DNA from: Phallus indusiatus
Lineage: Eukaryota; Basidiomycota; Agaricomycetes; Phallales; Phallaceae
Assembly (NCBI GenBank): GCA_027605045.1
Contig: JAQFWX010000022.1
Location: forward strand, 186,001-250,000
Direction of reading: 5' to 3'
Length of the DNA stretch: 64,000 bases
Shown: piece after piece, positions 1-64,000 of the stretch
How positions within the stretch are numbered: the stretch's first letter is position 1
Layout: each line of letters begins with the position of its first letter
The notes under the pieces: generated by a model
The model's input: only the letters and a program-made list of their open reading frames with translations
Told to the model about the DNA's origin: nothing
The model's database searches: none
Made by a program: the position numbers and the translations under genes

Positions 1-32
1 TACCAAATTGCAAAATCATATTATAACTAAAT

Positions 33-648
33 CTCAGGTCAAGGGATTCTGACTTGGAAAATTGTCAGTATACTGCTATAATTATCTTGGTCAAATTATA
101 TAATAATTCTTAATCATATAAGCCTATGCTTAATGTTATCCATTCAGTAAAATAATGAATAGAATGAAACTTACATTATCATCATTTATATCAAAGAATG
201 TTTTGAAAATGTTTTTTATATTTTTTGTCAAAATATATTTTTATTATAATCTAGATGCATGGAAAAACCTTACTTTTTATCATGAGAATACTCTTTGTAA
301 TATTAGAGTTTTCCTGGGAAAACCTTAATAATACATGGATTTCTGGAAAATTTTGAGAAAACTCTAATGTCACATATTGTGACCTTAAGTTTTAATTACA
401 CAGAAACTCAATATTTTCCACTCCCTCAAAATTATGATAAAATACTATATTGATAAGTAATCAAATCAACTTAAATATATAATTTTTCACTATGGTTAAT
501 AATGATATATGTTTTAGTTTGTATACTGTTTGGCTGAATAGAAAACATTATTGATAGTGTTATATAAGTAAAATTTACTATATAATTTAACCAAGGTAAT
601 TATAGCAGTATACTGACAATTTTGCAAGCCAGAATTCCTTAATCTGAG
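33..648. mobile_element. AT-rich MITE/foldback element, copy 1
   Basis: About 70 bp at each end form an inverted repeat: 33-103 pairs with 578-648 (outer motif CTCAG..CTGAG). The interior is AT-rich and has no credible coding sequence. The length is 616 bp, the same as copy 2. The right end is followed by TA and the left is preceded by AT, so a TA target duplication (Tc1/mariner-like) is possible but not proven in this copy. It has no transposase and is presumed non-autonomous. Confidence 0.75.
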
Positions 649-655
649 TATCACA

Positions 656-1597
656 CTGGAGACATTGTAGGGTTTAGTCAAAAAAATGATCTTAAGAAAA
701 TTATGGTTTGAGGCATAGGCTATTGACAATTTACTAAATTGCAAAATCATATTATAACTAATACTCAGATCAAGGGATTCTGGCTTGAAAAACTGTCAGT
801 ATACTATTATAATTATCTTGATCAAATTATGTAATAATTATTTATCATATAAGCCTATAATCAATGTTATCCATTCAGTAGAATAATAATTAGAATGAAA
901 CTTATATCATCATCATCTATATTGAAGAATGTTCTCAAAATCTTTTTTATATTTATTGTCAAAATATATTTCTATTATAATTTAGATGCATGGAAAAACC
1001 TTAATTTTAAGCATGAGATTACACTGTGTAATATCAGAGTATTCTTGGGAAAACCTTAATAATACATGGATTTCTGGAAATTCGTGAGAAAACTCTAATG
1101 TCACATATTGTGACCTCAAGTTTTAATTATACAGAAACTCAATATTTCTCACACCCTCAAAATTATGATAAAAAATTGTATTGATAAGTAATTATATTAA
1201 CTTCATTATATAATTTTCAGCTATGGTTAATAATAATATATGTTTTACTTTGTATAATGTTTGATTGTATAGAAAAAGTTATTGATAGTGTTATATAAGT
1301 AAGAATTCTTACATAATTTAACTAAGATAAAAATAGCAACATACTGATAATTTTTCAAGTCAGAATCCCTTGATCTGAGTAGTAGTCATAATATTATATT
1401 ACAACTTAGTGAATTGTCATATGCCTATGCCTCGAACTACAATTTTCTTAGGATCCTTTTTTTGGTCAAACTCTACAATGTCCCCAGTGTCAGTTATAAT
1501 ATGATTGTACAATTCAGTAAATCATTAATAGCCTATGCCTCGAACCATACTTTTCTTAGGATCCTTTTTTTGGCTGAACCCTACAATGTCTCCAGTG
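656..1597. repeat. Outer inverted repeat enclosing MITE copy 2
   Basis: Bases 656-760 are an imperfect reverse complement of about 1488-1597. A third, diverged copy of the same arm lies at about 1405-1490. The arms carry a shared block around CTGGAGACATTGTAGGGTT. This looks like an older foldback element interrupted by the MITE at 764-1379, with its right arm partly duplicated. No coding capacity is seen. Confidence 0.6.
764..1379. mobile_element. AT-rich MITE/foldback element, copy 2
   Basis: A second 616-bp copy of the element at 33-648, in direct orientation about 730 bp downstream. Its terminal inverted repeats (764 onwards against the stretch ending at 1379) are cleaner than in copy 1, and it is flanked by TA on both sides, as expected for a TA target duplication. 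It lies inside a larger inverted repeat (656-760 against about 1488-1597), so it seems to have inserted into an older palindromic element. Confidence 0.75.
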
Positions 1598-1607
1598 ACT
1601 ATCAGGG

Positions 1608-1763
1608 TGTACGTACAACAACAGACCGTTCGTATGGACGCCGTTGTTGAACAAGTGCTTTGATTCAATCAAAGCACTCACGCGAAAGGCTCCTATCTTG
1701 AAGCCTATTAACATGGACGACCCAGATCCAATTTGGGTCGTAACCGACGGCTCTAAATGTGGC
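1608..1763 (+). pseudogene. Gypsy pol fragment: end of RT and start of RNase H
   Basis: One frame reads as the RT-RNase H junction of a Ty3/Gypsy polymerase. It has the connection motif PFVWTP, then an APILKP segment, then the RNase H start WVVTDGSKCGV with the first catalytic Asp. The frame is in phase with the remainder of RNase H at 1938-1989 and after 7896. Protease and the RT palm are not in the window: to the left lie foldback repeats. The fragment contains a 12-bp inverted repeat around 1654-1678 and a 7-bp stem at 1718-1740, like the rest of this element. It is a broken, non-functional piece. Confidence 0.75.
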
Positions 1764-1935
1764 GTCAGGGCCGCACGCCGCGTCGTCGTTTTATGTATAT
1801 AGTAGCTGTACCTAGAGTGAGGGTCCCTAAGCTTGTTCTCTTAGGATCCCCTCCCTCTAGGTGAGTAGTTAGTTTCTCCCTCAATATATTTACTTAGGAT
1901 CCCCTCCCTCTAGTGTGAGCTGAGTAGCCCTAACA
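1764..1935 (+). repeat. LTR fragment embedded in Gypsy pol
   Basis: Bases 1764-1935 align closely with 12141-12313, the 3' part of the downstream LTR, and end at the same CCCTAACA. Upstream of 1764 the similarity stops. The fragment sits between the RNase H start (TDGSKCGV) and the next RNase H motif (CRPAGF), where a short piece of pol coding sequence is missing. I read it as an LTR fragment that replaced part of pol by recombination, or as a truncated LTR insertion. No target duplication is visible. Confidence 0.75.
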
Positions 1936-1937
1936 AC

Positions 1938-1989
1938 ATGTAGGCCAGCAGGGTTTCTCTCGAAGAAATTCACCCCTGCGCAGTACAAC
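1938..1989 (+). pseudogene. Gypsy RNase H fragment left of the hAT insertion
   Basis: The frame reads CRPAGFLSKKFTPAQYN, a conserved RNase H stretch of Ty3/Gypsy elements. It would continue in frame at 7897 if the hAT element and one copy of its 8-bp target duplication were removed. This shows that the hAT inserted into an existing pol gene. Bases 1982-1989 are the left copy of the target duplication. Confidence 0.8.
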
Positions 1990-2165
1990 TAAGGGTGTAC
2001 ACGATTCCGGATCTTTTCACAGATCACACGGATTAGAACCGCCAAAAGAGCCGTCAAACCTAGACTCGTTTCGACGGATCTCCGGCGCTTAAAATACCCG
2101 CCGGATCCGGGTTTGGATTTTTCAAAAGTGCCGGATCTCCCGGATTACCATAAGGACCAAGAAAG
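1990..2165. repeat. hAT left subterminal repeat region
   Basis: Next to the terminal inverted repeat are several copies of a CCGGATC/GGATCC-like word (for example near 2006, 2080, 2102 and 2135). The right end has the same words. Subterminal repeats are the usual transposase binding sites in hAT elements; that role is inferred here. Confidence 0.6.
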
Positions 2166-2220
2166 CAAATTTTATACTGTAGCACAATTTAATCAGCTGT
2201 ACAAGTTTACATTTTTATAT

Positions 2221-5017
2221 CTAAGACTGATCCTCTTCACTGCTATCTGATGCTGCATTCTCTTCATTGATCCTACCATTCTTGGGTCGAGCTTGCTTGC
2301 TATCAAAGATCTTAATTAGTTTTTCTTCTGGAATAAAATCGCAGTTTTCGAGCCATGAACTTAACACGGTTGCTGAGCGAGTGGTTGCATCGGATAGGGA
2401 GTGACGGGTCCTTGACACAGTCAAACGGCCGCGCGAAAAGGCCCGCTCAACGTCAGTTGATGCCGCTTGATGTATTGTGTCAAAAAAGAATGCATGGAAA
2501 AAGTTGTAAAGTCCACATACCTGGACATGTCAAAAACTGAAGGGCCATTGGCGCCAGCGGGTCTCCAGCTTGTTGCAGAGCCTGCCAATACATAATAGGA
2601 CAGTTCACGGATATAATCGGAGGACTTGAGACATAGATTTCGAATGCATCAGCATCTGTCTGATCCAAATCCATGTCTGAGAAATACGAGACCTATTAAA
2701 AGTGTTAATATAGAATGAACGAGAAATGAACTATTTACCTGTGAAGACTGCCTCGTAATTTCATTTTCCTTCTTAGGTTTGAAGTGGGCCAGCCATTCTT
2801 CACGCGCAAGGTCGATGGCAGTCTGAATCCAAACCTCGGGCCACTTGGCGGCATGAAAGTAGGCGATCTTTCGCCTGGGATGCATGACTATCAAGTGTTA
2901 ATATAATATCATTGATCAACGGAAGATAACTTACTCATGGCAATCCGATAAATTATGGAATCATCAGTTAACCTGTAATACTTATTCATAATCGTGAGGC
3001 CGCGATTGCTTGCGATGCGTACAGCAGGATGTAGGCTCTTATTGTCGATCCAATTTTGTAGGGACTCCGTCAGTTGATCGATGAGAGGAATAACGGAGTG
3101 AACTGAAGGATAAGCGGAGCGAGACATAATATTGGTCGCTTCAAGAAAACGCTATAGAAGAAGCTGAGATATATATATATAGTGCAGGCGTTGAATTAAG
3201 GACTCACATCTAACAAAGGTAATAACTGTTCAAGAATGTTCCATTCCTCCTCATCTAAGGAATAACGGCGAAGACGGGAACCTTTGTTGCGATTGTGGAC
3301 TGCAAGATCGACCAAAGAATTCAACGCCGGTCGCAATTCTAACGCGCTCTTGATGGTCATTGTCAAGGAGTTCCACCGCGTCGCCACAGGACGAACCAAG
3401 ACACGGAATGGGATTGGAGGCTCTGCTCGCGCACACTCCTGTTCCAATGAATGCCGGATCGTCGGAGAATGGAATACTGCTTTAGCAAGTCCTTTAAGCT
3501 AATCCGGGTATCAGACTGATGTTTACGAATAGATGAAACATCCTACCTTTTCAACAGCGATGCAGGCTTGCCTAACCTCATCAGCGTTTGCCTCAACTTC
3601 CTCTTGAGCATTGTCTTCTTCCTCAAGCTTGTCAATGATGGCTTGATCAGCTATATCGCGGCCGTCATCCTCGTCCTCGTACTCGGCTATATCATCTTCA
3701 GCGTCTTTGGGTGCCAGGATTTCTTTGAGGGCTGATGCCGTCTCAGGGTCCCTGTTATAGGCTTTCTTGGGCGCGAATATCGATAGAATCCCCTAGCAGA
3801 GATATAAGACTATGCCTAGAACAATGAAACAAAGACATACCTTCACAACCAGATTGAGAACATGGGCTGCACAACGGACGCGCAGCGTTGACCCTCCCCA
3901 GTCCGGAATCCGAGTGCTCAAGGATGCTATCATCGTATCATTGTTACTAGCGTTGTCGCAGACGATCCCAAGTAGCTGTTGCAACTAATATCAGCATGAG
4001 AATTATATAACGACTGAACTAATATTACCTTCGTTGTGAGATGATAAGTTTCCAACGTGTGAGCAAGTTGCTCCGCCAAATAATGCCCGTCGTGAGCTCA
4101 AGTAAGCTTGATGAAGTCGAGGATGATGGTCTTCATCTCTCCATTGTGGATGTAATGGATTGTCAATCCTAAGAACGAATAGACGTTTGGGGAGGTCCAG
4201 CCATCGATGCCGATATGAACTTTCCCCTCGTAGCTCTGAAAAAAAAAACAGATTCAGTAGGGAGCTTCAAAGCGAAAAAAAAAACAAGGGCATGACTCAC
4301 TTCGAAATATGCTTGTACTTCAGCCTGGCAAATACCAAAAACCTCTAGAATGTCTCTAGAGATTGTGACGCGGCTTGGGACCTTCACTCGACAGTCCAGC
4401 ATTGTTAGAATCTCCCCGAGTTCCTTATCCTCGACGATCGCGAAGGGCCGGTAGTTCTTCACGACCCATTTCGTCAGGAGCAACCGGAAGCGGCCAACAT
4501 TGTAGGTTGAGCCATGTGCAAAGGCTTCTAAGGCCGTAGTGGATGGATTGACTTCGTGTTCGCAGGCAACTGCGTGGTGACGTAGGTTGGACGTGCTGTC
4601 TTCAATACGATCTCGACCGATGACAATTGAAGGGGATCTAAACAAAGTGTAAGTTGCTTGTACGTTGATAAATCTGTTACGAGCTCATGTTTTGCATCTG
4701 AATTTGTAAATTACGCGGTCGCATCCGTTCAAATTCGTTTTCACTTCGATCTCAGGCGGCAGGGTATAATGTTCATAGAACTTGCTCGTCCAATTTGTCA
4801 TCTGCAATTCTTTAGATGCCCGTTAGTAGAAAAAACATGATAAGACGTTAGAAAACTCACTCAAAACCTCTTCAGGAGAATTCTCATCTGTCCTGAAGCG
4901 TTTGTTGAAGCGCTCTTCCGCGACTGATCTTTTTTGCTGTTTGCTGGCTGACGAATTTGAGCGAGATGGATTGAGAGCAGATGAAGAGGAGGATGAAGAG
5001 GTCTTGTTACGAGCCAT
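2221..5017 (-). pseudogene. hAT transposase (multi-exon, one in-frame stop)
   Basis: Minus-strand exons between 5017 (ATG) and 2221 (TAG) read in order as: a Ser-rich basic N-terminus; a segment with LLTKWVVKNYRPF and PSRVTISRDI; the RNase H-like core start (GIDGWTSPNVYSFLGL, near 4190); LLGIVCDNASNNDTMI with RCAAHVLNLVVK (near 3900); an acidic insert (near 3650); VATRWNSL (near 3350); and a C-terminal hAT dimerisation region (ITRQSSQ, PIMYWQALQQAGDPLA, then RHSLSDATTRSATVL). These are standard hAT motifs. Introns are short GT..AG. An in-frame TGA at 4098-4100 falls just after the DFIKLT motif, where relatives read through, so I call it a pseudogene unless a small intron removes it. It lies wholly inside the hAT ends. 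Confidence 0.85.
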
Positions 5018-6216
5018 TGACAAACGCGAGCGATAGCAATTGAGAGATTAGTAGATTGGTGGGGTACACGGAAAAGATGAGAGACGGGTGAGATGGGCTA
5101 TATCATATTTTGCATGCGTTTAAAAACTCACCTAAACAAGAAGGGTAATGTAAGAAACAAATCAAGAACAACAGTGACAGATGTACTTACTATTAACAAA
5201 GCTTTTTGACTTCGTTTACTCGATGTTTGTGAAAAAACAAACACGATGATTAAGGTATTAGTAAGCTTCGCTTTGTGCCGTTCCATGTAAGTCCCATATT
5301 CGGACAAATGTAGGAAAATAATAATTACCTACATTCATAAAGTCAAAAGTCAGATAATATTAGAGGACGTCAGCGATGTTGAGGTAGACTGACCGTGTAG
5401 ACTGAAGTTAGTACAAGAACACGGCCATTTGTTGGTCCAACTAGGAGGGGGCCTTAATCCAAATAAATGTGTGTGCAAATGAACGCAGGTACAAGTTGGA
5501 GTGAGTTGTTTTTTTAAACCCGGTTTGACTCCAGATTGAGCCTGAGTTCGAGTGTGCGTTCTTACAAAACGGTGATTGCTGACAGCCTTCAGAGTCCGCT
5601 GAGCGTTGATTGCAGTTGCTCAATAGAACACAAGGTTAGACAAATTTAATCAACAAAGTCTTCTCGATGCTGAGATAAATACGGTATCTGACCTGTTGCA
5701 CCACGAAGTCATAATTGTTTTTGCTCTCAATTTTGACCGTCAAGCTCCCAAATTATGAGACGTCCCAAAGTCAAGTTATGCCGCTCAGAGTCATCAGCGT
5801 TGCTCCTAAAAAACAAACGTTCAAGTAAGCCAGCTCATGTTCTTATATAGGTAAAAAAATAGGTTTAGATTCTCATCTTTTGCACTGTGAAGCCACATTA
5901 GTTTATTGTTTTTGATTCAGCCTTCAACCCTCTCCATGGTTGAGTTAATGAGGCGAGATCCGGCAATAAGGGTTGCTGAAGAGTTGCAGTGATAAAAACA
6001 AGGTCAGAGTGTTCTGATAATCAGGGTCATATAATATAAATCATGGCGTTATATCTAAACTATCGCATTACGCACCTGAAAATACGATATGAGTTTGGAA
6101 ATTATTTTTCAAACTGTTACGATCATAGATGGGACTCAGACTCATTCCGAGACACATACTGGATCCGGATTTACCATCTCGGATCTCAAGTTCTGATAGT
6201 ACGTATTTATTACATG
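5018..6216. other. hAT interior without recognisable gene
   Basis: This is the stretch between the transposase start and the 3' end of the passenger gene. I see no convincing coding sequence, only short open stretches without family motifs. A GGATCCGGAT word near 6160 matches the subterminal motif of the element ends. It probably contains the transposase promoter. Confidence 0.5.
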
Positions 6217-7366
6217 TCATGCACATAACAGATCCCACGGATTAACTCCTAACTCAGCGAAGTATGCAAGCTCTTTACCGAGCGAACCCCTGGCTTCTTT
6301 AGTGTATACAGCCACAAACAGTCCACCCTTGCCACCAACTCGATCGTTACCAGCTCGAACGAAAATCGGTGGCATTTCTTCTCCTTCTATTACATGAAGA
6401 GTTAACCACCCTTTAGATGTCAACTTACGTAGGTGATCCACGAAGCCACCATACTCGAATAGACATGTCCCAAACCATGCATCGGACAAACGACGGTACG
6501 CGTTGAAACACTGTTCCACTGTGAGTAACCGCGGTCGACCTTTTTCCTGTACAAAATCCGGTCCTAAAGTTATCTCCTCATATGCACAAATTGCATGCCA
6601 TCCCAGCATGTGGACGATCACCAGGATGAAACGACTTTGGAATGGCAAGGCGACGAATTCATCGAAGACACGTGGGTATCGTTCTATGTTATAAGGCGGC
6701 TCGTCAGAAGCAGGTTTCAGGGCGTCGTATAAACCTAAACAGTAAGTCTAATATCTACTATAATTGATGTTTTACCTACCGGTTCCTAACAATTGGTCTA
6801 GGAATTCTTGAAAGGATCCAAATGTTCTTTGCTGCACAAGGATTCCATCAAGATCGGACGGGTCTGGCAACCAAATGTCAGCGAAAACAATTTCCGGGTC
6901 GCACGGAGATATTTTGTTGTCTGCTTTCTTTATGCGCTCTTCCTTCAACATTCTTAATAATTGTAGTGACGGAAATTCAAAGGTGCGTACCATCATTTCA
7001 AGGAACGTTGCCAAGTTTTCCTCAAAAATCACAGCCGCGGGGCTATCTGCACAGTACGTCGTCGTTGGTGGAGTGCTTGGCCCATCCTTCCGAATGATTG
7101 CCCGCATCAATGGTGGTTCTCCATTCACGTTGCAGGTTGTTTCATCGGTGAATTCTTCGGGTTGATAAATAGCCCTGTGAGTCTTTTTTTCTTCTCGCCA
7201 TTGCCGTTGCCTAATCAAATTTTCTTCGTGCCGGCTGGTGTTTTTTGAGTTAAAAATGGACACAGACGGTTGAGACTCTGGTCTCTCACCTCAGGTAACG
7301 CTCCCGACGCTCTGCACGTTTTCTGCGAATGCCCTTTTTCTTGGATGGCAATTTGGAATTAGCCAT
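6217..7366 (-). CDS. hAT passenger protein, unknown function
   Basis: This is a second minus-strand gene inside the hAT element. I infer three exons: about 7366-7290 (starts MANSKLPSKKKGIRRKRAERR, strongly basic, possibly a nuclear signal), about 7229-6774, and about 6735-6217 (ends WDLLCA, stop). The two introns have GT..AG borders and join in frame; the second is about 40-50 nt with 5' GTAGGT. The product is about 350 residues, with a basic N-terminus and a globular C-terminal part that includes a hydrophobic stretch (SRFILVIVHMLGWHAICAYE) and an Arg/Gly loop. I do not recognise a domain. It is not transposase-like. An open three-exon gene in an element whose transposase is broken makes it the best-preserved gene of the element. 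It could be a captured host gene or an accessory transposition protein. Confidence 0.65.
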
Positions 7367-7689
7367 GGAATGGAGGAAGGAGGTTAGTCAGAACAAACTC
7401 TTTACTACATGCGCCCGACTGATTTTGCAAGATTTGATGATCGGATTGAGTTTGAATACAGTGGTTCGTGTTCCTTGCAGTTTCTGCCTCTTTGTGGACT
7501 CACGACAACTAGGTATAATGTTCGACTTTTACAATAAATATTAATGTGGATAATAATAATGATAATATAAAAATAAATAGTCTTTATTATTTAAAATTAA
7601 ATATAAATGATATATGGTGGACATTGGACTCCTGAGATGCATGCACACTATGCTGCATGTCCTGTTGTGTGAAAAACGAGAATTAAATC

Positions 7690-7888
7690 AAATTTTGAAT
7701 GCCGGATCCAGGTATATTATCGTGATCCGGATCCGTCTGGATCCGGACTACAGACCTGTTGACCCGGATTTGTTGACCTGGATCCGTGTGGATCTTGACC
7801 TGTCCGGATCCAGGTTTGAATTTCGAAGAAAAAAAAACCTGTGGACCTGGATCCGTAAAACCTGGATTCGGAATCGTGTACACCCTTA
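7690..7888. repeat. hAT right subterminal repeat region
   Basis: Dense GGATCC/CCGGATC words occur here (about seven between 7700 and 7865), partly arranged as short tandem and inverted copies. They mirror the left end and adjoin the terminal inverted repeat. They are likely transposase binding sites by analogy with other hAT elements. Confidence 0.65.
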
Positions 7889-7896
7889 AGTACAAC

Positions 7897-9963
7897 TACC
7901 GCACCCATGAGCATGAGCTCATCGTGGTACTTGAAGCCTTCCTCAAGTGGGAAGACAAACTACTAGGGCGAAGATTCACCCTAGTAACGGACAATGAGGC
8001 CATGGTCCACTTCAAGACCCAGCCTCGCATGTCACCGCGCCAAGCACGGTGGTATGAATACCTGTCTCGCTTTGATTACGAGACGATTCATGTCAAGGGC
8101 GTCACTAACAATGTCACCGATGGCCTCTCTCGTTATTACGAAGAGGACACTCCGGATGAGGTTCACCCTCCGGAGGTATACGTCAATGCTGACGTTAGAC
8201 TTGATCCCGAAGGGGATCATCTTCCCATCGAAAGAAGGGATGAAGTGAGAGTGACCGTTATTACACGTTCACGAGTACGAGAGGAACCTCGAGTAGAAGG
8301 TCCCTCAAATACTATGCCTTCTGATATTACAGAAGCGCAATCCGATGAGGATATACTTGCCCTAAGTGCAGAGCAAGACAGCAAGCTTCTTAAAGCCAAA
8401 ATTGAGGGCTTTGCTGAATTTACCTCGCTGATACAGCAAGGTTATCACAAGGACCCAGTATTTAAGCTGGTCCTTGCCAACCCAAACGCTCACAAGGCGT
8501 TTGTAATTAAAAACCAACTGATCTTTACCAAGAATCAGTTCCTCCGCGACGTATTATGCGTCCCCCATAACGCATTTTACAAGGGGAGGAGGATCACTGA
8601 GATTATAATCAGTGAGGCCCACCAAATTGTTGGGCACTTCGGACGTTACAAAACGTCTCAGTACGTTAGACAAGCGTACTGGTGGAAATCGATGATTGAA
8701 GACATCGATACGTTCTGCAGATCCTGCGGAACGTGCCAGACCAATAAAGGGGAGAATAATCACCCCAGTGGTCTGTTAAAACAACTCCCGATTCCCAATA
8801 GACCTTGGGAATCAGTTGGAATGGACTTCGTCGGTCCATTACCCATTTCAAACGGCCACGACTTCCTATTCGTCGTGATTGACAGACTGACCTCAATGGT
8901 TCGTCTGATGCCAACCACCACCAAGCTGACCGCCAAGGGCACAGCCTGGCTATACCTCAGTGAAGTCGTAAGACTCCACAGTGTCCCTGACTCAATCGTG
9001 AGTGACAGGGATGCACGATTCACTGCCAAGTTCTGGCAGGAACTACAATGCCTAATGGGGACACGATTGCTCATGTCCACGGCGTTCCATCCGCAAACGG
9101 ATGGATCTACCGAGCGAGCAAATCGCTTGATTGGCCAAATACTTCGTTCCGTGATACAGAACGATCAAAAAGATTGGGCCGAAAGGATCCCAATGGTGGA
9201 GTTTGCTATTAATAGCAGCACCAGCGAAACCACTGGTTTCGCGCCGTTTGAACTCAATTACGGCTATCTTCCCAGTTTGGGAAGGAAAATTGAGACGAAC
9301 ACCAAATTCAAAGGTGTTCAACACTTTGCTCAACAGGCAAAGTGGAATCTCATGATAGCGCACGACGCTATCATAGCCAATCGCGTTAAACAGGCTCACT
9401 ACGCGAACAACTCATGGCGCGATGCACCGGAGTACAAAGAGGGTGACCTCGTCTATCTGTCGACGAGGAATCTCAACCTCCCCAAGGGGAGAGTTAAGAA
9501 GTTGATCCCGCGTTATGTGGGACCATACAAAATATTGTCCGTTAAAGACAATATCACAGTGAAACTTGAGCTCTCTGAGGAGCTCAAGCAACGTCGCATA
9601 AATCCCGTATTTCACGTGGATTTGATTAAACCTCACATCGCCAATGACGATGAGAGATTTCCACGCCGCGATACACTCACGGCGTATGACTTTGGACAGC
9701 CAGACGATGCTGAATGGCACGTCGAGGAACTCCTAGCACATCGCTGGAGTGGAACTCGCGAGAAAGACCTCGAGTTCCTAGTCCAGTGGACCCTTGGGGA
9801 TACCACTTGGGAACCTTACAGTAACTGTAAGGACTTGCAAGCTCTAGACGAGTACTTGCAATTACGAGGCGTAAACGAGCCTCGGCAGCTGCCACGACTA
9901 TCCAATCACGGAGAGTCGCGGACCAACAACAAGCGCCCAGATCCCACTCGGGGATCTGCTTGA
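7897..9963 (+). pseudogene. Gypsy pol: RNase H, integrase, chromodomain (5' cut by hAT)
   Basis: This is an uninterrupted frame from the hAT border to TGA at 9961-9963. In order: the rest of RNase H (HEHELIVVLEAFLKWE, LVTDNEAM, VTDGLSRY); an acidic/basic linker; the integrase HHCC zinc finger (H..H..CRSCGTCQ, near 8620-8745); the integrase core with D,D35E (GMDFVGPLP near 8820, SDRDARF near 9000, STERANRL near 9110); the GPY/F-type C-terminal module (PRYVGPYKILSV); and a chromodomain (EFLVQWTLGDTTWEPY, near 9770-9810). The chromodomain places it among chromoviruses, which use it to target integration to heterochromatin. The frame is open but separated from the RT, so it is presumably inactive as pol. 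An upstream ATG within the hAT end (7786) gives a spurious fused open frame. The coding sequence is full of local inverted repeats (see findings). Confidence 0.9.
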
Positions 9964-10098
9964 AGATCCCACCCACAGGGATCCACTGGCACTTCACTGC
10001 TACGCGGTGAGGTAATTTTCACTTGGGCGCTCCATGAGGCCGCCCAAGTATATAACCCAAAAGTCCGTTCACGGCCTTTTTCTCCCTCAACACCCCCC

Positions 10099-11838
10099 AT
10101 GCCTGACAGCAAGGGAAAGCAACGCGAACGATCACGCTTGCGGTCGCCTACGCCGCAACCTGTTAGTAGGTTCAGAAAAGCAGAGGCCCAACTGGCCCTG
10201 CAAAGGTCCGAATGGACCTTAGACGCGATGGACGGATGCATATCCGTCTATCATAACAATGATAGTTGCACCGCGTGCAACGACTTTGCCAGTCACCTGG
10301 CAGGCCCCGCTGGCAGCGGGGCAATCATCCTTGACCATGATATGGTCAAGCAGGCCGTCTACAAGGCCTTTCCCTTCATAAAGAGGGAGTACTATCATCT
10401 AGACGAACGTCTAGAAGAAGCTGAAAAGGATGTCAAGTCCTTGACAGACCACCTCGACGATGCGAATCGTCGTATCTGCGAGCTGAAAGCTCGCATTGCT
10501 GAACTTGAACGTTCAGCGTCGACGGCAGGCCCGTCGACTACCCCATCGACCTCCAAAAAGTGGTCGAGAGACCAGGCCGATAAAGCGCCTGAACCATCCC
10601 AGGCAGCCCCTTTGCCTGATATCTTCAACGACATGGAAGACATAGTCGATGATAACGACTATGATGACGACGCCTCCATCGCGTCGTCCACCAAACGCAA
10701 GCCTCAGCGTACCTACGCTGATGCAACCAAGGCATCGGGCTCTCGCGATGCTGCCCCGGTTTCTCCAAGGAAGCCCTCTGGTCCGTATCCACGGACCAAG
10801 CCAGGATGGGACTCCAACAGGGACCCATGGCCCTTCTTCGTCAAGGGCTTCGACCCCACTGTTAGTGGGGATCATTCTCTGGTGCCTGGCACCCCCAATC
10901 CTACTGCATGGTATAACACCTGCAGCCTCGACGAACCATTGTTTGTCGAGATTGGAACCCGGGTTTGGACCGACCCCCCGGTGTTCACGTACCCCGATGA
11001 CAGAGGGGTTCACATGCGTATTTCATACGCATGGACTCGTTGGCACAGATCCATGAAGGAGCGCCGCCTAGCGAGGAAAACAGCCAAGCTTGAAGCTATG
11101 GAGGCTGCCGCCAACCGTCCACCGGTGGTGTTCATCTCGGGAGAATTAATTCACCCCGAGATCAAGTATCTAATCAATACTTGGAACGCGGACCCTAACC
11201 AGGTCCCTCCCTACATCCGACTAATGTCGGATGGATCTTTAAACCCTCAGGATGTTGAGGTGTTTGCCTGGCTCAAGAGAGTCACACGTACTCGTGAAGT
11301 ACGTGCCAAGTTTCTCGAGAAGGCGGCTGAATGCCTCCTCGACCCCGCACTTACTGTGTGGGGAGAAATCCTCGGTGGTAGGGGTAATTCCTCCACCCAC
11401 CTGCCTTCCACTCTTATGGAAGGCTACACTCGTGCCTTCGAGTGTAAATCCCCCTCCTCCATTACCATAGAGGAGGTGATTCGCTCCATGCATGCCAATG
11501 GAGCGACGACAAGACGCGTCACTGAAGTGATCGCGCCCCTTCTCCAACGTTACGCCAATGGAGAAGATGTCAATCGCATCGCGCATGACTATCGCGTGCG
11601 CCGTGGACTGGATCGTCCAACAAAAAAGGCGCGTACGACTCAGTCGTCCGCCCCCGCCGTTCATGCATCGGCATCACCTGCCAGTATCGTGGCAGGCCCG
11701 CCTAACAAGGTCTACTCCCCGTCCGTCCCAATTCAGATGACGGACGAGGAATTGTTGAGGCCCCCTGAGGACCTTGACGCACCGCATCCGAGTGCCTCGG
11801 AGAGCATGGAGATTGACTACAGCAATCCCTCTGACTGA
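10099..11838 (+). CDS. Extra Gypsy ORF downstream of pol (unknown, coiled coil)
   Basis: This is an intact 579-residue frame between pol and the 3' LTR, with ATG 135 bp after the pol stop and a 9-bp hairpin (10021-10049) in the gap. Visible features: a basic Ser/Arg/Pro-rich start; a Cys pair CTAC near residue 57; a heptad coiled coil at about residues 95-145 (LEEAEKDVKSLTDHLDD onward); a Ser/Thr/Pro linker with an acidic run; a globular middle rich in W/P/Y (residues about 225-330); and a helical C-terminal part ending in a Lys/Arg patch and an acidic tail. No signal peptide or membrane segment is seen, so it is not a classical envelope despite its position. It may be a Gag-like structural protein in an unusual order or an accessory protein. 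I do not recognise the family. Confidence 0.7.
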   Translation: MPDSKGKQRERSRLRSPTPQPVSRFRKAEAQLALQRSEWTLDAMDGCISVYHNNDSCTACNDFASHLAGPAGSGAIILDHDMVKQAVYKAFPFIKREYYHLDERLEEAEKDVKSLTDHLDDANRRICELKARIAELERSASTAGPSTTPSTSKKWSRDQADKAPEPSQAAPLPDIFNDMEDIVDDNDYDDDASIASSTKRKPQRTYADATKASGSRDAAPVSPRKPSGPYPRTKPGWDSNRDPWPFFVKGFDPTVSGDHSLVPGTPNPTAWYNTCSLDEPLFVEIGTRVWTDPPVFTYPDDRGVHMRISYAWTRWHRSMKERRLARKTAKLEAMEAAANRPPVVFISGELIHPEIKYLINTWNADPNQVPPYIRLMSDGSLNPQDVEVFAWLKRVTRTREVRAKFLEKAAECLLDPALTVWGEILGGRGNSSTHLPSTLMEGYTRAFECKSPSSITIEEVIRSMHANGATTRRVTEVIAPLLQRYANGEDVNRIAHDYRVRRGLDRPTKKARTTQSSAPAVHASASPASIVAGPPNKVYSPSVPIQMTDEELLRPPEDLDAPHPSASESMEIDYSNPSD

Positions 11839-11886
11839 TTACAGTCAGACGCCTCCTCTTCGCGATCCCATGACTTGGAGTCCAAG

Positions 11887-11900
11887 TCACAAGGGGAGGA
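11887..11900 (+). promoter_or_regulatory. Polypurine tract of the Gypsy element
   Basis: A purine-only run (AAGGGGAGGA at 11891-11900) lies directly before the LTR start TGTAACGG at 11901. This is the usual position of the plus-strand primer in LTR retrotransposons and supports the orientation of the element. Confidence 0.75.
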
Positions 11901-12313
11901 TGTAACGGATCCACTGTCAGGGTACGCTACCGCGTCCCCTCATTTTTCCTCATTTATTATCATCGGTATATATTTCCCTCTACTTTATTTATATTTCCCA
12001 TATATTATCTTCACCCTCCGTTTGCTCCCTCTGTCTCTATTCCACTTTCTCTACTCGCGCGCGTCGTGCGCTCGTACCCGGCGTGACGCCTACGGCGTCA
12101 CGTCGCTTATGTTCGGTTTGGGCGTCTGGCACTTAGCTGTGTCAGGGCCGCACGCCGCGCTATCGTTTTTCATGTATATAGTCGCTGTCCCTAGAGTGAG
12201 GGTCCCTAAGCTTGTTCTCTTAGGATCCCCTCCCTCTAGGTGAGTAGTATAGTTATCGTCCAATATAGTACTTAGGATCCCCTCCCTCTAGTGTGAGCTG
12301 AGTAGCCCTAACA
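11901..12313 (+). repeat. 3' LTR of the Gypsy element (413 bp)
   Basis: It begins TGTAACGG after a polypurine tract and ends CCCTAACA (TG..CA). Its last 173 bp recur at 1764-1935. It contains a 9-bp stem with 3-nt loop at 12082-12102 and a duplicated CTTAGGATCCCCTCCCTCTAG word. The flanking duplication cannot be tested, because the 5' LTR is not in the window. Confidence 0.85.
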
Positions 12314-12623
12314 TCCACCGCATGCAGTGGACCGAGTATATGCCACTTAGGCATATGCAGAGGGCTTCGCCCTCTGCAGTAATTACTATTATTACTTCTA
12401 ATAATAGAGGCGCTTAACGCCTCTGGCTCGCCATGACGCGGCGAGCCATTATGTAATAACTGTACATTAGTAGTAGTTACGCGCGTGCTGATTCAGCACG
12501 CGCATTTTGTTTTTACACCATAATAATACAGCACCCTTGGTCTGTTATATTGGTGTGAGGACTACAGCGTGATAAAACTTGTGTACCGTACGCGGTACAC
12601 TATAAAAAGTAACGAAACGTTAC
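12314..12623. repeat. Non-coding array of perfect hairpins after the LTR
   Basis: There is no coding sequence, but successive inverted repeats: 12338-12356 (7-bp stem), 12356-12378 (10 bp, 3-nt loop), 12406-12424 (7 bp), 12424-12448 (9 bp), 12481-12503 (10 bp, 3-nt loop), 12581-12600 (8 bp, 4-nt loop) and 12609-12623 (6 bp). The texture equals that of the Gypsy internal region, so this may be the leader of a second, truncated tandem copy of the same element. After 12623 the pattern ends. Confidence 0.7.
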
Positions 12624-13236
12624 ACTGACAAGCCTGCTGGTTCCACTCCCATGATCCCAACAGCGACAAGCGTCTGACGAGGCTGGAGGCCTTGGTAAAA
12701 ATACTTGCTATACTTCAAGTTGGCAGTAAAAGGGCGTATCTATCTGGCTTTATTCAATAAATTCAAAGTCGACATATCTGCCAGTAGTCAATAATCAATT
12801 TTCAAATTACAAGAGTCAAGACCGCCCAAGCTTGAAGATGCCTTCCAGATATCATTGCATATTAATCGCAAAAATCACGATCAAATTGTTACACCGAAGC
12901 CTCATTCAAAATTAAATGTTGATCTCAACTGCGGTACTTTTTAATTTAAAAAAGTACAACCCCCGCGAATCATGTTCTGGACTAAATGAAATCTCATAGC
13001 CTCCATGCTTCCTCTGCCAATCCATTTCAACTGCTCGAAGGTTCTGTCTGGGTAATTGAACCCCGCTGGTGATATCCGTGGTACATGCGACGCTATTGGT
13101 TGTAACACACGCGATATCTGATGTACGACACTCTCAGACTAGATGACATTCGCATAAAAAAGCCGCACTTCGAATCTAGCCGCCAGTTTCTTAACATTCC
13201 ATTTGTATTCAAAGCTTCCAACTACCAACTATCACG
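12624..13236 (+). other. Duplicated upstream region of a type A gene relic
   Basis: No gene is seen. The stretch is recognisably similar to 14,230-14,780 (upstream of A1) and, on the other strand, to about 32,020-32,300 (upstream of A4). Shared words include GGCAGTAAAA, GCTTGAAGAT and ATTGCATATT. It is a diverged copy of the type A promoter region. Confidence 0.6.
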
Positions 13237-13740
13237 ATGTATTCAATAGTACAGTGATAACCGGCAGAGTCTGGAGAATTCAGACAGCCGCTTTTTCTGG
13301 CCTAGTGAAGAGCATCTATATTTTGAGTATTACTATCATTGGTAACAATTAGATTTCTGAATGTCGCATGGTTTCCCTCTTACGGATTTGAAGTTGCTTC
13401 CTCTCTGCTTTTTCTTGGGATACTCTGTTAAATCTGGACAGAGAGGTATCTCCTATAATTTTTATTGATTCGCTTCTTCATATTGATATCTTTCAATCGT
13501 TCAGCTGGAGTATGTCTGGAAGTAAGCTTCCTCTGTTTGTAATAATATCTTTGGCCTAAATGACACTTCCCATTCGAGTTTTCTTATATTACTGTTTTGT
13601 TTGGAACATTTGCCTCTTCGTTACGGGGGCAGAAATGTAAGCTGTTGAACGCGTTCGACTATTTTATTGATCGTATATCCTCAGACTTATTTTTCTCTTC
13701 AATGTTGGAATGTGAACACTGGAAGAGTACCGCAAATGCA
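13237..13740 (+). pseudogene. Type A DUF6533-like gene relic (A0)
   Basis: This copy aligns with the first exons of A1 (14,781-15,300): the GTAACA intron start, the exon ending GGGATACTCTGTTAAATCTG (WDTLLNLDRE), the next short exon and the exon ending GCAGAAAT before GTAAGC. The first coding exon is out of frame (the start codon at 13237 is followed by a stop after six codons), and similarity ends near 13,740 in the fourth coding block. It is a truncated, dead copy. Confidence 0.75.
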
Positions 13741-14780
13741 ATCTCAAACTGCTTCTGTCGGGTCCGGCACAACTAAACTCCGAGATACCATCTCAAATGA
13801 GAGTCATTTCTTTGTTGTCTTGGTAATTTGATCGTTCCTGGTCCGAGTCAGCCTCGATGCTTCGACGTTGCTTCGCATTTTTATCCGCTTCCCTTTCATT
13901 CTATAAACTTGTGGGACCGGTATAGTAAGCTCATGTGATCCAATGCCTATAAAAGTCACGATAAAGTTTATTTAAAAGGCAAGTAACAATGATATCCTCA
14001 CATCCCTAAAAATCTCAAGGGGATCTTCCATAGATAGAAGCGATTCATTAGCATCCAAAATTTCATTTCTTATATAATCAACAATGGGGTCCTTCGAAAT
14101 AGGTGAGATATAGGAGGATATAGGACGCTCTGTTCATCAGTGATCTAATCTGTTTTGTTTCTGCCAGCAGTACATCCCGCGGCGATCTGCCAGAAGATCA
14201 CTAACAGCTTCTATTTAATTCTCATCTCCTCTTGTCTAGCCTGAAACTTCACCCAAACTGAAGGTACGAAAAGAAGGTATTTCTGGCAGTAAAAAGGGCT
14301 CATCTAGCTGATCTTGTTTCGATAGTCAATTGTCTATGAAGACCGCTCAGCTTGAAGATAGTACGTCCTCATAACATTGCATATTGGTCCCGAATACTGC
14401 GATCAAATGATTGATTTACCGAATCCTCATTCAAAAAAATTAAAATGTTGGCGGTCATACTCAAACAAAATCTTCATAGTTTCTCCTTGCCTTATGGGGT
14501 TTACCACAATTCGAGTTTTTAATGAAGTAATGTAATAAGACTTCATCGTGATCGTTATCACTGGTACATCATTTATGATTGCGCCATACACCGCATGTAG
14601 CGTAATTATTAAATGATACATGCGACGTCAGTTCTGGTTGCAGCACAGACGATGTAACCCGTGCGCCCCTATCTCTAACCAGATAATATTCACATTAAAT
14701 AGCGATATTTTACTCAAAGTCCCCAGTTCATTGTCAGCTCATTCGTTCGTCTATATCCAAAGCTCCATACTACTGTCACA
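13741..14780. other. Intergenic, upstream region of A1
   Basis: No credible coding sequence. The right half (from about 14,230) is the conserved type A upstream module. The left part contains remnants that I cannot classify. Confidence 0.4.
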
Positions 14781-16230
14781 ATGAGTAGTAATACCATGAT
14801 ATCCAGCGGAGTCTTCAAGGAAATTCCGGCAGCCGCCCTTCCAGACTTGGTGAAGGACCTTTATATTCTGAATTTTAACACCGGTAACATTCAATTTTTT
14901 GAATCTCGCATATCTCCCCTCATATGGGTCTGAAGTTGCTTCCTCTGTGTTTTTCTTCTGGGATACTCTAATAAATCTGGACAGAGAGGTATCTTCTACA
15001 ATAATTCTCATATACTTATTTGCTGCTTATTCAGATTGGTATCTTTTGATCGTTTAGTTGAAATACATCTGGAAGTAAGCCTTCTTTATCTGTAACGAAT
15101 TCATCCGGCCTAAATGTCACTCCAGAGCTGATTTTTCTTATATTACTGTTTTGTTTGGAGCCATCCGTCTCCTCGTTATGGGAGGAGAAATGTAAATATT
15201 GAATACTTCTATTGCGTGATTCATTTATTGATCACATATACTCAGCGCTGATCTTGTTTTCAACTTTGGAATTCGGGGAACCACCAATGCTCATTGCAAA
15301 GCTGACTATTGGTTAATTGCGGTATTTGGGTTAATTATCTCCATATGCGTGGACATACTGTTGATATTTCGAGGTATTTTGTCGAACTCGCTTTAAAATG
15401 GGATGGTACTTATCCTGAAGATCAGTGTATGCATTGTATGGGAGGAGCAAAATGCTACTGGGGTTTCTTTGTGTTCTGGAAGTTATTGCAGTTGTCATTG
15501 TCGCATGTTTGATTTTATTGGCGTTGCCTAAAGTTAAAAGCATCGCGAACCCCTTTTCCCACCAACTGCCAATCGTGCTTTGTATAACTTTGTCCACCCC
15601 CAATATCGAAACATATACCTGGTAACGCGTCTTCAACGCTTCAGCCCCCGGTAACGATATAAAATATTGATGTCTTTGCAGGTTGCCTATACTTTTTGTT
15701 CAGGTGGTCCTTTTCCTCCTAGCCACCGGACGACACGTTTATCTTGTAAGAAATGGCTTGAAGCTTTCTAACGCGACGTCCCACATTTATCACACCTTCA
15801 TTCGAGACGGTGTCTGGGGCTTCTTTATTTTATTAGGTGTGTTAATGTTACACTAAAAGTAGCATAATTAAAAACATTCTTTAGTTTGTCTCCTGGTGTC
15901 TACAATTGGATATAGGTTACACTCTGTATTAGGCGAGATCGCTCTTCGGTGAGGGTAACTTTCACCACCAAATATTTGGAATTAACACACTTTAGGTGGA
16001 CTTATGCACTCGCGGGGGTTGCTGTATGTCCAATCTCATTTCATTCCCACCTTTCTGACCCAATTCCCTAGTCATCCCACTTAGTTATTAACTTACGCTC
16101 TGCAAACCACGAGTCAGAAGGGCAAACATCTGGAACCTCGCCCGCATTCACAGATATAAGATTCGCTGAAACTGACCAAGGAACGGCACCTGGTGAGCTC
16201 GCCACACGGGACACCCATGAAAATCCCTAA
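14781..16230 (+). CDS. DUF6533-like multi-pass membrane protein A1
   Basis: I read about nine short exons separated by introns of about 45-60 nt. The N-terminus (exon 1) has SSGVFKEIPAAALPDLVK. Then VFFFWDTLINLDRE plus YIWK matches the DUF6533 pattern of a first helix ending in an LxxDxE motif and a short basic/aromatic loop. Next come YITVLFGAIRLLV, a long exon with WLIAVFGLIISICVDILLIF, then VYALYGRS, and an exon with VIAVVIVACLILLAL, NPFSHQLP and STPNIETYTW. The last exons have LPILFVQVVLFLLATGRHV, IYHTFIRDGVWGFFILL and SHLVINLRSAN, ending at TAA 16230. I count about seven hydrophobic segments, suggesting a plasma or endomembrane receptor-like topology. The family's function is unknown. 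No disabling change was noticed. DUF6533 assignment is by motif memory, not by search. Confidence 0.7.
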
Positions 16231-16650
16231 GTGTTCATCGTGAGAAATTCTAATTTTTTTTACGTCTGTAAATTAACCCTTTTTGTCACCGGAACAGTTC
16301 CTGGTGAAGGTCGGAGGTGTCTTGATGACGACTAATACGTATCTACAGCCCTTTGAATATTTCATATAAATAAATAGTATGGGAAGCACGGAGAGATGTA
16401 TAGATGATATTATTACATACATATAATTAAGGAACATTGCGGAAGGTGCATGTATGCACATGGATAGATCAACGAGCGCCCAATGATATCTCGCACATTC
16501 GTTATTGATCAGAGCCGGCCGTCTTTAGTTCAAACCGAGACTGCATAAATCTCAATTTACGGCCCAAAAATTAATTCATTGATAATCGTTATCCATACAA
16601 ATCAAGTTCGTCATGGTGGCGTGTTCTACTAGCGAGATTCACAGAAAGAG
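16231..16650. other. 3' flank of A1
   Basis: No gene. The sequence after the stop resembles the 3' flank of A2 (20,758-21,000), so it was duplicated with the gene. Confidence 0.5.
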
Positions 16651-16659
16651 TGGACGAAA

Positions 16660-18291
16660 AGATGTGATAGTATCGCGGCTTGTATCCAGCTCCGTTTGTA
16701 AACGAATTCGTTCTTCGGAGACAATTTGATTTTGCCAACGATGTGTCCAGTCTTCATTAACACATGATGAGTTAACCTCCAGGTTTGAATATCTTTGAAG
16801 ATGTTCTCCCGTTTCTTCCGTTAGGGTTCTGAGCTGAGCCGCAAGACTGTCTCCGTTCTGGGTAGCCGCTGTTAGATCCTAGCAAACAGAATAAACGAAC
16901 ATGAATGACAAATATAAATCCTTCATTACAAACCTCTTGCAAACGAGTCAAACTCTCCCAGCTTTTCGATTCTTTCCCTACTAGCTGACAGCGCTTGCTC
17001 CAAAACCTCTACTCTATCATCTTCTTTCATAATCCGCGACTCGTCCTCGCATCCTACAAGCCTTTGTTGGGTCTCAGCAAGAGCTCGTTGATTGTCGTCA
17101 AGATCAACCTCCTGAATACAACGAAGTGAATAAACAGAACAGCATGAACAAGATAGCACGCACCAATGCTCCTAGCTGCTCTCGCAACGACTGTCCCTGA
17201 CTTCAGGCCTTTTACATCGGTTATCATGTTGATCTTTTCTTGTTCTGAAGAGTCTAGCCTTTCTTGTAGACCAATAACCTAAGAACGAGCTTCTGAAAGA
17301 CGTTCCTCTGATTCCGACAATTGTAGTAAACACATGAGTATTAGAGAGAGAAAGAATCATTCTTGTTCCCTTACTGCTCCGCAGTGGACCTAGTTCCGCC
17401 ACCTGACTACTGACGCAGTCTTTTCATTGACAAGTAACGTAATCGTTTGCTGTTGCGTGGTCGGCGAATAGGTTTGCCAGCTCTTCTTGTGGTTGCGATA
17501 ACGTGCTCTGCGGTTCGCCCACCTTACGCGTTGAAGATTCTGAAGCGGTTCGAGCTTCTTTCGCTCCAGACGGCACTTGCCGAACTTCCTTATGAAACAC
17601 CTCGGTCTCCTTTGCAGCATCTGCGCGAGCCAATGTGAGATCAGGATGTAGCTGTGCGTTTTCTCGAGCGAACGCCTTGCAGCTCTATTTTAATTCGTGA
17701 AGGACCTTTTTGAGCTTGTGGTGGTAATGCTGAATCACGTCTCGACATCCTGCGTTCCACTCTAGAGAAGACTGGAGCCCGAGGGACATGGTTGGCATTA
17801 ATTGTTATGAACAGGCGAAGGTGATGATACTGCTCGTCCCAAAGCTACTGGCGAAGGCATAGGCCGCAAAGGCGAAGGAACCAATCTAAAACATAACGCG
17901 TGAGAACTCTGAAAAGAGCGATAGCTAACAAAGACTCTCACGCTCCAAATTATCCAAAACCAGTATCATTTGCTAACGCAGGTTTTCCAAATAGTATAGA
18001 AGCGCCTTGAATGTCTAGAGACGGCGAATTACTGAATGATGAATTGGCAAAGTTTGGTGGGGGCGGCGTAGAAGGTACTGGCACTGGTGCTGGTGAATCG
18101 GTCGTGGTGAACTTGCTCTTCCATCTCCATAATTACAGGCCTTTTGGGCTGTTGTCGTCTTTAAGCTCTAAGTGTAATTTGAGTGAACACCTGACACGAA
18201 ATACAAGCAGATTCCAAAGTAAGGACCTACCAAAGCTTTCGCCCTTGCCGTTTCTCCAGTCTTTCTCAGCACGTTTTGCAGCGTCGGACAT
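16660..18291 (-). pseudogene. Degenerate coiled-coil protein gene
   Basis: The minus strand starts with an exon reading MSDAAKRAEKDWRNGKGESFG (18291 downwards), a 5' splice site GTAGGT, then a Ser/Pro-rich stretch (SPAPVPVPSTPPPP). Long coiled-coil segments follow: VLHELK, AFARENAQLH, LARADAAKETEVFHKEV, LQERLDSSEQEKINMI and LDDNQRALAETQQRLVG. The frame is broken: an in-frame TAG follows VLHELK (near 17,690), a TGA follows NDYVTCQ (near 17,424), and other frame changes occur. No motor or enzyme domain is seen. It is a dead copy of a cytoskeletal- or SMC-like coiled-coil gene; the parent is unknown. The exact 3' end is uncertain. Confidence 0.55.
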
Positions 18292-19295
18292 TTCTGGGTG
18301 CTAATACAAGGCTAGAACTTAAATATTGAAGAAATGTGTGTTTTAATGTGAGATTTTCAAGCTATGAGGGAAACTGCGTTTTGGGAGTGTATAAAAAAAG
18401 CGAAACAAAGTTAGAACTGGAGAAATTTCAGACGGGCGGGCAATGTGCTCGTGACTTTGTGTGACTCTAGTTCGGCGCGAGCCGGCGGCAGCTGTCTAGC
18501 AGGCGTGCCGCGTCGCTATTTGAATTTTGAACCACAAAACGACTTCCACTATATTAGGTATCACATATTCAACGTTCAACATCCCAGCAGACTGGTATGT
18601 TCTACTCTGCTTTCACGATTAGAAACTTTTTATGACGTGACTTCACAGCAGTAATCCTTTACATACCGCCCCAATCTAATAGTATTGGAAAAAGGTTGCG
18701 CCATATGGTTCTCTGGAAATCAGCGTTGGACAGAAGTTGGGTTGGGTTGGGTTTATGTAGTGAGCACTGGTAATCTGACTCTTGTCTTAGTATAACCTGA
18801 CAATGGGCATTAGCCCCGAGACCTGGGCCAGGCTGAGCTGGCTATGTGACAGCGAGCGTTGCGAGGGAGGCTCCACTTGGACTCGGCTGTATTTAGCTTG
18901 GTACGAATGATTTTTCACATCCAAAATCTCACGCGTTCGTGCTTTACTCATAAAGGAATCATCTGTGCCAGGCTATAAGCTTTGAAGTATTCACCAAAGT
19001 CTCTCCTCGCCACGCTCGCTGTCGCATAGCCTGGCACTAGTCTGGAGAGTCAAGCTAGTCAAGACCCACTGGGCTATCGCAGCAGTGGCTGCATGACTCA
19101 CCGGCTCTTTTCTGGAAGGTCTCAAGCTTTTAAGGCTATATTGGTCGCAACACAGATACCTTGCTATGTGTACCACTCTTTTCGAACTAGATGACAATCA
19201 CATAAAAAGGCGAAACATTAATTAAAAATGTCAGTCCATTGACAGTTCATTTGTCCTTCTATATCCAAAACTCAATTTTCATACTACTGTCACCA
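18292..19295. other. Intergenic with a diverged inverted repeat
   Basis: About 18,836-18,871 is an imperfect reverse complement of about 19,000-19,034 (shared core GACAGCGAGCGT), with about 130 bp between the arms; this is a possible small foldback element. The remainder (19,200-19,295) is the type A promoter-proximal region. No gene is seen. Confidence 0.45.
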
Positions 19296-20757
19296 ATGAA
19301 TCATAGTACAGCCTTGATATCCAGCGGAGTCTTCAAGGAAATTCCGGCAGCCGCCCTTCCAGACTTGGTGAAGAACCTTTATATTCTGAATTTTAACACT
19401 GGTAACAATCAAATTTCCAAATCTTGCGTATTTTGCCTCATATGGGTCTGAAGTTGCTTCCTCTGTGTTTTTCTTCTGGGATATCCTAATAAATCTGGAT
19501 AAAGAGGTATCTTCTACGATAATGCTCATATATATTGCCACTCGTTCATGTTGCTATCTTTTGATCGTTTAGTTGAAATACATCTGGAAGTAAGCCTTCT
19601 CTATTTGTAACGAATTTTTTCAGGCTAAATGTCTCCAAAGATCTGAGCTTTCTTACGTCACTGTTTTGTTTGGAATCATCCGCCTCGCAGTCACGGCAGC
19701 AGAAATGTAAACCTTTGTATAACTTCTATTGTATAATTTGTTTATTCATCGCATATACAGAGCTGAACTATTTTTCAACTTTGGAATGCGACGGGAAACC
19801 ACCGATTTTGATTGCAAAGCTGACTATTGGTTGATTGAGATACTTGGGTTAACAATCGCCACATGCATAAACATACTGTTAATATCCCGCGGTACTTTTT
19901 CAAATTCGTTTTTTTTATATGGGGATGATACTTATGCTGAAGATCATAGCGTACGCAGTGTATGGGAGGAACAAAATCGTACTTGGATCTCTCTGCACCA
20001 TGCAGGTCATTGTATCTGTGGCTGTCGGATGTTTGATTTTATTAGCGTTGCCTAAAGTTCAAAATATCGTGAACCCCTTTTCCCATCAACTACCCGTCGT
20101 GCTTTGTATCACTTTGTCCACCCCCAATATCGAAACATATATCTGGTGAGGCGTCTTCAGCCTTGGTAACGGTACAAATTTATGATATTTTTGCAGGTTG
20201 CCTATAATCTTTTTTCAAGCGATCGTTTTCTTCCTGGTCATGGGACGACACGTTCATTTTAAGAGGAACGGATTGAAGTTTTCTAGCGCGACGACCCATA
20301 TTTATCACACCTTTATACGAGATGGTGTCTGGGATTTTTTTCTTTTACTAGGTGTGTTTTACATAAATATTGCACAAAGAGTAGCATAATTGAAAACATT
20401 CATAGCTTGTTTGCTGCCGTCTACGATTGGATACAGTTTACACTCTGTATTAGGCGTAATTGCTCTCCGGTAAGAATAGCTTTTAATCTCTCTCAAGTCT
20501 TTGAAATTAAATAAAACACTTCAGCTGGACTTATGCACTCGCTGGAATTACTGTATGTTCGACCTCATTGTATCTCCACCTTTGCTGACCCACTCCCCTA
20601 GGCATCTCACTTAATTATGAATCTACGCTCGGCAAACGACGAGACCGAAGGGCAAACAACATTGCGTCCATTCACAGACATGAAATTCATTAGTATCGTC
20701 GAAGAAGGAACGGAATCTATTGAGCTCGCCACTCGGGACACTCATCAACATGCCTAA
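19296..20757 (+). CDS. DUF6533-like multi-pass membrane protein A2
   Basis: This gene has the same exon layout as A1. ATG is at 19296 (MNHSTALISSGVFKEIPAAA) and TAA ends at 20757. The conserved pieces are all present with in-phase splice sites: VASSVFFFWDI, the short YIWK exon, LSYVTVLFGIIRLAV, WLIEILGLTIATCINILLI, YAVYGRNKIVLGSLCTMQVI, NPFSHQLPVVLCITLSTP, LPIIFFQAIVFFLVMGRHV, IYHTFIRDGVWDFFLLL and SHLIMNLRSAN. The predicted product has about seven membrane helices and a short hydrophilic C-terminus rich in acidic and Thr residues. It appears intact. Function unknown. Confidence 0.7.
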
Positions 20758-22560
20758 GTGTTCATTGTGAGGTTTTTTTTTCGGGTGTAAATATCCTTAG
20801 TTAATTCTTGTTTCAGAAGAAAAGTTTCTGGCGAAGGTTGAAGGTGCTTTGATCACGACCAAGTGTCTATAGTCCTTTGAAAGTTTGATATCTACACAGC
20901 ATGGGAAGCACAAAATGACGTATATCATACATCATAATTCAGAAACACTGCGAAAGGTTATGTATGCACATGAATAGATTATCGAGCTTACGCCCAATAA
21001 TACTATAATGAAAATGTGTTGCCTGGTATCACTCGCACAGCTTAGTGTTTCTCAAACCGAGACTGCCCTTGCATAAATCTTGAGTTTCAGCTCAAAGAGA
21101 GCAAGAACCGTGGTCTTGAAGGAAGAGACCCAATGCACATTGAGGATGTCTTCCCTCAACACTATCAACTTGACAACGAAAAACTCCCATATTCCCGCAC
21201 ACCCCCAAATGACATTCAAAAAATTGTAATACCGAGTACACCCCTATTAATGTCTGTGTCTACTTGGTAATACTCATCAAGTCACACAGCACAATCAGAG
21301 TCAAGTCTGACGGGGATATGCTACGGAATCCGGACTGTGGTTTACCAATCATAGAAAGTGACTTCGGTTATGACGACACTCTCCTGACAGGAAGATCCAT
21401 TCACAGCTGAACTGTGTGCAGCCCCCTTGTTCACCCGTTACACAAGTACATCAAGTCTCCATTTGGGGAACCCTTCGACGGCGCTATCGATGTAAGAGAG
21501 GCGGCATTTAGGCAATTTCGGGAAAACTCTAAGACCCTAGAACAGTGGCTTTCCGTAAGCAAAGACGAGGAGAAAAACACTTGCTAATGTCATGTACTCC
21601 GTTTTCCCAGGCAAACTCATACGTAGAGTTTTTCAGGTATTACGAACCCGAAGATAGCTGCGAGTCGTCCATTACGACTACGTCTCAGCCACCACCGATC
21701 ATCTCGGAATTTGTGGTGGAACATGTACGCTATTTTCCCCGGCGCTCTTGCACCACGGCTGTCCAAAATGCTCTTTTTTACGCTGCCGTTTGTACTGTCA
21801 GATCGTCGACCACACTCGGAAAGTAACACATTCCGCGATCCAGGACCTCATGATCCATGTGCATGGGATCTCGCAAGGGAAGATTTTCTGTTCTGATTCT
21901 GAAAGATGGATTAACGATAAATCATAAGAGGGAGGATGTGGTAGTTGGATAGTTCAGCGCATCTGAAAATGTTATCGTTGTCATGTTGGACTTACATATC
22001 CGCTTTTTTGGACCACAAAGAATCTTGAAAGGTTGTTTTCGGGAGCGTTGGGTACGTGTTGCGGAGTAAAAAGATTGTGGAGAGCGGGGAAGTTTCAAAA
22101 AGGAAATCCCCTCAATATATCAAACACTGAAATTTGAAATTTTGAATCGATTATCGATGGCCCACGGGGCTCTGTTAGGATCGGCTTTCCTTAGCCGTTT
22201 CGTTAGCGTGCCCAATAATATTCATGTTCAACTTCAAAAATGAACGAGGGTAATGCTCTTCACAATTTGGAACTTGGATTAGGCGTGGGATTCATACGTA
22301 CCTGAGACGTCGATGAAAAGTACGACGACTGAGGGTCAAAGCTAGAACAGTCACAAACTTAGCCCCAACGACCGATGAAGTGATGAAAACTGATCAAGTT
22401 TTGTTTTCTTTGAAAAATAATATCCATACTAGTACCTGGTATTCCCTAAATATTTATTTTGACTTTTCTGGCTGCTTGCAAAGTGTTATGAATGGCAGGA
22501 ATGATTTTGTAGAATATTGGTTCATCCAAAACTGTTCGGTAACGTAGTTCAGACGAGAGA
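20758..22560. other. Intergenic; possible degraded coding remnants
   Basis: From about 21,250 to 21,900 one plus-strand frame has coding-like stretches (for example LRNPDCGLPIIESDFGYDD and FGEPFDGAIDVREAAFRQF) interrupted by stops. I do not recognise a family. The rest shows nothing. Confidence 0.35.
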
Positions 22561-22635
22561 TGCCGTGGCACAGTGGTGATTAGAAAAACAATCCAAGCAA
22601 AGGTCTTGGGATCGAATCCCGCTGTGTGCTTCACA
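22561..22635 (+). repeat. tRNA-like sequence, probable SINE relic
   Basis: TGGCACAGTGGTGA (22567-22580) resembles an RNA polymerase III A box. GGGATCGAATCCC (about 22609-22621) resembles a B box, with a T-loop-like ATCGAAT between GGG and CCC. The acceptor ends do not pair well and the anticodon arm is poor, so this is not a functional tRNA. A tRNA-derived SINE head is more likely. A T-rich run follows at about 22,680-22,695. Confidence 0.4.
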
Positions 22636-23177
22636 ATTGCGGGACATGTCTAGGCATTTACCATCCTCATGCGTCTGCCTTATTTTCTTTTTTGTTTCGC
22701 TAATACGAAACACAGTCTCACCAGAATCTCAATCCTTTATTAATTCATCTTTATTTAGAATCTACTTGTCCGAGAGCAAATCAATGTAACCAAATCCCGT
22801 CGTTCAATTTAGTAAAGTGTCGCTTGAACTGCATCAACAAACGAGCACCAATCTCATAAGACTGTCCTACGTCTGGAATGTGCCATAATATTACCCTCGA
22901 GGTTAGTAGGCTTTCTCGCAGACATTTCGTTCTTCCCGGTCCAGCTCTGAGAGATTTGCTTTTAAAAGACCAAAGTCTGGTTACTGATACCTATGAATTG
23001 CCAGCGCACGGAAGTCTCATTCAGTTGCCTTCGGACCAGTACTGGGAATAGTACTTGAATTGTGGTTCAGACCGTGATTCAAGGCCAAGTTTGTGATAAT
23101 ATTCTATTACGAAAGTGTGAATGTAGGTAAGTACAAAAAAGCCCGAATCTTGCGGTCCAATAGTATTACGATTAGGA
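22636..23177. other. Intergenic
   Basis: No coding sequence or structured repeat is recognised in this stretch. Confidence 0.4.
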
Positions 23178-23894
23178 TTAAACGTTTGACTGGTTTGGCG
23201 GCTCCGTTGGAAGCAAATTCGTAGATTCATCGGCAACGGGCGACGAAGGAATATCCAATTCGGATAATGGTATAATCCGCGGAGCCAGTTGCTTGTTGCT
23301 TCCTGTAGCAAGTCTTGTTATAAGCGCAAAGGTCATGTCTATGACAACGATAATAAAGAGCATCGAGGACCCCTGGTTCGTGAAGAAACAAACGAAGGTG
23401 ATAAGAGCTGCCCCGGTACAACGTCCTAGAAGACTAGATAAAGCATATGCGGGTTAGCCCATGGGACATCCATGTTTAGGGTAAGGGTTGGCGTCGCTAT
23501 TCCGCACATACCTCAGCTCGATGAACGATTTACCACCGGTGTTCCAGAATGGACCTGCTTCGAGAAAATACACTGAACCCATCGCAAATATGAGAATTCC
23601 GTATGCTGTTATGGGTCGCTGTTCGTCGGGTGTAGCTGGAACTGGCACATGAGGCTAATGTCGTCATAATGAACAGTCTACTCTCGTCGTAAACAAAAAG
23701 AATGAAAATCTGACGAGGTGTGTAATGCGTTCAAGAAGCCTTATGAAAGGATTGTCCATGAAAAGTGACGGAGCCCATAGAAGCGAGGATCCGACCACCA
23801 TCGCTCCAATGCCGACGAGAAGAAGCCACGGTCTGCCGCGGTTGCAGCGTGCTGGGAAAACGAGTGCCGACTCTTCTGGTGAGACAGACGCCAT
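23178..23894 (-). CDS. Small four-helix membrane protein, unknown function
   Basis: I infer three exons. The first is about 23894-23719 (ATG; PWLLLVGIGAMVVGSSLLWAP, helix 1). The second is about 23658-23515 after an intron ending CATTAG; it has VPATPDEQRPITAYGILIFA, helix 2, and FWNTGGKSFIELR. The third runs from about 23430 to TAA at 23178; it has AALITFVCFFTNQGSSMLFI and VVIDMTFALITRLA, helices 3-4. A polar tail follows with a Leu-Pro-rich acidic segment (SELDIPSSPVADESTNLLP). Splice sites are GT..AG and phases agree. The length is about 170 residues. It is a small integral membrane protein with a cytosolic tail, of a kind common and unassigned in agarics. No relation to the neighbouring arrays is evident. 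I do not recognise the family. Confidence 0.6.
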
Positions 23895-24370
23895 TGCGAT
23901 AAGAGAGGAGCTTGTCTTGTAGAATGAACGACTAAAGCGATTTCAGTGCTTGGATTGAAGAGTGGAGAACACGAAGTGAAAATTAGGAGGAAAAGGAAGC
24001 TGGCTGGTCATAATGATAAATTGGAAGGTTTGGGCTTCGTGATCATTAACCGGGTACCGGCTCTCGCTCATTGGGTACGGGAAAAACAGCCGCAACGTTT
24101 AGAAGTCCTTCCGTATATCACAATTGCATTGGTTCCACATTTAGGTGCGAATGGCGTGTTTGTGAACCTCAAGTGCTTAAATCCGTGGACCACTAAAAAC
24201 CAGTAAAGTACCTTTGCCCGCAGTAGGAAAGATATTTCGCACCTACAGATGTGTTCAGAAATGACACGACAGTTTGAGAGCGTTGTCGAATATGTCCAGA
24301 ATGTTCTTGAGCGTAACGGATTTTTCGGTGGAGAGGGAAGGCGGGCGATGAACATTTTCGGCATTCGCCG

Positions 24371-24426
24371 GAACTTTCTAGACTCTACCACGACGCGACC
24401 ACAGCACCTTCAAAAAAGTATAAAAG
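24371..24426 (+). promoter_or_regulatory. Heat-shock element and TATA box of sHSP copy 1
   Basis: GAACTTTCTAGA (24371-24382) is an alternating GAA/TTC array fitting an HSF-binding heat-shock element. It is preceded by a further TTC near 24365. TATAAAAG lies at 24419-24426, 36 bp downstream, and the ATG is at 24517. The same layout occurs in both paralogs. Confidence 0.8.
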
Positions 24427-24516
24427 AGGTGCAAAATGGTCTCTGAAATAACAACAAAGTCTTACTACTCATCACTCGACACTAAATTGACTTGAACAAA
24501 CTCAATATCTCTTACA

Positions 24517-25084
24517 ATGTCTCTCGTATTCTGCAACGACTCACTATTCGACAACTTTGACAGACTCTTCAACGACGCTTTCGATGCTCGTATCGGAAAT
24601 CGTGATGCGTCAGGCAATGGCCAAGTTCAGAGGCAAAATACCGCTCTTAGACCAAGGTAGGACAATCGTTTTGAGTTGGATGTGGAAGTTGCTGACGTCT
24701 TCAAACAGAATGGACATTCACGACTCTAAAGAACGCAATGAAATAACGGCTACGTTTGAATTACCCGGGCTTAAGAAAGAAGACGTATCTATTGACGTGT
24801 ATTCGAACAGTCTAACTGTTTCTGGACGTAGTAGTCTATCAAATGAATCTGAAAAGGACGGGTACAGTGTTCGTGAAAGACGATATGGCAGCTTCTCTAG
24901 GACAATTCCACTTCCTCAGGGAATAAAGGTATGTTCTTGTTTGAGTTGGTTTTGAACTGTGTACTGATATGCGCGCTTGATATAGTCCGAAGACATCAAA
25001 GCTAGCATGGCCGAAGGTGTTTTGACTGTAAAATTCCCGAGGAGCACGCCAGAACAAGCGCCAAAGAAAATAACAATTAATTGA
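24517..25084 (+). CDS. Small heat-shock protein (HSP20/alpha-crystallin), copy 1
   Basis: Three exons: 24517-24656, 24709-24928 and 24986-25084 (459 nt, 152 residues). The N-terminal arm starts MSLVFCNDSLFDNFDRLFND. The alpha-crystallin domain starts at MDIHDSKERNEITATFELPG and ends with the A-x3-GVL signature (ASMAEGVLTVKFPR). The C-terminal ITI matches the I-x-I motif that docks into neighbouring dimers. The length is usual for fungal Hsp16-18. It is an ATP-independent holdase that forms oligomers in the cytosol. Intron positions are identical in all three copies. Differences from copies 2 and 3 are few (for example YSN for HAN in the domain). A heat-shock element lies upstream. It is convergent with type A gene A3. 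Confidence 0.92.
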
Positions 25085-25695
25085 AGAAGATTTTTATATG
25101 TTCATGTAGCATTTAGGGTTTTAGACTGTAACGAATTGTATCCACGAATTTTTAATCTGTATATAAAACATAAATCACATCGGTCTCTGCGTATTGAACT
25201 GAAATTCAAGCTTCAAGACATAGAATTTTAAGCTACGTGTTTGAGGTTCCTGGTTAACCGCGGCCGACACAAATCAACATCTATAGCCGCGTGAGCACAC
25301 TGCAGTGGAAAGAAACATTCATCTCTGACGTATTACTGAGTTTGAACACTTTCAAACGGTAGCAAAATTGCGCATTCAAACCCTTGTTTTTTCTTCGGTG
25401 GATATGTTTGACGTAGCGCTGGTTCCTTAACGACATAGTCGATAAAGACATGGACCACAAGTTGGTAATATGTTTTGTGATTCAAACAAGTTTAAATTAT
25501 CAATTTGCACGATGTACATCGCTTCGTGTTTCCCATACTGTTTGTCTTAGGCTTTGGAACGTTGTTACTATAAGGACAGGCTGTAAACACTTGTTGGTCG
25601 TTCTCAAAATACCCCCGACCTTCACTCATAAATCCAATAAAGCAAGGATTAATTTAGGATTTTTACATACAGAGAAAATTAAAATCCCTCGCAAT
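25085..25695. other. Intergenic between sHSP1 and the LINE stub
   Basis: No gene. The last part (about 25,560-25,695) is the displaced 3' flank of type A gene A3: it matches the flank of A4 once the LINE stub is removed. Confidence 0.5.
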
Positions 25696-25707
25696 AGACA
25701 CTTAGGT

Positions 25708-26244
25708 GTGTGTGTGTGTGTGTTAATCTGTGAGTCCCTGAGGGCGTTGCCCTATGTATCGGGACTTTGACTTGCGGAGATGGCCGGATCTCGTCATTTC
25801 GTGTACGCGCTCGCTCTTCTTCGTGTAGTGTGGTGTCGTGGGGACCTGTGTTCCCACCGTTCATCTTCTCTTCCCTCCTCCTCTTCCTCTTTGCCTGGCT
25901 CGAGGTATGTCCAAATTTCCGTGTGTGGCTTTAAATCGTCCGGTGTTGTTGATGTACTCGAATAGGACTTTTACTGCCCTCCGGTCACTGAGGAGTCGGC
26001 TCTTCGTGATTGTGTGCTGTCTGAAGTACCGTTGTACTTTCTCCCGGTGTTTGTCGTATCTTGGGCATCTGCACAGGAAGTGCGCGATCGTTTCCGTCTC
26101 CATCTCGCAGGCCGGGCATGCAGGTGTGTCCGATTTCCCAATCTTGTGTAAGTGTCCATTTAACTGTGCGTGCCCTGTGCGTAGCTGCATCAGTACTGAA
26201 GTGTTTTTTCTCGGCCACTTAGCGGTCATTCTTAGAAACGCTGG
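25708..26244 (-). mobile_element. 5'-truncated LINE stub
   Basis: Minus-strand frame 26250-25861 reads as a non-LTR retrotransposon C-terminus: QLRTGHAQLNGHLHKIGK followed by the CPAC..H..C zinc-binding segment and RAVKVLFEYINNTGRF. A 3' tail of (CA)n, seen as TG repeats from 25,708, ends the element. It is flanked by an identical 12-bp target duplication, AGACACTTAGGT (25696-25707 and 26245-26256). Endonuclease, RT and most of RNase H are missing, as expected from incomplete reverse transcription. It is inserted at the stop codon/3' UTR of A3. Confidence 0.85.
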
Positions 26245-26250
26245 AGACAC

Positions 26251-27704
26251 TTAGGTATTATGATGAGTATCCCGTGTGGCGAGCTCACCAAGTGCCGTTC
26301 CTTGGACGGTATTAGCGAATCTTATGTCTGTGAATTCGGGCGAGGTTCCAGAGATTTGCCCTTCTGTCTCGCGGTTTGCTGAACGTAAATTAATAACTAA
26401 GTGGGATGACTAGGGAGTTGTCAGAAAAGATGGGAATGCAATGAGATTGGACATACAGTAACCCCCGCGAGTGCATAAGTCCACCTAAAGTGTGTTAATA
26501 ATTTCAAATGTTTAAGAGTTAAAGTTACCCTTACCGAAAGGCAATCACGCCTAATACAGAGTGTAACCTATATCCAATTGTAGACAAGAGAAGACAAACT
26601 AATGAATGTTTTTAATTATGCTACTCTTTGTGCAACATTTAAAACACACCCAATAAAAGGAAAAAATCCCAGACACCATCTCGGATAAAGGTGTGATAAA
26701 TAGGGGTCGTCGCGCTAGAAAGCTTCAACCCGTTCCTCTTAAGAAAAACGTGTCGTCCTATAAACAGGAAGAAAACGATCGCTTGAACAAAAAGTATAGG
26801 CAGCCTACAAAGATATCAATCTTTTGGACCGTTATCGGGCTGAAGACGCCTTACCAGCTATATGATTCTATACTGGGGGTGGTCAAAATTATACAAACCA
26901 CGATTGGTAGTTGGGGGGAAAAGGGGTTTGCAACGCTTTGGACTTTAGGCAACACTAATGAAATTAAATATGCGACAGTAACAAATGCAATAACTTCCAT
27001 GATACAAAGAGATCCAAGAACGACCTTGTTTCTCCCGTACAATGCGTACACTATGACCTTCAGCATAAGGATCATTCATATTAATATCGAGTTTGACAAA
27101 ATACCGCGGAATATCAATAGTATGTCCACGCATGTGGCCATAACTAAACCAAACATCCCAACTAACCAATGATCAACTTTGCAACCAGAATCGGTAGTCC
27201 CCTGGATTCCAACGTTGAAAAAAGATCGACTCTGAGCATATGCGATTATTAAATAAATCAAATGATAGAAAGTATTTAACGCTTACATTTCTGTCCCGAT
27301 AACGAGAAGACGGATGGCTCCAAACAAAACAGTGATATAAGAAAACTTAGATCTTAGTGCCAGTGAAATTTAGTCCAAAAGAAATTCATTACAAATAAGG
27401 AAGTCATACTTCCAGATGTATTTTACCTGAATGATCGAAAGATATCAATATGGATGAGAAGCAAATGAAAATGAAAATTATAGTAGAAGATATGTACCTC
27501 TCTGTCCATGTTTATTAGAGTATCCCAGAAGAAAAACATGGAGGAAGCAACTTCAAACCCGTATGAGACAAAATATGCGAGATTTAAAAAAATCTAATTG
27601 TTACCAGTGCTAACATTCAGAATATAGATGTTCTTCACTAAGCTTGGAAGGGCGGCTGCCGGAATTTCCTTGAAGATTTCGCTGGATACTACTGTACTAT
27701 TCAT
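26251..27704 (-). CDS. DUF6533-like multi-pass membrane protein A3
   Basis: A type A gene on the minus strand. ATG at 27704 gives MNSTVVSSEIFKEIPAAALP, and TAA lies at 26253-26251. The exon pattern is as in A1/A2: the long exon with WLVGMFGLVMATCVDILLIF; YALYGRNKVVLGSLCIMEVI; NPFSPQLPIVVCIILTTPS; the block with the IYHTFIRD-type motif near 26,680; and the last exon with SHLVINLRSANRE. It is about 76% or more similar to A2 by eye. The reading frame seems intact; a LINE stub lies exactly at its stop codon, so its natural 3' UTR is replaced by transposon sequence. It is convergent with sHSP copy 1. Function unknown. Confidence 0.68.
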
Positions 27705-29100
27705 GACGACGGTATGAAGCTTGAAGCTTTGGGTATAGACGAACGAACGGGCTGTCAATTGACTGTCACATATAACTAAAGCATGGCTTTTCATGTCAAT
27801 GTTATCTGGTCCGAGAGAGTGCTGCACATGAGGTATCATCGCGTGTTGCGGCCATCAGTATCGCATGTAGTGCGATGGACCAAGATCGACTACGGTGGAG
27901 TCAAACTACATTATTTTATTCAACTAAGATGGTCGAGCAATTGAGGCGGATTGACAGGGAGCAAGTATAGAGTCTACCATAGTCCGCGGCGGTCGGAGCT
28001 CTGAGTTTTTAATTCTTTATGCCTATGCCATGGCCGAAATTGAAATTGACTGAAGCTTAGGTAAATATTTTCGATTTCTTTTTACAGGTATAGCAAAACG
28101 TCCTTACCTGAAGGCTGCTAAATTTTCGGTAAAGTCTCAGGCGAGTCAAGAGGTGATGCGGATTCAAAAACCGGAGTACCACACATCTCCTCGCGAAGGG
28201 CCCCACTGTTGATCTTATGAGAAATGAACCTCAGAATATTAATGAATGGCTTACATGGGATTTTCTGAACGCATGTGGAAATATTACTTGCCTTTCGAAT
28301 AAATTTTATCTCGACTTCTATACGACTTGTGTCATGATTTTACTACACAGCCAATGTTATAGACTAAATGGGGAAAAAGAGATAAATATGATGCAACATC
28401 GAATCAGCGTAGCTGACTTGGATGCTTATTGGAAAGTTCGTGCCGAATTCCGCTGATCATCCTAACACCGTCAGCTCATGTATTTGAAACAGAAGCAGGA
28501 AGTATCATATTGACCTACCCCACACTTAATATGGGTACATACTTATGGTACCATGGTCATATCTATTTTGAAAAAAAAAGGAAGTTAAAGAAAGCGAGAC
28601 CCCAAAAAGAAATACGATCTGTATACGGAATGTCAAAGTCTATAGAACGATCAATTATCTTCACAAGCAGGAGAGAAAAAAAACTGATCTCATTTCAAGT
28701 AGTATCTCTTGGGTATCTCGAAAAAAGTTTAGACGAGCTGAACCCGTGGCGATGGAAACGATTTGAGATTGAATTTGTGATTCTCGCCCAGGGAGAAATA
28801 ACCCCTTCAAGCTGCTACGTTACTCTCCACGCCACCTTCCTCATCTATTTTAACGATACTCCACATTCGATGTAACGGTGATTCAGGTGACATTTCTCGT
28901 TATTGACAGTGTAACCGTCGCTCTGCTCTCAATACGGACTTTGAATTTGAGCATCCCGACCGCTCAAACAAATTTGTCAGCTACACAAAATAAGAATAAC
29001 CTGCGTAGAGGGTTCAAAAGTGACTCGCCAGATGCCACGACTATCGAATATGTCGGGAATGTTCTCGAGCATAACTGGTGGAGAGGAAAAACGGGTGATG
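27705..29100. other. Intergenic, head-to-head region between A3 and sHSP2
   Basis: No convincing gene. About 28,200-28,900 is a diverged copy of 32,450-32,850 (upstream of sHSP3): both contain a GATC..ATG..GAAATGA block followed by similar sequence. It contains open but unrecognisable frames and is probably former coding or simply duplicated spacer. Confidence 0.45.
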
Positions 29101-29119
29101 ACATTTTCGGCATTCGCCG

Positions 29120-29174
29120 GAACTTTCTAGACGTTACCCCATGCGACCACAGCACCTTCAGCAAAGTATAAAAG
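29120..29174 (+). promoter_or_regulatory. Heat-shock element and TATA box of sHSP copy 2
   Basis: GAACTTTCTAGA at 29120-29131 and TATAAAAG at 29167-29174 are spaced by 35 bp, as in the other copies. The TTCGGCATTCGCCG block before the element is also conserved in all three. Confidence 0.8.
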
Positions 29175-29256
29175 AACCGCAAGATGGTCTCTGAAACGAC
29201 AAAAAAAGCTCAACTCTCAACACTAAATCGATTACAAAAGCTTAAGATCTCTCACA

Positions 29257-29825
29257 ATGTCTCTCGTATTCTACAACGACTCGCTCTTCGACAACTTTGA
29301 CAGACTCTTCAACGACGCTTTCGACGCTCGTATCGGAAGTCGTGGTGACGCGTCAGGCAATGATCAAGTTCAAAGGCAGAGCACTGTTCTTAGACCAAGG
29401 TAAGTCCAAATCATTTCACTTGAATGTAGAAACTGCTAACGTCTTCCAACAGAATGGACATTCACGACTCTAAAGAACGCAATGAAATAACGGCTACATT
29501 CGAATTACCCGGACTGAAGAAAGAAGATGTTTCTATTGACGTGCACGCGAACAGTCTTACTGTCTCCGGACGAAGCACTCTGTCCAATGAAACGGAAAAG
29601 GACGGGTACAGTGTTCGTGAAAGACGATATGGTAGCTTCTCTAGGACGATTCCACTTCCTCAGGGAATAAAGGTACGTTTCTTGTTCGAGTTGTTTTTGA
29701 ACTGTATACTGATGTGCTTGATATAGTCTGAGGATATCAAAGCGAGCATGACTGACGGAGTTTTGACCGTGAAATTCCCGAGGAACACACCGGAACAAGC
29801 TCCGAAGAAAATAACTATCAATTAA
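29257..29825 (+). CDS. Small heat-shock protein (HSP20/alpha-crystallin), copy 2
   Basis: Exons 29257-29399, 29453-29672 and 29727-29825 (462 nt, 153 residues). It has the same N-terminal arm, alpha-crystallin domain and I-T-I tail as copy 1. Exon 1 is one codon longer (GSRGDASGND in the linker), and in exon 3 MTDGVL replaces MAEGVL. GT..AG introns are 53 and 54 nt. It is a cytosolic holdase chaperone by family. It is convergent with type A gene A4, whose stop is 416 bp downstream. The near identity of the copies suggests recent duplication or gene conversion. Confidence 0.92.
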
Positions 29826-30240
29826 AGAGGAATTTTGCATGTTTATGTAGCATTCAAAAATTTTGTTAAGCTGTACACAAATTGTATTGTGAATTTAATT
29901 CCGTCATATTTTATTATCAGTAAAACACGAATCACGTTGGTCTTTTAGTTGCTATATAAAACCTCACTGGGAGTCTGATTTCATTCAGAATCCACGGATA
30001 ACGAGAAATTTTACAAGAGAAAAATACAATGGAAAAAGAGTTTGATGTTACAAAATGCAGGACTAAGAGACAATAATTATACCACCAGGCTCCAGCTCCC
30101 ACTTTCACCCAGTTTATCTTCTTTTATACTTAATGACTGTAGACACTCGTTCAAGTTGTTTGTCGACCAAACATCCGGTAAAACAAGGATTGGCTTTAGA
30201 TGATTACAAAGGGAAATAAAGTTCCTTCCCAATGAGGAAC

Positions 30241-31683
30241 TTAGACATTTTCATGGGTGTCCCTCGTGCTAAGATCGCTAAGTGCCGTTCTTTCAACAGT
30301 AGCGAATTTTACTTCAGTATATGCGGACGACATTCCGACCGTTTTCCCTCCTGTTTTGTAACTCGCCGAGCGTAAATTGATAATTAAGTGGGATGCCTGG
30401 GAGATTGAGTCAGAAAAGGTGAGAAAGCAATGATTTTGGGGCATACAGTGATTCCTGCGAGTGGATAAGCCCAGCTAAAGCGCTTTAAGTAATTTCGAAT
30501 GCCTGAGAGTAAAAGTTTACTCTTACTAAAGAGCAATTTCGCCTAATATAGAGTGCATCCTGAATCCAATTGTACATATCAAAAGACAAGCTACGAATAT
30601 TTTCAATTATGCCACCCCTTTTTTTGCAACATTGCATACCAAATAAAACAAAGAAAATCCAGAGACCATCTCGAATGAAAGTGTGATAGATACGGGAAGT
30701 TGTGCCGGAGAATTCCATTCCGCTCCTCATAAGATAAATGTGCTTTCCTAGAGCAAGGAAGGTAGTGGTTGCTTGTACAAAAACTATAGGCAACCTACAA
30801 AGACATCAATATTTTGTACCATTGTTGGGGCTGAAGATGCCTTACCAAACATATGTTTCGATATTGGGGGTGATTAAAGTTACACAAATCATGATTGGCA
30901 GTTCATGGAAAACGGGATTCGCAACGATTGTAACTTTAGGGAATGACAGTGAAATCAAACATGCAACGGCCACAATTGCAATAACTTCCATAGTACAAAG
31001 AAACCTAAGTAGTACTTTGTTTCTCCCATACAATGCGTACACTAATGATCCTCAGCATAAGCATCATTTCATGTAAAAACAGAGAGTTTGACAAAATACC
31101 GCGGAATATGAACAGCATGTCCACGCATGTAGCGATAGCTAACCCAAAAGTCGCATTCAACCAAAAGTTAGCTATGCAACCAGAATCGGTAGTTCCTTGC
31201 ATCCCAACATTGTAGAAAAAATTAATTCTGAGTATATGCATCCAATAAACTAATTGCATAATAGAAAATATTGGAAGGCTTACATTGTTACCCCCGTAAC
31301 GAGGAGGCGAATGGTTCCAAACAAAACAGTAATATAAGAAAACTCGGATCTGAAGTGTCATTTGAGCCGGAAAATTCATACCAGTGAATAGAGGCTTACT
31401 TCCAGACGTATTTCAACTGAGAACGATATTAATACGAAGAAGCCAATGAATAGAAATTATAGGGTATACTACCTCTCTGTCCAGATTCAATAGTATATCC
31501 CAGAAAAAAAGCAGAGAAGAAGCAACTTCAAACCCGTAAGAGGCGAGATATGCGAGGTTTTGAAAATCTGAGCATCTTACCAATATTAATGTTTAGAATA
31601 TAAACGTTATTCACCAAGCCTGGAAGGGCGGCTGCCGGAACTCCCAAGAATGTATAGGTGCTGGATATAACTGTGCTATTCAT
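30241..31683 (-). CDS. DUF6533-like multi-pass membrane protein A4
   Basis: A type A gene on the minus strand, from ATG 31683 (MNSTVISSTYTFLGVPAAAL) to TAA 30241. The exon structure is conserved: the WLNATFGLAIATCVDMLFIF exon; YALYGRNKVLLRFLCTMEVI; VACLISLSFPKVTIVANPVF; TPNIETYVW; LPIVFVQATTTFLALGKHIY; IYHTFIRDGLWIFFVLF; and a last exon starting after CCTAG-type acceptors. The N-terminus differs from A1-A3 (FLGVPAAALPGLVNNVY). It is about seven helices long and appears intact. It sits tail to tail with sHSP2. Function unknown. Confidence 0.68.
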
Positions 31684-33150
31684 CGCGATGGTGAAAAGTT
31701 CTAGATGAACAAATGAGTTGTCAATGGAATGACAGCTATAAATTCAAGTGTGGCTTTATATACGCATGTGATATAAATAATGCAGGAGTGTGGCGCATAC
31801 GATCTCTGTTGCGACCAACAGTGTCGTATGTGGTACAATGGTTCAGTAATAAATGAACCACGTTCCTTCACGCAGATAAAATTTTCGAGCAACTGAGGGG
31901 AAACGGCAGAGAACAGGTATGAGGTCTATAAGGTTTCATTTAGTCATAATCATGATTCGTTGGGGTTCGAGTTTTGATTGAATGGTACCACAGTTATGTA
32001 ATATCAGCACTTTTTGGATGAGGCTTCGGGAAATCAATCATTTGATCGCGATTCTTTTGACTAATATGTGGACGGTATCTTCAAGCTGAGCGGTCTTGTA
32101 ACCTGAAGATTATCATTGACCATTAGTAGATATGTCAAGTTTTATAATTTGAACAGGATTAGTTAAATGAGCCCTTTTTATTGTCAAAAGTGGCATTTTC
32201 TTGCCTTCAGGTTCGGTGAAGTTTCAAGCAAGGCGCGGGATCCGAATCAAATAGAAGTCACATCAGTGATTTTCCTCCAGCCTCGTCAGACGCTCCGTCG
32301 CAGGTGATCGGTGGTACCCTCAGCTGAACGTGGGTGCCGCGTGCGGCACTGTGCTATAGATGGCGGGATGTGCTTCAGAGGCAACAAAACAAAACCCAGA
32401 TCACTAACGCATGATGAACAGAGCGCCATACATCACACTTGTTCGAAGGATCCCACTGTTGATCATATGGGAAATGACCCTTTGGATCCTAATGCGTAAT
32501 GAATGGCTTCTATCCAAACTTTATCGCGACTTCCATAGGACTTGATGCCGTTTATTAGACCACGACTGTACATAATAAAGGGGAACAACGAGAGCAACGG
32601 CCGAATATCGCTGTAACTAACGCTGTCAGTCCGCGTATTTAGTACAGAAGCAGGAAGTATCATTTACATACCATCTATATGCCGAATGCCGGGGTTTATA
32701 GAACGATCAAAGAACAATCAGGAGACAAAAAAACTGACTCGCATTTGAAGTGGTATTTTAGAGAAAGTTTAGACATGAGCTGGACCCGATGGTTGCGTTC
32801 GCAAGCCTCGCCCGGGAAGAGATAACCGGAACCCCTTCAAGCTGACACGTTATTCTTCATGCCAACGTCCTCACCTATCCCAACGATACTCGACACTTGG
32901 GATAATTCGTCACTGACAGTATACCCGTCGCTCCGTCTGCTCTCAATTCGGGTTTTGAGTATCCCTCGGACCGCCCAAAAGTATTTGTCAGCTGTACAAA
33001 ATAGAAATATCATGATCATGTACCTGCGCATTAGAGTGTTCAAAGTAACCCGTCAGATCTTCAGAGCGTCAGATGCCACAACCTTTGAGAGTGTTACCGA
33101 GTGTCCGGAATGTTCTCGAGCATTACTGGTGGAGAAAGGCAGGGAAAGGC
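31684..33150. other. Intergenic, head-to-head region between A4 and sHSP3
   Basis: It contains the type A upstream module in reverse (about 32,020-32,300), then a copy of the 28,200-28,900 spacer. No gene is supported. Confidence 0.5.
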
Positions 33151-33177
33151 GGGTGATGACATTTTCGGCATTCGCCG

Positions 33178-33233
33178 GAACTTTCTAGACGCAACCAAAC
33201 CGCGACCACAGTACCTTCAGCAAAGTATAAAAG
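33178..33233 (+). promoter_or_regulatory. Heat-shock element and TATA box of sHSP copy 3
   Basis: GAACTTTCTAGA at 33178-33189 and TATAAAAG at 33226-33233 keep the 36-bp spacing of copy 1. The conserved GGCATTCGCCG block precedes them. Confidence 0.8.
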
Positions 33234-33330
33234 AGGCGCAAGATGGCCTCCGAAACAACAACAACAACAAGCTTCAATCCTCATCGACATCACTAAACTA
33301 ACTTCAACAACATTCCCAACATTTTTAACA

Positions 33331-33903
33331 ATGTCTCTCGTATTCTACAACGACTCGCTCTTCGACAACTTTGACAGGCTTTTTAACGACGCTTTCGACG
33401 CTCGTATCGGAAATCGTGACACCTCAAGCAATGGTCAAGTTCAAAGACAAAGCACCGTTCTGAGACCAAGGTAAGACATGGTCTTTTCAAGTCAAATGCA
33501 ATTCTATCTGACTTGTTTCAAACAGAATGGACATTCACGACTCTAAAGAACGCAATGAAATAACGGCTACTTTCGAATTACCTGGCCTGAAGAAAGAAGA
33601 TGTTTCTATTGATGTCCATGCGAACAGTCTTACTGTCTCTGGACGAAGCAGTCTGTCCAATGAAACAGAAAAGGACGGGTACAGTGTTCGTGAAAGACGA
33701 TATGGCAGTTTCTCTAGGACAATTCCACTTCCTCAGGGAATAAAGGTATGTTTTTGTTTTTGAATTGGTCTTGAACTGTATACTAATATACGTGCTTGAT
33801 ATAGTCCGAAGACATCAAAGCTAGCATGGCCGAAGGTGTTTTGACTGTGAAATTCCCGAGGAACACACCGGAACAAGCTCCAAAGAAAATAACTATCAAT
33901 TGA
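33331..33903 (+). CDS. Small heat-shock protein (HSP20/alpha-crystallin), copy 3
   Basis: Exons 33331-33470, 33526-33745 and 33805-33903 (459 nt, 152 residues). N-terminal arm MSLVFYNDSLFDNFDRLFND, alpha-crystallin domain with ASMAEGVLTVKFPR, and C-terminal I-T-I. It differs from copies 1 and 2 at a handful of residues, mostly in the linker (RDTSSNGQ). Introns (55 and 59 nt) are at identical positions. No type A gene follows: the type B array begins after it, so this unit lost its partner or the array junction lies here. Confidence 0.92.
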
Positions 33904-34890
33904 AAACGAAGCAATTTGCACGGACATGTAGCACTTAGGTTTTAAATTAGGTTACGGTTCACACTGTATTCATATGCGTTCGCAAGGCAGCTCAGCGAAT
34001 AAAGCTAATAAAGACGCTGTGGATTTTTCCAAAGTGTGAAAATGAAAGACACAACGTTTGTGCCAAAACACCAAGGAAACCTTGAAGACGACAAAGTACA
34101 TGTAAGACGAACGAAAAGGTGATGATATCGTCTCACGATACGCACAGACACAATAGTTTGATGCCGATGCTGCCTAAACTCCGACAAGATAACTTGGGTT
34201 CTGGCCACAATAGCCACAGCTGAAGCGGACATCCTTTCCGTCTCTCCCAAGTTTCTCGGTCCAAATTTATCATATGAGATGTCATTCACTGATGGTATCT
34301 AGGAGAAAGGCGTCGTCTGGAACATTTCGAAGATGGAACAACGCTACATAACATATTCTTGGTTGCGAACGCCGAACATATTTTATTTTTTATTACCAAC
34401 ACATTACCCAGCCCATCAATCACCAAATTTCTGAGGTAAAAAAACAGCTTCGTAGAAGATTAGAAATCCGAGGTATGTATATATGAGGTCTTGAGATAGA
34501 TTGTCACCAAAAAGACCTTTGCTTTTTTCATCGCAATATATCGGAAGCTCAGTTTAATTTGTTCCGGTGACAGCCTCATTTTTTGAGACCGGCTTGAAGA
34601 TGGGGACTCAGTCGACCGAATGTGGATAAGTCATTACAGGCCTTCAACGTTCAACGATGGCCTTACTGCACCAATTTTTTGATTTCTCAAACAAGCGAGA
34701 TCATAATTTGATGAGGCTGTTGCAAGAGCCTACGAACCCCAACGATCCTTTTTTAACGGCTGGGAAAAAGGGAATTCAGGGGAGATCGTCCCATCACAAT
34801 TAAGATTGGGTGGAACTGGCCCTAGCGTATACGCTCCTATTCATATAATGGTGCGGGTCGAATCTTTCACCTTGGTTTAGTATTAACACC
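33904..34890. other. Type B upstream module, copy 1
   Basis: No gene. About 34,000-34,880 is the first of at least three copies of a module found before B1, B2 (36,240-37,200) and B4 (40,820-41,710). It has an AAGGCGTCGTC-type word, an AAACAGCTTCGTAGAAGA word, a GACTCAGTCGACC word and a TATA-like box followed by GAATCTTTCAC just before the ATG. Confidence 0.6.
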
Positions 34891-36238
34891 ATGTCCGCCC
34901 TTCAGCTCGAAATGTTTGATAGGGCTGAGGAGACTTACTCTGTTCAATACAACCTACGTAAATGATTGATTATTATTTCTATTCGTGACTAACAAAGTGT
35001 TGTAGTTGCCGATTTAACTTTACTTGTCTGGGATACCGTCCTGACCTTCGATGCGGAGGTAAGTACTCACCCACAGGCGATTTATCTGGTACTGAACTTC
35101 AAGACAGGTAAAATTTATCTGGTCGTATGTAGTCTTTGAGAATTTTCCTCGCGCGACCATTAGCAACGCCTTAGATTGAAATTTACCTTCGTAAAATTCC
35201 TATATTTAACGGTTCGGTATCTTGCTCTTATGATTTTTTGGTAAAAGATGTTTTAAAATCTTCGCCTGCATAGAGGCTTCTGATATCTTTCAAGTGCAAT
35301 GATTCTGGCGTTTATGGGAGGCTTCAAACAATTTGACTGGTTGTGCCTCAAAATACCGTGGATCATATGGTTTGGTGGCTTATTCACAGTAGCATGCTCG
35401 AACATACTACTCGTACAGCGAGGTGCACCTATTCTTTCAATCCTATCATTAAATTGAACAAAATTGAACAATTGTCAGTTTATGCGTTCTACGGACGATC
35501 GAGACGCATACTTTGGTTCCTGTCTTTACTCTTTGTATTGAACGAGACCGCGGAGATTGTTGTCCTTGTTCTCGGTGTGCCAGGATTTCTGGTGTTTCCG
35601 TCCCATAGGAGTCTTCCTTCACCCTACAAGGCCTGTGTACTTGAACAATATCCTGAAAAACTCTCCTATGTCTAGTGAGCAGTGTTGACCATTAACGCGG
35701 ATAGACTTTCTTAATACAAGTTCTCAAAGTTTCGCTGAGCTCATATTTCAAAGCCTTGCTTTTGTCTGCGTTGTCGCTCGTTTTACCAAGCTTCAATTTC
35801 GAGCGTGGAGAACAAATGTTTCGTATTCTCCGTTATACATCAATTTCTTCAGAGATGGGATCTGGGCTTTTACGATCTTGTTCTGTAAGTACTAACATCC
35901 CAAGCTCAGGTGTTCTTCGTGGCTCAAACCGTTAAATCACAGTAACCTTCTTATTGTCTGGCATTTATATGCATATGGGTATGTCAAATATCTCGGGCCT
36001 GTCTCTTGCCTTGTAAGATCTCAAAAAAACCTCTTAAAATGTTTCGTCCGCTAACGAGATGAATGCAGATGGTCGTATGCTGCCTCTAGTATTTGTGTAA
36101 GTGCGACAACACAAAATGGATTCTCATACAAGCAATAGTGCTACATCCACGCTAACGCTATTTCAGTGCACGCGTTTGATATTGAATCTGAATCGCTCAG
36201 CCAAAAGAGACCGAAATGACAGTGAATATCAATGGTAG
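34891..36238 (+). CDS. DUF6533-like multi-pass membrane protein B1
   Basis: ATG 34891 (MSALQLEMFDRAEETYSVQY), TAG ends 36238. About nine exons: the second reads DLTLLVWDTVLTFDAE, the third VKFIWS; together they fit the DUF6533 start (aromatic-Asp helix, LTFDxEV, basic/aromatic loop). The fourth ends YLTVRYLALMIF. The long exon has FKQFDWLCLKIPWIIWFGG and ACSNILLVQR. Then come VYAFYGRSRRILWFLSLLFV with VVLVLGVPGFLVF, then LIFQSLAFVCVVARFTKLQ with YINFFRDGIWAFTILF, then LLSGIYMHMG, WSYAASSIC and CTRLILNLN. I count about seven helices. It is the founder-like copy of the type B array. No disabling change was seen. Function unknown. Confidence 0.72.
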
Positions 36239-37204
36239 ACCCAATCACATGTAATATACTTTGAAGACGACAAAGTAAGGCAAACGAAAAGATGATGGCG
36301 TCGTCTCACGATATCCAAGATGGTGTTTCTCTTGCGGTTATATTCAGATCCCAAGTTTTAAATTGGCGTGCGCGAATTCACAATAATGAGGAGGTTCAGT
36401 CTGATGCCGATGCCGGCTTAATCTCCGACAAGATAACCTGTTTTTGACCCTGACCACCATGGCCACGGCTGAAGCGTCCGCTCTTTCCATCTCAGCTCGT
36501 GTTGATTTCATATGAGAAGTCATTCGGTATCGCAGGAAAAGGCGTTGTCATTCACATCTCGAAGTGGAACAGCGTCAATTTTCTTTTCTATTGTTTCTGA
36601 TATTAGGATCGTATACAATTTTTTATCCGGAGTGTTTCCCGTTGGGTAAGTTAAATTTCAGACGATTAGTTTCAACAATTAAGTTTAATGACATTTCGTG
36701 CCATTTTTTTTTGGTCGCGAACGAATCTTGTTTATTGCAAATACATTCACACAGCCGCATCAGATTACAGATTCTGGAGGTAAAGCAACAGCTTAGTAGA
36801 GGTCTGAGGTATGAGACATATGAGATCTTGAAATATTGTGACCAATAACGACGTTTACTTTTTTCATTCTCATTTAATAGACGAAAGCTCACTGGCAGTT
36901 CGTTACGGTAGCAGCCCAACCCGCTTGAAGATGGGGACTCAGTCGACCTATAAACCTTGAAATATTTGAGAACAAATGACATCGGACCTCCTTTGATTTT
37001 TCAAACAAGGGAGACCATGATTTGGTAACGCTGTTGCAAGGGTCGATGATTGACATTAAGTTGTCATTGTGACTTTGAAGCGGCGTCGGGAAAAGAGGGA
37101 TTGAGGGGAGATCAAGTGGAACTGACCCTCGAACTCGGTTAGTTTCCTATATAGTGGTGCGAGCCGAATCTTTCACTGTCAGTGAGCTGAATTACATTAA
37201 CGCC
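36239..37204. other. Type B upstream module, copy 2
   Basis: A diverged duplicate of 34,000-34,880, with a TATA-like CTATATAG at about 37,151 and GAATCTTTCAC before the B2 ATG. No gene is supported. Confidence 0.6.
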
Positions 37205-38541
37205 ATGTCCGCGTTCCAGGCCGAGGTATCTGTGATACTAGTAGAGTCGTCCTATTCGGGTCAATACAGTCTACGTAAAAGAATTATTTATGATTATTTC
37301 TATTCATTCCTGACTAACATAGTGTCGTAGTCGCTGGTATAACTTTACTTGTCTGGGATACTCTCCTGACCTTGGATGAAGAAGTAAGTACTCACTCACG
37401 GGCGATTTATTACGTACTGAACTTCACGACAGGTAAGATTTATCTGGACGTATGTAGTCTTTTGAGAATTTTTCTCGTAGGATTTGAAAATGGCAACGTC
37501 TTAGATTCCAATTCACCGTCGCGAAAATTCTATATTTAACAGTTCGGTATCTTGTCCTTATGATTTTTTGGTAGGATGTCTCAAATCTTCGCCTGCATGG
37601 ATGCTTCTGATATCCTTTGAGTGCATTGGTTCTCGCGTTTTTCGGGAACTACAAACAATTTGACGGGTTGTGTCCGGCGATACCGTGGATCATTTGTGTC
37701 GGTGGTTCATTCACAATAGCGTGCTCGAACGTACTACTCGTACATCGAGGTACGCATATTCCTTCAATCTCGTCATTAAACTAAGCCGGTTGACAGTTTA
37801 TGCGTTCTACGGACGATCGAGACGCATACTTTGGTTCCTTTTTTTACTCTTCATATCGACCGAAGCTGCAGCGATTATTGTCCTTGTTCTCAGTGTGACA
37901 GGATTTTTGGTATTACCGTCTCAAGGGGATGTTCTCCCGCCCTCTAGTAGTGCCTGTGCAATTCAACAATATCCCGAAAAACTATCTTTCGTCTTGTAAG
38001 CAGCCTTGTCCATCAACCTTTCCAAAATTAAGAACTTCAATAAGTTTCTCCGAGCTGATATTTCAAAGCCTTGCTTTTGTCTGCGTTGTCGCTCGCTTTA
38101 TTAAGCTTCAATCCCGAGCACGGAGAACAGATGTTCCATATTCTCCGTTATACCAAAAATTCTTCAGAGACGGAATATGGGTTTTTACGATCTTATTCTG
38201 TAAGCATTAACATCACAAGCTCAAGTTTTCTTCGTAATTAAAACAGCTAAATTACAGTAACCTTCTTACTCTCTGGCATTTATATGCATACGAGTACTTC
38301 AGATGTCTCGGGCCCAACTCTTTCCCTGTAAGATCCCAAAAACAAACCCTCTTAAATGTCGTCTGCTAATGAAATGGATGCAGATGGTCGTATGCTGCTT
38401 CCAGTATTTGTGTGAGTGTGACAATACAAAATGAGCACTAGTGCTCAGGCTGCATCCTCGCTAACGCTACTTCAGTGCACACGTTTAATATTGAATCTGA
38501 ATTACTCAGCGAAAGGGCACCGAAATGACAATGAATATTGA
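37205..38541 (+). CDS. DUF6533-like multi-pass membrane protein B2
   Basis: ATG 37205 (MSAFQAEVSVILVESSYSGQ), TGA ends 38541. The exon arrangement is the same as in B1. Diagnostic pieces: ITLLVWDTLLTLDEE, VRYLVLMIF-type exon, ACSNVLLVHR, VYAFYGRSRRILWFLFLLFI with EAAAIIVLVLSVTGFLVLPS, FQSLAFVCVVARFIKLQ, FFRDGIWVFTILF, LLSGIYMHT and CTRLILNLNYSAKGHRN. About seven helices are predicted. The C-terminal tail differs slightly from B1. It appears intact. Function unknown. It forms the left gene of the duplicated pair B2-B3. Confidence 0.7.
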
Positions 38542-39385
38542 TGGTAGATCCAATGACATGTAATTGATTCTTGAATTGCAGGATATAAGGACTCTGTCAC
38601 GATGAAACTATATAATACGGATGGTACCGGTGCCTAAAACCAAATACGAATCTCATTCTCTTTTATGTTATTTCCCATTTTATTTTACCCGCCACTCAAA
38701 GCCAGAAGTAAGATGAAATTTCCGTTTATCGAAAAGAGGTGTTTTATCGTACGAACCTCCCTCGATTCGAAGATTACACGATTCGAAAATGGAGCCCATA
38801 ATAAATACCATGGTCTTTCTTGATCAGAATTAGAGAAGAAGAAGCACGACGCCAAAGGACTGTTGTCACCAATTGCTCAAGCGGAAAAGTTGAGTTCTGT
38901 TCCTATTTGATATCCAAAGAATTGCTCATCACCAGAGGGATTTTAGATCAACCGAGATTGAGTCTAGGTTTCTGCTGTACATTGACGTATCAGAGAAGAC
39001 ACCTCCAGGTTCCATCTGAAGCCGACGACTCAGCTGACTCTTAAGTCAGAGTGACGGTTCAACGTTTATTCTTGAAATGAACAAGATACAACTTGAAGCT
39101 GCAGTCGTGCCGGAAAATGAATTCGAACAAGAAGATAGTCTTCGGCTTCTTGCTAAGATAAGGATTCATCATCACCAAATAGCTTGAATATATATTCACT
39201 GACACGCATATTGCCACAAAAGGCTAAATATATATTCAAATTATTGAAAGTTTGATTGGAACTCTGGCCATGGTCTCAGCTCGTAGGCTCGTGCGCGTGA
39301 GTAATTGCTCCCATTGAATTATATTTATATGATTAAGAAGCATTCCGACGGGATAACCCACCACTACTTTACCTTTCGTAATACC
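38542..39385. other. Spacer between B2 and B3, duplicated before B5
   Basis: About 38,560-39,385 recurs at about 46,960-48,040 (shared words such as AGAGAAGAAGAA and GCCGACGACTCAG). No gene. The similarity of the spacers supports block duplication of B2-B3 to B4-B5. Confidence 0.6.
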
Positions 39386-40778
39386 ATGTCCGAGCTCAGG
39401 CAGCTCTTACAAGGCCTCCAACTCGACTACTCAGCTTTATGCAACCTAGGTGAACCTGAAGCCGTCCTGATTTTTCATGGCTGACGACATGTTATACGTA
39501 GTCGCGAGTACGACTATCATTATCTGGGATATCTTCTTGACCTTTGATGAAGAAGTTAGTATAATATTCTGATACACAATAATCAGCAGTGCACTAAGCT
39601 TTATGAACAGGTAAAGTTTATCTGGTCGTGAGTAGCATCCTCCTCTTTCAGAATATTCCTCATAGTGATAGTCAATAAAATCATAGAAATTTTAAATTTA
39701 CTCTTGTCAAAGTTTTATACGTGACAGTTCGTTATCTTGCTGTAATTGTTTTTTGGTACGGTTGTTCTTCAAGCAGGCCTGCCAATCTACTAGGCTGACC
39801 CCGCCTCCATTGCCCTCATAGCGCGATAAACTTTGCTTTTTTCGGAGACCCGCAACGATTCAAATTTTGTCAAGCAATATTATGGATCATTAGTTTCGCT
39901 GGTTCATTCACAGCAGCATGCTCCAATATACTGCTCATACAACGAGGTTGCATCTAGGTTTTTTATTCACATTATTATGCTGAAATTGAACCAAATTTTT
40001 AGTTTATGCATTCTACGAACAGTCAAAACATATACTCACATTCCTGTCTTTACTCTTCATAATAACAGAAACCGTAGCTGTGGTTTTGCTGATAGTGGGT
40101 GTACCTGGGTATCGTACTATCAACTTAAAAGGAGATTTTGGTCCGCTTTTCGGAGCTTGTGCAATTGAACAACATCCTGAAAAAGTATCGTTTGTCTTGT
40201 GAGTGTGTTATCCATAAAATAATAATAGAGAAAAATGGTTTCATTATCCGAAAGTGTCTCAGAACTTATATTCCAAGTTATTGCCGTCATCTGCATTATT
40301 GCACGATTCGTCAAAGTTCAGCTCGGAGCAAGAAAAACGAACGTACCGTATTCTCGGTTGTACAAAGATTTCACTAGGGATGGAATATGGGTATTTATGA
40401 TCTTGTCTCGTGAGTAGTACATATCAATGAACAATGATTTAGTTTTACTTGATAAAGGCTTACCTAAATCACAGTAAACTTCCTCCTTTCTGGAGTTTAT
40501 ATGCATACTTCAGGTTCAAATTCTGGCTTTGGTCCAATTTTGGCCTTGTAAGTTCAATTTTCTGAATGTGTCTTTTCGTCGGTTATTACATGGATGTAGA
40601 TGGTCATACGCTTTTTCTACCGTTTGCGTGAGTACTATCAGCCACAACATAAAAATGGTGGACGATTACCCTTTTCCCAACTAATGTGTTAATATTGCAG
40701 TGCCCGCGTTTGATACTAAACTTGAATTACTCGGCGAATCGGGTGTTGAATCCTAGTGTTCTAAGTTTACCGTACTAG
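39386..40778 (+). CDS. DUF6533-like multi-pass membrane protein B3
   Basis: ATG 39386 (MSELRQLLQGLQLDYSALCN), TAG ends 40778. Exon 2 reads VASTTIIIWDIFLTFDEE and exon 3 VKFIWS. Next: VRYLAVIVF; FGDPQRFKFCQAILWIISFA and ACSNILLIQR; VYAFYEQSKHILTFLSLLFI with ETVAVVLLIVGVPGYRTINL; LIFQVIAVICIIARFVKVQ with YKDFTRDGIWVFMIL; FLLSGVYMHT; and CPRLILNLNYSANRVLNPSV. It is more diverged from B1/B2 than they are from each other, and closest to B5. About seven helices. It appears intact. Function unknown. Confidence 0.7.
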
Positions 40779-41714
40779 ATCCATAAATAGATCCCAGTTA
40801 CAAAAAGGAAGCGAAAAATGCACATAAAGATGGGAGAGAGACGCAACTGTGCGACCACACAGTAAGACAAACGAGAAGGTGATGACGTCGTCTCACGATA
40901 CGCACAAACGCAGTGGTGAGTTGGTGGTGAGCGGAGGTTCAATTTGATGCCGATGCCGCCTAAACTCCGACAATTATAACCTATTTTTGAGTTCTGGCCA
41001 CAATGATCAAACTGAAGCAGACATCCTTTCCATCTCTCCAAAGTTTTCCCATATTTATGATATGAGAAGTCACTCACCAACGGTATCTCGGGAAAAGGCG
41101 TCGTCTTGAACATCTCGAAGACGGAACAACGCTACATAACATATTCTTGGTTGGCAGTTGCGAACATATCTTCTCGTTTATTGCCAATACATCCAACCCA
41201 GCGCATCAATCTCCAGATTCCTGAGGTAAAAAAACAGCTTCGTAGAAGACTAGAAGTCTGAGGCATGAGACCTTGAAATATTGTCATCAATGAAGACCTT
41301 TGTTTTTTTCATCACACTTTAATAGATGGAAACTCATTTCGTCATGGTAGAAGCCTCATTTGAGACCTGCTTGAAGATGGGAACTCAGTCGACCCGTAAA
41401 CCTTGAAAGGATTAAGAATAAGTACTAACAGGCCTACGACGTCGGACGTACTACACTAATAAAATCCCCTTTGGTTTCTCCAAAAGCGAGGTCATGATTT
41501 GGTGACGCTGTCACAAGGGCCTATCTATGGACACTAGCATCTCCAAGTTGTCATAGATCCTGTGAGCGGCGGGGAGAAAGGGAATGAGGAGAGATCGCAC
41601 TCGATTGAAATTAAGTGGGAATTGACTAGAATTCGGTTGGTCTCCACGCTTCTATATAAATAGCTGTGCGAGCCGAATCTTCAACACTGCCAACTTGCAG
41701 CAAGTTGAATCATC
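40779..41714. other. Type B upstream module, copy 3
   Basis: A third copy of the module seen at 34,000-34,880, ending with a TATATAAATA-like box near 41,655 and GAATCTTCAAC before the B4 ATG. No gene is supported. Confidence 0.6.
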
Positions 41715-43087
41715 ATGCCCATGCTCGCGGTCTATATACCTTTGTTCGAGATTTTCTATTCAAGTCAATATAGTCTACGTAAAAGATTAATTCTTATTTC
41801 CATTCATTCCTGACTAACAAAGTGTCGTAGTCGCTGGCATAACTTTACTTGTCTGGGATACTCTTCCGACCTTGGATGAAGAAGTAAGTACTTACTACTC
41901 ACCCACGGGCGATTATCACGCATTGAACTTTAGGACAGATAAGATTTATCCGGACGTATGTAGTCCTTTGAGAATAATCTTTCTTGTGGGATTGGAAATC
42001 GGAAACACCTTAGATTCAAATTTACCTTCTATATTTAACGGTTCGGTATCTTGTCCTTATGATTTATTGGTAATATGCACAGAATATTCGTCTGTATAGA
42101 TGTTTTGATATCTCTCAAGTGCAATGATTTTCGGGTCTTCGGGGGGCTTCAAACAATTTGACAGGTTTTGCCTGGCGCTACCGTGGATCATTTATTTCGG
42201 TGGCTCATTCGCAATAGCATGCTCGAACATACTACTCATACAACGAGGTGCACCTATTCATTCAATCCCATCATTAAATTAAGCCAATTGTCAGTTTATG
42301 CATTCTATGGGAGATCGAGACGCATACTTTGGATCCTGTCTTTACTCTTCGTATCGACCGAGACCGCGGTGATTGTTGTCCTTGTCCTCAATGCGCCAAG
42401 ATTTTTGACGATCCGGCTCAATTTACTACCGGCCTGTATCGTTATATTGTATTCTGAGAAAATATCCTTCGTCTTGTAAGCAGTGTCGAATATTAACGTG
42501 GATAGACCTTTCCTAATACAAGTTCTTTTAAAAGTTTCGCCGAGCTCATATTTCAAAGTCTTGCTTTTGTCTGCGTTGTCGCTCGTTTTACCAAGCTTCA
42601 CTTTCGAGCATGGAGAATAAATGTTCCATATTCTCCGTTATACATAAATTTCTTCAGAGATGGGATCTGGGTTTTACGATCTTGTTCTGTAAGTACTAAC
42701 ATCCCAAGCTCAAGTGTTCTTCGTGGCTCCAACCGCTTAATCACAGTAACCTTCCTATTGTCTGGCATTTATTTATTTATTTTTTTTTTTTTTTTTTTTG
42801 GCGGAGCGATTAGTTGTAGGGACAACTTAACGAACGAAGGGCAGTGGACATAGGTCCCCCCCAGCGTTCTAGCTAGTTTCGAGGGATCTCAACCTCAATC
42901 CAAAAAAAAGGGGTTATGGCTGGCTGAATAAATAAAAGAAACGGAAGAAAATGCAGATAGAGAGATGTTGGCCGCGAGGAAATGCCTTTACGCACACTGT
43001 TTTAGACAGTAGTGCTGCACCTGGGGATAAAAGCCAGTCTCTGTACTGCGGCGCCCGGGCGCCGGCAGACGAGATTGGTCAGGTGAC

Positions 43088-44048
43088 TGGGACTCAGAAG
43101 GTGACCGCGCAAGAGACGGCACCCCTCCTACCTGCTAAAACCCCGCTAATCGTACGTAAGTACGATCTCCCTCATTTCTTCATCATGCATTACTAGTGCC
43201 CAAGTTTTGTATGCCAGATTCGGTGGTATTGCGTCGTTGCCAAAAAAAGGGCTCGTTGATAGTGTCATGATTTGATTCATGACATCACTTCCGGTAACGT
43301 TACGTAATCCATATCCGATCATTTACCGTTTATCTCCGTAATCTTATCTCGCTTATGTCACTCACGATAAGACCTTCGCGTTCAGTCATCTCCATCAACC
43401 TCGCAACTCGAATAGAGACGCACCCGTCTCTCTTAACTCCTGGAACACCCGCAGAAAGCCCTTTCTAGAATATTCCACGCACGTTCCGGTTATGAGATCA
43501 TAGATGACGAACGTAGGTCCATGTATGCACAGCTCTCATCCCTGCACACCTCATGTTCATCACATGAGACATCATACCCTGCATATATTGATGTAACTTA
43601 CGAATCTCACGACTTGTTTGTATTTCTCAAGTTCGGAATCTATTTCGAACTGAGCTAGAATTATTTATCTGACATGTATATAAACCCTAGCATACACGTA
43701 GATAGTTCTTCAGACTTAATATCGAACGTAGTTCGATATCTCTATAACAACTCTCCTTCTCTATTCTATTCATCATTGAACGTCAAGATCTTCCCTCGAG
43801 ACTTGCAGCGACGGAAGCCATCCGTCGTTGCCAAGAGCTACATCTCAAAGCTTTCTTCATTATTGTCGAGCTTGATATCATTCAATACGAGATACAGCTC
43901 GCGGCTCTCGAAGCTCGGAACGCACATATCCGTAACATCCTCGACGAACTCGACGCTCGTGACGAACGTCAGGACAAATCCTGAAGAAGACTGTCGTGGC
44001 ACAATCTCTTATAGATTGAGGCCAAGTCCTGACTGCCGTCGATCAACA
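43088..44048 (+). repeat. Candidate solo LTR inside the LINE 3' UTR
   Basis: A 961-bp stretch starting TGGGACTC and ending GATCAACA, flanked by GTGAC on both sides (43083-43087 and 44049-44053), a possible 5-bp target duplication. It has a TATATAAACC box at about 43,677. Several short hairpins give it the same texture as the Gypsy element (for example a 6-bp stem near 43,150, a 7-bp stem at about 43,265 and a 9-bp stem at about 43,722). The boundaries are inferred from TG..CA and the flanking repeat only. Confidence 0.45.
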
Positions 44049-44070
44049 GTGACGGTTATTGATATTCTAT

Positions 44071-46672
44071 TCAGTGACTAAAATACATTATAGTATCTGT
44101 TACCGTTCCCGGATATCGGTACTTGACAGATAGGATGTCCTGCTGTACTCTCTTTTGGACCATGGACCGCCATTTTTGATGTATCTCCATTGGTGTAGGT
44201 GGGTCTTTTATTTCATCGTCATCTGTGACACGCCACTGACATCGTATTTTCCATATTAGATAGGCGGATTCAGAAATTAGTATTTGAAATAGTCGATTGG
44301 TGTATTTATCCGGCGAGTCGTCTTTATGGAATAGGGGGAGTCCACAGCCGAAGACTAGGCCGAAAGTTGGTTGGATCCATTCTCTATTGGTTTTCCGCCA
44401 TAATTTCTTAACCATAGACCAGATTGTTTTTTGTCCAGAGCAAGAGCATTCGAATAGAATGTGTTCCATATTCTCAGTTTTGTCGCAGCTCGGACAGTTT
44501 GCTCGTTCCTGTAGAGCCGGTATTTTTAACCAGAATTTTCCGATTCTAAATGCTCCGTGTATGGCTTTCCAGAGAAAGGTGCGTATATTGCGGTTGAGGT
44601 TCTTTGATTTGACGGATAACCAGATTGCTTCGTTTGTAGGTCTATTGCCCGAGATGTCCTCGGTCGCGTAGCGGATCTTATCAAGGTTCGATATCGTTTG
44701 GCTTCTTTTCGGAGGTGTGACTAACTCAATTAACTTTTTGTATATCAGAGCTTGTGTTGCGTATGATAGTTTCATACCATGCAGGGTGTGTTGTGGGGGG
44801 TAGTGTAATGAGACATGGTCGGGGGTGTCTTTAAGGGCGCCTTGTTCCGCTAACTGGTCAGCCGCTTCATTCCCCGTTATTCCGGAGTGTGCTTTGACTT
44901 TGGTTATTTTAGTTAAAGATACTTCGCGAGCTCTTAGCCACGCTATCAGAGGTATGAGGAGGTCTTTATTTCTGACGCCGGTCCATCCCTTATCTTCGTG
45001 TTTGCTGAGGTATCGTGTCACATTCAGTTGCGTGTATTTCGAGTCTGGATCTGGGGGTTTCTCAAAGCCAATTCGGAACCCATCATTTAAGCTGTTAGAT
45101 TTGTTAGGGAAGGGATCAAAGGTGATGCTTGTGTTTTCTTCGTCTTGAGATTGGGTGTATGGTTGGGAGAGGGGGGGCTGGGGTTCTGGTTCTTCCTCTG
45201 TGTCATCCAGGTAGGTGGGTATCCACATTTCTGGTATTTTCCGTATTATTGATCGTACAAAGCGGCAGCACGCATTATGGTGGTGGCAGTCGGGGTGCAG
45301 TTCGGCTCTTGGGTGTGTTTCGTATCTACCTAGTAAGGTAAGCGCATCCTTGATCGAGTATATTTGGTGGTTGGTGCGAACACATGTTGCTATCTTACCT
45401 TTCCAAGGGATATTTTTCTTCAGTGATATGCCGGCATGGTACCAGAGGGGCATTTTGGCTTTGGCTCCGTCGGTGATGGTTCTGGGATCTAGGTGTACGC
45501 GGTATTTCCTTGCTGTCTTGTATAACATGATTAGGTTTGGTGGTAGTGTAGAGTGGGTTGGGTGGCATTTGGGTTTCCAGTATTGGACGAAAGGGTTTAT
45601 TAAGGTGAGTCCATCATTTAAGGCTTCTTTCTGTGCATTGAGGATGAACAGTTCATCAGCTATTAGGGGCCAGCGGGGACGATTTGTTCCATCTTCAAGG
45701 TATGATTTTAGGGTCATTAGCTTGATTGCTTCATTTCTCAGGTGTATGTTTAAGATTTTCTTTCCGCCGTTCCCGAAGGTGGCGCATAGAGTATCAAAGC
45801 TTACGGGTGCGGAGGTGGGCGAGTTCCATAGGAAGTGTCGTGATAGATTATGCAGGTATTTCTCTATTTCTTTAGGCATTCCTTGCACTTTGGTCAGATA
45901 TTGTGAGCAGCCACCGACGACCATTGTTATTATAAGACGACGGCCTTCTGGTGATGGGTTGCTTTTGTCCCATTGTTGTAGTCTATTCTCTATGTTCTCT
46001 ATCCGTGGCGACCAAACCTTTACTTGGTCTATTCCGTTTCCAACGAATGCGCCAAGCACTCGCGTTGGTTCTTTATCTGCGGCAATGTGTATGTCCTGCG
46101 GTATGGGGTTGCTGAGAGGGGATAGTTTTCTTGATTCGCGGAGGCGTTCTCTGTACTCAGGGCTGCCTAACGGTATGATAACTGTTTTGTTAATGTTGAA
46201 TTTTGCGCCTGATGCTATGCACCATTGGTGTAGTATTTCTTGTAAGGTGTCGAAATTGTCGAGTTCAGATAGGAAAACGCTCGTATCATCGGCGTAGAGG
46301 CTGGTTATCAGTTTCTGAGTGTCATTTTTAATTTGGAAGCCCTGTAGGTTTGAATTTCGGATGAGATCAGCCATTGGTTCGATTGCTAGGTTGAAGATAG
46401 CGCAGGAACTAGCGTCTCCTTGACGTACTCCACGGGAAGGGTGGAAAAAATCACTAAACGTTCCGTTGATCATAACGGTTGTTTTTGCTTTGTTGTAAAG
46501 GTGTTTGAGGGTTGTGATAGTGTGGTCGGGTATGTTGAAATGTGTAAGTACTTCCCATACGTAGTTGTGTCTGATTTTATCGTAGGCTTTTTCCTGGTCA
46601 AGGCAGACAATCATTCCGTTCTCTTCCTTTAATTCGCATCTATCTATTAGTAATCTAATTAACTCGGTTTGG
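44071..46672 (-). pseudogene. LINE ORF2 remnant: RT, RNase H, zinc-binding tail
   Basis: An open frame of about 866 residues runs from the truncation point to the stop at 44071. It begins inside the RT domain (MIVCLDQEKAYDKI, then the RT block GVRQGDASS), carries the catalytic SLYADDTSVF, and continues through thumb/connection sequence. RNase H shows the HSGITGNEAADQLAEQGA motif near 44,870, and a C-terminal zinc-binding motif CPSCDKTENMEHILFEC lies near 44,470. This layout fits the Tad1-like LINE group of fungi. The first few codons of the open frame (from an ATG at 46683) come from the target duplication, not from the LINE. The frame is intact but the protein lacks its N-terminal half. Confidence 0.9.
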
Positions 46673-47021
46673 TTGTCTGGCATTTATATTTATACGGATA
46701 TGTCATATATCTCGGGCCTGTCTCTTGCCTTGTAAGATCTCAAGTAAAACCTCTCAAATACGTCGTTCGTTAATAAAATAAATGTAGATGGTCATATGTT
46801 GCTTCCAGTATTTGTGTAAGTGTGATATTCCAAAATGGATTTTCTATGCTGGTACTAGCACTGCATCCTCGCTAACGTTATTTCAGTGCACGCATTTGAT
46901 ATTGAATCTGAATTGCTCAGCGAAGAAGGACCGGGAGGTTTTCAATGGTAGATTCAGTCGCAAGCAAATTGTGCCAGCGATTTCGGTTTTTGAATCGCAG
47001 AATATAAAAACTTTGCCGTGA

Positions 47022-48041
47022 TGAAACTATATCATACGGATGATGTTTAAAATCAAATACAAATCTTATCCTCTTTTACGTTATTTTTTTATTTTATTTT
47101 ACTCCCCACCCAAACCCAGAAGTAAAATGAAATTTTCGTCCACGCTATAAAGTATGGCGTCTCCCTCGATTCGAAAATCCCATAAAATGGAGCTTAATAA
47201 CAAATACCCTGGTTTTTCTTGATTGGAATCAGAGAAGAAGAAAAAGCACATCGCCAAGGGACTGTTGTCAAATCACCAATTGCTCAACCGGAAAAGTTGA
47301 GTTCTGTTCCCATTTGACATTCAAAGAAACTCGTTACAAGGGATATTTCGATTAATCAAGAGTGAGGCTAGTAGAGAAGACACCTCGTGAGTCGTGTGAA
47401 GCCGACGACTCAGTTGACTCTCAAAAAATCATAGTGATGGTTTATTCTTGAGTTGAACAAGAAATAACGCTGCAGTTGCGCCGGAAAATGAATTCAGCTA
47501 AGGAGATAGTCTTTGCTTCTCGCTGAGATATGATAAGCGGATTCATCATATCAATAAACTGACCAAGTCCACTGACACATACATCAATGCCACCAAAGAT
47601 TTTTTACCAACGATCCAAACTAAACTCTGATTATCCCAAGTTGGACAAGAACTTGAAGCTGTCAGTGGTATTATTGTCTGTCTTTTGTAAATATTCTTTT
47701 CTTATCAAAAACGTTGAAGGTCCAATAACTATTCTTCTTGCATTATGTGCGCGAACAGCACGGGATGGTAGCTGAGGCCCGAAGACAAATCGCTAAGGCT
47801 TAAACTAAATATAGAGTCAAATTATCGATAGTTTGATGGAGACTCTGCCTATGGTCTCAGCTCGTAGGCTCGTGGCTTATTGTTGCCCTGGAAGTTTGAA
47901 GATGGGGGGATGTGCTTCAGAGCCGAAACCAAGATCATTGATTGCGGCAATCTCTCAGTGTCCATCCCCTCTACATTATATTTATATGATTAAGAAGCAT
48001 TCCCGCGGGATAACCCACCACCACTCTACCTTCGTGATACC
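47022..48041. other. Spacer between B4 and B5
   Basis: This is the duplicate of the B2-B3 spacer (38,560-39,385), with added diverged sequence at about 47,590-47,820. No gene is supported. Confidence 0.55.
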
Positions 48042-49422
48042 ATGCCCGAGCCCAGACAGCTCTTACAGGACTACTCAGCTTTATGTAACATAGGTGAACC
48101 TGAAGCCGTCCTGATTTTTCATGGCTGACGCTGACATGTTATACGTAGTCGCGAGTACGACTATCGTTTTCTGGGATATCTTCTTGACCTTTGATGAAGA
48201 AGTTAGTATAATATTCTGATACACAATAATCAGCAGTGCACTAAGCTTTATGAACAGGTAAAGTTTATCTGGTCGTGAGTAGCGTCCTCCTCTTTCAGAA
48301 TATTCCTCATAATGATAGCATAGAAATTTCAAATTTACTCTCGTCAAAGTTTTATACGTGGCGGTTCGTTATCTCGCTGTAATTATTTTTTGGTACGGTT
48401 GTTCTTTATATAGGCCTGCCAATCATGATCTAGGCTGACACCACCTATGTACATTGCTCTCCTAGCGCGTTAAACTTTGCTTTTTTCGGAGACCCGCAAC
48501 AATTCAAATTTTGTCAAGCAATAGTATGGATCATTAGTATCGCTGGTTCATTCACAGAAACATGCTCCAATATACTGCTCATACAACGAGGTTGCATCTA
48601 GGTTTTTTATTCACATTATTATGCTGAAATTGAACCAAATTCTTAGTTTATGCCTTCTACGAACAGTCCAAACACATACTTATATTCCTGTCTTTACTCT
48701 TCATAATAACAGAAGCCGCAGCGGTGGTTTTGCTAATAGTGGGTGTACCTGACTATCGTACTATCAACTTAAAAGGAGATTTTGGTTCACTTTTCGGAGC
48801 TTGTGCGATTGAACAACATTCTGGAAAGGTATCCTTTGCCTTGTGAGTGTATTATCGAACTAATAAAAGAGAAAAATGGTTTCATTATCCCAAAGTTTCT
48901 CGGAACTCATATTCCAAGTTATTGCCGTCGTCTGTATTATTGCACGATTCGTCAAAGTTCAGCTCGGAGCAAGAAAGACCAATGTTCCGTATTCTCGGTT
49001 GTACAAAGACTTCACTAGGGATGGAATATGGGTATTTATGATCTTGTCTCGTGAGTAGTACATATCAATGAACAATGATTTAGTTTTACTCGATAGAGGC
49101 TTACCTAAATCGCAGTAAACTTCCTCTTTTCTGGAGTTTTTTTGCATGTGCATGCTTCAACTTCAGACGCCAGCTTTGGTCTAACTTTGGCCTTGTAAGC
49201 TCAATTTTCTGAATGTGTCTTTTCGTCGGTAATCGCATGAATGTAGATGGTCATACGCTTTTTCTGCCGTTTGCGTGAGTATCAGTTAGACCATAGGAAT
49301 GCTGGACAGTTACCTTTTTCGCAACTGATGGGTTAATATTGCAGTGTCCGCGTTTGATACTAAACTTGAATTACTCGGCGAAGCGGGTGTTGAATCCCAG
49401 TGTTCCAAGTTTACCATACTAG
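48042..49422 (+). CDS. DUF6533-like multi-pass membrane protein B5
   Basis: ATG 48042 (MPEPRQLLQDYSALCN), TAG ends 49422. It is nearly the same as B3 exon by exon: VASTTIVFWDIFLTFDEE, VKFIWS, WRFVISL-type exon with FGDPQQFKFCQAIVWIISIA, VYAFYEQSKHILIFLSLLFI with EAAAVVLLIVGVPDYRTINL, LIFQVIAVVCIIARFVKVQ, YKDFTRDGIWVFMIL, FLLSGVFLHVHA-type exon and CPRLILNLNYSAKRVLNPSV. The exon 1 product is shorter than in B3 by four residues. It appears intact. It is the last gene of the array; eIF3g starts only 150 bp downstream. Function unknown. Confidence 0.7.
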
Positions 49423-49574
49423 ATAGATCCCACTCCTTTGTAATTTATTTTATTGGGTTTTACTTCTTGAAAAAGCTCTAGTGCAGAGTCGGAAAAGCTC
49501 TCAGTGAGAAGGTCAATTTGATGCCGTAATCCAAACTCCGACAAGATAATCCGTTTTTTGAGCTCTCCACCACC

Positions 49575-50949
49575 ATGGCCACAACTGAAGCGTACGTTTT
49601 CTATATCTTGTTTCTTTCTTTTAGGGAGCATGATGTAAACTTACTTTTATCTAGTCCTAAAAAGTTTTGGGCAGATGATGAAATCGATGAGCCCGGTATA
49701 TTATTCCTTTGATCTGCGCTTTAATCCTCTTGTTTATTTGGTTATATAGAGCAAGCACCTCCACGAATTCCGGGAATCATTTCCGATACTGTAGATGAGA
49801 ACGGTATCAGAACCATTGTAGAATATACGGTCAACGATGAAGGAAAAAAAGTCAAGGTGCGTGTGTGTGTGGCGAGGAATAGCTTGTACAGGATAACTCA
49901 TTCCCCATTTTCGTCATTCAGCTTACGAGGCGTATTAAAAGAACTTTACAAAAGCAACTCGTCAATCATAAAGTCGCCGAGCGAAAACAATGGGCTAAAT
50001 TCGGTCAAGAGAAAGGTAATAAACCTGGTCCTGACCGCGCGACTACCACCGTTGGAGAATCGGTTACTTTAAAACTTAGCATTGGCAACAAGGTGACTTT
50101 TTTTTCCGCCATGAATTCATTTCATAGTGAAATAAGTTTTTTTTCTTTCTCTTTAGGCCGCCGAAGCTGAACCCACACAAGAACAGCAAATAAAGAGCTC
50201 ATTAGCAAACAAAAAGATCTCCTGTCGGTTATGCAAAGGAGATCACTTTACTTCGAAATGTCCTTATAAGGATACTCTTGGAGTTCTAGACGGTGCAGGT
50301 GAGCTGGCAGGTGGTCTTTTTGCGGTTATGGGTCATTAACGAATTGGTTCAATAGACACGCCGCCCGTTGGAGACGACGATGCTCCAGTACCTGCAGCGG
50401 ATGCACCGGCTGCTCCGTCGACGGGCGGAAAATATGTTCCTCCCTCGATGCGCGCCGGGGCAGGTGCTGGACGTGGAGGAGGAGAAAGCATGTACCGTTC
50501 AAGGTATGTAAACCCCATCATCGGCCCCTTTCAGTGCATCAATCGTTGTTCATTAGGGAGGATTTGCCAACAATACGTGTCACGAACGTCTCGGAAGACA
50601 CGACTGACAATGATCTCCGTGAATTGTTCAGTGTTTTCGGACGTGTTGCCCGTGTGTATATTGGTAGAGATCGAGACACTGGTGTTGGGAAGGGGTATGC
50701 CTTTGTTAGCTTTGAAGACCGAGATGCGGCCGCAAAGGCAATCAGCAAGGTGCACGGCTTGGGTACGTGGTTTCATATTATCCCCCTTGTTACTTGTTTC
50801 CTGATGCCAAACCAGGCTATGATAATCTGATCTTGAACTGCACATGGTCACGTAAGTCAACTCGATTCTTCTTCTTCTTCTACTTCTCTTATACTTTTTT
50901 ATTTTCTGCAGAACCGAGAGAACAGCAGCGGGTCGGTTTCACGCACTAG
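49575..50949 (+). CDS. TIF35: Eukaryotic translation initiation factor 3 subunit g
   Basis: ATG 49575 (MATTEA, then a splice) to TAG 50947-50949, with about seven exons. Order of parts: an N-terminal acidic stretch with KKFWADDEIDEP, the eIF3g region IPGIISDTVDENGIRTIVEY and VKLTRRIKRTLQKQ, the zinc knuckle CRLCKGDHFTSKCPY (near 50,220), a Pro/Ala-rich linker with KYVPPSMR, and a C-terminal RRM with RNP motifs (TIRVTNVSEDTTDNDLRELF, then KGYAFVSF). These are the hallmarks of eIF3g, which binds eIF3b/i and mRNA in scanning and re-initiation in the cytosol. The last exon (PREQQRVGFTH) completes the RRM. It is a single-copy housekeeping gene at the edge of the membrane-gene array, on the same strand as B5, with a very short upstream region. 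Confidence 0.93.
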
Positions 50950-51478
50950 TTCTGTTTCATGTCTACCGAAAATATATGCACACCCCATACATTTATCGTA
51001 TCGTACCATATCATATCATGAATTTCAATGATGTATAGTGCCATATCTGGTCCCGGTCAATTCCCTGCCCGGCGCTGTCTTTTTAGCTCGTTGAGGTCGT
51101 GCTATTTTTTTTTTTGGATGATGCTCGGCTGTGTGACGTATTAAGCGCCTGTAAAAGTTTTCCCCATCGTTCCGGCAGACAGCGCAGGAGCAGACACACT
51201 GACAGATCCGGACGGAGAAGAGCATTATTATCTCTTTCTTTCTTTAATATATTTGGCAATCAGCTCGTGTTATTTTGCTTTGGGGGAAGCACACAATTCA
51301 TGGGCACTCGGAGTCTCCGACGGACGACAGCGTGACAACGTCAGAAACCCCAAAACTGGTGCATACGCGCGGGATCAAAATTCCAATTTTAATTTGTCAC
51401 CCCAACAGGTTTTATAAAAAGGATCGTTGCATGGGACGATATTAAGCTCTTTAAACTCTCTCTTATCCTCTTACTACA
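50950..51478 (+). promoter_or_regulatory. Intergenic and promoter region of ATP-citrate lyase
   Basis: No gene. TTTATAAAAA at 51411-51420 is a TATA-like box 60 bp before the ATG. A pyrimidine-rich leader follows (CTCTCTCTTATCCTCTTAC), as is common for highly expressed fungal genes. Confidence 0.55.
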
Positions 51479-54400
51479 ATGTCCTCCAAAGGTATATTCA
51501 CATACAACATCCTAGTTCGTCGTTGACTGACTCGACAACAAAGCTATTCGCGAGTATGACGCCAAGTTGCTGCTAGCATACTGGCTTCCCCGTTCTCCGG
51601 CACCTTCAGATTCGCCCTCTTTCAAAGTCTCTGACAACTTCGTCTACCCATCTCCAAAAGTAGCTCAAGTCTCATGGGACGAATCCACTAATACGATCAC
51701 CCCCGACACAAAACTCCCTTCATGGGTTTTCACCACTAAACTTGTCGCCAAACCAGATCAGCTGATCAAACGTCGAGGCAAGAGCGGACTGCTCTACTTG
51801 AATAAAGACTGGACCGACGCTAAGAAATGGATCGTCGATCGAGCGGGTAAACCTACCAAGGTCAGTACCGGTCCCTTTTTTTCCTTCTTTTTCTTCCTGA
51901 GGGTCCAGCCCTGACTATGATCTAGGTCGAATCGGTTACTGGCGAACTAACAAACTTTATCGTGGAACCTTTCTTACCACACGAACAACACACCGAATAC
52001 TACGTCTGTGTAAACTCAGCTCGCGAGGGCGATTCAATTCTATTCACCCACGAAGGTGGTATCGACGTCGGTGACGTCGACGCAAAGGCTCTCAAACTAG
52101 ACATCCCAGTCGGATCTGAGTTCCCATCTCGCCAGACTATCAAATCTACTCTGCTTAAACACGTCCCCGAAGCCAAGAAAGAAACTCTAGTCGACTTCCT
52201 AGTCCGCTTATATGCTGTTTATGTCGATCTCCACTTTGCTTATCTTGAAATCAACCCTCTTATCTGTCTTGATGGTGTCAATGGCAAACCACCAACCATC
52301 CACTATCTCGATATGGCCGCTAAACTCGATCAGGTGATTCATTTCCTTGACTCGCCCTATGACTTCTATTTAATTTAAGCGTCTTTAATTAGACTGCTGA
52401 CGCTGTTTGCGGTCCCAAATGGGCCATCGCGCGAGATCTCAGTGTGTACGAGACTTCCACCAGTGCGGCTCCTGCGAGTTCCAAAACCGTCTCGGCAGAC
52501 CGTGGACCCCCGATGGTCTGGCCTGCTCCTTTCGGTCGTCAACTCACCAAAGAGGAAGCGTATATTCAAAAACTCGATGGTTCGACTGGTGCATCTCTCA
52601 AATTGACCGTTCTCAACCCGGAAGGCCGTATCTGGACTATGGTCGCTGGTGGTGGTGCTTCCGTCGTCTATTCCGATGCCATTGCTGCACACGGTTTCGC
52701 CCATGAGCTGGCTAATTATGGTGAATATTCAGGCGCGCCGACCGAAGGACAGACCTACGAATATGCAAAAACCATCATTGACTTGATCACTCGCGGCACA
52801 CCACGTGAGGACGGGAAGATTCTTATCATAGGTGGTGGAATTGCCAATTTCACAAACGTGGCTGCGACATTCAAAGGAATCATTCGAGCCCTGAAGGAAT
52901 ATCAGAAGCAGCTGATTGCACACAAAGTGCGCGTCTTTGTGCGTCGTGGTGGACCTAATTATCAGGAGGGTCTCAAAGCCATGCGTCTTCTTGGTGAATC
53001 CCTCGGTGTGCCGATTAAAGTGTACGGTCCCGAGACTCATATTACGGATATTGTTCCTCTTGCTTTGGGTGTGAAGAACAAGCGTACGAAAACGGGTGCG
53101 AACGGTCGTGCTGAGCCTGTTTCTATTCCTCCGTCCGTGCCTGGTACCCCACCGTCGAATGTTAGAGCCGTCAATGTTGAGGCCGTTGAAGTGGGCACTA
53201 TCAGTGCGGACGGAACACGCGTGCAGCCCAATGACCAGATCGTACACTTTGACGAACAAAAAGCTCCCGCACGCGCTCGTCCAAGCTACCGTCCCTTCGA
53301 TGCCACCACCCGCGCTTTCGTGTACGGTTTACAACCTCGTGCTATCCAAGGCATGCTCGACTTTGATTACAGCTGCGGCCGTTCCACACCCAGTGTATCC
53401 GCCATGATCTACCCCTTCGGAGGACACCATATTCAAAAGTTCTATTGGGGCACAAAAGAGACTCTTCTACCCGTCTACGTGTCTCTCGACGAAGCCGTCA
53501 AGAAACACGCCGATACAGATGTGATCGTCAACTTTGCGAGTTCGAGAAGTGTGTACAGCTCGACGTTGGATATTTTGAAGTACCCCCAGATTCGCAGTAT
53601 TGCGATCATTGCTGAGGGTGTGCCCGAGCGATATGCGAGAGAGCTGTTGTATCTTGCCAAGAAGAAGGGTGTGTTGATTATTGGTCCCGCTACTGTTGGT
53701 GGTGTCAAACCCGGTTGCTTCAAGATTGGAAACAGTGGAGGGTAAGTCTTCTCATTTCGATATCTACATTCTTGTAGTCTGACTTTAATATGTAAGAATG
53801 ATGGACAACATTATCTCATCAAAACTCTACCGTCCAGGTTCAGTAGGCTACGTCTCCAAGTCCGGTGGAATGTCCAACGAACTGAACAACATCTTATCTC
53901 TCGTCACAAATGGTACATACGAAGGAATCGCCATCGGAGGAGATCGTTACCCCGGATCAACCTTCATCGACCACCTATTACGCTACGAAGCCGATCCAGA
54001 TTGCAAAATGCTCGTATTGCTCGGTGAAGTCGGCGGTATCGAAGAATACCGCGTTATTGACGCCGTTAGAAAGGGGGTTATCAAAAAGCCAATCGTAGCG
54101 TGGTGTATTGGAACATGTGCTAAAATGTTTTCGACGGAGGTGCAGTTCGGACATGCAGGTGCTATGGCGAATTCGGATTTGGAGACCGCCGATGCGAAGA
54201 ACAAAGCTATGCGCGCTGCGGGGTTGATTGTTCCAGATACATTTGAAGACTTACCGGAAGTGCTGAAAGAGGCGTATGATAAACTTGTTGTTAGTGGTGC
54301 TATTGTTCCGAAACCTGAGCGCGATCCTCCTGTTATCCCGATGGACTACAAGTGGGCTCAGGAGTTGGGGCTTATCCGAAAACCGGCCGCGTTTATTTCG

Positions 54401-55507
54401 ACTATTTCGGACGAACGAGGGCAGGAGTTGTTGTACGCTGGTATGCGCATCTCAGATGTTTTCAAGGAGAATATTGGTGTTGGTGGTGTTGTCTCGCTTT
54501 TGTGGTTCAAGAGACGTATGTTATGTTTTTTTTTGTCTTTGTTCTTCGTCCTTCAGCTAAGCTTTTATATATATAGGTCTACCCGCCTACGCAACCAAAT
54601 TCATTGAAATGGTTCTCATGCTTACAGCAGACCACGGTCCCGCCGTCTCTGGGTAAGCACCAACCTCAACTCTTCGTACACACGCGCTTAACCATTTAAA
54701 TAGTGCAATGAACACCATCGTCGCATCTCGTGCCGGAAAAGACCTTATCTCATCTTTAGCATCAGGTCTCTTAACAATCGGAAGCCGATTTGGTGGTGCA
54801 CTCGACGAAGCTGCATCCATGTTTTCTGCCGCACACGACAGAGGTCTTACACCGCGTGAATTCGTGGATGAGTCTCGTCGTGCTAACAAATTGAGTATGT
54901 ATTCAAAAGTAAACTTTGAATTTGAATTTGATAACTAATTCTTTCTTTTTTTTAGTCAGTGGAATCGGCCACAAGATCAAGAGCGTAACCAACCCCGATC
55001 TGCGAGTCGAACTTGTCAAACAATTCGTGCTGAAGAATTTCCCGAGTCATACGTTGCTCGATTACGCGCTTGCCGTTGAAAAGATCACAACAACTAAGAA
55101 GGACACTGTAAGTTTTTCTCTCTCAAAACACATCCCGTCCTTTTCGCGTTAACCGACCCCTTATAGTTGATTCTTAACGTTGATGGCTGTATTGCCGTAT
55201 CCTTCGTTGACCTTTTACGAGACAGCGGTGCATTCACAAGCGAAGAAGCTGAAGAATACATCAAGATTGGTACACTCAATGGGTTGTTCGTGTTAGGTCG
55301 TAGCATTGGTTTCATTGGTCACCACCTTGGTAAGCTCAAGCTTGTCCCTTTCTTTCGCGTTGGCGCTTTTTCTTACTAAAAACGCTCGATTTTTTTTTCC
55401 CAGACCAAAAACGTCTCAAAGCACCTCTTTACCGTCATCCAGCTGACGATATCTTCATCGAAATGAACGAGATGACAAACCAACGTGTGTTGGGTAAAAT
55501 GATTTAA
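51479..55507 (+). CDS. ACLY: ATP-citrate lyase, single-polypeptide form
   Basis: Ten exons: 51479-51491, 51544-51860, 51926-52333, 52393-53741, 53797-54515, 54577-54652, 54704-54894, 54956-55107, 55167-55329 and 55404-55507 (3492 nt, 1163 residues); all introns are GT..AG and phases agree. It makes cytosolic acetyl-CoA and oxaloacetate from citrate, CoA and ATP, feeding lipid and sterol synthesis. Order: ATP-grasp/citrate-binding part ([26 protein letters not shown]), CoA-binding and central domain ([19 protein letters not shown]), the succinyl-CoA-synthetase-alpha-like part with the catalytic histidine in [13 protein letters not shown] (near 54,150), then a citrate-synthase-like end ([32 protein letters not shown]). 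Animals and basidiomycetes have this fused form, ascomycetes two subunits. The frame is intact. It is convergent with the ABC gene (236 bp between stops). Confidence 0.97.
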
Positions 55508-55743
55508 AAACAACGGATGGGTGCTTGCCTGCGTGAAACAATTAATGAAGGGAAAGAGGAAAAGAAGGATAACAGAATTTTGTCGGTTTCAAGAGAACCA
55601 TGTTTGCATTTTTAGTCTTTTTTAATAGTAACATAGAATTTGCTTTATTCCGTCGATAAAATCATATTCGATATAATAAAAATTAAACAAATAAACAAAG
55701 AGGGTTCCCGGCGCCAGATATTTGATATATAATATTCAGAAAA

Positions 55744-58700
55744 CTATTCTTTTCCATTACGCTTTGTTTCTGCTTTTATTGCTGCTTCTTCAAGTTCCTT
55801 GAACGATCCACTATGCATGCACATGTTACGGAACACTAAAAAAGCAAGACGACGGCTGAGCATTGGGATAATAACAAATTAGAATAACGTTTCGTACCTC
55901 CATTTTCTTTCTGGATCAAATTGTAAGGTGTATCAAATTCTACAACCTTGCCGTTATCCAAAACAAGGAGTCTATCATACTGAGAATTTGGTCAGAGCTA
56001 TAGCCAGGTTACTGATGCGGCGATGAGCGCTGCTTACGTCAATGATGGTTCTCAGTCTGTGGGCGACTAAACAAAAACAAAGATGAGAAATCGGTCAAAA
56101 TTGATGCGCAGAGTATGGTTATCTTACCGGTCAGCAGCAAAGAGTTCGTAACTAGAATGGAAACGAGAATCAGATTATCTTATAGACAACAATGACGATA
56201 GCGCAGACAACTTACATTCCTCTCTAATAGTCTTCTGAATCTTCGCATCGGTACTAAAATCAATCGAACTAGTAGCCTCGTCCAGAATGATAATAGAACT
56301 TTGTCTTAACAAAGCCCGAGCCATCGTTAACAGCTGTCTCTGCCCTTGACTAAAGTTGGAACCACCAGTAGAAACTTTGGTATCGAGCGTGATAACAATT
56401 TTCTCGTCCATGGCAGCTGTTGCAGAGGCTGTTGAAGACGCAGCGACAGTTTCGTCTTGATCTTGATCTACCTCGTGAATCGAAGGCGCTCTGGATGAGA
56501 GCTGAGATGCATGACGGCTGTCTGTGATCAGATGAACTCTGGAAAGGACGTCAAGACATTCCGCATCGCTGTAGTCGCTGAATGGATCAATGTTCTCTCT
56601 AACTGTGCCTGAGAACAAAACAGCATCTTGAGCGACGAATGTCAAGCGGGAACGTAAATCGTGCAATCCAATCTTTGTGATATCGATACCGTCAATGTGG
56701 ATTGAACCGCTTGTGGGATCGGTGAATCGGAGTAAACTCATTGCCAGCGTTGATTTTCCACTGCCAGTTCGACCCAAAAGACCAACACGTTCTCCGGCTT
56801 TTAGAGTGAAAGATACACCGTGAAGCACGGGAGGAAGCTCGGGCGCATAGCTCACAACAAGATCTTTAACCTCGATCAGTTTTTCATTGTTAGAGCTCGA
56901 CGGCCAAAACGCGGGCGGTCGACCGTTCTCAATCTCCAACGGAGGTTCCTGAGGAAGCTCGAGGTATTCAACAACACGTTCGACGGAATTGAGGTCCAGT
57001 TCAAGCTGCGTCCACATCCTGCAAGTCCAGTAAACTGAGTCGGTGAAAGCCATGGCGGACGTAATAGTAACACCAGCAAGACCTGCTCCAATCGCGCCGA
57101 GAAGAGCAAATAATGTTGTGAACAATACAGCGAAACTTCCTAAGAAATCGAAATGAAGCAATAGCCATCTATTGGTCATCCAAAACGAATACCACATTTT
57201 AGTCGTAGCATCGATTTTCGAGTGTAGATTATCCAAGAAACGTCTTTCGGAAGAGAACGCTCTAACGGTTACAATTCCAAGTAACAGCTCCGAGAAGTTT
57301 GAAAATATAGGAGAACGAGAGTTGGATTCCATACGACGAAGGTCACGTCCGGTGTTTAGATATCCAATGCCGAGTCTGTAGTATCCATAACCGATGATGA
57401 TAGCTGGAACGATGAATGGAGGTGAAAACACTATAACAGTCACAACTGAAGCGAAGAATGACGCTATTGAGGCGTTAACGGCTTGCAAAGAGAACCCAAG
57501 CGAGGTATCGACGGTTTCGATATCTTTACTGAATCGATTGAGCATACGCCCTGAAAACAAATCATGAACAATGAGAAACAAAAAATCTTCAAGGTACACG
57601 AACCGGTTGGTGTAGAGTCATGCCATCTCATGGTAGCTCGCACAACAGCGACCAAAAGCTGTTTGAACAAAACTCTCGAACCGCGTAAAGCACCGTTATA
57701 TTGAACGATAACATTTGAAATATAAACGAAAGTAGCACCGAATGATATCGCTGCGTAGATTCCAACGTAGAAGAATGGATGAGTCGTGGCGGAAGGAAGG
57801 TTAATTGTTGCCGTTGCCATTGCGGTATGGGGTACAGACGGCGGCGGCGTGGTGTATGATAATGTGGTATTCCGGAACGCATTGAACAAATGAACGGCGG
57901 GAGGAACGAGAAGGTATGATTCCCATTCTCCATCGCCGACATTTCCCAGAGGGTTGAAGTAGCTTGGAGTATAAGCACCCGCTGGTGCATCGTCATAAGC
58001 TTCTCCCCATTGTTTAATCCACAACTTCTCAGCAAGACCGAACAACTGGTATGAAGTAATACCGATAAGCAAAATAATCCAAGTATGATATCCTGATGCT
58101 TTGAGATACGTCTTATAGATCGACCACTTGACACCGCCCGACTCTCGAGCTTCGTCTTTAACGAGTTGACGAGGACGTTTGTTGGTATCATCAGCAGCTG
58201 CAGGTTTAGCGGTATCATCAGCATCGTCTGTTTCGGGTTTGGCGGCGTCAAGTTTGACTTCTTCTGCGTGAGAAGCTTTGCTGAGTTCGTCTAGGAGGCC
58301 TTGTTGTCTGAGTTCTTCGGGCGTGCCTTGAACGTCGATTCGGCCGTCTAAGAGTCGGACGAGGTATTCTGCGCCGGGTAGAATCAGTTCCACATTGTGA
58401 GAAACGAGAACCTAATCAAAAGATGGGTTGTACACGAAGAAGAGAAGAAAGGCATGGCGCGACGTACGACTGTGCGATTAGCCAAAAGAGGTCCTTTCAG
58501 CAGTTTCTCATAGAGAAAGAGAGCAGTATGACTGTCCTACATGACAGACCAAAGGTAATTAGGTGTTATTCCAATCAGCACGACACAAGAAGACATACCA
58601 CCGCACTCAAAGGATCATCCAACAAAACACACTGAGTACGCGCATAAGCCGCTCTCGCAAGAGCAACCCGGGCTTTCTGTCCACCAGACAACGAAATACC

Positions 58701-61700
58701 TCTCGACCCAACCTCCGTCAAATCGCCATCCTCGAATATCTTCAAGTCGGGATTCAATGCACAACACTCCAACACTTGCTCATATCGCTCTTGCTCGTAG
58801 GGTGCTCCGAATAAGATGTTGTCTCGGATACTTTGGTGCTGGAGGAAGGGAGCTTGAGCAGCGTAGGATATTCCTTTGTTGCCGTGTTGATCGGGTTGTT
58901 TGCGGTGCTTTGGGAGGAGGATTTTACCGTTCGTGGAGGTCATTGTCATTTCGCCCAGCAATGCCATCTACCGACAAGGTTCAATCAAAAGGAAACGAAG
59001 CCGAGTAGAATCACATACCAGAAGTGCAGTTTTACCAGATGCGGCTAATAGCAAAGCACACGGGATCAGTAATAAGAACGAGTGTTTTGGAACAACGTAC
59101 TAGGACCCGTCACCAAAGTAAGCTTTCCCTGAGGAAACACGATATTAATATCCCTCAACTCAAACTTGCGCTCATCAGAACTTTGCCCAGAAACCGAAAC
59201 ACTATCACCAGGATCAGTCTCCGACGATTCGGCAGGTGATGCACCACCCGAACGGGACTTGTTCTTCTTCGTAAAAAGCTTGAACACTCGAGTCTTTAAA
59301 CCCTCTTTCTTATCCTTGTCGTTCTCTTTATCTTTATCTTTGTCCTCTTCGACTTCGTTCCATTTGAACGAAGCATTGAGAATACCGAGTCGGTCATCTT
59401 CGTCTGGGAGAGCGGGATCAACCGGGCCGGTGTATTTGAGAGAAGAGATTTCTTCGGAGACTTCGTCTTCGCTGAGGTATACGGCTATACGGTCGAGAGA
59501 GACTTTGGTCTGTGTATGAAAAGTTTTAGGTTTGGTTAAAGACTAGGGCTAGAAAAGTGGTTTCTTACCTGAAGGAATTGGACGATCCAGGTAGGGATGA
59601 CGTTCAAAGGGGCCCTTGAGACAAACATGTATGAGTTTATTCATGTTTAGATGTCGAGAAAAGAGATATACCTTAACATGCTGAACAAAGCGATGGCCTA
59701 TTAAAACAACAACAGTTATGAGAACGCCACAGAACTCAAGAAAAAAAGAAACGATAATAAACATACGGTGAACGCGACAGGAATCGTCAGCTCATGTCCA
59801 GTCATAACATACGTAAAGAACGACACGACTGAAACAAAAATAGGAACAGACGACCAAAGAAGCGAAAAGAAAACTTGATTCGTTCGACCTTTAATAAACG
59901 TATTAGTGTTGTTGACACGATGATCTCAAAAGGAAAGAAGAAAAAAACACACTTTTAACGAGCCATTTCAATTCATCTTTACGTGCGCCTAGAACACGAT
60001 CCATCCAGCGGTTCTCCCAAGCGTAGAACTTGACGAGTTTGACCTGTATGCGAGGTTTGGTTGTGTAATGATCGAGTTGAAGGATCACGTACTGCTGATA
60101 ATAGCTCGTTTACAAGACCCATACGCTTATCCCGAGCGGCGAGAACACCTTTGTGGATACGAACTCGCTGTGATAATCATAGCGAGATTAAGTAATTGGT
60201 CAAAGAAACAAAAGTTGAGAGAAAGCGTACTCTGTTGGCTAGGAATGAGTTCAGAGGGGATGCAATTATCAAACATGCGAAACCAGCGAAAGCGGAGAGT
60301 CCGAGTAATCTATAATACAGTTATTAGTACAAACAGTGGTTTTGGTTGTTTCGGACGCACTGGTATAAGAACAGAGAGGCAATAATGATTTCAAATGGAG
60401 CACTCTGGTAAAGAAAAGAATTTTCAGTAGGTGTAAGATTTAATGGGGAAAAGGACATTACGTAGATATAGTAAGCACCACTAATAGTCATAGCAAGTCG
60501 ATTCGCGTCGCCGCTCATGAGATTCACAATCTTCCCAACATCAGCACCAGAAGTATTCTTCGGATCTTCTTCTTTCTTCTTCGCTTTTCCTCCCTTTTTA
60601 GCATCTCCGCTATTCCCATTCCCAAGCAAAGGTTGTCTTTCCGAGGCACTCGTACTCGACGCAGTCCTACTATGCGCTTGACTCGACGCCCCCGACCCCG
60701 ACCCGGTGGCTTCTTCCGCCTTCTTCTCAATGATTCCCGAGTAATCTTTCCGAACGAGGGCTTTTGCGTATATTTCGGCCATAAGGGAACTTCGGATTCT
60801 GGTGCATGCGCGTCGGCCGTACCACAGATGAAGCAAATCTGATTCTCCTTTGCAGCATGTTACGACGAAGGTGAGAAAGGCGTAAATGTAGGCGCGTGAG
60901 CGGGCTTCAGGGTCTTCTTTTTGTTTATCTGTATCTAAAGATTCAAGGATGGCCCTATGATACATGAGTACGTTCAGCGAACGGGATGTGGAATGCGTGT
61001 AGGGGGGTGGTCTTACTTTAGGAAGTACGGTTCTAGGTAGTTGAAGATCACGCTGACGAATGTCAGGGAGAAGTCGAGACTACGATGAAGGAGGTTCAAA
61101 TGTGAAGCGGCTATGAAAAGGGTTGGTGGGGACATACATCAAGTCAAGTGAATTCGCTGCAAAAACGCGTCGCAAAAGCGTTCTTCGTCTAAAGATGGAT
61201 GTATTTATATATGAAAATTGATTGAAGATGATTATCAGCTTACTTGATGGACGAGAACTTTCCGAAAACAGCTTTAGATTGCATAGTTGGCGAAAGATTC
61301 CACACGTCTGGTTCGTTCAGCGTTTCATTAGTACCCTAACAAAAAAGATGAATGTCAGGTTTTGAGAGAAGAATGAGGCCTGATGTCACCTTTCTGATAA
61401 GAGGAAGAACCCATTCGAATGTGATCCACTTCCAAAGGGGGGTATAGTCCTCTGGGCTAACCTCTGTACCCTATTTATCAGGCTTTAAGTCAGCACGGAG
61501 GACATATGGACATTTGACGCGTATGACATACAATTTTTTCAGAAACCTCCGGGGTAGAAGGAATGCTGAGCGGCATTCTCAACACAATAACTAAGAGAAT
61601 CAAAATAGCAACCAAGTTGAGCGAGCTTCCGATGATGTCTATCGTCTTCACGGGAACACCGAGCGTGCCATGGTCATACCATAGCGTACCAAATCTGAAC

Positions 61701-62221
61701 ACACCCGCGATAAGCTGCAAGGAGTAAAAGATGAATAATTTATAAGGAGCGGTGGATTGGGGTTTGAAGATTGGGGTGACGACAGCGAATAACCAAGACG
61801 CGGCATTGAAGTATGAAGTAAGGATGCGATAGTCGATATGACCACCCAGAGCGACGACATTGTAGCTTGCAATAATCAACCACGAGATCGTTTCAGCAAG
61901 AGCGAGAGTAGCGAGGGATACGGTACGCCACAGAGGAGCCTTTGATTTGGAACTTTGAATCTCGCTTTGAGCTTGAGAGACAAGATCGGGGTTTAAGATG
62001 GCTTCAGCCTCGTCCAGTTGCAAAAAGAGCGTGAATACTTGTTTCAGAGTGGTGTTAAATTTGTGCAGAGGGCCACTTCGTGGTGCAGGAATTATCGCGT
62101 GGGATAGTAGCACAACCACGAAGATGAGCGTCGGCAAGGACTCGAAGTATGAGCGAGTGCAGTTGTTGGTCCATGTCAAGACTGGTGCGGGGCACCCGAT
62201 ATCGACAGGAACGACGACCAT
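55744..62221 (-). CDS. ABCC/MRP-type ABC transporter
   Basis: Many short exons from ATG 62221 to TAG 55746-55744. The N-terminal TMD0 is rich in helices (FESLPTLIFVVVLLSHAII; LFAVVTPIF; IDIIGSSLNLVAILILLVI). Then TMD1 (WKWITFEWVLPLIRK near 61,400; FSSI). NBD1: Walker A GPTASGKTALL (split by introns near 59,070), signature LSGGQKAR (near 58,690), Walker B VLLDDPLSAV, then the SHN loop (LVSHNVEL). TMD2: WIILLIGITSYQLFG; GRMLNRFSKDIETVD; FFASVVTVIVF. NBD2: Walker A GLLGRTGSGKSTLAM (near 56,760), signature FSQGQRQLL (near 56,340), Walker B IIILDEATSSID and the H-loop AHRLRTIID (near 56,040). The extra N-terminal domain and the two unequal NBDs (NBD1 with DPLSAV for the usual catalytic Glu-Ala-Thr-Ser motif) are typical of ABCC proteins of fungal vacuoles (YCF1, BPT1, YBT1 type). 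The substrate is unknown. A Lys/Asp/Ala-rich linker joins the halves. Confidence 0.93.
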
Positions 62222-62882
62222 GAACCAAAGCCACTTCTTGTCTGTTAGACTTAGTTGATTCTCTTTATCGCGTGAGGGAGAGAAAAAAAGGGAAGTCTAG
62301 CAAAGGGTTGGTTATAAAGCAACGCGCTTGCCGAACGGCATTACCAGAATTCCCACGCGTTATCTCTGCAATTTGTCTTCTTCGTACTGAATGCTTTCAA
62401 TTGCTACTGAAATGAAAGCCGCTTAATGCGTCGGTTTACATTGCAACCCATCATGATATACAAATTGAAGTGAGGTAGCAGTTTCTAAGTATTTCTGCAA
62501 GTAGATAAAACAAGTATGTGATATGTCGTGAGTGAAGATAATGAACAAAATTTAGCGAGAGCAGTAACCAAATCACCGGTGGCCGGTTGACCCAGTGGGC
62601 TGAGCGCTGAGCGCTGAGTACTGAGTGCACACATAGCGCCTGCACTTCAGTCACTTCATCTCTTGATAGAAGACATTCGTCCTTCTTTTCCACAGGCACT
62701 GATTGACTAAGAAGTATCCATGTCAACATTCATATCGAGGTCAGTCGAACTGTGAATGGCACTGCGAGCCCTAATGCCGGTCTCTAACTCTCCTTTATTC
62801 TACATGCTCCCGTAACATATTGAGCTCTTGAGTTCAATCTTTTTACCCTTAAATATAGTACGGGATACGATCTTCTTTCACG
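62222..62882. other. Divergent promoter region, ABC gene and kinase gene
   Basis: No gene. A short cluster of the word GCTGAGC and its variants (62,595-62,630) lies between the ABC start (minus) and the kinase (plus). Nothing else is recognised. Confidence 0.45.
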
Positions 62883-64000
62883 ATGTCATTTACTTACCGC
62901 TCAAAGTAGAACTTCGGCCTCTGAAAGTTCTCTTAAGCTCAAGCCGTTACTGCCAAAACTGGAAATTAGCAAATGTAGGTGAGTACGATCTTTTGCAGTT
63001 GTAACTTTCAATCGTTTAAGCTTAGCTTTGAGTACATAAATTTGAAATCTGTACAACGACTTTTATCCGCGTAACACAAAATGAGAGCTTGGGTCCGCGT
63101 AGGTTCGGTGCAAGTCGGTAAACCTCCGCTTTATTCTCCGAAGGTCCTGCGGAGCTCGTTGGGCCGAATCTAGATTCCGCGCCACAAACCAATGGTTCGC
63201 TAAACCAACAATCCATATACTTTGATGAGCTGACGACTCACCAGGCTATTTTTAATCATGAATCAGTAACAGTAGTTTATGTTCTGGGAGGTCCTGGAGC
63301 GGGTGAGTGATCGTTAATTCATCATTCTCGATGATCCCGGTAGTAGTGCTCTCACTCAAAAATAATATTTGATTCAGGAAAAGGGACCCAGTGTTCCCGT
63401 TTAGTCGACGAATTTGATTTCGTACACATATCAGGTCTATTCCACGTCGGCTCTAAACAAATCTGACCACTTACATTTCCGGACAGTTGGAAAGCTTCTT
63501 CGCGATGAACAAGAGAAACCCAGCTCAAAACATGGTACGACGATCAGACAACGCATTAATCAGGGCGCCATTGTGGAGACACGCATCACTATTGAACTAC
63601 TTAGAGATGCTATGAGAGCCGCTTTTCAAGAAAAGACCGAGTGCTCAACCTGGAAAGATGGGAAAGGGCGTTTTTTAATCGACGGCTTCCCAAGAAACAT
63701 AGACCAAGCACTGGAGTTTGATCGCACTGTATGTTTACACTTTAACTTCTCGTGCTTTCTTTCCTATCCTTTACCCAGATATGCAAGGCATCCTTTGTCT
63801 TGTACCTCGATTGCAGCGAGGATATATTGCTTGAACGCGTTCTGAAGAGAGGTAAAACGAGCGACCGCGAAGATGACAATGAGGAGACTCTCAAAAAACG
63901 CCTCGGTAAGTTTGAGTAAAACAGGCCGACATAAGAGTTGATTTACAAGCTTCTATTTGACAGTTGTTTACAACGAGGAAACTAAGCCCGTTATCGAATA
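62883..64000 (+). CDS. URA6: UMP-CMP kinase (URA6-like), 3' end beyond window
   Basis: Phosphorylates UMP/CMP with ATP in pyrimidine nucleotide synthesis. The catalytic core starts with the P-loop VVYVLGGPGAGKGTQC, joined across an intron (63,302-63,379), then LLRDEQEKPSSKHG (NMP-binding part), GAIVETRITIELLRDAMRAA, FLIDGFPRNIDQALEF and, after another intron, ASFVLYLDCSEDILLERVLKRG with the LID residues KTSDREDDNEETLKKRL. The last exon (VVYNEETKPVIE) is cut by the window end. Introns carry GT..AG and phases agree from 63,143 onward. The translation start is uncertain: the ATG at 62883 opens only eight codons unless an extra intron exists, and no upstream ATG stays open to the splice site near 62,980. 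The N-terminal part (62,880-63,140) may contain a mitochondrial or other extension. Confidence 0.85.

Follow-up and report, generated by a model that had tools for sequence, protein, structure and literature searches.

Genome-scale ordered RNA structure (GORS), as set out in the excerpted text of PMC7642675, consists of consecutive local stem-loops in coding sequence with an elevated MFED, a measure of predicted folding, at positions that relatives mostly do not share. The MFED values in that text are 7.5-10.7% for HCV, about 15% for SARS-CoV-2 and 23.4% at the survey maximum, and the duplexes are interrupted, avoiding more than 14 consecutive pairs. In LTR retrotransposons, SHAPE analysis of Ty3/Ty1 genomic RNA delineated stable patches of low SHAPE reactivity and low entropy that account for as much as about 30% of the RNA (excerpts of PMC11381356). 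The element described here resembles Ty3/Ty1 in having an RNA with stable local regions, which in our case are predicted, and differs in its genome-long chain of hairpins, none being apparent in those excerpts. It shares with Tf2-1-like chromoviruses a gag with zinc knuckle, protease, RT, RNase H, integrase, SH3, a weak chromodomain match and LTRs, from which the hairpin chain and an extra downstream ORF3 set it apart. Among open-licence PMC papers, we found no description of a hairpin-packed LTR retrotransposon.

The window, a 64,000-nucleotide stretch of Phallus indusiatus DNA, carries a fragmented copy of an element (family A) that, judged by its sequence, is a chromovirus-like Ty3/Gypsy LTR retrotransposon; pol occurs in two upstream pieces and resumes at 7889, behind a large insertion:

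1598..1766, plus strand: upstream family A pol piece, 99.4% to the reverse-oriented locus L031 (3723-3891), with two stems of at least 6 bp, one of them 11 bp
1935..1991, plus strand: small family A pol piece ahead of the large insertion, by L031 alignment
1992..7888, no strand assigned: insertion foreign to the element, bearing inverted termini AAGGGTGTACAC / GTGTACACCCTT and a duplicated GTACAACTA
7889..9963, plus strand: family A pol part with RNase H, H2C2, rve integrase, Tf2-1-like SH3 and chromodomain, by Pfam and L031 alignment
9086..9105, plus strand: example of a stem that recurs in family B (TCCATCCG/CGGATGGA)
9532..9555, plus strand: hairpin with two haplotypes
10099..11838, plus strand: ORF3, 579 aa, with 37 stems of at least 6 bp
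11901..11914, plus strand: start of the element's own 3' LTR (TGTAACGG...), interrupted by a solo LTR, by sequence and alignment
11915..12313, plus strand: solo LTR from an ordinary Gypsy family, foreign to the element, with target duplication TCCAC
12314..12624, plus strand: remainder of the element's own 3' LTR, terminus ...AACGTTACA, with nine stems of at least 6 bp, four of them at least 9 bp

The pol reading frame is open across 7897-9960, with rve and Chromo Pfam scores in this part below the curated cut-offs. The L031 frame (1815 aa) matches Retrotrans_gag, zf-CCHC, RVP_2, RVT_1, RT_RNaseH, Integrase_H2C2 and SH3_Tf2-1 above cut-off and rve below it, so that gag, protease, RT, RNase H and integrase follow in Ty3/Gypsy order on one strand; the Chromo matches (E 3.6e-5 and 1.7e-4) both lie under the curated cut-off. 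ORF3 gave no match in a Pfam search and no detectable homologues outside the Phallus indusiatus genome, and is 31% identical between family A and a second family, B. The two families have the same LTR ends (TG...CA), and the family B LTRs in locus L032 are 99.3% identical, run TGTAACGG...CGTTACA and are flanked by the target duplication ACGAG. The solo LTR runs TGTCAGGG...CCCTAACA between its 5-base duplications, and copies of it lie directly downstream of ordinary Gypsy integrase/SH3 matches (for example C123:324154 and C159:83299).

A sequence-only reading of this DNA had proposed that the element's coding sequence is packed with short perfect hairpins, and all ten stems that it listed are perfect at their coordinates. 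Counting perfect inverted repeats with loops of 3-12, we found 79, 53, 29 and 7 stems of at least 6, 7, 8 and 9 bp in 7889-11914, against 7.6, 1.8, 0.4 and 0.1 in mononucleotide shuffles. The suggestion that bases are tuned at synonymous sites is supported, within limits, by codon-preserving shuffles (n=100): stems of at least 6 bp number 37 in the pol part (4.9 +- 2.3 in shuffles, maximum 12) and equally 37 in ORF3 (5.6 +- 2.0, maximum 10), while seven other mechanically called ORFs in the window hold 0 to 4, all at chance level by the same shuffles. The nine stems of the element's own 3' LTR compare with 0.5 expected. By contrast, the hairpin at 12082-12102, which had been assigned to the element's LTR, sits in the foreign solo LTR (2 stems of at least 6 bp, 0.4 expected), and the insertion, which had been described as not obviously showing the pattern, has a weak excess at most (21 stems against 12.7, with a shuffle maximum of 23).

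The excess extends beyond what had been claimed, since hairpin density is a trait of the whole of family A and, in weaker form, of family B (73% amino-acid identity to A) in this 67-Mb genome. Twenty-six family A loci carry 11-21 stems per kb and four family B loci 11-12; eight further family B copies have 26-31 stems, against 4.8-5.6 in codon-preserving shuffles. One family A copy holds 137 non-overlapping hairpins in 7722 bases, at a median gap of 22.5, and the family A hairpins, mostly Watson-Crick, span gag-pol, ORF3, spacer and LTR. Within the set of loci examined, the trait is limited to A and B: 30 other Gypsy loci are far lower, most of them at chance, with a modest excess in L039 and L040, two out of the seven control frames tested. 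Neither outcome that the sequence-only reading had named as refuting it was thus observed, density lying far beyond codon-preserving shuffles and being absent from unrelated Gypsy loci and other window ORFs apart from this modest excess. The frame at 44071-46683, intended as a host-gene control, turned out to be a LINE-type ORF. No DNA relatives were found in the viral contigs and genome contigs searched outside this genome; protein relatives do exist, one of the nearest (P0001) being 59% identical. As an explanation of the pattern in coding sequence, composition, low complexity or chance is ruled out, with virtually no probability left to it, as codon-preserving, mononucleotide and dinucleotide shuffles all fall short and neither the control Gypsy frames, the LINE frame nor the other ORFs are hairpin-rich to such a degree.

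With dinucleotide shuffles (n=25) on 350-nt non-overlapping fragments, predicted MFED was 40.7, 35.7, 44.4 and 39.4% in family A and 8.2, 17.5 and 15.6% in family B, against -2.4, -5.6 and -3.6% in three control Gypsy frames and -0.6% in the LINE frame; single fragments ranged from 18.5 to 59.4% in A and from 3.5 to 22.0% in B, across all fragments examined. At 36-44% for family A and 8-18% for family B, these predictions stand beside a virus maximum of 23.4% obtained by methods that are close but not an exact match. Raised MFED, many consecutive local stem-loops and family A pairings that mostly have no homologue in B are features in common with GORS as excerpted; it differs in that its stems are perfect and sharply capped, at 8 bp (A) or 6 bp (B), and in that the carrier is an LTR retrotransposon and not an RNA virus, for which reason we regard the element as working like GORS without classing it as a member.

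Some stems recur between the families with changes on both sides, and the remainder turn over rapidly. At homologous positions, 12 of 53 testable family A stems are also present in B (1.0 expected, maximum 5 in 500 shuffles), seven pairs being altered on both sides (0.6 expected, maximum 6), and the other 41 are not common to B. These figures rest on a codon-shuffle test that is stricter than an earlier shift test (74 shared pairs against 1.6). Among 17 copies, the hairpin at 9532..9555 occurs as two haplotypes (11 and 6 copies) separated by six linked transitions, with an 8-bp stem and loop of 7 in 11/11 and an 8-bp stem and loop of 5 in 4/6. Singletons at third positions are equally common in stems (20/186) and outside (54/502), so inserted copies have no protection from decay in their stems and the DNA copies themselves are not under maintenance. 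A depletion of transmitted variants in stems was not robust across families and definitions: family A had 28/902 in stems and 83/2263 outside (p=0.52), family B pol 1/356 and 39/1627 (p=0.006) or, under another definition, 5/416 and 35/1567 (p=0.24), and family B ORF3 1/277 and 15/1507 (p=0.49).

Selection could act on single-stranded minus-strand cDNA rather than RNA, for protection or compaction or to keep strands from annealing, a reading that we consider improbable. Family A hairpins with one mismatch contain 34 A.C (4.1 expected), 3 G.T (3.1 expected) and 36 other mismatches (12.1 expected), and the excess of A.C over G.T indicates wobble pairs on the minus strand; tolerance of G.U on the plus strand was not found in these hairpins. 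With DNA parameters, moreover, the folding excess is equally strong on plus and minus (59.8 and 59.1%). However, the asymmetry is lacking in family B (A.C 5 against 3.0 expected, G.T 4 against 2.2) and in the window's own ORF3 copy (3 against 4), G.T and A.C are equally frequent in homologous A/B stems (12 and 17 cells), and RNA MFED in family A is somewhat higher on plus than on minus (40.7 against 33.6%). Loops rich in A were not taken as evidence of plus-strand selection, since within stems pairing makes A equal to T and G equal to C, so that any A the strand has in surplus falls outside them.

Slightly better placed, though still unlikely, is a mutational ratchet, in which the nascent strand would fold back during reverse transcription, copy a few bases and return, perfecting near-hairpins, while protein selection would purge the events that alter amino acids. 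Template switching is able to make and mend hairpins, and those of the element resemble its products in their perfect reverse-complement arms and short loops (PMC8794818, as excerpted); the nearly pure Watson-Crick stems also fit, and the A.C excess would suit annealing of minus-strand cDNA. Stem growth points the same way: in family A the probability of extension is about 0.6 per bp (0.52, 0.59, 0.64, 0.60) up to 8 bp and in family B about 0.5 up to 6 bp, then drops to chance in both, as expected of a process with fixed reach. This sharp length cap suits quasi-palindrome correction at least as well as selection. A stability threshold was rejected, the relation between stem length and GC being weak (rho -0.14, p=0.11 in A; -0.25, p=0.03 in B). 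Stems are about equally numerous in all three codon registers, again in line with a ratchet; this does not prove codon blindness, as enrichment over shuffles is lower in the register that offers the least synonymous freedom. On the other hand, long stems are almost absent and there is no excess pairing past stem ends (27, 38 and 25 outer pairs at +2 to +4, against 33, 34 and 36). Intrastrand switching is predicted to leave an excess of G-C and U-A (excerpts of PMC8794818), whereas C-G exceeds G-C in both families (314 to 209 in A, p=0.0016; 147 to 106 in B, p=0.0098) and a T-A excess is absent. Derived amino-acid changes are fewer in family A stem codons (1/215 against 19/451 elsewhere, p=0.006; in family B 5/167 against 18/499, p=0.81), five of the six differences in the sole clear haplotype pair are third-position transitions, and the 17 copies yield a single strong stem-preserving cluster. 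Orientation, cap and third-position changes thus distinguish these stems from template-switch hairpins as excerpted.

Of the two causes offered by the sequence-only reading, selection for structure is therefore favoured, by the recurrence of A/B stems with both-side changes, the scarcity of amino-acid changes in A stems and the third-position transitions; correction of quasi-palindromes by the reverse transcriptase is disfavoured by the lack of pairing past stem ends and by a pair orientation opposite to the published prediction. We think it somewhat probable that selection has shaped the whole family A sequence so that small local hairpins follow one another along it. In its support, stems that end short of the cap have a next pair that could be mended synonymously in 121/367, below shuffled controls (0.41-0.48). 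Several observations weigh against it: selection on plus-strand RNA should tolerate G.U, yet G.T in family A is at expectation; folding with DNA parameters is equal on the two strands; transmitted variants show no clear depletion in stems; the amino-acid test is negative in family B; and a smooth stability optimum does not predict so abrupt a length limit (8 or 6 bp). Selection would act on a single-stranded replicating form of the element, most likely the genomic RNA and possibly first-strand cDNA. Such structure might stop antisense or small RNAs from annealing to the transcript, its helices remaining too short for enzymes that act on dsRNA; alternatively, the benefit may lie in packaging or compaction inside the particle.

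A broader proposal, which we put forward tentatively and hold to be somewhat short of an even chance, is that this lineage of LTR retrotransposons follows an undescribed design: a hairpin chain, mainly synonymous and renewed at turnover, with a family-specific limit in coding sequence (8 bp for A and 6 bp for B) set by some factor, of the host or of the element, that gauges the length of helices; silencing enzymes and the reverse transcriptase of the element are examples. If so, the limit would offer a direct way to reach that factor; the sharp cap is in any case a quantitative clue that ordinary stability selection does not explain, and nor does template switching as it is known. RNA viruses are known to have genome-scale RNA structure, the purpose of which is under debate; the present example is in a retrotransposon, with a predicted strength in family A of about twice the strongest virus figure found in the excerpted survey. 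Two sister families of differing strength and many unstructured Gypsy elements in the same genome are built-in controls, which make the purpose of such structure directly testable in one organism.

The hairpin density is real and, among the elements examined, specific to one lineage. A sequence-only reading had described a Gypsy element at 7897-12313 packed with hairpins, and all ten of the stems of at least 8 bp that it named are perfect. Density counts used stems (perfect inverted repeats) of at least 6 bp with loops of 3-12 bases, and each ORF was compared with 100 codon-preserving shuffles. The pol part (7897-9960) holds 37 stems versus 4.9 ± 2.3 in the shuffles, and ORF3 (10099-11835), an extra reading frame 3' of pol, holds 37 versus 5.6 ± 2.0. 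Seven other mechanical ORFs of the window have 0-4 stems, at chance. Of these, the ORF at 44071-46683 is LINE-type and therefore a retroelement control rather than a host gene. The relevant parts of the window, with the hairpin-dense Ty3/Gypsy family called family A, are:

1-1597: window start, very AT-rich (26% GC)
1598-1766: family A sequence
1935-1991: family A sequence
1992-7888: putative hAT insertion of the sequence-only reading; its inverted ends match and GTACAACTA is duplicated, and none of three ORFs tested has a Pfam match
7889-11914: family A sequence
11915-12313: 399-base solo LTR from an ordinary but abundant Gypsy family; it interrupts the family A LTR, with the duplication TCCAC on each side
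12314-12624: family A sequence
42001-44000: 11 stems of at least 6 bp versus 4.2 expected (shuffle maximum 10)
44071-46683, minus strand: LINE-type ORF (RVT_1, RNase_H, and zf-RVT near its cut-off)

The LTR hairpin at 12082-12102, which the same reading had assigned to the element, is foreign: it lies in the solo LTR, other copies of which adjoin ordinary Gypsy genes (49 matches to its core). The element's own LTR remnant carries 9 stems of at least 6 bp versus 0.5 expected, four of them of at least 9 bp.

The genome containing the window comprises 67.2 Mb in 206 contigs. Searching proteins with the pol sequence, with 65 of 602 candidates scored, yielded 68 matches: at least 32 at 88-100% identity (family A) and at least 36 at 71-73% (family B, a related family with a weaker hairpin signal). 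The best 120 of 1360 protein matches include relatives at 45-60% identity, and those bearing an organism name come from the agaricomycete fungi Meripilus, Trametes, and Phanerochaete. Family A encodes, in a single frame, gag with a zinc knuckle, protease, RT, RNase H, integrase, and a Tf2-1-like SH3 domain, followed by ORF3; a chromodomain match is sub-threshold. Family B has the same gene order split over more frames, LTRs of the form TGTAACGG...CGTTACA, and a 5-base duplication. ORF3 (about 580-600 aa; 10099-11838 in the window, L032:7109-8917 at a family B locus) is 31% identical between the families and has an N-terminal Cys/His pattern in both. Pfam gave no match to it, and neither of two protein searches, each scoring 8000 candidates, gave a homologue.

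Density is 11.4-21.3 stems/kb at 26 family A loci, 11.3-12.3 at four family B loci, and 1.9-6.6 at 30 other Gypsy loci; pol in eight further family B copies has 26-31 stems versus 4.8-5.6 in codon shuffles. The possibility, raised by the sequence-only reading, that unrelated Gypsy elements share the density thus fails for the 30 loci, but two control loci show a modest excess over codon shuffles (L039, 17 versus 9.2 ± 3.0; L040, 13 versus 7.2 ± 2.5). Both belong to another Gypsy type, which shares 26-28% identity with families A and B. Five of the seven control Gypsy frames, which at 26-43% identity are distant relatives of both families, are at chance. In the densest control, L059, the coding frame is at chance (6 versus 6.1), and the extra stems probably come from an adjoining family A LTR.

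The stems most likely arose through selection for local structure of the single strand while the element replicates. Derived amino-acid changes in family A fall in 1 of 215 stem codons versus 19 of 451 others (p = 0.006), with proteins of more than 800 residues among the best 120 of 1360 relatives as outgroups; family B shows no stem difference (5/167 versus 18/499). Among stems ending at 4-7 bp, a next pair could be fixed synonymously in 121 of 367, versus 0.41-0.48 in shuffles, indicating that synonymous freedom is used but not exhausted. Variants common to several copies show no convincing deficit in stems (p = 0.11 and 0.52); for family B, p is 0.006 or 0.24 in pol, depending on definition, and 0.49 in ORF3.

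Stem length is bounded. The chance of a further pair in family A is 0.52, 0.59, 0.64, and 0.60 at 4-7 bp and 0.25 (16/63) at 8 bp, equal to chance pairing (0.249; 7-to-8 versus 8-to-9 extension, p = 1.4e-5). Two findings argue against one simple cap: 10 of 16 family A stems of 9 bp reach 10 bp, and stems of 10 bp stand out in the family A LTR. Extension in family B is 0.46 and 0.49, then 0.29 at 6 bp and 0.21 at 7 bp. Coding sequence accordingly holds 41 stems of 8 bp and 5 of 9 in family A, and 59 of 6 bp and 16 of 7 in family B. The outermost pair is biased: C opens 54% of the 46 exact 8-bp stems of family A (pair C-G), and A or T opens 79% of the 79 exact 6-bp stems of family B, a set that includes four second-LTR repeats. 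Constant growth followed by a hard stop is what stems made by template-switch mutation might show, as are the near absence of wobble and the roughly even spread of stems over the codon registers. This origin is nevertheless less likely than selection: in both families pair orientation runs counter to what has been published for intrastrand switching, changes lie at third codon positions, long stems are absent, and no leftover pairing was found past stem ends.

Some stems are old and covary, as shown by sharing between the families, whose pol DNA is about 70% identical, and this counts in favour of selection. Twelve of 53 mappable family A stems coincide with a family B stem, versus 1.0 ± 1.0 with codon-shuffled B (maximum 5, 500 shuffles), and 7 of their 74 common pairs are changed on both sides, versus 0.6 ± 0.9 (shuffle maximum 6); the other 41 stems have no B counterpart. 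The hairpin at 9532-9555 exists in two haplotypes six linked transitions apart, five at third codon positions: one forms an 8-bp stem with a loop of 7 in 11/11 copies, the other an 8-bp stem with a loop of 5 in 4/6. Singleton changes are equally common inside and outside stems, so stems decay freely after insertion. Singletons in 17 copies of 7897-9960 comprise 22 T>C versus 7 A>G, with C>T (49) and G>A (46) equal.

One-mismatch hairpins of family A, summed over the gag-pol part and ORF3 of L031 (a family A locus) and the window pol, include 34 A.C (4.1 expected), 3 G.T (3.1), and 36 others (12.1). Since a plus-strand A.C is a minus-strand G.T, the asymmetry favours the minus strand; with the window ORF3 in place of that of L031, this ORF gives 4 A.C and 3 G.T. 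Family B shows no asymmetry (A.C 5, 3.0 expected; G.T 4, 2.2; others 21, 8.4), and neither folding energies nor homologous A/B stems show a clear strand preference. Recent mutation does not account for the asymmetry in family A: singletons in stems yield non-standard pairs of A.C type (36) and G.T type (29) about equally.

Predicted RNA folding excess over dinucleotide shuffles (MFED; 350-nt fragments, plus strand) is 40.7% in gag-pol (15 fragments) and 35.7% in ORF3 (5) of L031, and 44.4% in pol (5) and 39.4% in ORF3 (4) of the window. Family B gives 8.2% (gag), 17.5% (pol), and 15.6% (ORF3), three ordinary Gypsy frames -2.4, -5.6, and -3.6%, and a LINE frame -0.6%. With codon-preserving shuffles and 252-nt windows, family A gives 35.3 and 32.9%, family B 11-14.5%, and four control Gypsy frames -2.6 to 8.5%, L039 being highest (8.5%, plus strand). 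Most of the stem excess lies at loops no longer than about 14 bases; L031 has 67 stems with loops of 15-40 versus about 46 expected. The virus figures found in one survey are 7.5-10.7% for HCV, about 15% for SARS-like viruses, and 23.4% at the highest (PMC7642675). The predicted excess of family A is greater than these, the methods being alike but not identical. We found no description of a hairpin-packed LTR retrotransposon in the open-licence literature searched. Because genome-scale ordered RNA structure is a term defined for RNA viruses, and the structure here is predicted, we do not count family A and B elements under it; their predicted chain of hairpins would work like that structure.
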